Virus record (IMG/VR): IMGVR_UViG_3300043411_000696
Location: 1 to 40,046 of that record
From: a virus
Length of the DNA: 40,046 nt
Strand: one strand, 5' to 3'
Within the stretch, counting starts at the first letter, position 1. Each line of letters begins with the position of its first letter. The notes beneath the pieces were generated by a model. That model did not search any database and was not told the origin of the DNA. It saw nothing but the letters and a program-made list of their open reading frames with translations. Below, in pieces: positions 1-40,046 of the stretch. A program made the position numbers and the translations under genes.

Positions 1-711
1 GTGCGCGATGCTGCCAGCAAAGACCAAACCCGCTTCAATATGACCGGGATCCACATCAAGGGCGATATGAACGGGTTAACCTTCGAAACCACGGACGGAC
101 ACCGAGCGCATATAGCCAAGGCCGGATATACACATGGAAAAATTGACGTGATTATGCCAGCCACGGCAATTCCTTATTACAATCTAGCAATCGGCATGGC
201 CGATGCCGTAAGAGTGACAGCGGATAGAATTGAGATCTCCTTTGTCTCTGTGGCTTATGCAATTCCTTGCACCATGCAAGTACAGATTAGGCCGATAGAT
301 GGACAATTTCCGGACCTATCCGGGGTTATTAAGCATATTGGGGCAACCACCGCCAAGGTGACGCTACCGGCTAAGATGAAAGAGAAGATCTCCGAGCTTA
401 AGGCCGTGATTAAGGCTATGCCCAAAACAAGCAACAAAGCCAATCTTACCCTAATGGTTGAGCCCGGGCTTGTAGTAGTCACTGCAATGCTAGAAGCGGG
501 AGCAACCCGGCGCATAGAGCTACCGGCTAAGACCACAAATGGAAGAGCGCTTGTCGGATTAGAAGCTAAGTACTTTCTAGCGGCCCTTGAAGTTGCTCAA
601 GGTACCGAGCAGGAGATCCAGATTCACGGAGATCTGGCCGGGCTTTTCTTCGATTCAACCCTACCTAATGGGGCAACTACCCGGGCGATCGTTATGCCGT
701 GCCGACTCTAA
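1..711 (+). CDS. dnaN: DNA polymerase III beta sliding clamp-like protein, C-terminal part (5' truncated by window)
   Basis: The 236 visible residues look like domains II and III of a bacterial beta clamp, the ring that tethers the replicative polymerase to DNA. The stretch TRFNMTGIHIKGDMNGLTF followed by ETTDGHRAH (about residues 11-38) matches the start of clamp domain II, where the family has a conserved TDGHR-type motif. IDGQFPDLSGVI (about 98-109) matches the G-x-(Y/F)-P-(D/N) segment. The protein ends in VMPCRL, matching the family's C-terminal MPMRL. Full clamps are about 366 residues, so roughly 130 residues should lie upstream of the window; the GTG at base 1 is probably not the true start. 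A strong GC hairpin follows the stop. This could be a diverged viral clamp rather than a host gene, because everything around it is phage-like. Confidence 0.82.
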   Translation: MRDAASKDQTRFNMTGIHIKGDMNGLTFETTDGHRAHIAKAGYTHGKIDVIMPATAIPYYNLAIGMADAVRVTADRIEISFVSVAYAIPCTMQVQIRPIDGQFPDLSGVIKHIGATTAKVTLPAKMKEKISELKAVIKAMPKTSNKANLTLMVEPGLVVVTAMLEAGATRRIELPAKTTNGRALVGLEAKYFLAALEVAQGTEQEIQIHGDLAGLFFDSTLPNGATTRAIVMPCRL

Positions 712-723
712 GGCGTGACAACA

Positions 724-750
724 GGCCCGGGCGGTGAGAGCGCCCGGGCC
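724..750 (+). other. GC-rich hairpin after clamp gene
   Basis: A perfect 10-bp stem (GGCCCGGGCG / CGCCCGGGCC) encloses a 7-nt loop, 13 bases after the clamp stop codon. There is no T-tract after it, so it is not a classic intrinsic terminator. It may be an mRNA 3'-end stabiliser, a Rho-type pause site or a processing site. Confidence 0.6.
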
Positions 751-802
751 GATTGTCCTGCAATAGTGCATGGACTTTTAAGCACAAAACGGAGATCGGA
801 AC

Positions 803-1228
803 ATGAAAGAACTTACCAGAAAAGAGAAGGGCATAATCTCGGAAGCATGGCACGCGCTAATGTATCGGGCACAGTGCACATCTAATGAACATAAAATAGA
901 AGATCAATTCAGGCTTGAACGAAAACTGAGGGGAGGGAGCACGGAAACGGCGCGATCTCTTATCCTTGCTGAAGTTGCCAGGCTTTACAGGAACCCCGGC
1001 GCAACCGTGCGCGACGTTGTTGGGATCTCATCTGGGATCTTACTTGGCGCAATGTACGGGCTCGACTCGATCTTAAGAACTGAATGTTACGACTCGGAAA
1101 CCTATCGGCCATGCACAGTGAAAGAGCTTCTATCTATGATCGATAGTGCTACCGAGATCCATCAAAAGGGAATAACTCGCATGGTTGAGAACTTCGGGAA
1201 AAGGGCGGGGGCCGAATGCCGTGAATAG
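803..1228 (+). CDS. hypothetical protein, 141 aa
   Basis: Unrecognised soluble protein, rich in charged helical segments (MKELTRKEKGIISEAWHALM at the N-terminus), with no membrane segment. The start ATG is preceded by ACGGAGATCGGAAC, a good Shine-Dalgarno. It is the first of a run of short plus-strand genes between the clamp and the exonuclease, consistent with an early operon. Its 3' end overlaps the next gene in another frame. Confidence 0.7.
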   Translation: MKELTRKEKGIISEAWHALMYRAQCTSNEHKIEDQFRLERKLRGGSTETARSLILAEVARLYRNPGATVRDVVGISSGILLGAMYGLDSILRTECYDSETYRPCTVKELLSMIDSATEIHQKGITRMVENFGKRAGAECRE

Positions 1229-1508
1229 ATTCCTACTTGAAAGGTATTCGGAAAATGTACTGACGCACTGCCCCGAGAGAATAACCGGTTTTATTTTGGC
1301 TTGTCTCGGGACAATGCGATCGGCGTTTTGGTGCGAGGACTCGAACGAATGGATCTATGAAGAGCAACGGGCCACAGTGTACCCAGATCGCAACGCAGGG
1401 GCTCACGCAATGGTGAAGCACTCCGGGCGCGAGCTTTGGAAGTATACGGCAATGATCCCGGTTGTAGATGACAAACGGTACTTAATCGGGTTGCAGGGGG
1501 TTAAATGA
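1221..1508 (+). CDS. hypothetical protein, about 95 aa
   Basis: The frame is open from 1185, but I prefer the GTG at 1221. It overlaps the stop of the preceding gene and follows a GGGCGGGGG stretch; an upstream start would give an Arg/Gly-rich leader read over the other gene. The product (NRFLLERYSENVLTHCPERI near the start) has mixed alpha/beta composition and no family I recognise. It ends in an ATGA overlap with the next gene, indicating translational coupling. Confidence 0.6.
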   Translation: MNRFLLERYSENVLTHCPERITGFILACLGTMRSAFWCEDSNEWIYEEQRATVYPDRNAGAHAMVKHSGRELWKYTAMIPVVDDKRYLIGLQGVK

Positions 1509-1771
1509 TCAAGCCAATAACAGCAAGGGACAGGGCCAAAGAGGGCGACACGCTGACCGAATTCGAGCGAGAGATCTTGATCTGGAGTCGAAAGATCTGG
1601 AGGGTCTCGGAAGTATGCAATCAGGTCGATCTCGATGAGGTCCAGGCATTTTTAGATTTTTGCTGCCAGGGCCCGGGGTCCGATGCCGGAATCTTTGATC
1701 ACTTGCACAACATGGACGACGAGGCGGCGGAGCTATACTTCAACGCAATGGAGGCGGGCTTAAATGACTAA
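1505..1771 (+). CDS. hypothetical acidic protein, 88 aa
   Basis: The start is fixed by an ATGA overlap with the preceding stop codon. The protein is acidic and mostly helical (FEREILIWSRKIWRVSEV in the middle), ending in a Glu/Asp-rich helix. No domain recognised. Such small acidic proteins are common in early phage regions. It overlaps the next 54-aa gene by 8 bases. Confidence 0.65.
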   Translation: MIKPITARDRAKEGDTLTEFEREILIWSRKIWRVSEVCNQVDLDEVQAFLDFCCQGPGSDAGIFDHLHNMDDEAAELYFNAMEAGLND

Positions 1772-1928
1772 TATAGGGATCGATCGCTCGCACGGCTTGG
1801 TTAAGTGGCGCAACACGCTCAGGGCTATCCGGGCCCGGCGTGCGTGCCGGAAGCTACCACCGTTCGAGATACCACCAGAGATCCGGCGGGCTGCTGAGTC
1901 CCAGGGGTGGAAGTTTAATAAGCGGTAA
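1764..1928 (+). CDS. hypothetical basic protein, 54 aa
   Basis: Short ORF beginning MTNIGIDRSHGLVKWRNTLR and ending GWKFNKR. The start lies inside the 3' end of the upstream gene and is preceded by GGAGGCGGGCT, a strong Shine-Dalgarno, so coupling is likely. It is strongly basic, with an Arg-rich centre (AIRARRACRK), suggesting nucleic-acid binding; that role is inference from composition only. Confidence 0.6.
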   Translation: MTNIGIDRSHGLVKWRNTLRAIRARRACRKLPPFEIPPEIRRAAESQGWKFNKR

Positions 1929-1966
1929 AATTTAAGGTTGTAAAACGTAAAAGGAGAAAGTGTTAT

Positions 1967-2239
1967 ATGGGTAAACTAATAATAATTATCGCGTGCGGCT
2001 GGTTCGTTGGTTGCACTGCGATCGGTATGGAGTCGCTGTTTGTCGGAGAGGACGAAGGGCGGTTTTTGATTAGTGCCGACAGGGCCGGGCTTGATGCGTT
2101 CGGCAAGGCCATGAATGGGCTAGTAGTGACGGGCAAGGCTAAGAAAAACCAGCCAGATGCGTATTTTTCGCATATGGACAAAGTCGTAACCTTCCGGGCC
2201 TTCAAACCTTTAGAGCAGAACGACGAGGGGGCGAAGTAG
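1967..2239 (+). CDS. hypothetical small protein with hydrophobic N-terminus, 90 aa
   Basis: The start follows AAAAGGAGAAAG, a very strong ribosome-binding site. The first 20 residues (MGKLIIIIACGWFVGCTAIG) are hydrophobic and could be a signal or membrane anchor; the Cys at 16 after F-V-G only loosely fits a lipobox. The rest is soluble and charged. No family recognised. The next gene, also membrane-associated, starts 1 base after its stop. Confidence 0.65.
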   Translation: MGKLIIIIACGWFVGCTAIGMESLFVGEDEGRFLISADRAGLDAFGKAMNGLVVTGKAKKNQPDAYFSHMDKVVTFRAFKPLEQNDEGAK

Positions 2240-2240
2240 T

Positions 2241-2453
2241 ATGGATTGGGACTGGGGGAAAATTCTTGAGCTTGCCATGTGGCTAACGACGGCGGCGCTC
2301 TCATGGGTTGCCGTAATCGGTGGGGCCGTGTGGCTGGTCAGGCAATTCGGGCCCGAGCGGTTGTTATTAGCTGGTCTATCGATGCTTGGAGGGGTCGGAA
2401 TAATTCATATCTTGACTATTCTGAAAGTGATGCCTCAAGTAATGGTAAACTAA
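2241..2453 (+). CDS. small membrane protein, two transmembrane helices, 70 aa
   Basis: Short N-terminal soluble segment (MDWDWGKILEL), then two hydrophobic helices around residues 12-33 and 40-62 separated by a short RQFGPER loop. It starts next to the upstream gene's stop with a GGGGGCG site. The size and topology resemble small phage membrane proteins, but it is far from the lysis module, so a holin call is not justified. A strong hairpin follows the stop. Confidence 0.65.
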   Translation: MDWDWGKILELAMWLTTAALSWVAVIGGAVWLVRQFGPERLLLAGLSMLGGVGIIHILTILKVMPQVMVN

Positions 2454-2460
2454 CCAAGGG

Positions 2461-2484
2461 CCGGGGGGCCGCAAGGTCTCCCGG
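2461..2484 (+). promoter_or_regulatory. strong RNA hairpin with GCAA tetraloop just before the next start codon
   Basis: Ten-pair stem (CCGGGGGGCC / GGTCTCCCGG, with two G-U pairs in RNA) closed by a GCAA (GNRA) loop. It ends 7 bases before the ATG of the 209-aa gene, where a Shine-Dalgarno would normally lie, and is followed by CGATTTT. It could sequester or replace the ribosome site, or act as a weak terminator or attenuator between the small-gene block and the recombination genes. Confidence 0.6.
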
Positions 2485-2491
2485 CGATTTT

Positions 2492-3121
2492 ATGCCGAAA
2501 CAAAAACGAGTTACTCGATACTGCGCCCCGACAATGATCCAAGTAGATGCGCTCATCATGGGGGCTTTGGAGTTATTATCTAGAGCCCGGGGGATGAGCA
2601 GCCGAATATATTTTAGGCTCTTAGTGCTCGAAGACATGGGGCGCGTTTCTTCCGAGGCTTGGCCCGAGGTGAGGAAAGCATTCGGCCCATTGATCTTTTG
2701 GGTGCTAGAAAAACAGCGGGGGGTTCGATTCCCTGAGAAGATTCAATGGAATCAAGGGCGGCAAAGATACGAGCTTGCACCGTTGAAGACAGATGCAGAT
2801 ATTCCGCGACTTGAGAAAAGGAAAAAAAAGGCTCAGGGGTCGCTTGATGACCTCGCAGCCATAACACCGCAGATCGCTTTTCAGATAGCAAGTCGACTCC
2901 TGTCCGGCGTTTCCCAAATATCAAGCGAAGCACCTGCTCCAGCATCTCAGTTAGCAAGGCTCGTTCTGGAATATTTAGATGATCGTGTTCTTCAGGCAGC
3001 GGAAGTAAACCGGCAACACTACGATGAGGGCTTGGGCTACTCATTAAAATCGCTCAACGATATAAAAGTTAACACCACAACAACAACAGGGGAAAATGAT
3101 GGAAACGACATCGACGAATAA
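2492..3121 (+). CDS. hypothetical protein, 209 aa, upstream of the exonuclease
   Basis: The frame is open from 2279, but the residues before MPKQKRVTRYCAP are a shadow of the overlapping membrane-protein gene, so the start at 2492 is chosen. There is no clear Shine-Dalgarno; a strong hairpin lies just upstream. The N-terminal half (MIQVDALIMGALELLSRARG) is helical; the C-terminal half is Ser/Ala-rich. It overlaps the YqaJ exonuclease start by 26 bases, suggesting co-expression with the recombination pair. I do not recognise the family. Confidence 0.65.
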   Translation: MPKQKRVTRYCAPTMIQVDALIMGALELLSRARGMSSRIYFRLLVLEDMGRVSSEAWPEVRKAFGPLIFWVLEKQRGVRFPEKIQWNQGRQRYELAPLKTDADIPRLEKRKKKAQGSLDDLAAITPQIAFQIASRLLSGVSQISSEAPAPASQLARLVLEYLDDRVLQAAEVNRQHYDEGLGYSLKSLNDIKVNTTTTTGENDGNDIDE

Positions 3122-4103
3122 CGAGCAATCTGGCTTGGTTGAGATTCCTAGCACAAAGTTAGGGATTCAGAAAACAGGAAAGAGGCTTATTGGGGATGCT
3201 TTGGTAGTAATTCCAGAGATCGAGCTAGAGCGGGACGCTTGGCATGAATTTCGCAGGGGTCGAATGACCGGAAGCGAGATTTCAACAGCGTGCGGGCTGA
3301 ACCAATTCGAGACACCGCTACAGCTATGGGCAAGGAAGACCGGGCGGATCGAGAGTAAGGAAGAGTCGGATCAGATGTGGCTTGGAACGAAGATGCAGCC
3401 GATCGTGATGGAGCTATTCGGCAAAAAGAGCGGGTACAACGTCCGGGACTGTGGGGAACTTTGGCAATCTAATACCTATCCTTGGGCGGTAGCATCTCCG
3501 GATGTTCTATGGTGGACCGATACGGATGAGGGCATAGGAGAGATAAAGACATCAGGGCTTTGGAGTAAGGGGGCTTGGTCTATGGATTCCTGCCCGGACG
3601 CTGCCAACATGCAAGTCCAGTGGGCTATGGGGCTCACCGGCGGAGTGATTTACCAGGCTCATTGCATAGGAATATTGGGCGGGAATACCGGGAACTTTTA
3701 CTGGCCCCGGGTGACGCTCGATAAGGAAGTTTTCAGCTACATGCTTGAGCTTGGGGAACAGTTTTTGGGGTACATCAAGAGCGACACCCCACCGCCGGCT
3801 AGGGCGGAGGACTCCAGCTTGGTTCAGAAGATAATTTCGCTCCAGCCGGCTGAGAAGGAACTACCCGAAGGGGCTCAGGGGCTCATTACGGCCTACGACG
3901 ACCTATACGCTAAGTATTCGGAGTCCAACAAGGCTACAGACGCGCTAAAGGACGCACTGGAGGCCGTTAAGAACGAATTGAAGCTACTAGCGGGATCTAC
4001 CGGCACGTTCGGGGCCGGCGAAAGGATTGTGACGATAAAGGAGCGATCGAGAACCGGGTACATGGTTAAGCCGGCATCGTGGATTGAGATAAAAGTTAAA
4101 TAG
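3096..4103 (+). CDS. YqaJ-type viral recombinase/alkaline exonuclease
   Basis: 335 aa. YqaJ-family nucleases belong to the PD-(D/E)XK superfamily and resect double-stranded DNA 5' to 3' to feed a single-strand annealing protein. The expected motifs are present: RRGRMTGSEISTACG (54-67), Glu106 in QPIVMELFG, Asp136 in ASPDVL, the E-x-K pair in GEIKTS (Glu149, Lys151), and a Gln-rich motif NMQVQW (171-176). ATGs at 3096 and 3099 both follow AGGGGAAA. The gene lies 12 bases before recT, the classic exonuclease/annealase pair, transcribed as one operon ending at the terminator at 5236-5264. Confidence 0.88.
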   Translation: MMETTSTNNEQSGLVEIPSTKLGIQKTGKRLIGDALVVIPEIELERDAWHEFRRGRMTGSEISTACGLNQFETPLQLWARKTGRIESKEESDQMWLGTKMQPIVMELFGKKSGYNVRDCGELWQSNTYPWAVASPDVLWWTDTDEGIGEIKTSGLWSKGAWSMDSCPDAANMQVQWAMGLTGGVIYQAHCIGILGGNTGNFYWPRVTLDKEVFSYMLELGEQFLGYIKSDTPPPARAEDSSLVQKIISLQPAEKELPEGAQGLITAYDDLYAKYSESNKATDALKDALEAVKNELKLLAGSTGTFGAGERIVTIKERSRTGYMVKPASWIEIKVK

Positions 4104-4115
4104 GAGAACATTGTT

Positions 4116-5180
4116 ATGAATACTAAAGCACTAAGCACTAAGTTGGCCGGCCAAGTGGCGGTCTCGGGGACAGCATCGGCCCCATCGGCTATGGTTAAAT
4201 CGACTAACGCCGTTATAGAGAGGTATAAACCGGAGTTTCAGAAGGCTTTGGCGAATGCGATGGATGTGGACAGATTCATGCGAATTCTGTGCACGGTGGT
4301 TCGCCAGGATGAGAACGTATCGCGTATAGCCCTCAACAACCCCGCTTCGTTGATAGGGGCCTGCATGGAGATAGCCCAGAGCGGATTGGACCCTTCTATC
4401 CCCAACGAGGTTTCTTTAATCGGGTACGGGAACATAGAGCGGGGAAGTAAAACCGAAGAGATTAACTGCCAATTCGGTTATAAGGGACTTGCCAAGCTGG
4501 CTATGGAAGCCGCAAGGGATGCCGGAACCCCTCTTTTGGTGTTACGTCAGGACACTATATGCGAAAATGATACATATGAGAGACAAGGTGGTGACACTCC
4601 CGCCGTGTTCCATCGCTACCCGCCATTCGGAACCCCTCGGGGGAACGTAATCGGCTTTGTGGCAGTATCCAAGGACGCTAACGGCCAAATTAACTTTGTT
4701 GAGATGACAAAGGAGCAAGTCGAAGAGCATAAGGCCCGGTTTAGCCGTGCCAAATTCGGCCCCTTTGCCGACCCCAAGAACTTTAACGCCTACGGCCTTA
4801 AAACCGTGCTTAGGCTGCTCGTCATGCGTCACCTAGCAATGGGACCAAAACTCTCAAGGGCTTTGGCTGCTGACATCAAGGGTGAGACAGGTGAAGACGC
4901 AAGCTGGCAGGTCGAAAAGACAGTGGTCCCCGAGCTACCGACTGCGCCTAAGGCTATAGAAGAGAGTTTTGAAGATGATAGCTTGGTCTATGAGAAAATA
5001 GAGCCGAAGGCTGTGGAAGTTGCGTCGCCAGTAAAGAACGAAGAAACGGTCCCGCCAAGTCATTACCTTCAGGATAAGCCTGGATTTGAGATTGGAACGA
5101 AGACCCCGGCTCCGGTCTCTTCCGATGCTGAGTTTGAGCGAATAAAAGCAAGGGCAAGGAAGTCAGGGGCAACAGTATAA
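4116..5180 (+). CDS. recT: RecT-family single-strand annealing protein
   Basis: 354 aa. RecT proteins bind single-stranded DNA produced by a partner exonuclease and anneal complementary strands. Family hallmarks include SLIGACMEIAQSGLDPS (78-94), INCQFGYKGLAKLAM (116-130) and the segment around KFGPFADPKNF. The C-terminal third is acidic and Pro/Lys-rich, as is usual for the variable tail. TAGGAGAACATTGTT precedes the ATG and gives a clear ribosome site. It forms an operon with the upstream YqaJ nuclease. An intrinsic terminator follows 55 bases after the stop. Confidence 0.9.
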   Translation: MNTKALSTKLAGQVAVSGTASAPSAMVKSTNAVIERYKPEFQKALANAMDVDRFMRILCTVVRQDENVSRIALNNPASLIGACMEIAQSGLDPSIPNEVSLIGYGNIERGSKTEEINCQFGYKGLAKLAMEAARDAGTPLLVLRQDTICENDTYERQGGDTPAVFHRYPPFGTPRGNVIGFVAVSKDANGQINFVEMTKEQVEEHKARFSRAKFGPFADPKNFNAYGLKTVLRLLVMRHLAMGPKLSRALAADIKGETGEDASWQVEKTVVPELPTAPKAIEESFEDDSLVYEKIEPKAVEVASPVKNEETVPPSHYLQDKPGFEIGTKTPAPVSSDAEFERIKARARKSGATV

Positions 5181-5235
5181 GATTACGTCGTGGGGGCGAT
5201 TCTGCCACCACTTCTCCGTAAATGTGCAACGTGTG

Positions 5236-5264
5236 GCCCCGAGCGTAAAATCGGGGCGTTTTTT
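5236..5264 (+). terminator. intrinsic terminator of the recombination operon
   Basis: Stem GCCCCGA / TCGGGGC with loop GCGTAAAA, followed by G and six T. Textbook Rho-independent terminator on the plus strand, after recT. The next gene starts 10 bases after the T-tract with its own strong AGGGGG site. Confidence 0.88.
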
Positions 5265-5274
5265 AGGGGGAAAT

Positions 5275-5697
5275 ATGGAAAAGATAGTTTTGGAAAGTGG
5301 TGCGGTAATAGAGTTACAAAATCTGGACGACCTGCAAGACACCGGCCTGGAATACAAGGGTATTAAAATTTTCTCTTCGGCAAAGGTAGCGCCGAACGAG
5401 ATTCACTTCTTCGATACCCGCCGGCTGGCTGAGACCGGCCCGTTAGATCCTACTTGGACCCCATCCTGGCTTTGTGACGAGACAGAAGAGACTTTGCAAT
5501 GTTCTCGCGTTTCGCCGTCTCTGCGTTCAAGCCCGCGACTCCACCAGCCCAAGGTTGAATATTGTAGTTTTGAAACATGCCTGGATCTATTTTCCAGATT
5601 GCGTTCTGTGGCTGTCCTGGTCCAAACATTCCTTCTGGGTATGTTGATCCCGATTGTGCTCCTGCTTGTGATTGAGGGGCTGGGGTGGCTTTATTAG
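5275..5697 (+). CDS. hypothetical small protein with C-terminal membrane helix, 140 aa
   Basis: Starts at ATG 5275 (MEKIVLESGAVIELQNLDD), preceded by TTAGGGGGAAAT, a strong ribosome site just behind the recT terminator. The first ~58 residues look like a compact soluble domain. The remaining 80 are read antisense to the last 248 bases of the late operon's final gene and end in a hydrophobic segment (TFLLGMLIPIVLLLVIEGLG). The C-terminal half may be a real overlapping extension or simply readthrough into antisense sequence; the N-terminal half is better supported. Confidence 0.55.
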   Translation: MEKIVLESGAVIELQNLDDLQDTGLEYKGIKIFSSAKVAPNEIHFFDTRRLAETGPLDPTWTPSWLCDETEETLQCSRVSPSLRSSPRLHQPKVEYCSFETCLDLFSRLRSVAVLVQTFLLGMLIPIVLLLVIEGLGWLY

Positions 5698-6745
5698 CTA
5701 GATTCTGAGCTATGGAGGGGCCAAATTTAGCTTTCCAAGCGTCGTACATCTTCCCGTATTCTTCGTTCGCAACGGAACTTTCGACCGTCCCCAAGAATGC
5801 GTCCTCATCGGTGAGGACAACATCGCCCTTATGACCCTTCAACAACCCTCGGTCTAATGCGCCTTGCGTTATCTGATAGCGTTGGCGCTCGTTGTACTTA
5901 TCGAAATAGTCGTTTCCGATTGCTTTAAGGATGTCTGGCGAGCCCCAATTAGATGCCGCATCTTTTTTGCCGGCCTCAGTTAATACGCCGCTGCTATCAT
6001 TCATGCCATTGGCTCTGCCGTAGCTTTCTGGATTATCAACGTACTTAGATCCAAAACCACCATCAATTCGGGACTGGATAAACTCGTCTCGGATGCCAGC
6101 TTTTCTTAGATCTTCAGTCTTGTCCTGCTGGTACTCCTGAGTGGATTTTTGGAATGCTCCAAACTTATCCGCGACTGAAGCAATTCCACGGCCTGCGGTT
6201 CTACCAAGAACCGATCCGATTCCAGCGCCAATAGGCCCGCCAAAGTAAGCGCCCGCTGCCGTCCCGATTCCGGTGCCAATTCCCTCCACGGTCCCCTTAC
6301 CATTTCTCGATCCAATGTTACCAAGGGCATCCATCACGTTATAGCCGGCAACTGCAAGTCCGGCTGCGCTTCCTGCCGCTGCCCCGAACCCTGGAGTTGT
6401 TGGAACTGCCGCCCCTTGAGTTAGAACTCCACCTTCACCAATCCCAGCATAGCCGCCACCATTAAGTAGCGGAGTTATTCCTCCAGTGGGAAGTTGCGTT
6501 ACTGCTGATGCGCCACTGTTAAATACAGAAGGGTATGCACTGGCAACGACATCGCCACCACCCAACATGCTTCCAACTTTATCTATCCCGTAACTAACTG
6601 CTTTGTCTTTGAGCTTATTAGCCGCTAGATTCCCGAGCGATTGAAGCGGAGTTGGCTGCTGTTGTTGCTGCTGACGGGCAAGCGCCTGCTGTCTCTGGTA
6701 ATACTCCATCTCCGAATAGGGATCTTGGTTATAGCCGTAGTCCAT
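5450..6745 (-). CDS. putative internal virion/ejection protein, 431 aa
   Basis: Last gene of the minus-strand late operon. It begins with a Tyr/Gln-rich segment including six consecutive Gln (about residues 24-29), followed by Gly/Ala-rich sequence with GIGTGIGTAAGAYFGGPIGA-like glycine-zipper segments typical of membrane-inserting phage proteins. It starts by a TAATG overlap with the upstream gene. Position after the tail genes and composition suggest an internal or DNA-ejection protein of a short-tailed phage; this is inference. Its last 248 bases overlap a convergent plus-strand ORF. Confidence 0.65.
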   Translation of the reverse strand: MDYGYNQDPYSEMEYYQRQQALARQQQQQQPTPLQSLGNLAANKLKDKAVSYGIDKVGSMLGGGDVVASAYPSVFNSGASAVTQLPTGGITPLLNGGGYAGIGEGGVLTQGAAVPTTPGFGAAAGSAAGLAVAGYNVMDALGNIGSRNGKGTVEGIGTGIGTAAGAYFGGPIGAGIGSVLGRTAGRGIASVADKFGAFQKSTQEYQQDKTEDLRKAGIRDEFIQSRIDGGFGSKYVDNPESYGRANGMNDSSGVLTEAGKKDAASNWGSPDILKAIGNDYFDKYNERQRYQITQGALDRGLLKGHKGDVVLTDEDAFLGTVESSVANEEYGKMYDAWKAKFGPSIAQNLANKATPAPQSQAGAQSGSTYPEGMFGPGQPQNAIWKIDPGMFQNYNIQPWAGGVAGLNAETAKRENIAKSLLSRHKARMGSK

Positions 6746-7284
6746 TAGTAGGCTCCTTGGCGTGCGAGTTTAATTCGTTTGGCGTAACGACCTTGCGGGC
6801 CCATCTCTTCTTCGTCTGGTTTTGCTGGCGCTTCTGGTTCAGCCGGCGGAAGACTTAACTCGGAGGGCTCTGGATCTGTTGGGATAGCTGGAGCTTCTGG
6901 GGCGGGCTGCATTGCCCGCTTTTTGGATAGCATCTGAGCCTCTTCGCTCATAGCTTTGTCGCTCGAGGGCTCTTTTGTCGCAGTGTCTTCAGGATTCATG
7001 CCAGACATTGAAGCTGGGCCGCCGGCCATTCTAGCAGCGCGACGAGCTCGAGCGATACGTTGATAGAGTCCTGCGTTCTGGGTGCCACCAACCGGCTCGG
7101 ATGAGATTGGAGTTTGCTCGGTAGCGAGCGGGGTTGCGCTCATGGTGCTTTGACTCTCCGGGCCGCCCTGCTGACCGTAGGCCGCAAGCATTCTGCCGAT
7201 TGGGTATCCTGCATTCTGAGCTCTATTAAGTAAACCACGCCGCCGGCCTGGTGCTGAATTCATTATTCGATTGAAAGGGATCAT
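6745..7284 (-). CDS. putative virion-associated protein, 179 aa
   Basis: Basic N-terminus with Arg-rich stretches (APGRRRGLLNRAQNAGYPIG), then a long Pro/Glu/Ala-rich disordered region and a basic end (RYAKRIKLARQGAY). No recognised domain. It lies between two large putative ejection proteins and is tightly coupled to both (TAA next to ATG upstream, TAATG downstream), so it is probably a virion or assembly component. Confidence 0.6.
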   Translation of the reverse strand: MIPFNRIMNSAPGRRRGLLNRAQNAGYPIGRMLAAYGQQGGPESQSTMSATPLATEQTPISSEPVGGTQNAGLYQRIARARRAARMAGGPASMSGMNPEDTATKEPSSDKAMSEEAQMLSKKRAMQPAPEAPAIPTDPEPSELSLPPAEPEAPAKPDEEEMGPQGRYAKRIKLARQGAY

Positions 7285-9699
7285 TTATTCCTCCACTTTG
7301 CGAGAACCGTAAGGGTTTTTGTCGCGTTCGTTGTACTGATAAAACTGAGAATCTGGATTCTGCCTAACCGGGGGCGGGTTAACGGGCTTGTTGAGCTTCA
7401 CACCAAACGGCATAACGATGGAATGCTTTCGTAGCGCCATGAGCCTTAGGGCTTTCTCGTCCTCTCCGATTTGACTGCTCTCGATAGTGCTCTCCCAGCG
7501 AACTTTGTCGTCCTCGGAAAAGAGTCGAGCGAATCCATCCCCGATATCGAACTCCGAAGGGAGCCCGGTGATCTGTCCTCGAGCGAGAGGGAAGTCCGGC
7601 GACATCTTGGACATATCCGCCATGAATCGAGCCATCTCGGTCTTGTCTCCGGACGATACCGCACGCTGCCACTGGTAGTAACGAGGGAGCGCCTGATCGG
7701 GAGCGGAAAATTCTTGGATTAACTGCCCGACGATATCAGGTGAGCGCATGAGCTCCGGGACGCTTCTTGGAATATTCATCGGTGGAGTTGGTAGAGGTTT
7801 CAGAGCATCTACATCCACGCCAAGCTGCCCGGTGATGGTGTAATCGGTGCCGACCACGTTACCAGCGACGGCGAGATTGCGGGGGCTTGCCACTTGGCCG
7901 ACTTGCTCCATTCCGCCGCCCATGCGCTGAGTCCACTTCTGGCCAAGGCCCTTTCGGAGTAGCGCCTCGGGAGTCTGCTTGCCTTGAAAGAAGTTTTGTC
8001 CTCGAGCAAAAAGTGTTGGCATGAGGTTGTTATTGGTGCGAATTCCGGCGACTTCAGAAGTGGCATTTGGAGCCCTGGCCTGCATCTCTGCGGCACGTTG
8101 TGCGGCCATCGGTTGCAAAGTAGATGCCCCTTCAAATTTACGCATCTCTCTTTCAAACGGCTCAAGCTTTCCGGCTCTATTCGCCTGCTGGTAAAGTTGC
8201 GCTCGAGCGTTATCCCCAAGTTGCCCATAGAGCTCTTGTCTCGGAGTGTTCAGAGCTTGCTTTTCGTAGTTGGCTGCCTTGTCGTAGCCCCTCTTCAGGC
8301 CGAGGACATCGGGACCAGTGAGAGAAGAGCTCCGAACTGATTGCTCCGCTTCCGCCACGGTCCCCGAGGAGACCTGCCTGATGCGAGTATCAAAATGATC
8401 CATCGTATTGTGAGCCGAGGCTAAAGCGTCGTATGCCTCAACTGGAAGATCGTCTACCTCTTGCCCGGCTGCGGCCAACACCTTTTTAGTGCCTAGCTGT
8501 TTTTCAATATCGTTAACAATCTTTGCTGCGGCCTGGTACTCAAAAAACTCATCGGGAGCCAAAACCCCCGGCTGAGAAGCGAGTTTCAATCTCTGCCCGA
8601 GCTCCGAACTTACGCCTTCATTCGCCGTTACTGCCTTTCGAGCACTGTTGAGATCGTCTACTCCAAGTGAAGACCCTGACCTCTGAAGAGCCAAGGATTC
8701 AAACGCCGGCATTTCTTGATTTAAAACTCCTTGCACGGTACTGGCCTGAGTCCCCGTTGCAGCAACATCATCTGGCAATCCAATTACGCGAGAGGGGTTA
8801 AGTCTAGGGGCTGAAGTGTCAGGAAAGGATTCAACCTGCGAGCCAATTCGTTGTCCAGTAATTCCCTGGACCGACTGAAGCCGACGATCAATTTCACCAA
8901 AAGGATTTTGAGCGGAGAGAACTGAGGGGTTGAGGACATCCTCGGGGAGTGACTGCACTCGAGCGACCGCATCTGGTACGGGCATGTTGCCCGGTGCATC
9001 TATGTAATTAGCGGGATTCTGGGAAAACGACTGCGCGAGATATTTAGGCCGATTCGCCTTATCTGATAACCAGCGACCACCCTCACCAAGAGCCGCGCCG
9101 GCTAACATCGGAAACCCATAGTTAAGCGCAGTCTCAGAGTCGAGTCCGGGAACCACATTATCATAGAACTGCTGGCCGATATTCGGATCATCGCCGGGAG
9201 AGCCGATATCCTTAACCATCTCGTAGCCAAGAAGAGGGGCCTGAGCTCCAAGATTTGCGCCAATGGTTGTTGCTAGATTGAAGCCCTGCCTAGCCATGAG
9301 ACCGCCATCGGCAAGAGCCGCTACCGCTGGAATCCCTCCAACTAAAGCGCCACCAGCAAATCCGCCTGCCGTAGCAAGCCCCATCTTAAGAGCGGGATCT
9401 CCAACCTGCTCCATGAAGCGATCGCCGACAACTGCCATCGGATCTGCGTCCAAGTAGTTAGTCGGAGATTGCCTCTGAGATTGCTGAAGTGCAAGTTGCT
9501 GCGCCTCATTCTCGAACGGTGTCATCACCGGCATTCCGGTTTGGACTGAAGAAGATTGTTGGTTAGAGAGCGAGAGAAGCCCCGAGAGCTCCGTTCGTTC
9601 GGCCTCGCTTAACTCACCAAGGATCTGCATTGCAAGCGACTGCTTCTCGGGATCTAGAGCCGCGAGTTTACCCGAGAGCATTTCTTCTAAAGTTGCCAT
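7285..9699 (-). CDS. large putative internal virion/ejection protein, 804 aa
   Basis: Begins MATLEEMLSGKLAALDPEKQ. Has Gly/Ala-rich hydrophobic segments around residues 105-165 (LATAGGFAGGALVGGIPAVA) and long helical, Gln-rich regions after that. No enzymatic motif such as a transglycosylase Glu was identified. Size, composition and place in the late operon fit the large ejection proteins of podoviruses (P22 gp16/gp20 or T7 gp15/16 functional class), but I see no direct family signature. It begins in a TAATG overlap with the 465-aa gene. Confidence 0.65.
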   Translation of the reverse strand: MATLEEMLSGKLAALDPEKQSLAMQILGELSEAERTELSGLLSLSNQQSSSVQTGMPVMTPFENEAQQLALQQSQRQSPTNYLDADPMAVVGDRFMEQVGDPALKMGLATAGGFAGGALVGGIPAVAALADGGLMARQGFNLATTIGANLGAQAPLLGYEMVKDIGSPGDDPNIGQQFYDNVVPGLDSETALNYGFPMLAGAALGEGGRWLSDKANRPKYLAQSFSQNPANYIDAPGNMPVPDAVARVQSLPEDVLNPSVLSAQNPFGEIDRRLQSVQGITGQRIGSQVESFPDTSAPRLNPSRVIGLPDDVAATGTQASTVQGVLNQEMPAFESLALQRSGSSLGVDDLNSARKAVTANEGVSSELGQRLKLASQPGVLAPDEFFEYQAAAKIVNDIEKQLGTKKVLAAAGQEVDDLPVEAYDALASAHNTMDHFDTRIRQVSSGTVAEAEQSVRSSSLTGPDVLGLKRGYDKAANYEKQALNTPRQELYGQLGDNARAQLYQQANRAGKLEPFEREMRKFEGASTLQPMAAQRAAEMQARAPNATSEVAGIRTNNNLMPTLFARGQNFFQGKQTPEALLRKGLGQKWTQRMGGGMEQVGQVASPRNLAVAGNVVGTDYTITGQLGVDVDALKPLPTPPMNIPRSVPELMRSPDIVGQLIQEFSAPDQALPRYYQWQRAVSSGDKTEMARFMADMSKMSPDFPLARGQITGLPSEFDIGDGFARLFSEDDKVRWESTIESSQIGEDEKALRLMALRKHSIVMPFGVKLNKPVNPPPVRQNPDSQFYQYNERDKNPYGSRKVEE

Positions 9700-11096
9700 T
9701 ATTTGCCACCCAAGAGACTCATTAGTGTTTCGAGCTTAGAGGAGGACGGTTGGCCGGTTGGAGCGCCCGTATATGCGCCACCCGCACCCGGCTGTACTGG
9801 TGCCCAATTCTGCCTTGGAGCGAGATCTGGAGGGATCGCATATCTCTGATAATCTTCTTGTGAGTAGAAATCCCTAAAGGACGGATGATAGAAGCCCAGC
9901 ATCTTCCCGTCGTTTGCCACTTCCTGTTGAAGAAGAGTGACGTAGTTTCGGAGGGTCTTGTTCGGATCTACACCCCTGAACATATCGCCAAGCATCTTAC
10001 CCCATGACGTATTCGGATTCTCGAGGACTTGAGCAAGCGATGCGAATGTATTCTTAATTTCCGGTACAGTAAGATTTGCGCCCGTACCATCGAGAGCTCT
10101 GCCGGCTGCTACCCATCGAGAAAAGAGCGGCCTTAACTGCTCTGCTTGCTCTGCCGACAACTGAGAACCTTGAGCAATAGCCGTTTCGATAGCTGGAGCC
10201 ATTTCTTCAAAGTTAACTAAAGCTCTGAACTTCGCTCTAAGTTTCGCTGTCTCTACTGGATCGTTTGCAACCGCTGGATTTTTATAAAGCCCTGGCACGT
10301 TTGTTGCGTTCGCCATTTCCTGCGACCACTTATCCGCCCTCATGTCGTAAGAGCGATCTCCTGTTCTTGCACTCACGGCATTAGTTAGCGTGTTTAGCTG
10401 TGCCGGACTTGCGTCCGGGCCGATTGGCGTAAATCCAGGGATTACGTCAGGAAGAATTCTATTCACATTGGCTAAGATAGAAGGATCTACCGTCTTTCCG
10501 GTCTCGGCCTGTTTCGCCGCAAACGCTGGGTTGATCGCCCCGTTATCGAGATAAGGGATCTCTCCGGTTAGCTGTTTCATTTTAATCTGCGAAGTCTGAT
10601 CTTGCCCACGAATAGCAGCGGCCTTGTTTATATCTGCGTTAATCAAAGCCTGGAATTGTGGCGTACCGGGAATTCTTCCCGTTTGCGCTGCCTGGGACAT
10701 CCCGCTTAGGTATCCAAGGTTAGCCCCCTCGAGGCTCTGCTGTTGGTTAATTAGATCTTGCTTTTCTCTAACCTTCTCGTTGATATCACTTTCGATGGAC
10801 ATCTTTCGGCGTTTCTCATCGGCCTCGAGGTTGTTGTAGTAGTTGGTCACGCCGGCCTGAGCCGCAAGACCACCATAAGATAGCCCCTCGCTACCACCGC
10901 CACCACCAAAGTATCCACCAAGAAACGGAAGGACCATTGAAGCAAAGCCCCCACCACGTTCGCTCGGAGTTTCGAGGTCGATAATATCGCGCTGCTTCTT
11001 AAGTTTATCAACGTCAGCCGTCAGGCCATCGATCCCCGACGACGATTTACGGATCATCTCCCCAAGCATCCCGGTGAAGTCAAATGGATCGCTCAT
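9699..11096 (-). CDS. putative internal virion/ejection protein, 465 aa
   Basis: The N-terminal ~50 residues form a probable coiled coil (IDGLTADVDKLKKQRDIIDL), followed by a Gly-rich hydrophobic stretch (MVLPFLGGYFGGGGGSEGLS) and a second coiled coil (KRRKMSIESDINEKVREKQD). The rest is helical and Asn/Gln/Ala-rich. The ATGA overlap with the 375-aa gene and the neighbours on both sides place it in the ejection-protein block. The function is inferred from context only. Confidence 0.65.
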   Translation of the reverse strand: MSDPFDFTGMLGEMIRKSSSGIDGLTADVDKLKKQRDIIDLETPSERGGGFASMVLPFLGGYFGGGGGSEGLSYGGLAAQAGVTNYYNNLEADEKRRKMSIESDINEKVREKQDLINQQQSLEGANLGYLSGMSQAAQTGRIPGTPQFQALINADINKAAAIRGQDQTSQIKMKQLTGEIPYLDNGAINPAFAAKQAETGKTVDPSILANVNRILPDVIPGFTPIGPDASPAQLNTLTNAVSARTGDRSYDMRADKWSQEMANATNVPGLYKNPAVANDPVETAKLRAKFRALVNFEEMAPAIETAIAQGSQLSAEQAEQLRPLFSRWVAAGRALDGTGANLTVPEIKNTFASLAQVLENPNTSWGKMLGDMFRGVDPNKTLRNYVTLLQQEVANDGKMLGFYHPSFRDFYSQEDYQRYAIPPDLAPRQNWAPVQPGAGGAYTGAPTGQPSSSKLETLMSLLGGK

Positions 11097-12220
11097 CCCT
11101 TTAGCCCCTTCTTAGCTAACTCGTATTCTTTTTCTGCGAGATCCTTCTCGAAGTCCTGAGCCCGTCGAGCGGTATCTAGGCCAATGTTGCCGTAGTATAC
11201 CCCAAGGTTGCCAGTCTTCTCTTTCTCTCTCTGTTGAAGATTAAAGAGCGCCTGGTCTCGAGTGCGGCCCATGTTGTACTGGTCTGCCCCGATACGAAGA
11301 TTCTGCTGTGCTAGACGATCCTGAGATAGTCTATCAAGAGCCCCGGATCGGGCCGTATTATAAGTGTTATACGCTTGCCCGGCGTAATCACCAAAAGAGG
11401 AAAGTCTTCGGCCCTTCTCTGCTACGTTTGCAGCAATAAGATCGGTTTCTTGGTTAGCAAGATTCCTGCCTAGATCTCTCTGTATGGCGTACCCACCATA
11501 ACCGCTGGTTACGTTATTCTTAAGATTAAAACCCCGGAGAGCCCTCATCTGAGTTTTGGCTTGCTGCTTGATCGCTCGAGAGCCGGACTCACGAAGAGCC
11601 TGATTCTCTGGTGCGGTTATACCATCAAGTCCCTGGAGGTGACGTTGAAGCGCCGCCTCGATATTAGGATCGGACTGAAGAGCTCTTTCATACGCTGCTT
11701 CTCTCTGGGCAATAGTAGCCGCTGCGCTAGGGTCTGCTGGATTAAGAACGGCATTATCCTCCAGCCTGCCAAGTGAGCCATCTGCGTACCATTTTTCTGC
11801 CGCTGCCGTGGCTGCAACGTCGTCGGTAGCCTTCATTGCGTCGCTTGACTCATTCCCAGTTTGCGCTTCAGTAGAAAGAACCTTCCCGGTAGAATCGGTG
11901 ACTGCGGTAGGATTCTTCTTTTTGTACTCGTCTATCTTCGCTTGCCAAGCCTTCTTCTTGGCGGGATCTGTCGCCCGGTCCTTCTCGAACTGTAGCTTCT
12001 CTAGCTGCGTTTTTCCTCCCGTTGAGGTTGTTGCTGGTTGAGAAGAGGAGGTGGAGGTAGATGTGGAGGACGACGCACCGGAGCTCGCTGCCGGAGCGGG
12101 GCTGGTAGTTGGATTTTGAGCCTTATACTCCTGGATCTTCTTCTTCCAATTAGCTTTCTTCGCCGGGTCGGTAGCCCGGTTATATTCATATTGGAGTTTT
12201 TCTAGCTGCGTCATTGCCAT
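11093..12220 (-). CDS. putative virion protein with duplicated N-terminal helical motif, 375 aa
   Basis: Two near-identical ~34-residue units lie at residues 4-38 and 71-105 (both starting TQLEKLQ and containing RATDPAKK and a final KNP/QNP-T), separated by a 30-residue Ser/Thr/Ala linker. The remainder is helical, Gln/Arg-rich and likely coiled coil. A GAGGAC ribosome site precedes the start; ATGs at residues 1 and 3 are both possible. It is the first of five linked genes likely to encode internal or ejection proteins. The repeated unit may be a DNA- or coat-binding module. Confidence 0.68.
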   Translation of the reverse strand: MAMTQLEKLQYEYNRATDPAKKANWKKKIQEYKAQNPTTSPAPAASSGASSSTSTSTSSSQPATTSTGGKTQLEKLQFEKDRATDPAKKKAWQAKIDEYKKKNPTAVTDSTGKVLSTEAQTGNESSDAMKATDDVAATAAAEKWYADGSLGRLEDNAVLNPADPSAAATIAQREAAYERALQSDPNIEAALQRHLQGLDGITAPENQALRESGSRAIKQQAKTQMRALRGFNLKNNVTSGYGGYAIQRDLGRNLANQETDLIAANVAEKGRRLSSFGDYAGQAYNTYNTARSGALDRLSQDRLAQQNLRIGADQYNMGRTRDQALFNLQQREKEKTGNLGVYYGNIGLDTARRAQDFEKDLAEKEYELAKKGLKG

Positions 12221-12261
12221 AGCGTCCTCATTCTACCAAACTTTCAAAAACGTGGTACGGG

Positions 12262-12483
12262 TTACTTCTCGGGTGTCTCTACTGTAGGTTTTGTTGGTTT
12301 TTTATCAAGATCGGCCTTTGCTGCCGCTAAAGCCTGCGCTGCTTGAACTAAATTGGGGTCTTTAGCCGACAGTTGTACCTGAGCAATCAAGTTGCCACAA
12401 AGCTGCGCCGTCTCCGAAGTTATGTTCACTTCTTCAGCAAGTACCGTCGTTGAGCAAAGTAAAAGTATCAATAGTTTTTTCAT
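12262..12483 (-). CDS. small exported protein with Sec signal peptide, 73 aa
   Basis: MKKLLILLLCSTTVLAEEV is a clear Sec signal peptide, with cleavage likely after Ala16. The mature ~57-residue part is Ala/Lys-rich and helical, ending in a Lys/Pro/Thr tail. AAGGATACC precedes the ATG. It lies just downstream of a 19-aa membrane micro-ORF inside the structural operon. A spanin-like or periplasmic accessory role is conceivable, but there is no convincing lipobox; function unknown. Confidence 0.65.
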   Translation of the reverse strand: MKKLLILLLCSTTVLAEEVNITSETAQLCGNLIAQVQLSAKDPNLVQAAQALAAAKADLDKKPTKPTVETPEK

Positions 12484-12495
12484 AAAGGTATCCTT

Positions 12496-12555
12496 TTATT
12501 CAAACATAAGTACGATGAGAACTGTGGAGACTATGGCAATCTGGACTGTATTCAT
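12496..12555 (-). CDS. candidate micro-protein, single membrane helix, 19 aa
   Basis: MNTVQIAIVSTVLIVLMFE: one hydrophobic helix and little else. The ATG overlaps the stop of the 56-aa gene (ATGA) and follows GCGGAGGA, a very strong ribosome site; its stop lies 12 bases before the signal-peptide gene. Coupling on both sides argues it is translated. A membrane micro-protein role is inferred. Confidence 0.5.
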   Translation of the reverse strand: MNTVQIAIVSTVLIVLMFE

Positions 12556-12722
12556 TCCTCCGCTTCCTTCTCAGGTTCCTCTTCGCCCATCTTTACCAGC
12601 GTAAGCTCATCACGAGCCTGAGCTAGCGCTCGATAGTTAGCGTCAGCATCGGGAGCCATTGGGCATACGCTCGATTGCGCTATGATCTTAAGAAGCACCT
12701 CTGCGCTTTGCTTACTTATCAT
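12552..12722 (-). CDS. hypothetical acidic protein, 56 aa
   Basis: MISKQSAEVLLKIIAQSSVC at the start and a Glu-rich tail (GEEEPEKEAEE). Start fixed by an ATGA overlap with the 89-aa gene; stop overlaps the 19-aa micro-ORF. It occurs in the fibre region of the late operon, where small helical proteins often act as fibre chaperones or attachment factors; that is only a suggestion. Confidence 0.6.
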   Translation of the reverse strand: MISKQSAEVLLKIIAQSSVCPMAPDADANYRALAQARDELTLVKMGEEEPEKEAEE

Positions 12723-12988
12723 GGTTGTTGTCCTCCTGCGTAATTTTGGTAAATCGCTAAAAGCTCATTTATTATTGCAGTTTTCTCAGTCGTGATTTTT
12801 TGGATATAAGCCGCCTCTAAACTACTCCCTAGCGTAGCCTGAAGTTCTACTGGGAGTTCAGCTACAATCGCCTCAATCTCGCCTGAGATTAATTTTTCAT
12901 GTGTCGCTATCAAATTGGACATTTTTGAATGTACCTTTCGATATAGCTGCCCTTCCGCCTCTAATGCTAAAGTTTGCTCTTCCGTCAT
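12719..12988 (-). CDS. hypothetical helical protein, 89 aa
   Basis: Almost entirely charged and helical (MTEEQTLALEAEGQLYRKVH at the start; KITTEKTAIINELLAIYQNY near the end), with coiled-coil character. It directly follows the Gly-rich putative adhesin, 3 bases after its stop. A fibre-assembly chaperone would fit both size and position, but no family is recognised. Confidence 0.6.
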   Translation of the reverse strand: MTEEQTLALEAEGQLYRKVHSKMSNLIATHEKLISGEIEAIVAELPVELQATLGSSLEAAYIQKITTEKTAIINELLAIYQNYAGGQQP

Positions 12989-12991
12989 AAA

Positions 12992-13933
12992 TTACCAGCT
13001 CACCATAATTACTAAACCATTACCCCCAGCGCCGCCTCTACCTCCAGTAGTTCCAGCTCCGCCACCTCCGCCGCCACATCCATAACCGCCCGTTCCGCCA
13101 CCGCCAGCCGCTCCAGCATTGAAACTTCCTCCGCCAGCCCCGCCGCAATTAAAAAATGGAGCAATCCGTTTATAGCCAGAGCCGCCATTAACTCCAGTAC
13201 CAGCAGTTCCGCCAGCAACTAAGTTTCCAGCGCCAGCGATGTGATATGCGCTACCCACTACATGAGTTAAGGCTGTAGCAGTTTGAGCGCCACCTGCGAA
13301 ATTGACAGCAGTACATCCAGCTCCACCAGCTCCACCGGAAACTGGGCTTACAGCCCATGCAGTAACGGCAGTTCCAGCAGCCCCAGCAGGAGCGCCACCA
13401 GCAACTCCGGCTACCCCGACAGTCGCAAACCACCAGCCAGTTGCATTGGGAGTTTGGGTCGTTGCGATACCAGGGGCCGCAGGGGCCGCACCAGCCGCCG
13501 CTCCAGTTCCTCCACCACCAGCACCAGCAGCAGCCGCTCCAGAAGCTAAGACGATATTAGGAACCGCAATCGTTGTTGGGTTATGTAATACGTAGCTTAT
13601 AGTTCCCGCAGTTCCGTTTCCGCTTGCAGCTCCGCCAGCCCCGCCATTACCAACTTGGATGTAGAGTCTATCGGGCAGCAAGCAAGCAGGAACAATAAAC
13701 CTCGCTATCCCAGCGCCAGCTCCACCAGCACCACCACCACCAGCAGCACCAGCAACGCGAGTGAATCCGCCTCCTCCGCCGCCGCCGCCGCCAACCGCAA
13801 CCATGGATACCATCGATACGCCAACTGGTTTTTCCCAAACTTGGAATCCAGCGCCAGAGACAGCAGAGTTCGATGCCTCAAATATTTGGCAGTTCTGCCT
13901 AGTTGGCGGTACTTGGCCGAAGGAATCTAGCAT
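12992..13933 (-). CDS. glycine-rich putative tail-fibre adhesin, 313 aa
   Basis: The start at 13933 (MLDSFGQVPPTRQN) is set by a TAATG overlap with the upstream gene and a GCAGGGG ribosome site; the frame extends further upstream but without support. After ~50 residues the protein is dominated by poly-Gly/Ala runs (AVGGGGGGGGGF, GGGGAGGAGAG and many similar) interleaved with short variable segments. Polyglycine-sandwich tips are known in phage adhesins such as S16 gp38, where variable loops between Gly-rich helices bind the receptor. Location beside other fibre-like genes supports a receptor-binding role. Confidence 0.65.
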   Translation of the reverse strand: MLDSFGQVPPTRQNCQIFEASNSAVSGAGFQVWEKPVGVSMVSMVAVGGGGGGGGGFTRVAGAAGGGGAGGAGAGIARFIVPACLLPDRLYIQVGNGGAGGAASGNGTAGTISYVLHNPTTIAVPNIVLASGAAAAGAGGGGTGAAAGAAPAAPGIATTQTPNATGWWFATVGVAGVAGGAPAGAAGTAVTAWAVSPVSGGAGGAGCTAVNFAGGAQTATALTHVVGSAYHIAGAGNLVAGGTAGTGVNGGSGYKRIAPFFNCGGAGGGSFNAGAAGGGGTGGYGCGGGGGGAGTTGGRGGAGGNGLVIMVSW

Positions 13934-14388
13934 TAGAAATCCCCTGCAAAGGCTAAAGCGTTCCAATATTGGTTAGCTGTTTGAGCTACATGTTGCGAAA
14001 CATGCAAGTAAGTTCCGGCAGGAATAATTTTATTGATCACACAATCAAAATAGTTTGTGGCGTTAGTTGAGTGAGATGCCGCGATGATAGGAACTGAAAC
14101 TTCCCCGATTAAAAAAGTATCTGCCGGAGTGGTAGCGCCAGGACTTGCAACGGTAGAAAGATAAACTCTAAGAGTTGTAGCTACTGAGTTTACTGCCGCC
14201 GCAGTTGCTACGCAATGAAACCTCACCACATCAACGAGAGTATCGCTCGCTCCAGCCGTGAGGAGTTTATACATAAAATCCACGCCAGCTCCCGCAGATG
14301 TTCCGTCGGATTTTACTTGAGCCGTAGCCGTTGGAATCGATACCCGCCCAAGGTTACAAATCGAAGTGAATCTAGGTTGACTTGCCAT
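13933..14388 (-). CDS. putative fibre/virion surface protein, 151 aa
   Basis: Thr/Ala/Val-rich and probably all-beta (SICNLGRVSIPTATAQVKSD near the start; IINKIIPAGTYLHVSQHV-like strand pattern later). No signal peptide. Its stop overlaps the start of the Gly-rich adhesin. The beta-rich composition and its place between a fibre-like gene and the adhesin suggest a fibre collar or receptor-side component. Family unknown. Confidence 0.6.
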   Translation of the reverse strand: MASQPRFTSICNLGRVSIPTATAQVKSDGTSAGAGVDFMYKLLTAGASDTLVDVVRFHCVATAAAVNSVATTLRVYLSTVASPGATTPADTFLIGEVSVPIIAASHSTNATNYFDCVINKIIPAGTYLHVSQHVAQTANQYWNALAFAGDF

Positions 14389-14397
14389 AGTTATCCT

Positions 14398-15408
14398 TTA
14401 TCTAGTCCAGTAATGGTTCATGGCATGTACGCAAGCGCGAGAGATGCCGTAGTTTTCTGGTGGTACGTTAAAAGTTACTTTATCTGCTTTTGCTTCAGTG
14501 ATTCTTGTTCCGTTAATATCTGTATATAACGCTAGATCAGCGCTCACATAAGTCATGAGGGTATCGCCCATAACTGTAGCTGTAGAATCAAAAACGAAGG
14601 ATTGCCCAGCTCTGGTTGAGATATTCTCAGCGCAATAGATTCCATGCTTTAGCTGTGAAGCAACTCCAACGTAATCATTGAACGCTCCGATCCAGATTCC
14701 GTACTGACGGATATTTCCGCCAGTGTGTAGCCCATCACCAACTCCCAGCGAGTTCTCAATTCTCCATCCCCAAAAGTTTTTTGTTCCTTGAGTAATGTTT
14801 CTGGTTCCTGACGTTCCGAACTGCATGTAGTTTCCGTAGTTCGCAGTCCCAGAATGATCGATGTCGTCAATCATCTGCGAAAGGAATGGGTATGCAATAG
14901 GCGCTGCGGGAGTTCCTAGCCCTGTACCTTGAAAAGTAATTTTCGAGAGTACGTTAGATTGGGGGTTTGTTCCTGTGTAGGTAAGATCGAAGTTAAGAGC
15001 GCCGCGACCCTTGTTGGTAGTTTGAGAAAAGTTTACCCAGAAGTTATTAGAAACTGGGGATGTGCCCAATCCGATCTTATCAAGTTGGATACTCTTATCT
15101 GAAGCAACTCCCAGCTTAACAAGGCCAGTACCAGATAGCCTTTCTATAATTAGATCTGTGCCATCCGAGTACTGCTGCCAAATATCAGCAGAGCCAAATG
15201 CAACACTTACATTATCATCGAGCTGTAGAAATGAATTAAGAGAATCCCAATGAAGCCCCGTAGTCCCACCAAAAGCCCCAGCGTTATTGAACTGGATCTC
15301 TGTATCCAATCCACCAGGAGAGCCACCGCCGCCACCAGCACCCGGAGCCCAAGAGCCCGTCGCGGAACTGTAGATAGGCACATCCCCGTTATTTGGGGGT
15401 GTGGACAT
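14398..15408 (-). CDS. putative tail fibre/spike protein, 336 aa
   Basis: The start at 15408 (MSTPPNNGDVPIYSSATGSW) follows GAGGTAAAT, a better ribosome site than the upstream in-frame ATG. The N-terminal part has the NGDVPIYSSATGSWAPG and DTEIQFNNAGAFGG segments common in phage fibre proteins, which link to a long Gly/Thr/Asn-rich beta region. The end is helical and charged. Receptor binding or fibre function is inferred from composition and place. Confidence 0.68.
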   Translation of the reverse strand: MSTPPNNGDVPIYSSATGSWAPGAGGGGGSPGGLDTEIQFNNAGAFGGTTGLHWDSLNSFLQLDDNVSVAFGSADIWQQYSDGTDLIIERLSGTGLVKLGVASDKSIQLDKIGLGTSPVSNNFWVNFSQTTNKGRGALNFDLTYTGTNPQSNVLSKITFQGTGLGTPAAPIAYPFLSQMIDDIDHSGTANYGNYMQFGTSGTRNITQGTKNFWGWRIENSLGVGDGLHTGGNIRQYGIWIGAFNDYVGVASQLKHGIYCAENISTRAGQSFVFDSTATVMGDTLMTYVSADLALYTDINGTRITEAKADKVTFNVPPENYGISRACVHAMNHYWTR

Positions 15409-15436
15409 ATTTACCTCGAGTAATCGAAAATCCATG

Positions 15437-15745
15437 CTACCTATAAAAATAAATCTTGGCGGTTACGGTCGAAGTGGAAGCTGTATTTTTCAAAAATACT
15501 GCCTTTCTGCTCCACTCGGTAGGGCCTTTAATTATAGTTGGCTGACCCTCCATTTGAAGAACTAACATCCCTCGAGGAATAGAGCCGTCCCTCATGCCGT
15601 TAGGGATTCTCTGCTCAACCCCGGCCTCAATACTCCCTTCCCATAGAAAACCCCTCCAGTTGTCTTCCGGAGATAGCCGGCTGAGAGCATTCCGGAGCTC
15701 TGCCGCGAGATCGATCTCGTTTTCGCTGGTAGGGAAACTTTTCAT
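15437..15745 (-). CDS. hypothetical virion protein, 102 aa
   Basis: Begins MKSFPTSENEIDLAAELRNA with a short helix, then beta-rich sequence (GMLVLQMEGQPTIIKGPTEW). Start fixed by the ATGA overlap with the 858-aa tail gene. Likely a small tail or fibre-attachment protein given its position; no family recognised. Confidence 0.6.
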   Translation of the reverse strand: MKSFPTSENEIDLAAELRNALSRLSPEDNWRGFLWEGSIEAGVEQRIPNGMRDGSIPRGMLVLQMEGQPTIIKGPTEWSRKAVFLKNTASTSTVTAKIYFYR

Positions 15746-18318
15746 TCATCCTTTATTTTAGGAAGTAGGGCCGGAACCACCTCCGTAACCCACCCGCTAA
15801 TAACGGCTTGCTCGCAAAAAATTCTACTCTTAAATCGTATCTTCATTGCGGTAGATGTAAACGGCTTGAACTGGAAACGAGATCTCGGATCGGAGGGAGA
15901 GCCCCAGCCAGTAGTATCAAAAGCCTCTCCGAACCCCATTGAGATTACGCCATCACCAAACTCGATTGTGGCCTTAGTGACGATTCTATCGTTGTTGAAC
16001 CCCTCTTCTACGGATATCTCTACGTCGGCGGTTGCCGTTCCAACTTCAGGGTATGAATAGATTCGGGCTCCAATGAACTTCTTGAGCTGTTCAGGAGAAT
16101 TAAAGTGCTGCCATCCATTCTCCCATTCCCAATTCATCGGCTGGGCGTGCTCAGTATAATCGTAGCGATTATTCCCATTAAGGCGAGTAGTAATAAAATA
16201 CTCATTTTCTCCGAGGACTTCAGAATAGCGTCTTTCAAGCCATACAAGCTGATCATTGAAAACGCAAGCCCCGCCCATCATGTTTACGCCAGTCCACGGC
16301 CACCACTTCACTTTCGGAAATTGATTTAGAACTCGACCATCTTCGTCATAGTCTGCTTCGCCTTCAAACTGGGTGCGATAGTCGGCAACGTAGGCTACGG
16401 ACTGCTCGTTTGGATAAATGTACCCACCGTTAACCGTCATCGCCGGCACATAGAAAATTGCCATTTGCTGTTGTGGGTAAACTACTCCGACACAACTATT
16501 GAATTTTAGAGCGTCGGCTGGATCTAGTCCCGGCTTTGTAAGCTCGGGAAGTATTCTATACGACATATCGTCTGGAAGATTCATGCCGATAGCCCTGCGC
16601 ACGCCATACTTCCCGCTCATAAACCAAAGAGTGCCGTCGATATCGACAAGTGAAGCGTTGGCATCGTTTCCAATGTCATCAGCTAAAATCTCCTGGCGGT
16701 ATTTAGCTTCTGGAAGGTCTCCAATGATCACATGAGACTCGTCTCCCTTCTGAACCAGAAGGAGCTCTCTATTTGCCCCGAGGGCACTTATTCTTCGATT
16801 GCTCTTCGATTTGATAGTTAGTGAACTAAAATCAATGGGAAAATATTCCGGTCCGTCGTAGTCAGCATAATGAACTACGTCGTCTCTCCCTGTAGCTCCA
16901 ATCAGGATATTGTTGTAGGCGGTAAGGTATTTCAAATCTTCCGGAGGGGGGCCATGCCCAGCATCAGGCTCTTCGTACTCCGCACCTAGATCGATATCGG
17001 CCACTGCGTCAGAGTAAGAGATAGAAACAGCGGTTGGATCGTTAGCGAAAGACCTAACGAGATAAAACGCGCTTCCGCCGGCTGCGTTACGCCATAGGTT
17101 AATTCTCAAATTAGCCGAAATTACTGCGTTGTTTGCTATAGTCACCGCTGCGCCGGCAATCGTGATTGTTGTCGCCGCAATGGCAGTAATCTCTCGCGCC
17201 TGCTCTGCGCCGGCGTTGTCGTAAAAGTAGGCTGTCATCCCTATCTCGAGCGTATGATTTCCGCCTGAGCCGTCATCTACGGTTAGGGTTGTTCCCGTTT
17301 GAGTGCCTCCGTTATTTGCTACTGCGTAGCTAGTGAGATACTCGCTGCTTGACTGGATTGTGGGGATAGTTATAGCTCCCTTCTCGTTTGCGAGAGTGAG
17401 CTCTACGATATTAGATCCGTCACCTTCCGTGATATTCCCGTTGGCATCGTCCTGCTCGTAGGTAATCATCCACGAATAATCGCCCGTGAGTCCAGTAGCC
17501 GAACCAACCGCCGCCGCTAGAGTTGTGGCCGCCGGCATTCCCGCTGCGTAAGTCGCAACCCCGTCGTACTTATAGAGCTTCCCCTCACCAGTTGCGATAT
17601 AAAGGTTGTTTGAATGATTGAGAAGTGAAGCGTTTTCAAAATCTTCTAATAGATCGATGTTATTGATCCACGTTTGGAAAGGGGCCGCCGTAGGGCACGG
17701 GACTTCTTCTAAATACCAAAAAGAGAGCGTGAGATCTGGATTTGTATTTGTCGGAGGCATGTACTCAAGAAAGGCGGCTGGCTGAGTACCGTCCCCTGAA
17801 ACGAGCGTACAGTTATGTCCTCCGGTAGCCTGGATAGCTGCAACTAGGTCGGTAATCGTGACAAAGGCAGCTTCGTTTATGCCCGTACCCAAATCCATAT
17901 CTAGCTCAAGAGGGGTTGGATTTGTCCCGTCATAAGTCCGGCAGCGCACCGTATAACTCTCATTCCCGTTATCTACTGGCACTATTTCAATGTAGGAAGT
18001 GGCTGTAGCCGGGCCTCCAACGTAATCAACCAAAATAGAGCCTTCTACTACTCGGTAGAGAGATTCTCCTAAAACAACGAGCTCCTCTTCCGTAGTCCCA
18101 TCGGTGCGTAATCGAACATAATTCTGGATTGCTGATACTGGAATAGTTGAGTAGCTCCTACCGTGCGTCCCCTTTCGATTGGAGATTGATCCATTCTTTA
18201 GAAACTCGACGTTATTAGCGTATCGCGCAAACCTATCGCTACGCTTCGCATCGTGACTTCTGTAATCTACCCCGGAGAACTCCGAGATATTTTTTTTTAG
18301 TGTAGACTCCGTAGCCAT
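15742..18318 (-). CDS. putative tail hub/nozzle protein (P22 gp10-like), 858 aa
   Basis: The N-terminus EFSGVDYRSHDAKRSDRFAR followed by N-N-V-E-F-L-K-N-G-S-I-S-N-R-K-G matches the start of podoviral stabilisation/nozzle proteins, which begin by listing a set of values fixed along the tail. The body is long and beta-rich with many Gly/Asp turns, including a fibronectin-like stretch around residues 300-440, and aromatic patches (FPKVKWWPWTGVNMMGGACV). These proteins plug the connector and form the tail tube in short-tailed phages. It sits after the gp4-like adaptor and before the fibre genes, the expected order. Confidence 0.65.
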   Translation of the reverse strand: MATESTLKKNISEFSGVDYRSHDAKRSDRFARYANNVEFLKNGSISNRKGTHGRSYSTIPVSAIQNYVRLRTDGTTEEELVVLGESLYRVVEGSILVDYVGGPATATSYIEIVPVDNGNESYTVRCRTYDGTNPTPLELDMDLGTGINEAAFVTITDLVAAIQATGGHNCTLVSGDGTQPAAFLEYMPPTNTNPDLTLSFWYLEEVPCPTAAPFQTWINNIDLLEDFENASLLNHSNNLYIATGEGKLYKYDGVATYAAGMPAATTLAAAVGSATGLTGDYSWMITYEQDDANGNITEGDGSNIVELTLANEKGAITIPTIQSSSEYLTSYAVANNGGTQTGTTLTVDDGSGGNHTLEIGMTAYFYDNAGAEQAREITAIAATTITIAGAAVTIANNAVISANLRINLWRNAAGGSAFYLVRSFANDPTAVSISYSDAVADIDLGAEYEEPDAGHGPPPEDLKYLTAYNNILIGATGRDDVVHYADYDGPEYFPIDFSSLTIKSKSNRRISALGANRELLLVQKGDESHVIIGDLPEAKYRQEILADDIGNDANASLVDIDGTLWFMSGKYGVRRAIGMNLPDDMSYRILPELTKPGLDPADALKFNSCVGVVYPQQQMAIFYVPAMTVNGGYIYPNEQSVAYVADYRTQFEGEADYDEDGRVLNQFPKVKWWPWTGVNMMGGACVFNDQLVWLERRYSEVLGENEYFITTRLNGNNRYDYTEHAQPMNWEWENGWQHFNSPEQLKKFIGARIYSYPEVGTATADVEISVEEGFNNDRIVTKATIEFGDGVISMGFGEAFDTTGWGSPSDPRSRFQFKPFTSTAMKIRFKSRIFCEQAVISGWVTEVVPALLPKIKDE

Positions 18319-18331
18319 CGAACTCTCTCCA

Positions 18332-18838
18332 CTAGAAAGTTTCCCATTGAGTCGATGTAGTCCTCACTAGAGTAATAGCAGATCCAGCAGCGAGACTGTA
18401 CGCGACGTTCGCGCCAAGGGCGTTAATCTGATCCCCGGTATTCGGGTAGATATTTAGAGCATTCGCCCCTTTGTTTTTGATTCTAACAACAGAACCGACC
18501 CCGAGATTCGAGTTAGTTGGTAGCTTCGTTCCAGAGCCGGCGGCTACGGTTGTATAGATACCGATTCGCTTTAGCACGTTTCCGGCATCAGCTTGAACTG
18601 TTCCTGCACCACTCCGAGTTGCTTCTACGCCTACTCGCACGCCCTTATAGTCAGCACTAAAGGCGAGCTCCCCGTTAGTTAAAGAGCCTACGCCTAGAGT
18701 AAGTCCAGCCCCGCCCCCGGTATGATCGTGCTCAGATATCGGCTGCGCAAATTCAGTCTTGAAGGTATCGTACCAATCCGTCGTTCCCTTAGTGGGGATT
18801 TGAAGCGTCAAGCCCGATGAAAGTGTAACGTATGCCAT
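18332..18838 (-). CDS. tail fibre-associated protein with HDHTGGG motif, 168 aa
   Basis: MAYVTLSSGLTLQIPTKGTT starts the protein, and EHDHTGGGAGLTLG lies around residues 36-49. H-D-H-T-G motifs are widespread in N-terminal domains of short tail-fibre proteins that dock to the tail. The C-terminal half is beta-rich. TAATG overlap with the adaptor gene upstream indicates coupling. Probable tail-fibre or fibre-adaptor protein. Confidence 0.65.
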   Translation of the reverse strand: MAYVTLSSGLTLQIPTKGTTDWYDTFKTEFAQPISEHDHTGGGAGLTLGVGSLTNGELAFSADYKGVRVGVEATRSGAGTVQADAGNVLKRIGIYTTVAAGSGTKLPTNSNLGVGSVVRIKNKGANALNIYPNTGDQINALGANVAYSLAAGSAITLVRTTSTQWETF

Positions 18839-19809
18839 TAGTACCAGTCCCTCCTGTGCTCAGGAATTGGCTTTTTGCCAGATGGAAGTTGTGCAAAAAT
18901 CTCTGCGGCCTTGACGATAGCCTCGTTGTACTTAGTCTTCGTAGCGGAGAGATCTAGCGAAGAGAGGTGAAGCTGAACGTCGTTCGCCATCCAGTTTAGG
19001 AAAATGTTCTGAAAGTGTCTTGGTAACGGCGAAAAGCAAGTAGTATCCGCTCCAAGTAGCAAGAAAATCGGGTATCCACTGTTCGATGCGTTATCGATAA
19101 TATCTTGAAAGCTATCCGTATACTCACTTGGTAGGATGATTGTGATTATCCCGCTCGAAGTATCATACCCACCGACCCAACCACGAGGGCAGTTTCGGCG
19201 AGTAATTAAACGGGTTGAGCCATCAACGAAACAGGCATACTCCCATTGCGTTACTGGAATTAGCGCAGATTCGTCGGGTAGGATGTCGTCTGAGATATTC
19301 AACTGAATCTGCGTTCCGACATCAAGTTGGACTCCAACAGAAGAGACGACACCCCGGGGGATATCTAAATTATCTAACCGCTTCTCATACCGTATTCGCA
19401 AGCTGCCATTAGCACTTTGAGGAACTGGGCTGATATAGATATACCCGTTATCAACGAAATAAGTGTCCGGCTCTCCTGAGATAACGTACTCACGCCGATA
19501 GGCAAGATCTAAAGGCTGCCAGTTACTCGTCGCAGAATCGGCACTATATTCTACGCTATAGACGAGATTGCTCGAGAAGATGTCTGTAGGGACGGCATAG
19601 GCTTCTTGGTTAGCTACGATTGCGCTAGTGGAGTAGGCCGCAAAGGGCTCACTGGCTTCAGCAACGAGAATCTTATTAATTTCCTGGTTGCATTCGTTGA
19701 GGGAATTAATGAAGAATTCTTGCGGTATTCCACGATCTTCGTCGTAGTTGTCTTGCTGACTCGCTTTACGAGCCTTGCGTATGAGAATGTCGGTGCGATC
19801 TATCGTCAT
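18838..19809 (-). CDS. head-to-tail adaptor protein (P22 gp4-like), 323 aa
   Basis: The N-terminus DRTDILIRKARKASQQDNYD then E-D-R-G-I and a helix with N-E-C-N-Q-E-I-N-K-I matches the pattern of podoviral gp4/tail-tubular-A-type connectors (repeat of helix, Y-D-E-x-G, Asn-rich helix). The C-terminus has PLPRHFQNIFLNWMANDVQL and a basic end. Such proteins form a dodecameric ring below the portal. Starts in an ATGA overlap with the previous gene and is followed by tail genes, consistent with the assignment. Confidence 0.7.
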   Translation of the reverse strand: MTIDRTDILIRKARKASQQDNYDEDRGIPQEFFINSLNECNQEINKILVAEASEPFAAYSTSAIVANQEAYAVPTDIFSSNLVYSVEYSADSATSNWQPLDLAYRREYVISGEPDTYFVDNGYIYISPVPQSANGSLRIRYEKRLDNLDIPRGVVSSVGVQLDVGTQIQLNISDDILPDESALIPVTQWEYACFVDGSTRLITRRNCPRGWVGGYDTSSGIITIILPSEYTDSFQDIIDNASNSGYPIFLLLGADTTCFSPLPRHFQNIFLNWMANDVQLHLSSLDLSATKTKYNEAIVKAAEIFAQLPSGKKPIPEHRRDWY

Positions 19810-20339
19810 CGTATCCCAAGAGGTTTTTGTCCTGCATCGATCATGTTCTTAATTGCATCAAGGGTAAGCCCTGAGCCACGTTGGGCTGCTAATATCTGAG
19901 CCTCTCTAGCTCGGAGTTGCCCCTCGTACTTGTCGCGCTGCTTCTGGTAATCGATTTGCTGTCCGATGTTAGAGCCACCGCCGCCGCCACCGCCGCCAAG
20001 GGCCGCTTTTAACTTTAGAAGCTCGATATTCTGCGCCTGGCTAAGAGCCGACATCTCCTTGTCTTGCTCGAACTTGAGCCTAAGCTGATCCATCGCAGAG
20101 TCGTTTTTGTTACTTGCTAGATGGCTTGTGCCAAGAGCCGAGAGACCAGAGGCCACACTTTCGGGCGAAAACAGATCCCCAAGGAATCCACCGAACCAAG
20201 ACTTCTCCTCTCCGGTGTTGGCCCCGCTAGATCCGCTATCAAATAGCCCCGTGATGCTATTCCAGATACCAGAGCCTCCGCCCGTTTCGCCCGACTCGCT
20301 ATCAAAGAGTCCGGTTATCGTGTCCCAAAGCCCGCTCAT
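19806..20339 (-). CDS. putative virion protein with duplicated WxxITGLFDS motif, 177 aa
   Basis: Starts at the ATG overlapping the upstream stop (TAATG); an earlier in-frame start would read over that gene. The first 35 residues contain two copies of an amphipathic unit (LWDTITGLFDSES and IWNSITGLFDSGS). A Gly run (ALGGGGGGGGSN) separates a helical coiled-coil region from a basic end. Such short amphipathic, Gly-rich proteins between coat and connector genes are usually minor virion or ejection proteins. Family unknown. Confidence 0.6.
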   Translation of the reverse strand: MSGLWDTITGLFDSESGETGGGSGIWNSITGLFDSGSSGANTGEEKSWFGGFLGDLFSPESVASGLSALGTSHLASNKNDSAMDQLRLKFEQDKEMSALSQAQNIELLKLKAALGGGGGGGGSNIGQQIDYQKQRDKYEGQLRAREAQILAAQRGSGLTLDAIKNMIDAGQKPLGIR

Positions 20340-20728
20340 TAGAGTGACTCCAAGGACAGTCGACTGCACTCCATTAAGTAGATAATCATTGAGGTGACGG
20401 CTGCGCTTCCTAGTATGGTCAACTTCTCTCCTGGATTTGCGGTTAGAAGTAAGGGCCGATCTATCCGGTGAATCAAGTTGTAGTTTGCGGCCATCTCTAG
20501 GGCTACTAAGGTAGTTGGTGCCGTCCCAGACTTAAACGTAAGAGTGCCCGCCGTGGCTTCAGCGACCAAGAGCCCCATCACTGCAACAAAGTTGTTAGAT
20601 GCTGGAGTATGAAGATCGAAGTCGGCAGCAGTGTCTAGCGTTACCACATAGGGCTGGATAATCCCCGATGGGTTGCCAGATCGCAGAATTACAGGAATCT
20701 TCCCAAGAGCCGTTTTTGTGTTTGCCAT
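20339..20728 (-). CDS. putative capsid decoration/virion protein, 129 aa
   Basis: Ala/Thr/Val-rich beta protein (MANTKTALGKIPVILRSGNP at the start; GTLTFKSGTAPTTLVALEMA in the middle). Preceded by AAGGAGAATAA, a very strong ribosome site. Downstream of two exported proteins and upstream of the virion genes. Probably a surface or decoration protein; no family recognised. Confidence 0.6.
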   Translation of the reverse strand: MANTKTALGKIPVILRSGNPSGIIQPYVVTLDTAADFDLHTPASNNFVAVMGLLVAEATAGTLTFKSGTAPTTLVALEMAANYNLIHRIDRPLLLTANPGEKLTILGSAAVTSMIIYLMECSRLSLESL

Positions 20729-20737
20729 TTATTCTCC

Positions 20738-21961
20738 TTAACTTGCTCCCGCACAAATACAAGTATCAGCCGTAGCATCAGCGCATCCCACGAAGTTGCC
20801 TAGAGCGCCTGTATTCATGCCAAAAACGCATCCACTAGTACAAGTTGTGTTACAGGCTTGATTTGCAGCGTTTACAGCAGACCAGCCAATATCACCCGCA
20901 TTGTTACTAGAAATGAGATCCCCATCATTCTCAAAGCTCCAGAGTGTGCCTGTAGTCACATCCGAAATGTCCACGGTCGATGAAGGGTTTTCCATGAAAA
21001 GCTTAATTTGAGAATCTGCATCGTTTGATGCGACAATTTGCACATCACCACCATTGTTTCCGACTACATTCTGGCCGAACATCTGTATATATGCGCCGCG
21101 CTCAATGCCCGTTGCCGCATACTTTCCTCCTCCAGCAGATATTACTATAGAGCTATCATCATCGCCTTCTGACGTAGATGCGGTGATAGCAAAACCTTGA
21201 GTTGCCGTAGCCCCGCCATCACCCCAGGTCATATCCAGCATATCGTTGCCAGCCGAATCGAAGGTAAGTGCCCTTGTAGTATTAGCTGCGAATCTGAAGA
21301 TAAGATCATCAGTCGCATCAAGCCGAATATCGGCTCCGCTCGCGTTACCGCTGGCCAAGATCACCCATCCAGCTCCCGAATTTTCGTTGCCGTAGAGAGC
21401 TAGATTAGCGCCACGAGCAATATTATCGACAGCGCCACCCCCCGAGATACGAACAGACCCGTTATCAGCAGCATCCGATGTTCTAGCGGAAATATCAAAA
21501 GTTTGGTTGGCTGTACTTTGATCGCCGAATTTAAGCTCAAGAACAGTGTCTGATCCGGCTGTAAAATTAATCAGGCGGTTAGCGTCGTCATCTAATCTTA
21601 AGGTTAAGTAATCATTTGCCGAAGAGTTAATAACGGTGTCGTCGGACGAACTTAGCTTAATCAGGGCGACATCTGCCGTGTTAGCAGCGTTTCTTGCTGA
21701 TAGAAATGTTTCGTTAGCTAAGACGATGCCCGTCAGCCAAGAGAAAGAGCCGGTGGAGTCGATTGCTCCACGCTTTACGTTGTCCGTGTAAAAGTTAATC
21801 GGCCCAGCATTCCGAGTGATGAGATTAACTGATCCATCAGCCTGAGAACCATCCGTTCCAACAGTTGCGTGCCCGCCTATAACCGAAGATGGGCTCTGTT
21901 GCGCTAGGCAAGGGGCCGCCACAAAGACGGCAAGTAAAAGAGCTTTTACGAGTGACTTCAT
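20738..21961 (-). CDS. exported beta-rich protein with signal peptide and Cys-rich end, 407 aa
   Basis: MKSLVKALLLAVFVAAPCLAQQ is a typical Sec signal peptide. The mature protein has repeated short beta segments of the form (D/S)-I-x-L and G-x-x-I-x-L over ~330 residues, suggesting a beta-helix or fibre, and ends in a Cys cluster (ACNTTCTSGCVFGMNTGALG, then two further Cys pairs in CADATADTCIC). A signal peptide on a structural-looking protein is unusual for a cytoplasmically assembled phage; it may be displayed on the host surface or added outside. Function unknown. Confidence 0.65.
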   Translation of the reverse strand: MKSLVKALLLAVFVAAPCLAQQSPSSVIGGHATVGTDGSQADGSVNLITRNAGPINFYTDNVKRGAIDSTGSFSWLTGIVLANETFLSARNAANTADVALIKLSSSDDTVINSSANDYLTLRLDDDANRLINFTAGSDTVLELKFGDQSTANQTFDISARTSDAADNGSVRISGGGAVDNIARGANLALYGNENSGAGWVILASGNASGADIRLDATDDLIFRFAANTTRALTFDSAGNDMLDMTWGDGGATATQGFAITASTSEGDDDSSIVISAGGGKYAATGIERGAYIQMFGQNVVGNNGGDVQIVASNDADSQIKLFMENPSSTVDISDVTTGTLWSFENDGDLISSNNAGDIGWSAVNAANQACNTTCTSGCVFGMNTGALGNFVGCADATADTCICAGAS

Positions 21962-21980
21962 AGCGACCCCCTATAAACCT

Positions 21981-22508
21981 TTAGTTGGTAATGCGATACC
22001 AAGTTGTAGCGTCCTTAGCGACGAGAATCGAAACCGCATTGTCTGCGATAGTCGTTTCTGCATCAGCCGCGCCGTCATCGATTGCATCACCTGAGGCCGG
22101 CCAAAGTGCGCATGTATAGCCTGTCTCGCAAGCTATAATAACGAGCTTTCCTGCCTCTGCCGCTGGAAGTTTAATTCCATCAGCCGATGTAACCGTTCCA
22201 CCAGAAGCGATTGCGATTGTCCCAGTGATTGCAGTAGCCGTTCCTTGGGCTGAACCCGCTGGAGTAACTGCCTGCACGTTCTTGAACATCACATCTCCTG
22301 TTCCGTTGATGGAAAGGCGATTTGTATTCGCGGTCAATACGTTCACACTCGAGGTTGCATTTGGCGATGACAGGTTTAGTGTCGCGCCAGAAGCGTCCGT
22401 AGTGTAAAGAGTTGTTCCGCTACCATTAACTGAAATTGGAGCTCCTGATTGCGCGACAACAAGTGCCGGCACCATGAGTCCCAAAATTAAACTGATTAGC
22501 TTATTCAT
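21981..22508 (-). CDS. exported Ser/Thr/Ala-rich protein with signal peptide, 175 aa
   Basis: The start at 22508 (MNKLISLILGLMVPALVVAQ) follows AAGGGGATGAAA and gives a clean Sec signal peptide with cleavage after VVA; the longer frame adds only charged residues. The mature part is beta-rich with repeated Thr/Asn/Ser (SVNGSGTTLYTTDASGATLN). It is the neighbour of the 407-aa exported protein, so the pair may act together outside the cytoplasm. Family not recognised. Confidence 0.65.
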   Translation of the reverse strand: MNKLISLILGLMVPALVVAQSGAPISVNGSGTTLYTTDASGATLNLSSPNATSSVNVLTANTNRLSINGTGDVMFKNVQAVTPAGSAQGTATAITGTIAIASGGTVTSADGIKLPAAEAGKLVIIACETGYTCALWPASGDAIDDGAADAETTIADNAVSILVAKDATTWYRITN

Positions 22509-22518
22509 TTTCATCCCC

Positions 22519-22893
22519 TTAGAATCTTCCTTCTCGGATGCCTTCTGTGCCAACTACAAGTAGCTCAAAATCTGCATCGTCAAATTTGGTTGTTAAGTCG
22601 GTATCTAGAGTCCTTACCTGAATTACGGTTTTGGTTGCTGCTGTTTCAAGGCGACAAGCCAAGTCCAAACTCACTTCCTGTATGAAAACTCCAGGAGTCA
22701 TACCAAGAGCCGAGTTTAGTGTAATCGTGACAAGGTTGGAATCAGCGCCCGCGCCCTTCTTGATTGTCGCAAGATGCTGGCCGATTAACAGTCCAGTGCT
22801 TACGTTATCTGAAGTCGTGACAGCCGATCCGTCGATCTTGAACTGCATCAAGATCATTTCTAGATGTTGCTTATTTCCTACTGGCTTTCTCAT
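22519..22893 (-). CDS. putative capsid decoration/head fibre protein, 124 aa
   Basis: First gene after the major coat gene, preceded by TTAGGAGAAAAT, a strong site. Beta-rich with a predicted Val/Thr/Leu core (NLVTITLNSALGMTPGVFIQ) and no signal peptide. Gene order after the coat protein commonly encodes a decoration or cement protein. That is positional inference. Confidence 0.6.
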   Translation of the reverse strand: MRKPVGNKQHLEMILMQFKIDGSAVTTSDNVSTGLLIGQHLATIKKGAGADSNLVTITLNSALGMTPGVFIQEVSLDLACRLETAATKTVIQVRTLDTDLTTKFDDADFELLVVGTEGIREGRF

Positions 22894-22912
22894 TATTTTC
22901 TCCTAATTTAGA

Positions 22913-22935
22913 GAGGGGCTTATTCAGCCCCCCTC
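22913..22935 (-). other. hairpin after the coat gene
   Basis: In the 50-base gap between the coat-protein stop and the next start, the minus-strand transcript can form GAGGGGGGCT / AGCCCCTC with a two-G bulge and a short GAATA-type loop. No T-tract follows. It could stabilise the abundant coat mRNA or partly attenuate downstream expression. Confidence 0.45.
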
Positions 22936-22943
22936 GTTAGTGT

Positions 22944-24197
22944 TTAGGTATAAGCCAGATCTTTGATCATTATCTGGAAGGTTGGGTGAAGGACGTTTTC
23001 AAAGTACCCACCATAAGTGGCTGAGTACCAAGGACGGCCTGGGACGCGCATAAATACGCGACCATCTTCATCCCACCACCCTTGATCTGGGAGATGGTGC
23101 ATATACATCACTTCGTCATAGATGCCGTACATGCGATCCCGACGGCAATGACGATCCGATACAATCGGAATCACTTTGCCGGCTGGAGTTGTGTACGCCA
23201 ATGACGCAAAACCGAAGCCCGCCTCGATGGTCAAATTCTTGTCACGAGGAGAGAGGTTAATGCGCTTTTGGCTTTCCATCTGGTCAGACAGAATCGACCA
23301 AATCTCAGGAGATGTTACGATGAAGTTAGGTAGATCCGCCGCACTTACGCGAGTAAGCTGGACGTTGAATACCTTATTCAGCATCGAGACGCTCGGAGGA
23401 GCTCCCGCTGCATCGTAAATCTGCGAGCCCCATCGAGCAGCATCATAGGCTAGTGTATAGATCGTTCCGCTTGTGGCAGCGATTACGCTCTGGAAGCCTT
23501 GAGGGGCCGCCTTGAACATATTCTGCACATAAACGTAGCGAGCATTAACGCCAGTGCTTGCATCGAATGAGCCCGAGACCCTTGATAGAGTTACTCGGTT
23601 GTTAGTTGAATCGACTGAGACGATCTTATATAGAGCATCCTCTACGCCAGTATCGCCCGAGTTTCCGATGTTAATCTGGAAATTAGGCTCAAACCAACGA
23701 TCGAAGAACTTATAAGCAGCATCGGCTGTATCGAACTCGATCACTGGAGCAGTTGCGCCACCGGAGACGTATGCGCTGGATGACTTAGTTAACCCAAGTC
23801 GGCCATTGCCGTCGCCGTGCCAGAGCAAGTTGCAGAGTGTATCGTAGGACTCTACGGTTTTAGCTACTGGACGCTGAGTGAATCGCTCAAACGAGCCACG
23901 GTCTGTCATTGCAGCTTTCATTGCCTTGCGGTCAATGACTGCTACGCCGACTACGTCCTTAGCTGTGATTTCGATCGTGCCGCCGGTCTCTCCGCCACCT
24001 TCAGGGAGATATCCGTTAACAAGACCGCCGACTCCACCAGCCATTCCAAGAGGAATAGACACATGGTCCTTCTTGCCTTGAAGATCATACTTCTTCTTGG
24101 CTCGAGCAAGGATCGGGGTATCTGAGTTATAATGATTGCGAGATAGGGCTGACCAGGTTTCCTTAAAGAGAAACGCCTGGTCCGTCATAGTATACAT
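22944..24197 (-). CDS. major capsid protein (HK97-fold, P22/N4-type)
   Basis: 417 aa. MYTMTDQAFLFKETWSALSR opens with a helix typical of podoviral coat proteins; the central region has VSIPLGMAGGVGGLVNGYLP and the alternating beta/helix pattern of the HK97 fold. The C-terminus (ATYGGYFENVLHPTFQIMIK) resembles the last strand of the A-domain. Preceded by CTAGGAGTCCC. It lies right after the acidic scaffold gene, which is the standard scaffold/coat pair, and is followed by decoration-like genes. Confidence 0.82.
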   Translation of the reverse strand: MYTMTDQAFLFKETWSALSRNHYNSDTPILARAKKKYDLQGKKDHVSIPLGMAGGVGGLVNGYLPEGGGETGGTIEITAKDVVGVAVIDRKAMKAAMTDRGSFERFTQRPVAKTVESYDTLCNLLWHGDGNGRLGLTKSSSAYVSGGATAPVIEFDTADAAYKFFDRWFEPNFQINIGNSGDTGVEDALYKIVSVDSTNNRVTLSRVSGSFDASTGVNARYVYVQNMFKAAPQGFQSVIAATSGTIYTLAYDAARWGSQIYDAAGAPPSVSMLNKVFNVQLTRVSAADLPNFIVTSPEIWSILSDQMESQKRINLSPRDKNLTIEAGFGFASLAYTTPAGKVIPIVSDRHCRRDRMYGIYDEVMYMHHLPDQGWWDEDGRVFMRVPGRPWYSATYGGYFENVLHPTFQIMIKDLAYT

Positions 24198-24233
24198 GAG
24201 GGACTCCTAGTAAACCAAAAAAGTTAAGAGCAA

Positions 24234-25493
24234 CTAGCTCAATGAATCGTCCGATTCGTAGTCTCGAAACGACATTATCTTTCTTGGTTGGGTACTAGGA
24301 CTTTCAAGGCGGGATTTCGCGTTCCCTCGGAGAACTTTCTCGCCTATATCTTTTGCCAACCTCAGGGCATCGCCCTGCGTGTTCTGAGTCTTTGTAGATG
24401 CTTCTTTCCGGAGAGTCTTCCTCACCCATTGAGCCGCATCTGGAATAGTCCAATTCGGGTTTTTCTTTATCTTCTGCACTACCCGATCGATGAACTTTTC
24501 ATCCTTCTCAAGACTCGGTTTTACAGCCTTTATCGCATCAAACGCCTTGTCTACTACGCGCCGTTGTTGAACGACACTAAACATGGAGTCGAGCGACAAA
24601 TCCTTTTCGGATGCTCCGTGCTGAAGCATCCAATCAACCGCATGAGATACCTCCCAGTCACCGATTCCATGCTTCGCTTGAAGTTGCTTCAACTGGGCTT
24701 CAGCTTGCGCAGTAGGATCTGGTTCCTTCTGCTTCTGAGCCGCCGTCTTGGCAGTTTCATGCTCGGACTTGAAGAATTCGTTTTCTTCGGCGATATCCCA
24801 AACCTGATTTCGGCCTTGATTCTGAGCAATTCGAGCTTGAATTTCTTGGGGGCTTAATCCCAATCGCGCTCCAATCACCGGAAGCATGGCCTCACGCAGT
24901 TTCCTGCGCACCTCTAGTTTACTAGAGCCCTTAACGCTCGCAAGATGTAAAAGTGCACCCTCTACGTCGCCCTTCTCTAAAGCGGCCCAAGCCGGCGTAA
25001 TCTTCTCGTTTGCAAAATCTAAAAACTCTTTCTGTTTGCCCAATTCCTGAGTTATCTTCTGCTTTTCACCCTCGAATTGCTGATAGGTCTCAAGAAGATG
25101 GACTCCGCTACTAACCAAATTTTTCATCTGGTCAAGGGAGTATTTCTTCATCTTTCCGTTTACCTTCACCTCGTGAAGCTCTTCTCCGGACTCTTCCCCT
25201 TCCTCTTCCTTCTCTTCTTCGCCGTCTTCGGCCTCGCTGTCCTCGTCTTCCTCTCCTTCCGAAGTCTCGTCGTCATCGTCGGATAAGTCGTCGTCCTCAT
25301 CGCCCTCGAGCACGTCTTCTTTTAGCTCTTGAACTTTTTGCTCCCCTTCAGCAACCTGCTCGAGCTCTAGGGTCTCATCGAGATCTCTGAACGAAAGTTT
25401 TTTTGTTTCTGGAGTTGCTGCTGCTGGTGTTGCGGTGGACGGTGCAGTGGCTTGAGCCGCTGCTGGTACGGAGCCTGTCAATTCTGTAGTCAT
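24234..25493 (-). CDS. scaffolding protein, 419 aa
   Basis: Ala/Thr/Pro-rich start, then a long Glu/Asp block around residues 59-105 (EGEEDEDSEAEDGEEEKEEE), then helical coiled-coil regions with Gln/Lys (GEKQKITQELGKQKEF) and a basic C-terminus. Acidic low-complexity plus coiled coil, directly upstream of the coat gene, is the usual make-up of a podoviral scaffold, which directs procapsid assembly and then leaves. The start is preceded by AGGGAAAAA. Confidence 0.8.
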   Translation of the reverse strand: MTTELTGSVPAAAQATAPSTATPAAATPETKKLSFRDLDETLELEQVAEGEQKVQELKEDVLEGDEDDDLSDDDDETSEGEEDEDSEAEDGEEEKEEEGEESGEELHEVKVNGKMKKYSLDQMKNLVSSGVHLLETYQQFEGEKQKITQELGKQKEFLDFANEKITPAWAALEKGDVEGALLHLASVKGSSKLEVRRKLREAMLPVIGARLGLSPQEIQARIAQNQGRNQVWDIAEENEFFKSEHETAKTAAQKQKEPDPTAQAEAQLKQLQAKHGIGDWEVSHAVDWMLQHGASEKDLSLDSMFSVVQQRRVVDKAFDAIKAVKPSLEKDEKFIDRVVQKIKKNPNWTIPDAAQWVRKTLRKEASTKTQNTQGDALRLAKDIGEKVLRGNAKSRLESPSTQPRKIMSFRDYESDDSLS

Positions 25494-25502
25494 TTTTTCC
25501 CT

Positions 25503-27752
25503 CTATGCTAATTCGCCTGGTGGCGGTGTGTCTTGTGGCATCATTGCATCTTGAGGCATTACATCTTGGTTCGGTGGCATCATTTCGGCATTCATTGCGT
25601 CGTCAGGCGATACTCCGCCCAATGGAGAGGCATTCGGATCTCCCGGGGCTTGCGCAATTTGCGGAGCCGCTGGAGTCGGTGCATTCATTGGGAAGAACAT
25701 TGGGAAATTTGGGTGCTGCTGGAGCACGAGATTAGCAAACGTAGGATTGAGCGTCATCTTTCGGCTGATTAAATATTCGGCAGTGATAACGTGATTAATC
25801 ATCGCTTGCTTAGTCTGCTCAGGAGCCTCGTCAAAAGCTCGAGATTGAATAGCCTTTTCAAAAACTCGGTAGCGAGGGAGAATATCGTGGTAAGCGGTTG
25901 GTGGTTTAACTGGAATGCCCTGCATAATATCTTCCACTTCACTTTCGGCTGACTGTCTCGATACGGTTGCAGATTCCACCAGTTTCTCCGGACGTTGAAT
26001 ATCAAGGTACTCAAGAATTTCGTCATGGCTCCAGAGCTCAGGGAACGTCTGCGCGAGATCGATAACTGTCTGCGTCTTTGCCGCCGGCGATTGAGGCAAT
26101 CCAGAGCTCTTCTGTAGTCTTACTTCGTAAGGACGCGATAATGAGCTTGCATCAAAATACTTAAGGAATCTCTCGTTATTTCGGCCTAAAATCTTGATAA
26201 GAGCGCCGTCTTTAGGCGTTCGATAAGTGCCGAGAGTCGCGAGTGTAAGATAACCAAGCCTCTCAACATTCTCGCCGTGCTTATCAATAGCTGGTTTGTG
26301 AAGTTTTCTTTCTTGCTCTTCAATAAGTCTAAGAGCCACATTCGCAGTAATTCCATCTACGCCTCTACCTTGAGAAGTGGAGAATATGGCGGAGTGCGTT
26401 TTGAGCTCATCGCGCATCGCATCCCTCCACTTCCATACATCTTGAGGAGTAGAGTTTACGGTAATTAACTCAGGGCCTTTCGTTCCACTGTATTCGTAAA
26501 TCCCACGGTCATCATCGAGCTCTTGGTACTTAACCTTTGCGCCTCGAGGGACTTGGTACTTCGGATAGGCGAAGAGCGATTGGTTTTGTAAAATCATGCT
26601 CGTCGCGTTGTTGATCGCTTGCTGTAGGGTGACTAGGTTTTGATAGAAACTCATCCCGTGAATTTCGCCGGGGATATCTACGTCAGTACCGCGCACGCAA
26701 GGAAGCTCTTTGTGATTAAAGGGATATTTTCCCCCTTCAAGAAATGCACTCTCGGTTGTAATGCAATAATAACCGTCCTCGATAAATCGAGTCGGGCGGT
26801 GGTAGAAAAATCGCACGCAACACATCTGGTGTAAAGATCTCGAGCTTGGAGTTAGGTAGCTCCGGAACATTCCATCTGACTTGATAAGCGAAGAGCTCTT
26901 CGGCCATCTAGCCTTAACTTCATCAACTGGCATCCACACGATGCGCTCAAGATCGTTTACATCTTCCCAGAGTCCCGATTCTGGAATTGAATAAAGCACG
27001 TTCCAAGCAAACTCATCTTCATACTGAACATCGCCGACTCGGACAGGAGCGTTGATCCAGAGCTCTTCTCCGTTTTCGCCAACAGCAATTTGCCCGGTCT
27101 CAGGATCTACTACCGGAGTCACGGTATCTGGATCTAGTCCTTGATCGCGCCGCATGTCACGAAGCTGCTTGTAAGCTGGGTATAAATCGCCGGCATCTGG
27201 ATTCCAAAGCACGAACTTGAAAGTTTCACCGCACACCTTCTTACGTCGGTGGAATGTTTGGAATCTGGCTTTTAACTTATGCTCGTAGAAGTAGTAATCA
27301 AGGATGTCCTTATTCATCCGAGCGGAGACTTTGTCGATCTCTTCGTTGTTGGCCGGCGACACTGTGAGATTTGGTTCGTAGCCTGAAAAATCAGCAACGT
27401 GAGTTTCGGCTGCATCGTGTAAATAGTTACAAACTATTTTCGCAAAATTCTTGCTATACTTTTTACCACGGCTATACGGCATCCGGGACCACTCTTCTTG
27501 TGAGAGATAATGGATGCCTTTATATAGTTTGATATTTAATCGCTGAACTCTCGTCACGGGCTCGCGCCATTGAAGCAATGCCTCCGTGTACTGATTCATC
27601 CATTTTAAGATTGCATCTTTTTTCTCATCTGGGCCGCCATAGGTCTTATCGTGCAGCACTGCCCAAAATGGCCTAATCCCGCCACCTCTCCCGTAATGCC
27701 GGTGAGAATCATCCTCGAATGCGTTTAGGTCTCGAAAACTTTGCGCGTACAT
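25503..27752 (-). CDS. portal protein (P22-like), 749 aa
   Basis: Long portal of the P22 gp1 class: about 750 residues, a helix-rich N-terminal body (LKWMNQYTEALLQWREPVTR early on), a segment resembling the portal wing with YEDEFAWNVLYSIPESGLWE, and a low-complexity Pro/Met/Gln-rich C-terminal tail (MMPPNQDVMPQDAMMPQDTP). Portals form the dodecameric DNA channel at the packaging vertex. Its start overlaps the stop of the small membrane protein (TAATG), in the order terminase, portal, scaffold, coat. Confidence 0.85.
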   Translation of the reverse strand: MYAQSFRDLNAFEDDSHRHYGRGGGIRPFWAVLHDKTYGGPDEKKDAILKWMNQYTEALLQWREPVTRVQRLNIKLYKGIHYLSQEEWSRMPYSRGKKYSKNFAKIVCNYLHDAAETHVADFSGYEPNLTVSPANNEEIDKVSARMNKDILDYYFYEHKLKARFQTFHRRKKVCGETFKFVLWNPDAGDLYPAYKQLRDMRRDQGLDPDTVTPVVDPETGQIAVGENGEELWINAPVRVGDVQYEDEFAWNVLYSIPESGLWEDVNDLERIVWMPVDEVKARWPKSSSLIKSDGMFRSYLTPSSRSLHQMCCVRFFYHRPTRFIEDGYYCITTESAFLEGGKYPFNHKELPCVRGTDVDIPGEIHGMSFYQNLVTLQQAINNATSMILQNQSLFAYPKYQVPRGAKVKYQELDDDRGIYEYSGTKGPELITVNSTPQDVWKWRDAMRDELKTHSAIFSTSQGRGVDGITANVALRLIEEQERKLHKPAIDKHGENVERLGYLTLATLGTYRTPKDGALIKILGRNNERFLKYFDASSLSRPYEVRLQKSSGLPQSPAAKTQTVIDLAQTFPELWSHDEILEYLDIQRPEKLVESATVSRQSAESEVEDIMQGIPVKPPTAYHDILPRYRVFEKAIQSRAFDEAPEQTKQAMINHVITAEYLISRKMTLNPTFANLVLQQHPNFPMFFPMNAPTPAAPQIAQAPGDPNASPLGGVSPDDAMNAEMMPPNQDVMPQDAMMPQDTPPPGELA

Positions 27753-28006
27753 TAGATGTTGTAGTCAAAATTGTCGTTGTCGTCGTCTTCGCCATCAAAG
27801 ATGTTATCTTTGGTAGCAGGCCGGCCCATCCCCATCCCGTCAACAATATTCCTACCACTATTCAGGGAATGTGGCTGCTGGTCGGGGCGGTCCAAATCCA
27901 GATCCTTCATTATCATACGGGTTTGTAGAAAATTATAAATGGATAAAAATAAGGCCGGGACTGAGAAAAGTACCGCAAGTATCGAAAAAGAAAGAGTTAA
28001 TGCCAT
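27752..28006 (-). CDS. small membrane protein between terminase and portal, 84 aa
   Basis: One strong N-terminal helix (LTLSFSILAVLFSVPALFLS) followed by a charged soluble tail with an acidic DGEDDDNDNFDY end. Its start overlaps the terL stop by 10 bases. Position between terL and the portal is unusual for a membrane protein; a holin-like, assembly or anti-host function is possible but not supported by a family match. Confidence 0.65.
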   Translation of the reverse strand: MALTLSFSILAVLFSVPALFLSIYNFLQTRMIMKDLDLDRPDQQPHSLNSGRNIVDGMGMGRPATKDNIFDGEDDDNDNFDYNI

Positions 28007-29538
28007 AATCCATCACCTATATCATCATCGTCTTCGCCACCGAAATAGCCTCTGTCCATCTTTTGCTCGTTTTCTTCGAGCTCTGCCAGGTCGTGCTCGA
28101 GGGACCGGGGACGTAGTTTGTCCCGGGGGTGCATCTCTTCCATTGCAGGAATATCTTCTGAGCTTAGGTAGTAGCTCGCAGCATGAAGCCCGTACCTTGC
28201 GCCGTCGATAAGGTCGTCGTGGGACTTAGGAATCTCCCCTCGCTTATTCTTTCTCCAGTTTTCAAGCTGCCAAATGAACTTTTGGCAACGATCTGACACA
28301 TACCCTTTATCGAACCGGAAGATGGAGCGTAGGAGCGAAAGTCCGAATTCCTTGCTATTAGTGGCTTTTTCCGTAGGAACAAAGGCTACTCCAATTCTAG
28401 GATCGTTGGCGCAGCCGACTATCCACCACTTCGCGGCCTCGTCGCATACCCTTAAGAATCTCTCCGGTTCTGCGTTATCCGGGTCTGGGAAGAGCTCGTC
28501 CTCGAGGGCCTTTATTCGAGGCCACAGGGAATGCTCAAACGTCTCATCCTCTTGGCGCTCTAAGATCTCATCTAAGAAATACACTTCCTTCGTGTAGGGG
28601 TTAATCGCTATCTCGATTACACCAAATGCCGTTTGAGAAGGGTCTACGCAGGTGAGCCAAACTAGAATGGTTCTGTCTTTGTCGATTCGGCTGATGATAT
28701 CAGCGTGCTTGTAAACGTGCCTCGATCTATCAAACGTACCGATGATTCGCCGGCCACCACCATGTACGCGCTGGCCCATGTACTCTCGGAGCCACACATC
28801 CTCCATCCCCATGCCGATAAGATTTTGGCGCTCTTCCTCAATCCACTCTTTAGGGATTCCGGGGTTATCTAAGATGGAGCCGTGAACATAAGCGTAGCGG
28901 TTAAACTCTCCTGTCTTCTTCGACTCCTGCTCTCGAGCCTTCCACTGATCGGCAATTCTACAGAAAAGAACCGGCTCTCCGTTGTCGTCCTCGAGCTCCC
29001 ACGGTGGAGAGGAGATAACAATAACGATACAGTCTTTAGGCGCAAAGTTAGGACTCATCGCGTGCCAGAATTCCTCTGGATAGTCTGCGAACTCATCTAA
29101 GATTACGAAGTCTGGAGTAAATCCCTTGCTGATACGAAACTCATCGGCCCCATCGCACTTTACGAAAGTGCCGGATGTGAACGTGATTCTCATATCGTTT
29201 TTATTGATATCCTGAACGTACTCCTGAGGCCCGAATCGCTGGAGTCTTTGGCTGGCCCAGATAATTTCACGCACGGCTTTTTGGTACGCGCCAAAGTAAT
29301 ACCCTTGCCCGTTTTTAATCATGTTCCCAAGTCGCCAACAGATATCAACGGCAATCTCTGATTTTCCAAATTTTCTTCCGGCTTCTACGAAAACTCTACG
29401 CTTGCCCTCAACGAAGATTTTTTTACCAATCTCTCGCTGCCTTGCGTGAGGGGTCCATTTAGAATTGAGTTTATCTAGGAAGCCGGCGAGTTGCCCGTAC
29501 CTGGGATCGAATAAGATATTCTTTTTATCATTGCTCAT
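27997..29538 (-). CDS. terL: terminase large subunit, 513 aa
   Basis: ATPase and nuclease motor that packages and cuts phage DNA. A Walker A-like motif EAGRKFGKS (52-60) and the Walker B motif FVILDEF with Asp148/Glu149 are visible; the nuclease part includes CVDPSQTAFG in the middle and HDDLIDGARYGLHAA near the C-terminus, matching the catalytic Asp pairs. The start overlaps the terS stop (ATGA). Length is usual for the family. Confidence 0.92.
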   Translation of the reverse strand: MSNDKKNILFDPRYGQLAGFLDKLNSKWTPHARQREIGKKIFVEGKRRVFVEAGRKFGKSEIAVDICWRLGNMIKNGQGYYFGAYQKAVREIIWASQRLQRFGPQEYVQDINKNDMRITFTSGTFVKCDGADEFRISKGFTPDFVILDEFADYPEEFWHAMSPNFAPKDCIVIVISSPPWELEDDNGEPVLFCRIADQWKAREQESKKTGEFNRYAYVHGSILDNPGIPKEWIEEERQNLIGMGMEDVWLREYMGQRVHGGGRRIIGTFDRSRHVYKHADIISRIDKDRTILVWLTCVDPSQTAFGVIEIAINPYTKEVYFLDEILERQEDETFEHSLWPRIKALEDELFPDPDNAEPERFLRVCDEAAKWWIVGCANDPRIGVAFVPTEKATNSKEFGLSLLRSIFRFDKGYVSDRCQKFIWQLENWRKNKRGEIPKSHDDLIDGARYGLHAASYYLSSEDIPAMEEMHPRDKLRPRSLEHDLAELEENEQKMDRGYFGGEDDDDIGDGLWH

Positions 29539-30092
29539 TCGGCATCCTTATCTTCAATCTTTTCGGATGCAGTAAGTTGTTTTTGCCCGTCAAAAACTGC
29601 ACTTAGGTAAGGGTCGGCTGCAAGCGCCTTGATAACTTCATCGGGCGCTAGTGCGAGTGAAGCCTTGCCGTCATCTGTCCCTTCCTCGCTCATCTTCGCC
29701 TTGTGGATGAGGCCGTACATCTGGGTGAGCATGAAAGCCTGCTCGAGCGTCGGAACAAGCCCGCTCTCTTTGCAGACACTACGGAACGAACTCACACTAT
29801 CTTCAACAAGGTCTAGGGTAGAGGCCCCGATACGCTTTAGTTGCTTAAGGGCGTTATGCTTAAGCTCTTCGTTAATCTCTTTATGAAGCGCCTCGCGCTG
29901 CCCCTTCCAGTTAGCCTCTCCGTACACGAAGCTCTGAAGCGTATTTATATCAATTCCAGTTATGAGTGAAATTTTCGCAATCGGAGCGTAGCGCATGTAA
30001 AGCGCCTGAGCCTCATACACCGCTGTTTCGGGATATTGATTGATCTCGAACTTAGCTTTAATTGCTCTGGATATCTCGCTGGGTGGTCGCAT
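29535..30092 (-). CDS. terS: terminase small subunit, 185 aa
   Basis: Contains a helix-turn-helix around residues 32-60 (YMRYAPIAKISLITGIDINT) for DNA recognition, then a long helical oligomerisation region and a short charged tail. Immediately upstream of terL in an ATGA overlap, the standard arrangement. The ATG sits directly after the T-tract of a strong terminator hairpin with no Shine-Dalgarno, which is odd; no better downstream start is evident. Confidence 0.8.
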   Translation of the reverse strand: MRPPSEISRAIKAKFEINQYPETAVYEAQALYMRYAPIAKISLITGIDINTLQSFVYGEANWKGQREALHKEINEELKHNALKQLKRIGASTLDLVEDSVSSFRSVCKESGLVPTLEQAFMLTQMYGLIHKAKMSEEGTDDGKASLALAPDEVIKALAADPYLSAVFDGQKQLTASEKIEDKDAE

Positions 30093-30124
30093 AAAAAAAG
30101 TGGCGGCGGGATTAGCGCCGCCAC
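30093..30124 (-). terminator. strong intrinsic terminator directly before terS
   Basis: On the minus strand: stem GTGGCGGCG / CGCCGCCAC with a 7-nt loop, followed by seven T, then the terS ATG with no gap. It should stop transcripts coming from the lysis module, so the late packaging genes need readthrough, antitermination or an unusual start. Confidence 0.88.
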
Positions 30125-30161
30125 CTAGCGTGTTTAGGGTGTTGTTATATGGACGAAATTG

Positions 30162-30341
30162 TTAATGGGCTGCCTTCTTGTTTTTCTTGGTCTTCGGCTC
30201 TTCGACCTCGGGTGCCACTTCTTCTACCAGTGTCTCGTGCTCTTTAACTACCTGAGCCTTTACTGGGAGAGATCCGTCGGGTGGTAGCCCCATCTTGATT
30301 CGCCGTTCGGCTACTTGCTGACCAATAGTTTTTTCTTCCAT
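30162..30341 (-). CDS. small conserved-looking charged protein, 59 aa
   Basis: MEEKTIGQQVAERRIKMGLP at the start and a Lys-rich end (KKNKKAAH). Preceded by GGAGGAATAA, a very strong site, and adjoining the stop of the gene upstream. Highly charged, likely unstructured or helical. It sits immediately before the terS terminator. Function unknown; possibly a packaging accessory. Confidence 0.65.
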   Translation of the reverse strand: MEEKTIGQQVAERRIKMGLPPDGSLPVKAQVVKEHETLVEEVAPEVEEPKTKKNKKAAH

Positions 30342-30578
30342 TTATTCCTCCATCGCAGATCTAAAAATCTTTAGGAGTCTGTGACCAGCCCCACCTGCCA
30401 AGAATATCTGTACCAATAGCCGAATGCCATTCAGTGTAGTCGGATGCGAAATGAACTCTTCAAGCGCACCCTTGAGCATCGGATAAAGATTGAGCTCTGG
30501 AATGTTGAGCATGACATAGCCAAGCAATAGCTTGCCATTTATAAGAACTTCACGAATTAGGTTTCTTAGAAAACTCAT
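30342..30578 (-). CDS. small amphipathic, possibly membrane-associated protein, 78 aa
   Basis: Begins MSFLRNLIREVLINGKLLLG, a strongly amphipathic segment, with a second hydrophobic patch RLLVQIFLAGGAGHRLLKIF. Stop/start junctions on both sides are tight (ATGA with the 421-aa gene). In a lysis-like module, this could be a holin or antiholin component, but no family signature is visible. Confidence 0.6.
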   Translation of the reverse strand: MSFLRNLIREVLINGKLLLGYVMLNIPELNLYPMLKGALEEFISHPTTLNGIRLLVQIFLAGGAGHRLLKIFRSAMEE

Positions 30579-31843
30579 TAGTCGTTCCTCACAGTAGGGT
30601 CTTTAATCTTCCAGCAATTACCCTTAGCCTTCAAAACTACGTTCTTAGGAAAGTCCTTTGCTGGCTTCTGGCTACGCCACATCTGCCGGTTACTCTTGTC
30701 CTCATTATACCGCCCTGAAAATTTTAGGGTAGATATCACTTCATCGCCCTTTGCCACGATAACGGATTTGAAATCCTTGAACTTTGCCGGGAGCATAGCA
30801 ACTGCGCCTGGGTGAACATCGCTCTGTTTCCAAAGGAATCCCTTCTTTGCCCCATCGTTTACTTTGTGAAAGGTAACACATCCGGGAACGGGGATCGCCG
30901 GCGCTGGCTCTCCTCGAGCAAATTCTTGGCGTAGCTTTTGAAAGATTTGCGGGGTCGGGAACCCGACTCGGTTTCTAGGATCGGTCCACTTGTTTGGAAC
31001 CTGAAGATTGAACGTGTGGTGCCATAGGTAGTTGCTACGACAGCGAGCCCCTTCTTCGATATAGCTATCTAGTTTTGATGTCCCAAATTCTACGTCATTA
31101 CCGTCAAGGTTTAGAATACATGGACGTGCGGGTCTAGCGTCGTATCCATGAAGCTCGTGATAATCAGCCCACTTTGCAGGGCCGCCGTGCTCTGGATTCC
31201 AAACTATCTGGCACTTCGGGAACATCGGCTTGATTACGTCCACGATGTTTCTTGCCTCCTGAGGGGAGAGATTACTCTCGAGCCCGGGAGAGATTAAGCA
31301 TGTAGTAGCCGAATCTAGTTTCTCGTTTAGAAAGTTAGCAAGCGGCATGACGTAGTCTTGAATCTTGGATAGAATCGGCCCCTTATTTTTGACTCCGTTT
31401 CGATACTTCGATTCAGACAATCCGCCGGCGAGCTCATAAGGCCGGCACTGCTTACCTGCTACTGCCTTCTCTGGCTCCATGCAAGTTTCGTTGATTAGGT
31501 GAACTTGGAATTCCTTTGGTCCCCAGCTTGTAAGGAATTTTTCGGCGCAAGAAAAATCTTCTCCGAACGTACCCCAGAGGGTTGAGATTCTTTTGACATC
31601 CTGGCCCTCGAGGGCGGCGAGTGATTTTTCACACGGCCACTGAGGGTGAAAGAATGCGTAGTACCCGGCCCCGAGATTATCGTCGGCTCTAGTGACCGAG
31701 GGCTTTATCGAGATACTGCATAACAGCAGCAAAAGTGCCAAGGATACTGAGCGAACCAAGTAGGATGTAGAAATGGGATTTGATTGGCATCGTGCGATCG
31801 ATATAGCTTGCTGCCCATTTTCCGATTGTATCGACTTTATCAT
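30578..31843 (-). CDS. exported protein of unknown enzyme class, 421 aa (lysis-module candidate)
   Basis: An unusually long n-region precedes a clear Sec signal (SVSLALLLLLCSISIKPSVT then RADD). The mature part reads like a barrel-type fold with repeated (V/I)-x-(L/I)-h-x segments (GYYAFFHPQWPCEKSLAALE, EFQVHLINETC, CQIVWNPEHGGPA), and is followed by a C-terminal domain. A glycoside hydrolase-like fold is my best guess, with no catalytic pair proven. AAGGTGG lies just before the ATG at 31843; a TTG at 31759 would give a normal signal peptide but has no ribosome site. It overlaps the holin-like gene by 155 bases. Confidence 0.6.
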   Translation of the reverse strand: MIKSIQSENGQQAISIARCQSNPISTSYLVRSVSLALLLLLCSISIKPSVTRADDNLGAGYYAFFHPQWPCEKSLAALEGQDVKRISTLWGTFGEDFSCAEKFLTSWGPKEFQVHLINETCMEPEKAVAGKQCRPYELAGGLSESKYRNGVKNKGPILSKIQDYVMPLANFLNEKLDSATTCLISPGLESNLSPQEARNIVDVIKPMFPKCQIVWNPEHGGPAKWADYHELHGYDARPARPCILNLDGNDVEFGTSKLDSYIEEGARCRSNYLWHHTFNLQVPNKWTDPRNRVGFPTPQIFQKLRQEFARGEPAPAIPVPGCVTFHKVNDGAKKGFLWKQSDVHPGAVAMLPAKFKDFKSVIVAKGDEVISTLKFSGRYNEDKSNRQMWRSQKPAKDFPKNVVLKAKGNCWKIKDPTVRND

Positions 31844-31976
31844 TGACCACCTTAATGTTTGCGTTTAGGTCTCTAATCTCCTCGCGGGAACGTCTCTGCT
31901 CCGCAAGGTACTCTCTTTGCTCTATGGAATGAGTATCAAATCCGCATCTAAATGGTCCGGGAATCTCTTCGCTCAT
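31689..31976 (-). CDS. holin-like membrane protein with coiled coil, 95 aa
   Basis: The first ~60 residues are charged and coiled-coil-like (RREEIRDLNANIKVVNDKVD-type pattern), followed by one strong helix (FYILLGSLSILGTFAAVMQY). This resembles phage holin/accessory proteins of the XhlA type. The start overlaps the micro-ORF stop (ATGA) and the 3' end overlaps the exported 421-aa gene, the dense packing expected of a lysis cassette. Confidence 0.62.
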   Translation of the reverse strand: MSEEIPGPFRCGFDTHSIEQREYLAEQRRSREEIRDLNANIKVVNDKVDTIGKWAASYIDRTMPIKSHFYILLGSLSILGTFAAVMQYLDKALGH

Positions 31977-32080
31977 ATCGAAATCTGCTCCGACTGTTTG
32001 GATGTCCTACGGTTAGCTGTCTGCATCTTCCGCTTCTTGGAGCCCTTTTGTGGCTGGGTAACTAAATTACCCATACCCAT
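31973..32080 (-). CDS. candidate basic micro-protein, 35 aa
   Basis: MGMGNLVTQPQKGSKKRKMQ then T-A-N-R-R-T-S-K; strongly basic. The ATG follows TAAGGCGCTCG, and its TGA overlaps the holin-like start (ATATGA). Coupling argues for translation; function unknown. Confidence 0.5.
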   Translation of the reverse strand: MGMGNLVTQPQKGSKKRKMQTANRRTSKQSEQISI

Positions 32081-32088
32081 CGAGCGCC

Positions 32089-32559
32089 TTAGAGCTTCGC
32101 TTTTTCTTTGCATTCTGGTGGCAGCGTCGTGCATTGGGCATTCCTTACTGAAATTATGGCATCCTGGATCTGGTTTAATATTAACCAGGATTGAAATTCG
32201 GCGAAAGCCGTCTTGGAGTCTATGATGGCTACGCTCTTATTCCAGTCTGCAAATCCTGAGCCGGTTAGGATACATCCATCGGTATCGTTAGCATTATTTC
32301 CGGTATGAAATATGATATCCGAGCGGTTTGGTACGTTGATTAGCTTGAGCGTGTGGCCGTATCTTGGGCTATCGAAACGAACAGCGGAGTAGTCCCCTTC
32401 AGGGATACAACTTTCATTCTTTTGGTTGTTCTTCCACGGGGGCTCCATCGTTGCCAGTGGCCTCAGGATTCGCTTCACTGCCGAGAACCCCGGCACCATT
32501 AGTATCCCGAGACACCCGGAGGATGTGAGCAGATGTCTCAGTATCGAAATCTGAACCAT
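32089..32559 (-). CDS. DUF5675-family protein, putative lysis-associated, 156 aa
   Basis: The conserved pattern of this phage/prophage family is visible: MEPPWKNNQKNESCIPEGDY (38-57), then a beta strand, then NRSDIIFHTGNNANDTDGCI (78-97), where the family has an H-x-G-N...D-T-x-G-C signature. DUF5675 proteins are common in phages, often near lysis genes; catalysis is not established. The start at 32559 is inside the upstream gene, with AAAGGG six bases before it. Confidence 0.78.
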   Translation of the reverse strand: MVQISILRHLLTSSGCLGILMVPGFSAVKRILRPLATMEPPWKNNQKNESCIPEGDYSAVRFDSPRYGHTLKLINVPNRSDIIFHTGNNANDTDGCILTGSGFADWNKSVAIIDSKTAFAEFQSWLILNQIQDAIISVRNAQCTTLPPECKEKAKL

Positions 32560-32734
32560 TCATCGCCCTTTGCATTTTAGACTGTTTGTTTTCGCGCTCA
32601 AACGTGATGCGCAAATCTATGGCTCCGCGAACCCAACGAGAAAAGTCGCCAAGGTTGCCGATCCTGCCTTTGATATAATGCTCTTGATCTGGCCTCAAAC
32701 AAAAAGACTTGGGGCGGGAGCGCCTAACTGCCAT
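32414..32734 (-). CDS. small ribbon-helix-helix-like protein, 106 aa
   Basis: The start at 32734 (MAVRRSRPKSFCLRPDQEHY) follows GGGAGGGGAT, a very strong ribosome site; the longer frame lacks it. Basic N-terminal strand, then two helices in the pattern of a CopG/RHH DNA-binding domain, then a disordered acidic Gly/Ala/Asn tail. The last 146 bases also encode the start of the DUF5675 gene in another frame. A role as a small regulator is inferred. Confidence 0.6.
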   Translation of the reverse strand: MAVRRSRPKSFCLRPDQEHYIKGRIGNLGDFSRWVRGAIDLRITFERENKQSKMQRAMNGSDFDTETSAHILRVSRDTNGAGVLGSEANPEATGNDGAPVEEQPKE

Positions 32735-32779
32735 ATCCCCTCCCAACCCCAAATCTGACCAGATGCACGTTCTTGATGC

Positions 32780-32809
32780 TTGCCATTCCCTACCATTGTG
32801 TCATACAAT
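32780..32809 (+). promoter_or_regulatory. sigma70-like promoter of the plus-strand island
   Basis: TTGCCA (-35) and TACAAT (-10) separated by 18 bases, in the 94-base gap between divergent genes. The first coding ATG (32829) lies 20 bases after the -10, leaving a very short leader. TGTCATAC overlaps the -10 and recurs twice (as its reverse complement) in front of the right-hand operon. Confidence 0.55.
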
Positions 32810-32828
32810 TCCAGACAGTGCAATACTT

Positions 32829-33122
32829 ATGCTAACGAAAGAAGACCTAACCAGATGGATTCAAAGTGAAATTATCGGATGGCAAGCCGAAGCTGAACGT
32901 AGTCCAAGGACACATAAAACTCCCGGAGTCCTCGCCTACAGATTGGCAGAACGAATTGAAGTGCTGCTACTCGGAGCCAAGGAAGACGGGTTTTTGGTCG
33001 GGGCTTGCGCTGCGCGTGAGAGACCTGATGAGAGCGTGGAGGAGTTACAGAGCTCGTTCGCGGTACAAAAAAATGCTCGAGAACTGGGAGAACCATCCCG
33101 ATTTGAGGAATTAGAGCAATGA
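32829..33122 (+). CDS. hypothetical protein, 97 aa, first gene of plus-strand island
   Basis: The start at 32829 (MLTKEDLTRWIQSEIIGWQA) is preferred because the promoter lies just upstream; earlier in-frame ATGs fall before it. Helical, charged, no membrane helix. An alternative frame is also open over most of the gene. The stop overlaps the next gene's start (ATGA). With a very short leader and no good Shine-Dalgarno, translation may be nearly leaderless. Function unknown. Confidence 0.6.
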   Translation: MLTKEDLTRWIQSEIIGWQAEAERSPRTHKTPGVLAYRLAERIEVLLLGAKEDGFLVGACAARERPDESVEELQSSFAVQKNARELGEPSRFEELEQ

Positions 33123-33274
33123 GATATTGGCGGCCTTGGCTTCAGGAGACGGCGGCGCTGGTGAATAAAAGCGCAAAGTATATTTTTGCTACTCTCATCT
33201 TTTCGGGCTTAGTGCTCGCGAACCTGACCCTCATCACACTCACAGTAGCTTTTATGAAGTATCTTTTAACATGA
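33119..33274 (+). CDS. small membrane protein, single helix, 51 aa
   Basis: MRYWRPWLQETAALVNKSAK, then a long hydrophobic helix (residues ~21-46, YIFATLIFSGLVLANLTLIT onward). The start and stop both overlap neighbours as ATGA, so the three plus-strand genes look translationally coupled. It could be a membrane partner of the downstream membrane-anchored regulator. No family recognised. Confidence 0.6.
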   Translation: MRYWRPWLQETAALVNKSAKYIFATLIFSGLVLANLTLITLTVAFMKYLLT

Positions 33275-33813
33275 GCGATCTCGGATCTAGAATTCGTGAC
33301 CTAAGAGAAGACTCCTCTTGGTCGGCACACGACCTCGCAAAAGCATGTAATCTTAGAGAGAGATATCTTTTAGATATCGAAGAGGGAGCTATCCGTTTTG
33401 TTCACCCTCGAACGCTTGATAAAATCGCCGATGCTTTAGGCGTGACCTACGACGATCTGATAAAGCAAGATGATGGAGAACAAAATCAGAGCGTCGAGGA
33501 GGAACTGCCAGAGTCTTATCGTTGGTTTGTGAGGATGGTTATTCATACAATTCTCATCTTAGGGACTCTAAGTTTAATCGCAATTTTGTCGGTAATTGTG
33601 GGGCTAGGGATTTCAACTGTTTCAGTTTTTGACAAGCCCGCATCTCAGCTACGCTTATCGGAAGAAAATTCACCCCAATCTCCTTCAGAATTGAAAATAG
33701 ATTCGTTCCGAACGCTTGAACCTGAAGATACATTAGATTTAAGGGTCCAGGCTGATGGTACGCTCCTAATAGATGACCTACCTCATGGGCAGCCGTGGTC
33801 AAACTTGAAATAA
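33271..33813 (+). CDS. membrane-anchored XRE-family regulator, 180 aa
   Basis: N-terminal helix-turn-helix of the XRE/Cro type (residues ~4-65: GSRIRDLREDSSWSAHDLAK, then A-C-N-L and IADALGVTYDDLI), a transmembrane helix at ~88-118 (LILGTLSLIAILSVIVGLGI), and a ~60-residue polar tail probably outside the membrane. The arrangement resembles RodZ-like or signal-responsive membrane regulators. Last of the three-gene plus-strand island, coupled by ATGA. Its last 260 bases run convergently through the 3' end of the metallopeptidase gene. Confidence 0.72.
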   Translation: MSDLGSRIRDLREDSSWSAHDLAKACNLRERYLLDIEEGAIRFVHPRTLDKIADALGVTYDDLIKQDDGEQNQSVEEELPESYRWFVRMVIHTILILGTLSLIAILSVIVGLGISTVSVFDKPASQLRLSEENSPQSPSELKIDSFRTLEPEDTLDLRVQADGTLLIDDLPHGQPWSNLK

Positions 33814-34333
33814 ATCTTGGCGCTCCGTCCTGATTGAACATCTCAGCATTCGCATACGCTACTGGATTAGTCGGATCGCACACTGAGCTTGCGTAGCCGG
33901 CGAGCCAAAGTTTACCGCCAGATTGAATCGGGGGAAGGATTGCGAGGCCGATAGTATCTAGGCGCTTTTTTCGTTTCCTGAAGTAGTCTTCCCAGCGATG
34001 GAGCCTCATTATTCGGCAATTCCCGCTCAAGCAATTATAGTACGGGAATAAATCTTTGATTCTGCGATGTTCGACTATAACAAGGTCAATTCCAACCTGC
34101 TCTCTGAAAATTTGATTCATGTACCCGAACATCTCGAGCACTTTGGCTTTCGGGAGGGCGTGCGGCCCGGTAGTAGAGACTAAAAAAACGTCCTTCTTCT
34201 TTAATTTCTTAGGGGATTCCGCTTCGGCCCACTTAACAATCCCAAAAAAGATTGTCCAGCACGCTGCAACTACCGTGATGATGGAGACAACTATCAAAAC
34301 CTTATCGAGCGTAGTCGTTTTCTCGTCACGCAT
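33554..34333 (-). CDS. membrane-anchored metzincin-type zinc metallopeptidase, 259 aa
   Basis: A short cytoplasmic start, a transmembrane helix (LIVVSIITVVAACWTIFFGI, ~13-32), then an external domain. HEVGHLLGAYH (183-193) is the metzincin zinc motif HExxHxxGxxH, followed by a Met-turn-like NLMY (199-202). The Cys residues at 101, 106 and 152 could form external disulfides. Likely cleaves proteins at the cell surface, for lysis, receptor modification or superinfection control; the target is unknown. The HEXXH codons (33787-33755) lie inside the overlap with the XRE regulator gene. Last gene of the right-hand minus-strand operon. Confidence 0.75.
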   Translation of the reverse strand: MRDEKTTTLDKVLIVVSIITVVAACWTIFFGIVKWAEAESPKKLKKKDVFLVSTTGPHALPKAKVLEMFGYMNQIFREQVGIDLVIVEHRRIKDLFPYYNCLSGNCRIMRLHRWEDYFRKRKKRLDTIGLAILPPIQSGGKLWLAGYASSVCDPTNPVAYANAEMFNQDGAPRFISSLTTAAHEVGHLLGAYHQPGPLNLMYLQVQAFGTNLFSILKEIGVNFLPISVAEMRACQKLKQLKSLAPQLPTKLRLNLESLR

Positions 34334-34346
34334 AATTTTCCTATCG

Positions 34347-34604
34347 TTAATTAGCGAATTTTTGCCCCTGCTCGAGCGCCTCTCTTACTACTTCTACTTG
34401 CCTACAACGATTACCGAGCTCTTCCATATGCGCCATTGTCATCTCACCTAGAGAAGCAACAATTTGCTTACAAAAATCTTGCGTCACTGGTTGTGCTGTA
34501 AAATTATTTGGTAAAATCAAAACAGTTTGCAGCGACATCTGAAACGTCCCGTCTGCGCTCTCCTTAAAGTCCAATTTTCTTAGAATTTCCTTCGTGTCCA
34601 TCAT
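34347..34604 (-). CDS. hypothetical protein, 85 aa
   Basis: MMDTKEILRKLDFKESADGT at the start; helical Glu/Gln-rich end (CRQVEVVREALEQGQKFAN). Start fixed by an ATGA overlap with the VRR-NUC gene. No family recognised. Directly upstream of the metallopeptidase in the same direction. Confidence 0.62.
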   Translation of the reverse strand: MMDTKEILRKLDFKESADGTFQMSLQTVLILPNNFTAQPVTQDFCKQIVASLGEMTMAHMEELGNRCRQVEVVREALEQGQKFAN

Positions 34605-35017
34605 CTCTCTCCAGTGTCACAATACCACTCTATAATCTTCTTCGCATGATCCCATCCTTGGGCCGTGCGCACGCAGTTGCCTAAACTCAACAACATCTCC
34701 ATAACCTTTATCTGCTCTTCGCTTTCCTTGCCCCCTTCTCGCTTTAATTCGATATAGAGACTATGAAATCCCTTTCTGCCGAACGGAAACACCCAATCCG
34801 GGATACCTCTTTTTACGCCCATGCGCTTTAACTTAGCGCCAACCGAGATATGCCGATGCTCTCCGTTTGGAACATGGTACGCAGAAGCTAACTCCGGGTA
34901 CTTATTAACCCCAACCCTGGTTATCCATTCAAAAAGCGTAACGTGGTGGTCAAACTCGGACGGAGAGAATGTCTTTCTTTGGCGCTTCAACTGGGAGAAC
35001 CGAGATCTCGTAGCCAT
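34601..35017 (-). CDS. VRR-NUC domain nuclease, 138 aa
   Basis: Start at 35017 (MATRSRFSQLKRQRKTF), 8 bases after the stop of the Lar-like gene; the open frame continues upstream but without a plausible N-terminus. HVPNGEHRHISVGAKLKRMG then GIPDW, and the E-x-K element in YIELKREGGKESEEQIKVME, match the VRR-NUC family (PD-(D/E)XK fold; structure-selective or resolvase-like nucleases in phages and repair proteins). Probably cleaves branched DNA during replication or recombination, alongside YqaJ/RecT. Confidence 0.82.
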   Translation of the reverse strand: MATRSRFSQLKRQRKTFSPSEFDHHVTLFEWITRVGVNKYPELASAYHVPNGEHRHISVGAKLKRMGVKRGIPDWVFPFGRKGFHSLYIELKREGGKESEEQIKVMEMLLSLGNCVRTAQGWDHAKKIIEWYCDTGER

Positions 35018-35025
35018 TGATTGTC

Positions 35026-35442
35026 TCACTTCCCTGAAATGTAAATAAAGGGACTTCCCGGACTTGAATGTCCCCCCGGCGCTCGTTGCCAACGTATCGC
35101 ACCGTAATATCTTCGGGCGAGATCCCCAATATCACTAGCTGACGTAAAGCACGTTCCAGCGCCTTGTTCTGGAGTTGGATGCTCATCTTCGCCACATACT
35201 CTACAAAAGCTCGGAAGTTTGGGGTAGTCATCGGACACTTGCGCTTGAGATGAACAGGGCGAAGTCGCGCTATCAACTCTTCGATTCCAGATTGAGATTG
35301 CTCCATTTTTAGTTGGTCTCCAAATTTTAATGACAGGATTTACTGGGCAAGTTTTGTATCTACAGGCAATTCTCATATTGCCGTCTAAATATTCTAGGAT
35401 CGGATGCTTCCCGCAGAACGGGCACAACTTGATTGTTGTCAT
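35026..35442 (-). CDS. Lar-like zinc-ribbon protein (restriction alleviation family), 138 aa
   Basis: LCPFCGKHPILEYLDGNMRI followed by A-C-R-Y-K-T-C and AISIWNRR matches the Lar family pattern C-P-F-C ... C ... W-N-R-R, which in lambda-like phages relieves host restriction. The C-terminal part has an FCRVCGEDEH segment that may bind more zinc. ATGA overlap at the start. A second frame is fully open through the C-terminal 280 bases. Anti-restriction activity is inferred from the family only. Confidence 0.68.
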   Translation of the reverse strand: MTTIKLCPFCGKHPILEYLDGNMRIACRYKTCPVNPVIKIWRPTKNGAISIWNRRVDSATSPCSSQAQVSDDYPKLPSFCRVCGEDEHPTPEQGAGTCFTSASDIGDLARRYYGAIRWQRAPGGHSSPGSPFIYISGK

Positions 35443-35783
35443 TTAGGATCAATTTTATCCAACTCTTGCATTCTACGCTGATATTCTAAAGTTTCCGCAT
35501 GAATTTTCGCCTTTACTTCCTCCATTTTCTTTTGATCACGAAAATTAGGGAATGCGCCCCCTCTATCAAGGCCGATTTGTTGCCCGATTGCCATTCCGTA
35601 AGGCTGGGCCGCTATTCCTGGTATCGGATGAAAACACTGGGTACACCCACAATGCGGGCATTCCCCGTTCCACTTAGAAAAAAGAGTCCCCTTAGGAATT
35701 CTTGCCGTGAAACATACCGTGCAATTCCAGCAGCTAACTTCAATGCAATAAATTCTGTCGTTGATATCTACTACGTTGTTCAT
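35439..35783 (-). CDS. zinc-ribbon hypothetical protein, 114 aa
   Basis: Two Cys pairs (CWNC around 18-21 and CPHCGC around 42-47) plus further Cys/His suggest one or two zinc sites; a helical Glu/Lys-rich tail follows (KKMEEVKAKIHAETLEYQRR). Start and stop both in ATGA overlaps. No family recognised beyond zinc ribbon. Confidence 0.65.
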   Translation of the reverse strand: MNNVVDINDRIYCIEVSCWNCTVCFTARIPKGTLFSKWNGECPHCGCTQCFHPIPGIAAQPYGMAIGQQIGLDRGGAFPNFRDQKKMEEVKAKIHAETLEYQRRMQELDKIDPK

Positions 35784-36013
35784 CTCTTCACCTCTCGCAC
35801 TTTGATAACTTTCGCCTTGCGTATTGCCGCTGTTGCCCTGTTATCCCTATATGCGTTGAACTGCACTCTCCCGCTCCTAATCCTAAAATTCATCCTATGC
35901 ACTAACCCGCAATCACAGCAGCTACACTTATAGCCCCGTCGAATTGGCTGAACCCACTCCCCAGGCCTTACTTTAGGGTAGGTCGGCCTCCTCTTACTCT
36001 TTGGCTTGGTCAT
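35780..36013 (-). CDS. small basic protein with CxCCDCGLVH motif, 77 aa
   Basis: Basic N-terminus and YKCSCCDCGLVHRMNFRIRS in the middle. The CCDCGLVH zinc-ribbon pattern is widespread in small phage proteins of unknown function. Rich in Arg/Lys throughout (28 % or so by eye), suggesting nucleic-acid binding. Overlaps neighbours on both sides. Confidence 0.68.
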   Translation of the reverse strand: MTKPKSKRRPTYPKVRPGEWVQPIRRGYKCSCCDCGLVHRMNFRIRSGRVQFNAYRDNRATAAIRKAKVIKVREVKR

Positions 36014-36263
36014 TGGTGGCCTCCTCGGTTGGCGGTTTAGGTAGCGGCATCCAGTGGGTAACCGTAGTTCCTGTATAACAACGATTCGATCCGATCTGCC
36101 GCAAAGAATCGGGATCGAGAAAACATTTATCTTTATGAGAATACTCTGCTATCGTAATTAGCGGATCGTCTGATTCGTCATCGATCGCAACCAAAACACT
36201 AATCAATTCATATCCGCCACTATCCGGCATCCTCTCGCTGCACTTTATCCACTCCATACTCAT
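35994..36263 (-). CDS. DUF551-domain protein, 89 aa
   Basis: EWIKCSERMPDSGGYELISV at the start and VTHWMPLPKPP near the end match DUF551, a short domain with W...MP at the N-terminus and H-W-(M/Q)-P-L-P-x-P-P at the end, common in phage small-gene regions. Function unknown. The 3' end overlaps the next gene by 20 bases. Confidence 0.82.
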   Translation of the reverse strand: MSMEWIKCSERMPDSGGYELISVLVAIDDESDDPLITIAEYSHKDKCFLDPDSLRQIGSNRCYTGTTVTHWMPLPKPPTEEATNDQAKE

Positions 36264-36553
36264 TTCGATGACCCCTCCAACTCTAAAAGCTTGACGGGGA
36301 CGATTCGATCTCCCGCCTCAACCACATCACTGGCTGCCTCAATAGAGTCATGGATCTTTATGCTGTCGAGCCAAATAGCCCTAAACGCATCTAGCTTTCT
36401 TTCTGCTACATACCCATCCGCCTCCCCCTTCGTCAGCGCGTCGAAACATGCCATAAAAGCCTCAACCCCGTATTCTCTCATGGTAAGATGACGAGAGGAT
36501 CTCCATGTATCAACCCAATGCTCCGCCAGCTTCTTTGCTTCATCGCGTGTCAT
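36260..36553 (-). CDS. hypothetical protein, 97 aa
   Basis: The start at 36553 (MTRDEAKKLAEHWVDTWRSS) is preferred because GGAG lies six bases upstream; a TTG 12 bases earlier is also in frame. Mostly helical, no membrane helix or Cys cluster. Coupled to DUF551 by ATGA. Unrecognised. Confidence 0.62.
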   Translation of the reverse strand: MTRDEAKKLAEHWVDTWRSSRHLTMREYGVEAFMACFDALTKGEADGYVAERKLDAFRAIWLDSIKIHDSIEAASDVVEAGDRIVPVKLLELEGSSK

Positions 36554-36554
36554 A

Positions 36555-36764
36555 TCATTCTCCAAAATAATTTGAGGCTTCTTCGAAGTCGTCGTGAATG
36601 TAAAACTCAGTCGATAAGTAATCCGCAGTAAAGTAAAGATAGCGGCAATTAGTACACCGAAGCCAACTACGATCTCCGAATGTGGTTATTGGAGCGCCGC
36701 AGCATCTCGATAGTAATGGGGTATTAAATGGATAGGTTACCAGTGGATAAGTTATCGTTCCCAT
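36555..36764 (-). CDS. zinc-ribbon hypothetical protein, 69 aa
   Basis: RCCGAPITTFGDRSWLRCTN then C-R-Y: two Cys pairs (20-21 and 37-40) in a short zinc-ribbon arrangement. The start follows the GGGAGGGTGAGG repeat that also precedes the next upstream gene. Acidic C-terminus. Function unknown. Confidence 0.62.
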   Translation of the reverse strand: MGTITYPLVTYPFNTPLLSRCCGAPITTFGDRSWLRCTNCRYLYFTADYLSTEFYIHDDFEEASNYFGE

Positions 36765-36766
36765 GA

Positions 36767-36982
36767 CTACCTCACCCTCCCGCAGCTAAGTCTCTCGATC
36801 TCTACCACTTCCACATTGCCAAGCTTCAACTCCCCATCCCAAAACTCGCCCTCCTGATCGTAAAGCTCTTGGATGAACTTTTGCATGGAACCTCCGTAAT
36901 CTTCCTGTAGAGAGTCCTCGTCAATTAGAGTGTCGTAAGGCACCTCAACCGACAAATGTATGCGCACTTTTTTATCGTTCAC
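36767..36982 (-). CDS. hypothetical acidic protein, 71 aa
   Basis: The GTG at 36982 is chosen because GGGAGGGTGAG precedes it, the same leader as the next gene; the ATG at 37024 has no ribosome site. MNDKKVRIHLSVEVPYDTLI begins with a strand-like segment, then acidic helices. No family recognised. Confidence 0.58.
   Translation of the reverse strand: MNDKKVRIHLSVEVPYDTLIDEDSLQEDYGGSMQKFIQELYDQEGEFWDGELKLGNVEVVEIERLSCGRVR
36769..36786 (-). repeat. 18-bp repeat, copy 1, containing the ribosome site of the 69-aa gene
   Basis: Plus-strand sequence ACCTCACCCTCCCGCAGC; on the minus strand it supplies GGGAGGGTGAGG before the ATG at 36764. Identical to the copy at 36981-36998. Confidence 0.85.
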
Positions 36983-36998
36983 CTCACCCTCCCGCAGC
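36981..36998 (-). repeat. 18-bp repeat, copy 2, containing the ribosome site of the 71-aa gene
   Basis: Identical to the copy at 36769-36786, and like it placed right before a start codon (GTG at 36982). The two copies are 212 bases apart, which suggests duplication of a gene leader. Confidence 0.85.
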
Positions 36999-37096
36999 GT
37001 CTGCACTCTCGTGCTATGATGCAATTATTGTTTATAATAATCGCCCACCTATGCCCCAGCAGCCAGCAGAGAAATTTGTTAAGCATAGTGGACCCC

Positions 37097-37261
37097 CTAG
37101 TTAGCCTTCTCTTTCTTTAACCGAATGCCCCAACCCAAATCTCGCTTCTTTATCTCTTTCTGAACTTTCTTATAGCACTTCTCGCATAGAAATTTAGCGC
37201 CAGGTGGAATGATAGCGGGTTGAACCTTAACGGCTAAACACATCACGCATTTATGTTTCAC
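37097..37261 (-). CDS. small zinc-ribbon protein, 54 aa
   Basis: Starts at the GTG overlapping the upstream stop (GTGA), after GGAGGGGGAAAA. MKHKCVMCLAVKVQPAIIPP with CVMC at 5-8 and CEKC at 26-29 gives a compact four-Cys zinc site, followed by a Lys-rich helix. Too short for a 60-codon cut-off but well supported by coupling and motif. Confidence 0.68.
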   Translation of the reverse strand: MKHKCVMCLAVKVQPAIIPPGAKFLCEKCYKKVQKEIKKRDLGWGIRLKKEKAN

Positions 37262-37686
37262 TTTTCCCCCTCCTCATCCAACGGGTTAATCGCACCACGC
37301 GCACAAACACTAAAGCCGCCATAACAACCGTTATGCTCATTGTGGTTTGAGAAAACTATTATTCCCTGATCGGTATGGATTCTGAAGAACTGAACTTCGT
37401 GAACCTCTCCACCTTCGCCATCAGGTGCCGCCGCTATCTCGAAATCTGTTATAGTAGCCCCAGCGAACTTAGGTAGATCGTCGTCGCAGACCATGTAGCG
37501 ATGCTCACAGCACGATTGGCCCTCATCGGAGATATAAATCTTAGTGTCGTCCTCAGTGATGAGGGCAATCTTATCGCCCGATAGCTCTATGGATTTAATC
37601 TTCTTACTAAGCACCGACTTAAATGCGGCAGCACTTCCAAAATTGTCGCCGAATAGCTCATTTATCATAACGCCTATTCCTTTCAT
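37258..37686 (-). CDS. hypothetical protein, 142 aa
   Basis: Begins MKGIGVMINELFGDNFGSAA; the start is set by an ATGA overlap, although M7 would also fit an AAGGA site. A mostly beta protein (IELSGDKIALITEDDTKIYI) with several Cys (GQSCCEHRYMVCDDD). HTDQGIIVFSNHNEHNGCYG carries closely spaced His/Asn/Cys residues that may bind metal. No family I can name. Confidence 0.62.
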   Translation of the reverse strand: MKGIGVMINELFGDNFGSAAAFKSVLSKKIKSIELSGDKIALITEDDTKIYISDEGQSCCEHRYMVCDDDLPKFAGATITDFEIAAAPDGEGGEVHEVQFFRIHTDQGIIVFSNHNEHNGCYGGFSVCARGAINPLDEEGEK

Positions 37687-37898
37687 TTCATCCCCTCATC
37701 ACGGCAATAAGACTTTAGGATTTCCACCAAGTCGCAAGCTCCTAAATGTCGCTGGTCGTTTAAGAAACTAACTGTGTCTACCGAATTTTTGGCAACATCT
37801 AGCAAGTAAAGTGCGCCATCGCAGAAAGCCGCTTGGTAACTTTGTGTCGCCCTAGCCTTAGCCGCATAATTTATAGCCTCATCTTCCAAGTCGCTCAT
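37683..37898 (-). CDS. hypothetical protein, 71 aa
   Basis: MSDLEDEAINYAAKARATQS begins a helical acidic protein. ATGA overlaps at both ends. No motif recognised. Confidence 0.6.
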   Translation of the reverse strand: MSDLEDEAINYAAKARATQSYQAAFCDGALYLLDVAKNSVDTVSFLNDQRHLGACDLVEILKSYCRDEGMK

Positions 37899-38101
37899 TT
37901 CATTTCCTTATCAATCTGCTTAATCCCCTCATCAGCCTCGCGCTCTAGTTGCTCTTTGCTCACGGGTACTAGCTCGTAGCAGAGATCGGTCTTGAGACTC
38001 GGATAAGTCCATATATTCATCGCGTCAGTAACGCTATTTGCTTGCGACTCAGTAAAGTTTTCTAGCTGGGTTATATCGATCCAAACTCTCAATTTACTCA
38101 T
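37895..38101 (-). CDS. hypothetical protein, 68 aa
   Basis: MSKLRVWIDITQLENFTESQ: short beta strand then helices, ending in an acidic/Lys helix. ATGA overlaps at both ends in the coupled chain. Unrecognised. Confidence 0.6.
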   Translation of the reverse strand: MSKLRVWIDITQLENFTESQANSVTDAMNIWTYPSLKTDLCYELVPVSKEQLEREADEGIKQIDKEMK

Positions 38102-38319
38102 TCTTTCACCCTCGCTAAAATCGGATTCTCCGCATTCAACATCTTCTCGAGCTTCTCAATGGTACACTGGTGGCAAATATTCTGAGGCCCCAAGACCGGA
38201 ACTACCTGCCCCCAATTTTCCTCGCAGTAGGCGCAGACTAACGGCACATACTTCTCCGGCAACCCGAACCTTCGGCACTGCTCCGCCAACTGACGATACG
38301 TTTCGTAATCGAGACTCAC
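38098..38319 (-). CDS. zinc-ribbon hypothetical protein, 73 aa
   Basis: The GTG at 38319 overlaps the previous stop (GTGA) after GGGGGGAGACGGA. CAYCEENWGQVVPVLGPQNI followed by CHQC gives a C-x2-C ... C-x2-C zinc site around residues 29-51. A second frame is also open here, but lacks this motif. Confidence 0.66.
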   Translation of the reverse strand: MSLDYETYRQLAEQCRRFGLPEKYVPLVCAYCEENWGQVVPVLGPQNICHQCTIEKLEKMLNAENPILARVKE

Positions 38320-38537
38320 TCCGTCTCCCCCCTGAGCTCCTTAATCTTCCTCTTAACAAACGCAAGCCGGCGCTCAAACTTCCGCTGATGCTGCCTACAC
38401 CGCCAAAGCCCCATCGCCCGGCTCTTGTACTTCTGGATATAATAAAGCGGGTTAAACGACCCCGCCGCCATCATCTCCAAATACTCCCGCTCGAACTTCC
38501 GGAGCATCTTTTGCGGTTTCGGCTTCTTAAATCGCAT
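38316..38537 (-). CDS. hypothetical strongly basic protein, 73 aa
   Basis: The start at 38537 (MRFKKPKPQKMLRKFEREYL) overlaps the stop of the upstream gene; the longer frame reads over that gene. Arg/Lys-rich helices throughout (RRLAFVKRKIKELRG at the end), suggesting nucleic-acid or ribosome binding. Unrecognised. Confidence 0.6.
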   Translation of the reverse strand: MRFKKPKPQKMLRKFEREYLEMMAAGSFNPLYYIQKYKSRAMGLWRCRQHQRKFERRLAFVKRKIKELRGETE

Positions 38538-38766
38538 CGACCGGCCCCTTCGCCCCTTCAGCAACCAGCATCCATAGCGAGATCGTCCCGTCATTCCATA
38601 GCTGCAACCGATAAAGCTCCTTGGCCTTAAGCGGAATCGACGGATTTATCTCGAGCCTTCCGTTCTGCGTCTCAACATGATCAAGAGTCGTATCTTCCGG
38701 AACACTCAAATCAAGCATCCCAACCAAAACCCTCGGCTCGTGCAAATTCTCCACATCCCTATCCAT
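38527..38766 (-). CDS. hypothetical protein, 79 aa
   Basis: The ATG at 38766 has GGAG at a normal distance; a GTG at 38772 overlaps the micro-ORF stop and is an alternative. Beta-rich acidic protein (VLVGMLDLSVPEDTTLDHVE). No family recognised. Confidence 0.58.
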   Translation of the reverse strand: MDRDVENLHEPRVLVGMLDLSVPEDTTLDHVETQNGRLEINPSIPLKAKELYRLQLWNDGTISLWMLVAEGAKGPVDAI

Positions 38767-38768
38767 CT

Positions 38769-38843
38769 TCACATCTCCGAAATTATCGCTAACACAAAAA
38801 TTCCAACCACAATCCCAGCAGCTATCTGCAAAATCAAAATCAT
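38769..38843 (-). CDS. candidate membrane micro-protein, 24 aa
   Basis: MILILQIAAGIVVGIFVLAI then I-S-E-M: a single hydrophobic helix. The ATG overlaps the upstream stop (ATGA) after GTGAGGGGGCG, a strong ribosome site, and its stop adjoins the next start. Same design as the 19-aa micro-ORF in the structural region. Confidence 0.5.
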   Translation of the reverse strand: MILILQIAAGIVVGIFVLAIISEM

Positions 38844-39145
38844 CGCCCCCTCACCACCTTAGATAACGCCTTCTTCACCCCAGTTAACGGAGCACGCCGG
38901 CGAATTACAGCCCTCACAGATATCTCCGCTATCGGAATTTCCATTTCATCCAAGCAAACCAAAATCATGTCCCCCTTGTCCTCCACAGCCTGACTCTCAT
39001 AGTCCCATGTCCAACTAACATGATCCCCGCTATTCCACGTCCTCAAGGCCTTCCTCAAAGCCGACTCGCTCCTCAAGCGATTTACTTTTAACGGATTTAC
39101 CCTTTTTACGCTTCCTCGCTTTCCTCTTAAGCTCTTCATATTCAT
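38840..39145 (-). CDS. hypothetical protein, up to 101 aa (start uncertain)
   Basis: The frame is open from 39145, but the first ~33 codons overlap the Lys-rich tail of the upstream gene, so a later start (for example TTG near 39046) is possible. The distinctive part is HVSWTWDYESQAVEDKGDMI and a basic end (RAVIRRRAPLTGVKKALSKV). No family recognised. Confidence 0.52.
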   Translation of the reverse strand: MNMKSLRGKRGSVKRVNPLKVNRLRSESALRKALRTWNSGDHVSWTWDYESQAVEDKGDMILVCLDEMEIPIAEISVRAVIRRRAPLTGVKKALSKVVRGR

Positions 39146-39488
39146 CTCCTAGTATCGTTAACTTAAATCCACCCTCTTCCTCAGGCTCCTTCGGTATCGC
39201 CCGGCCCTTCGCATCCTTACCCCTAAGCTCCACCAACCGCCTAAGCCGCCACTCAAACTCGTGGTTGTACTTCAGCCCCATCGCATCCAGCTTCAGCAGC
39301 ACCTCCTCAGGGTTAATCTCGTGCCACTCCTTCACCTTCAACCCAAGCCTACGCTTAAACCACGGCAGGCTCGTATTCTTAAGCCCCCTCAACACCTGGT
39401 AGTCATCACCAAGCACATCCACAGCACTCTTCAAAAATGCACGGATAAGCGCCTTCGCTGTCGAACTACTTAGCTCTTTCTCCCCCAT
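39030..39488 (-). CDS. hypothetical protein, 152 aa, first gene of right-hand operon
   Basis: The start at 39488 (MGEKELSSSTAKALIRAFLK) is preferred over the ATG six codons upstream; AAGG lies nine bases before it. Helical, then a long Lys/Arg-rich stretch (KRKARKRKKGKSVKSKSLEE) suited to nucleic-acid binding. Two GTATGACAG repeats sit 23 and 43 bases upstream. As the first gene of the operon, a regulator or host-takeover role is possible. Confidence 0.62.
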   Translation of the reverse strand: MGEKELSSSTAKALIRAFLKSAVDVLGDDYQVLRGLKNTSLPWFKRRLGLKVKEWHEINPEEVLLKLDAMGLKYNHEFEWRLRRLVELRGKDAKGRAIPKEPEEEGGFKLTILGDEYEELKRKARKRKKGKSVKSKSLEERVGFEEGLEDVE

Positions 39489-39510
39489 ACCTCGAGACCT
39501 TAACATAGTA

Positions 39511-39539
39511 GTATGACAGTGTGCAAGGGTGTATGACAG
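39511..39539. promoter_or_regulatory. direct repeat GTATGACAG x2, possible operator
   Basis: Copies at 39511-39519 and 39531-39539 are exactly 20 bases apart, about two helical turns, just upstream of the right-hand operon. The same core appears once (as TGTCATAC) on the -10 of the plus-strand island promoter at 32799-32806. No convincing sigma70 hexamers were found next to it. Confidence 0.5.
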
Positions 39540-39623
39540 GGGATTTGAAAAATAAGGGGATTAGGACGGACGCCCCGGCTACGTTCGTAAATTTTTATTT
39601 TGAAATCTAAATCCAATCATGGA

Positions 39624-39714
39624 ATTGCTACGCAATCTGAAATCCTTTTCTATAGGATAGATGAACCGCTGCGCGGTCCCATTCTCTATTGAATTGATTG
39701 AACGGCTTCGCCGT
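39624..39714. repeat. tandem of three mini-hairpins with GCTNCGC core
   Basis: ATTGC-TAC-GCAAT (39624-39636), ACCGC-TGC-GCGGT (39665-39677) and ACGGC-TTC-GCCGT (39702-39714). All have a 5-bp perfect stem, a T-N-C loop and a leading GAA/GGA; the last two are also followed by CCC. Stem bases differ between copies but pairing is kept. Confidence 0.65.
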
Positions 39715-39820
39715 CCCTATCTCCCCCACCAGCCCACCCCCGAGACCGAGCCGATTTTATGGGCACGCCCGGCCAAGGGCAAGGAATCGGATCCGCCTTG
39801 AGGATAGGGCGACCCGAGCA

Positions 39821-39845
39821 CCCGGGGCGAACGCCAACCCCCGGG
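39821..39845. repeat. inverted repeat CCCGGGG/CCCCGGG
   Basis: Seven-base perfect arms with an 11-base spacer in the gene-free right end. No T-tract follows on either strand, so it is not an evident terminator. Confidence 0.6.
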
Positions 39846-39884
39846 ACTTACTAAATCAGAACTGCAATTCTCATTTATAAGTAA

Positions 39885-39934
39885 TGCGCAAAATGCGCAG
39901 CTACCGGGCCCGGGCGCGGTGTGAAAATTTCACA
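39885..39934. promoter_or_regulatory. two palindromes, possible operator pair
   Basis: TGCGCA-AAA-TGCGCA (39885-39899) and TGTGAAA-A-TTTCACA (39920-39934) are each perfect inverted repeats about 15 bases long, centres 35 bases apart, flanking the self-complementary CCGGGCCCGG. Typical dimensions for dimeric regulator sites. Confidence 0.5.
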
Positions 39935-40046
39935 ATTATCAGTTATGGGTAATCCTATGAAAACGCCTATAGGACGTACTACAGACCACCCCAACCACCC
40001 CTCATATAACTGCCCCTATAACGATTATATCCACAGATAGGAATGC

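Follow-up and report, generated by a model that had tools for sequence, protein, structure and literature searches.

A 260-bp convergent overlap between the genes for a membrane-anchored XRE regulator and a metzincin-like protease in a phage genome

Layout of the locus and geometry of the overlap

The window, that is, the whole stretch of DNA that was analysed, is the virus record IMGVR_UViG_3300043411_000696 (40,046 bases), and the overlap described here was seen in this single genome. The record derives from a phage with genes for a P22-like portal, terminase, major capsid protein, RecE/RecT and a nuclease-like protein, most of its genes from 5.4 kb to 39.5 kb being oriented leftward. A short rightward cassette, preceded by a promoter-like sequence (TTGCCA-18-TACAAT at 32780-32809, of a kind that is frequent by chance), meets a leftward protease gene head-on. 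The features of the locus are as follows.

32829-33122, plus strand: first gene of the rightward cassette, 97 aa, with an ATGA overlap with the 51-aa ORF at 33119-33122
33119-33274, plus strand: single-TM ORF, 51 aa, with an ATGA stop/start overlap with the regulator ORF at 33271-33274
33271-33813, plus strand: XRE-TM regulator ORF, 180 aa, ATG start
33526-33630, plus strand: regulator TM helix, residues about 86-120, starting ~28 nt ahead of the overlap and continuing inside it
34333-33554, minus strand: metzincin-like zinc protease ORF, 259 aa, ATG start
33554-33813, both strands: convergent (3'-to-3') overlap, 260 bp with both stop codons counted, phase 123:132
33787-33755, minus strand: zinc-binding motif HEVGHLLGAYH, protease residues 183-193, opposite regulator residues 162-172
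33739-33728, minus strand: Met-turn NLMY, protease residues 199-202 (N199, L200, M201, Y202), opposite regulator residues 153-156

The regulator consists of a helix-turn-helix domain (residues 3-61), the single TM helix and a polar tail (122-180). Its N-terminal domain is a clear Cro/C1 helix-turn-helix, as in XRE regulators, with Pfam matches above cut-off to HTH_31 (3.7e-10) and HTH_3 (1.2e-7), Foldseek matches to viral HTH proteins and a generic match to the PADLOC capH model (2.4e-6); this domain sits before the overlap and not inside it. AlphaFold, run with no alignment, predicted a helix at residues 81-121, with block means of pLDDT 90-97 over residues 81-110, and this helix crosses into the overlap at residue 95. 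The tail was modelled with low confidence (pLDDT 40-50) and includes a weakly predicted beta-hairpin, TLDLRVQADGTLLIDD, at residues 156-168.

The protease has an N-terminal TM segment (residues about 9-35) followed by a catalytic domain in which HEVGHLLGAYH and the downstream NLMY conform to the metzincin pattern of HExxHxxGxxH/D with a Met-turn. It matched Pfam Reprolysin_3 above cut-off (3.8e-6), its best solved relative in the PDB was adamalysin II (1.3e-3), and the NCBIfam fragilysin model matched residues 178-208; the fragilysin and matrixin matches together span residues 175-211, which lie inside the overlap. Residues 228-246, after the Met-turn, we take to be probably the usual C-terminal helix of the family, as a weak AlphaFold model suggests (mean pLDDT of the single-sequence model, 35). 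No ImmA/IrrE peptidase match to the protease was found in the Pfam or NCBIfam searches, and assignment to that family was set aside, the Pfam matches being chiefly to metzincins and the only NCBIfam match to fragilysin.

A sequence-only reading of this DNA had described a 260-bp overlap between an XRE-TM regulator and a metallopeptidase, with the zinc motif and NLMY encoded opposite the regulator's tail and much of its TM helix encoded opposite the protease C-terminus. The ORF coordinates and a codon-by-codon table bear this description out; for the helix, the protease C-terminus is encoded opposite about 26 of its 35 residues. The phase arithmetic of that reading, which pairs first codon positions with each other and the wobble base of each frame with a second position of the other, also agrees with the table: plus-strand position 1 faces position 1 of the neighbouring minus-strand codon, plus position 2 faces minus position 3, and plus position 3 faces minus position 2. 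The stop of the plus-strand ORF at 33813 is unavoidable: whichever synonymous codons encode Phe174-Ile175 of the protease, a stop arises on the plus strand.

Coding signal in the two frames

We asked how often the plus frame would be open over 85 codons when protease amino acids 175-259 were held fixed and synonymous codons redrawn. The probability was 7.5e-5 with the codon usage of the phage, 9e-4 to 1.4e-3 with local codon usages and 1.5e-3 with uniform usage; the regulator tail alone was open at P = 0.002-0.012. When protease codons were permuted over the whole gene, openness was obtained at a frequency of 5.5e-4, and openness together with the observed hydrophobic helix in 0 of 20,000 permutations. 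Under the strictest null, in which codons were permuted only inside the overlap, openness was reached at P = 0.04 and hydrophobicity at 0.034, and the two combined at 0.0016. The plus frame in the overlap is thus open more than by chance. Also, among all shadows of the phage in the phase of the overlap, the two most TM-like 20-residue windows both lie in its two convergent overlaps.

Codon choice in the protease gene is unusual inside the overlap. Wobble C was found in 6 of codons 174-234, against 16.7 expected, and wobble A in 15 of codons 235-259, against 8.0 expected; the wobble bases outside the overlap displayed no clear deviation. The excess of A by itself is weak evidence, because genes throughout the phage show a mild increase in A-ending codons toward the 3' end (248 against 211 expected in the last 30 codons).

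We also used a log-odds score, based on codons and amino acids, for gene versus antisense shadow in the phase of the overlap, over 1,332 overlapping 85-codon windows of the phage. Genes scored +0.235 on average (sd 0.089, minimum -0.014) and shadows -0.249 (sd 0.095, maximum -0.018). The overlapping part of the regulator scored +0.043, which is above every shadow window, and that of the protease -0.067, which is below every gene window and above 99% of shadows; since the windows overlap heavily and amount to ~80 independent ones, these separations are to be read as about three sd on each side and not as exact probabilities. Outside the overlap the protease had an ordinary gene score (0.222). 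The synonymous-codon component of the score did not, by itself, separate the frames well. Within the regulator, the TM part scored 0.184 and the tail, over 60 codons, -0.022. A sliding six-frame score placed both frames near the best at 33675-33750, the plus frame being stronger toward 33600. Intermediate scores in both frames suggest double coding, of which they are the expected pattern. In the aggregate, the wobble, open-frame, permutation and log-odds tests detected coding signal in both frames inside 33554-33813, and these single-genome statistics, together with the domain matches, support the earlier view that both ORFs look like real products and that both are constrained. The active site is probably double-coding.

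The same phage contains other overlapping or antisense open frames. A second convergent overlap, at 5450-5697 (248 bp), has the same 123:132 phase; it joins a plus-strand ORF at 5275-5697, with an ATG start, an SD-like AGGGGG and a C-terminal TM helix, to a leftward 431-aa gene at 6745-5450 with a weak tape-measure match, and a terminator-like hairpin (CCCCGA..TCGGGG, then a T-run) at 5233-5262 lies just before the plus-strand ORF. Its TM-likeness exceeds that in whole-gene codon permutations (5e-5). Nevertheless, its plus frame scored -0.213, as a plain shadow, and its minus-strand gene 0.248, as a plain gene, so that coding signal in both frames was not detected there by the codon-style test. 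The log-odds test therefore discriminates, and does not reward any convergent overlap; antisense overlaps as a general pattern of this phage were set aside on the same result. An antisense ORF of 143 aa at 3044-2613, inside the plus-strand gene 2279-3121, forms an open shadow longer than in 400 of 400 codon permutations, and was rejected as a gene on its log-odds, which are those of a shadow. There is also a same-strand overlap of 155 bp at 31689-31843, between a 95-aa TM ORF (31976-31689) and a 421-aa ORF (31843-30578) that has a signal-like segment and whose true start may be later.

Search for relatives and proposed mechanism

Near relatives were sought in several ways. None came from scans of viral contigs with the protease, regulator, TerL, MCP and protease plus portal fragments, from a TerL-alignment scan or two genome contig scans, or from tblastn of phages with the protease, regulator, TerL, MCP and portal; the contig scans depend on short exact peptides and could overlook relatives of moderate divergence. 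The TerL matches in the collections searched were to distant phages only (about 24% identity), no match to the regulator or the protease occurred in 80 distant TerL loci, and no relative carrying both was found. A DNA scan for the zinc motif gave 67 loci with phage metzincins, and the best match to the protease among them, at a locus designated L098, had 41% identity over 80 aa (E 5e-13 in that small set). This metzincin (L098:2854-3498 in reverse-complement coordinates), encoded on a viral contig of 6,181 bp, has a signal-like N-terminus; the ORF immediately downstream of it is terminase-like, is 819 aa long and has an apparent intein-like insert. The metzincin gene adjoins that terminase gene and has no regulator or HTH gene opposite it, for which reason the overlap looks lineage-specific rather than general to the protease family. 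We compared the antisense open lengths at 68 phage metzincin motifs, among which the plus frame described here would rank second, at 214 codons; the first rank was taken by a contig of 69% GC and the third by L098, at 124 codons and with no sign of a gene. Metzincin 3' ends can therefore be stop-poor in this phase by chance.

No site resembling an intrinsic terminator was found at 32000-35200, where shuffled sequences average 3.4, and no inverted repeats of at least 10 bp within 60 bp were found near the locus. Transcripts of both units would therefore probably invade each other, and with such a layout mutual damping by convergent transcription is likely. To the left of the cassette, genes are again on the minus strand: a DUF5675 gene, along with small ORFs of membrane or secreted type, which we presume to be a lysis region.

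The reading that we favour is as follows. A putative rightward operon at 32829-33813, of three ATGA-coupled ORFs, ends with the membrane-anchored XRE regulator, the last 86 codons of which double as the antisense of the 3' third of the gene for a membrane-anchored, metzincin-like protease. With each wobble base opposite a second position, both sequences could be maintained together, the price being an odd choice of codons, and both proteins would be translated. Each transcript would run into the other, such that strong expression of one gene may damp the other through polymerase collision or antisense RNA; antisense control of one gene by the other is plausible from the layout. By analogy with Mtz, the phage-derived metzincin of Listeria, the protease would most likely act on the envelope, and the regulator would set when it acts. 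We judge it likely, for this one genome, that the long convergent overlap is genuine and joins two protein-coding genes, this mechanism included.

Alternative explanations and known systems

The overlap might be real only in part. The regulator could be a true product to about residue 121 (33633), with the 60-residue tail a chance read-through of the protease antisense strand, in which case the double coding that matters would cover ~80 bp and the active site would not be truly double-coding. The drop in log-odds from the TM part (0.184) to the tail (-0.022) and the low model confidence of the tail (pLDDT 40-50) are in keeping with this, as is the comparable open shadow in L098, where no gene is present. 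Yet the tail alone is open at P = 0.002-0.012, its log-odds exceed those of essentially all ordinary shadow windows, the hairpin TLDLRVQADGTLLIDD is weakly predicted within it, and wobble C is scarce in the protease codons that face it. On balance we regard a chance tail as unlikely, and give it some weight because an open shadow of 120 codons can arise opposite a metzincin where there is no gene. Considerably less probable is that a frameshift or a lost stop lengthened one of the ORFs. In annotated genomes of prokaryotes, long overlaps are for the most part such errors, and many of the convergent ones are extensions of 3' ends (PMC2478687), but here the zinc motif, the Met-turn and the likely C-terminal helix remain in frame to about protease residue 246, and the regulator TM helix is in frame across the overlap boundary. 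Because these elements stay in frame, neither frame breaks near the edge of the overlap.

A further proposal would add to the favoured reading and not replace it. The two products may also form a functional pair. Much as in ImmA-ImmR, CapP-CapH or IrrE-DdrO, but with the reaction placed at the membrane, the membrane protease would cleave its membrane-anchored XRE partner, and the overlap would keep the two together and mutually exclusive. The ImmR/ImmA, CapH/CapP and DdrO/IrrE proteins are soluble and are not known to be TM-anchored. Both proteins described here have a TM segment, the regulator HTH matches the capH model (2.4e-6), and mobile elements and defence systems repeatedly use an XRE repressor with a zinc peptidase as a switch (PMC10233336). 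As in those systems, an XRE-type regulator adjoins a zinc peptidase; in them, however, cleavage is known and the peptidase is of another family than the metzincin-like protease (HExxHxxGxxH) found here, the ImmR/ImmA genes form a two-gene operon rather than an antisense pair (PMC10233336), and the capH match is generic. We consider such a pairing doubtful. Least probable of all is a two-layer switch, in which converging transcription would allow either the regulator or the protease to be made but not both, and the protease would also cleave the regulator tail encoded opposite its own active-site codons.

The convergent overlap of two complete genes, which we prefer, belongs to a known rare kind of arrangement, and 33554-33813 is a real, unusual and well-supported member of it. 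Published surveys agree with the sequence-only reading that it is unusual: among 968 overlaps longer than 60 bp in prokaryotes, only 54 were perhaps real, all of them convergent, and no co-directional or divergent one was judged real (PMC2478687). In viruses, antisense frames account for 6.6% of overlaps, and DNA viruses have mostly short ones (PMC8903798). Among convergent overlaps longer than 4 bp, phase 123:132 is the most frequent (49%; PMC2174442). The present overlap resembles the long prokaryotic ones in being 3'-to-3', in exceeding 60 bp and in having the commonest phase (PMC2478687, PMC2174442). It differs from them in that its 260 bp hold a catalytic motif and most of the TM helix of the other gene, in that it occurs in a phage, and in that its support comes from single-genome statistics rather than from orthologues.

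The nearest functional precedent is the cI-cro / mtz-tim locus of Listeria, where CI/Cro-like XRE regulators control a phage-derived metzincin that sensitises cells to phage lysis (PMC8235301). The likeness lies in a phage-derived metzincin under XRE regulators; the Listeria metzincin is, however, secreted with a TIMP-like partner and its XRE proteins are a CI/Cro pair, whereas here one XRE-TM protein converges on the protease, and the text on the Listeria locus makes no mention of overlap or antisense (PMC8235301). The embedded antisense genes of E. coli O157:H7, such as asa, have antisense double coding in common with the present case (PMC6294744, PMC9927249). Those are extra ORFs antisense to a known gene, whereas here two neighbours overlap at their termini and, unlike in the asa type, each gene has a conserved domain of its own, that of the regulator lying outside the overlap. 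Opposed units with mutually invading transcripts are also a feature of excludon-type transcription, which is defined from transcripts (PMC7154746), whereas the likeness here lies in gene layout and in the lack of a terminator-like site.

Few well-supported long antisense overlaps join genes with independent conserved domains, and annotation errors make up the majority of reported cases. In the present locus the catalytic zinc motif appears to be double-coding, and 33554-33813 is set apart by single-genome statistics from the look-alike at 5450-5697. The locus offers a clean test case for how far an opposite gene can bend the codons of an enzyme, and also for the coupling, in antisense, of a phage regulator and a protease with a probable link to lysis.
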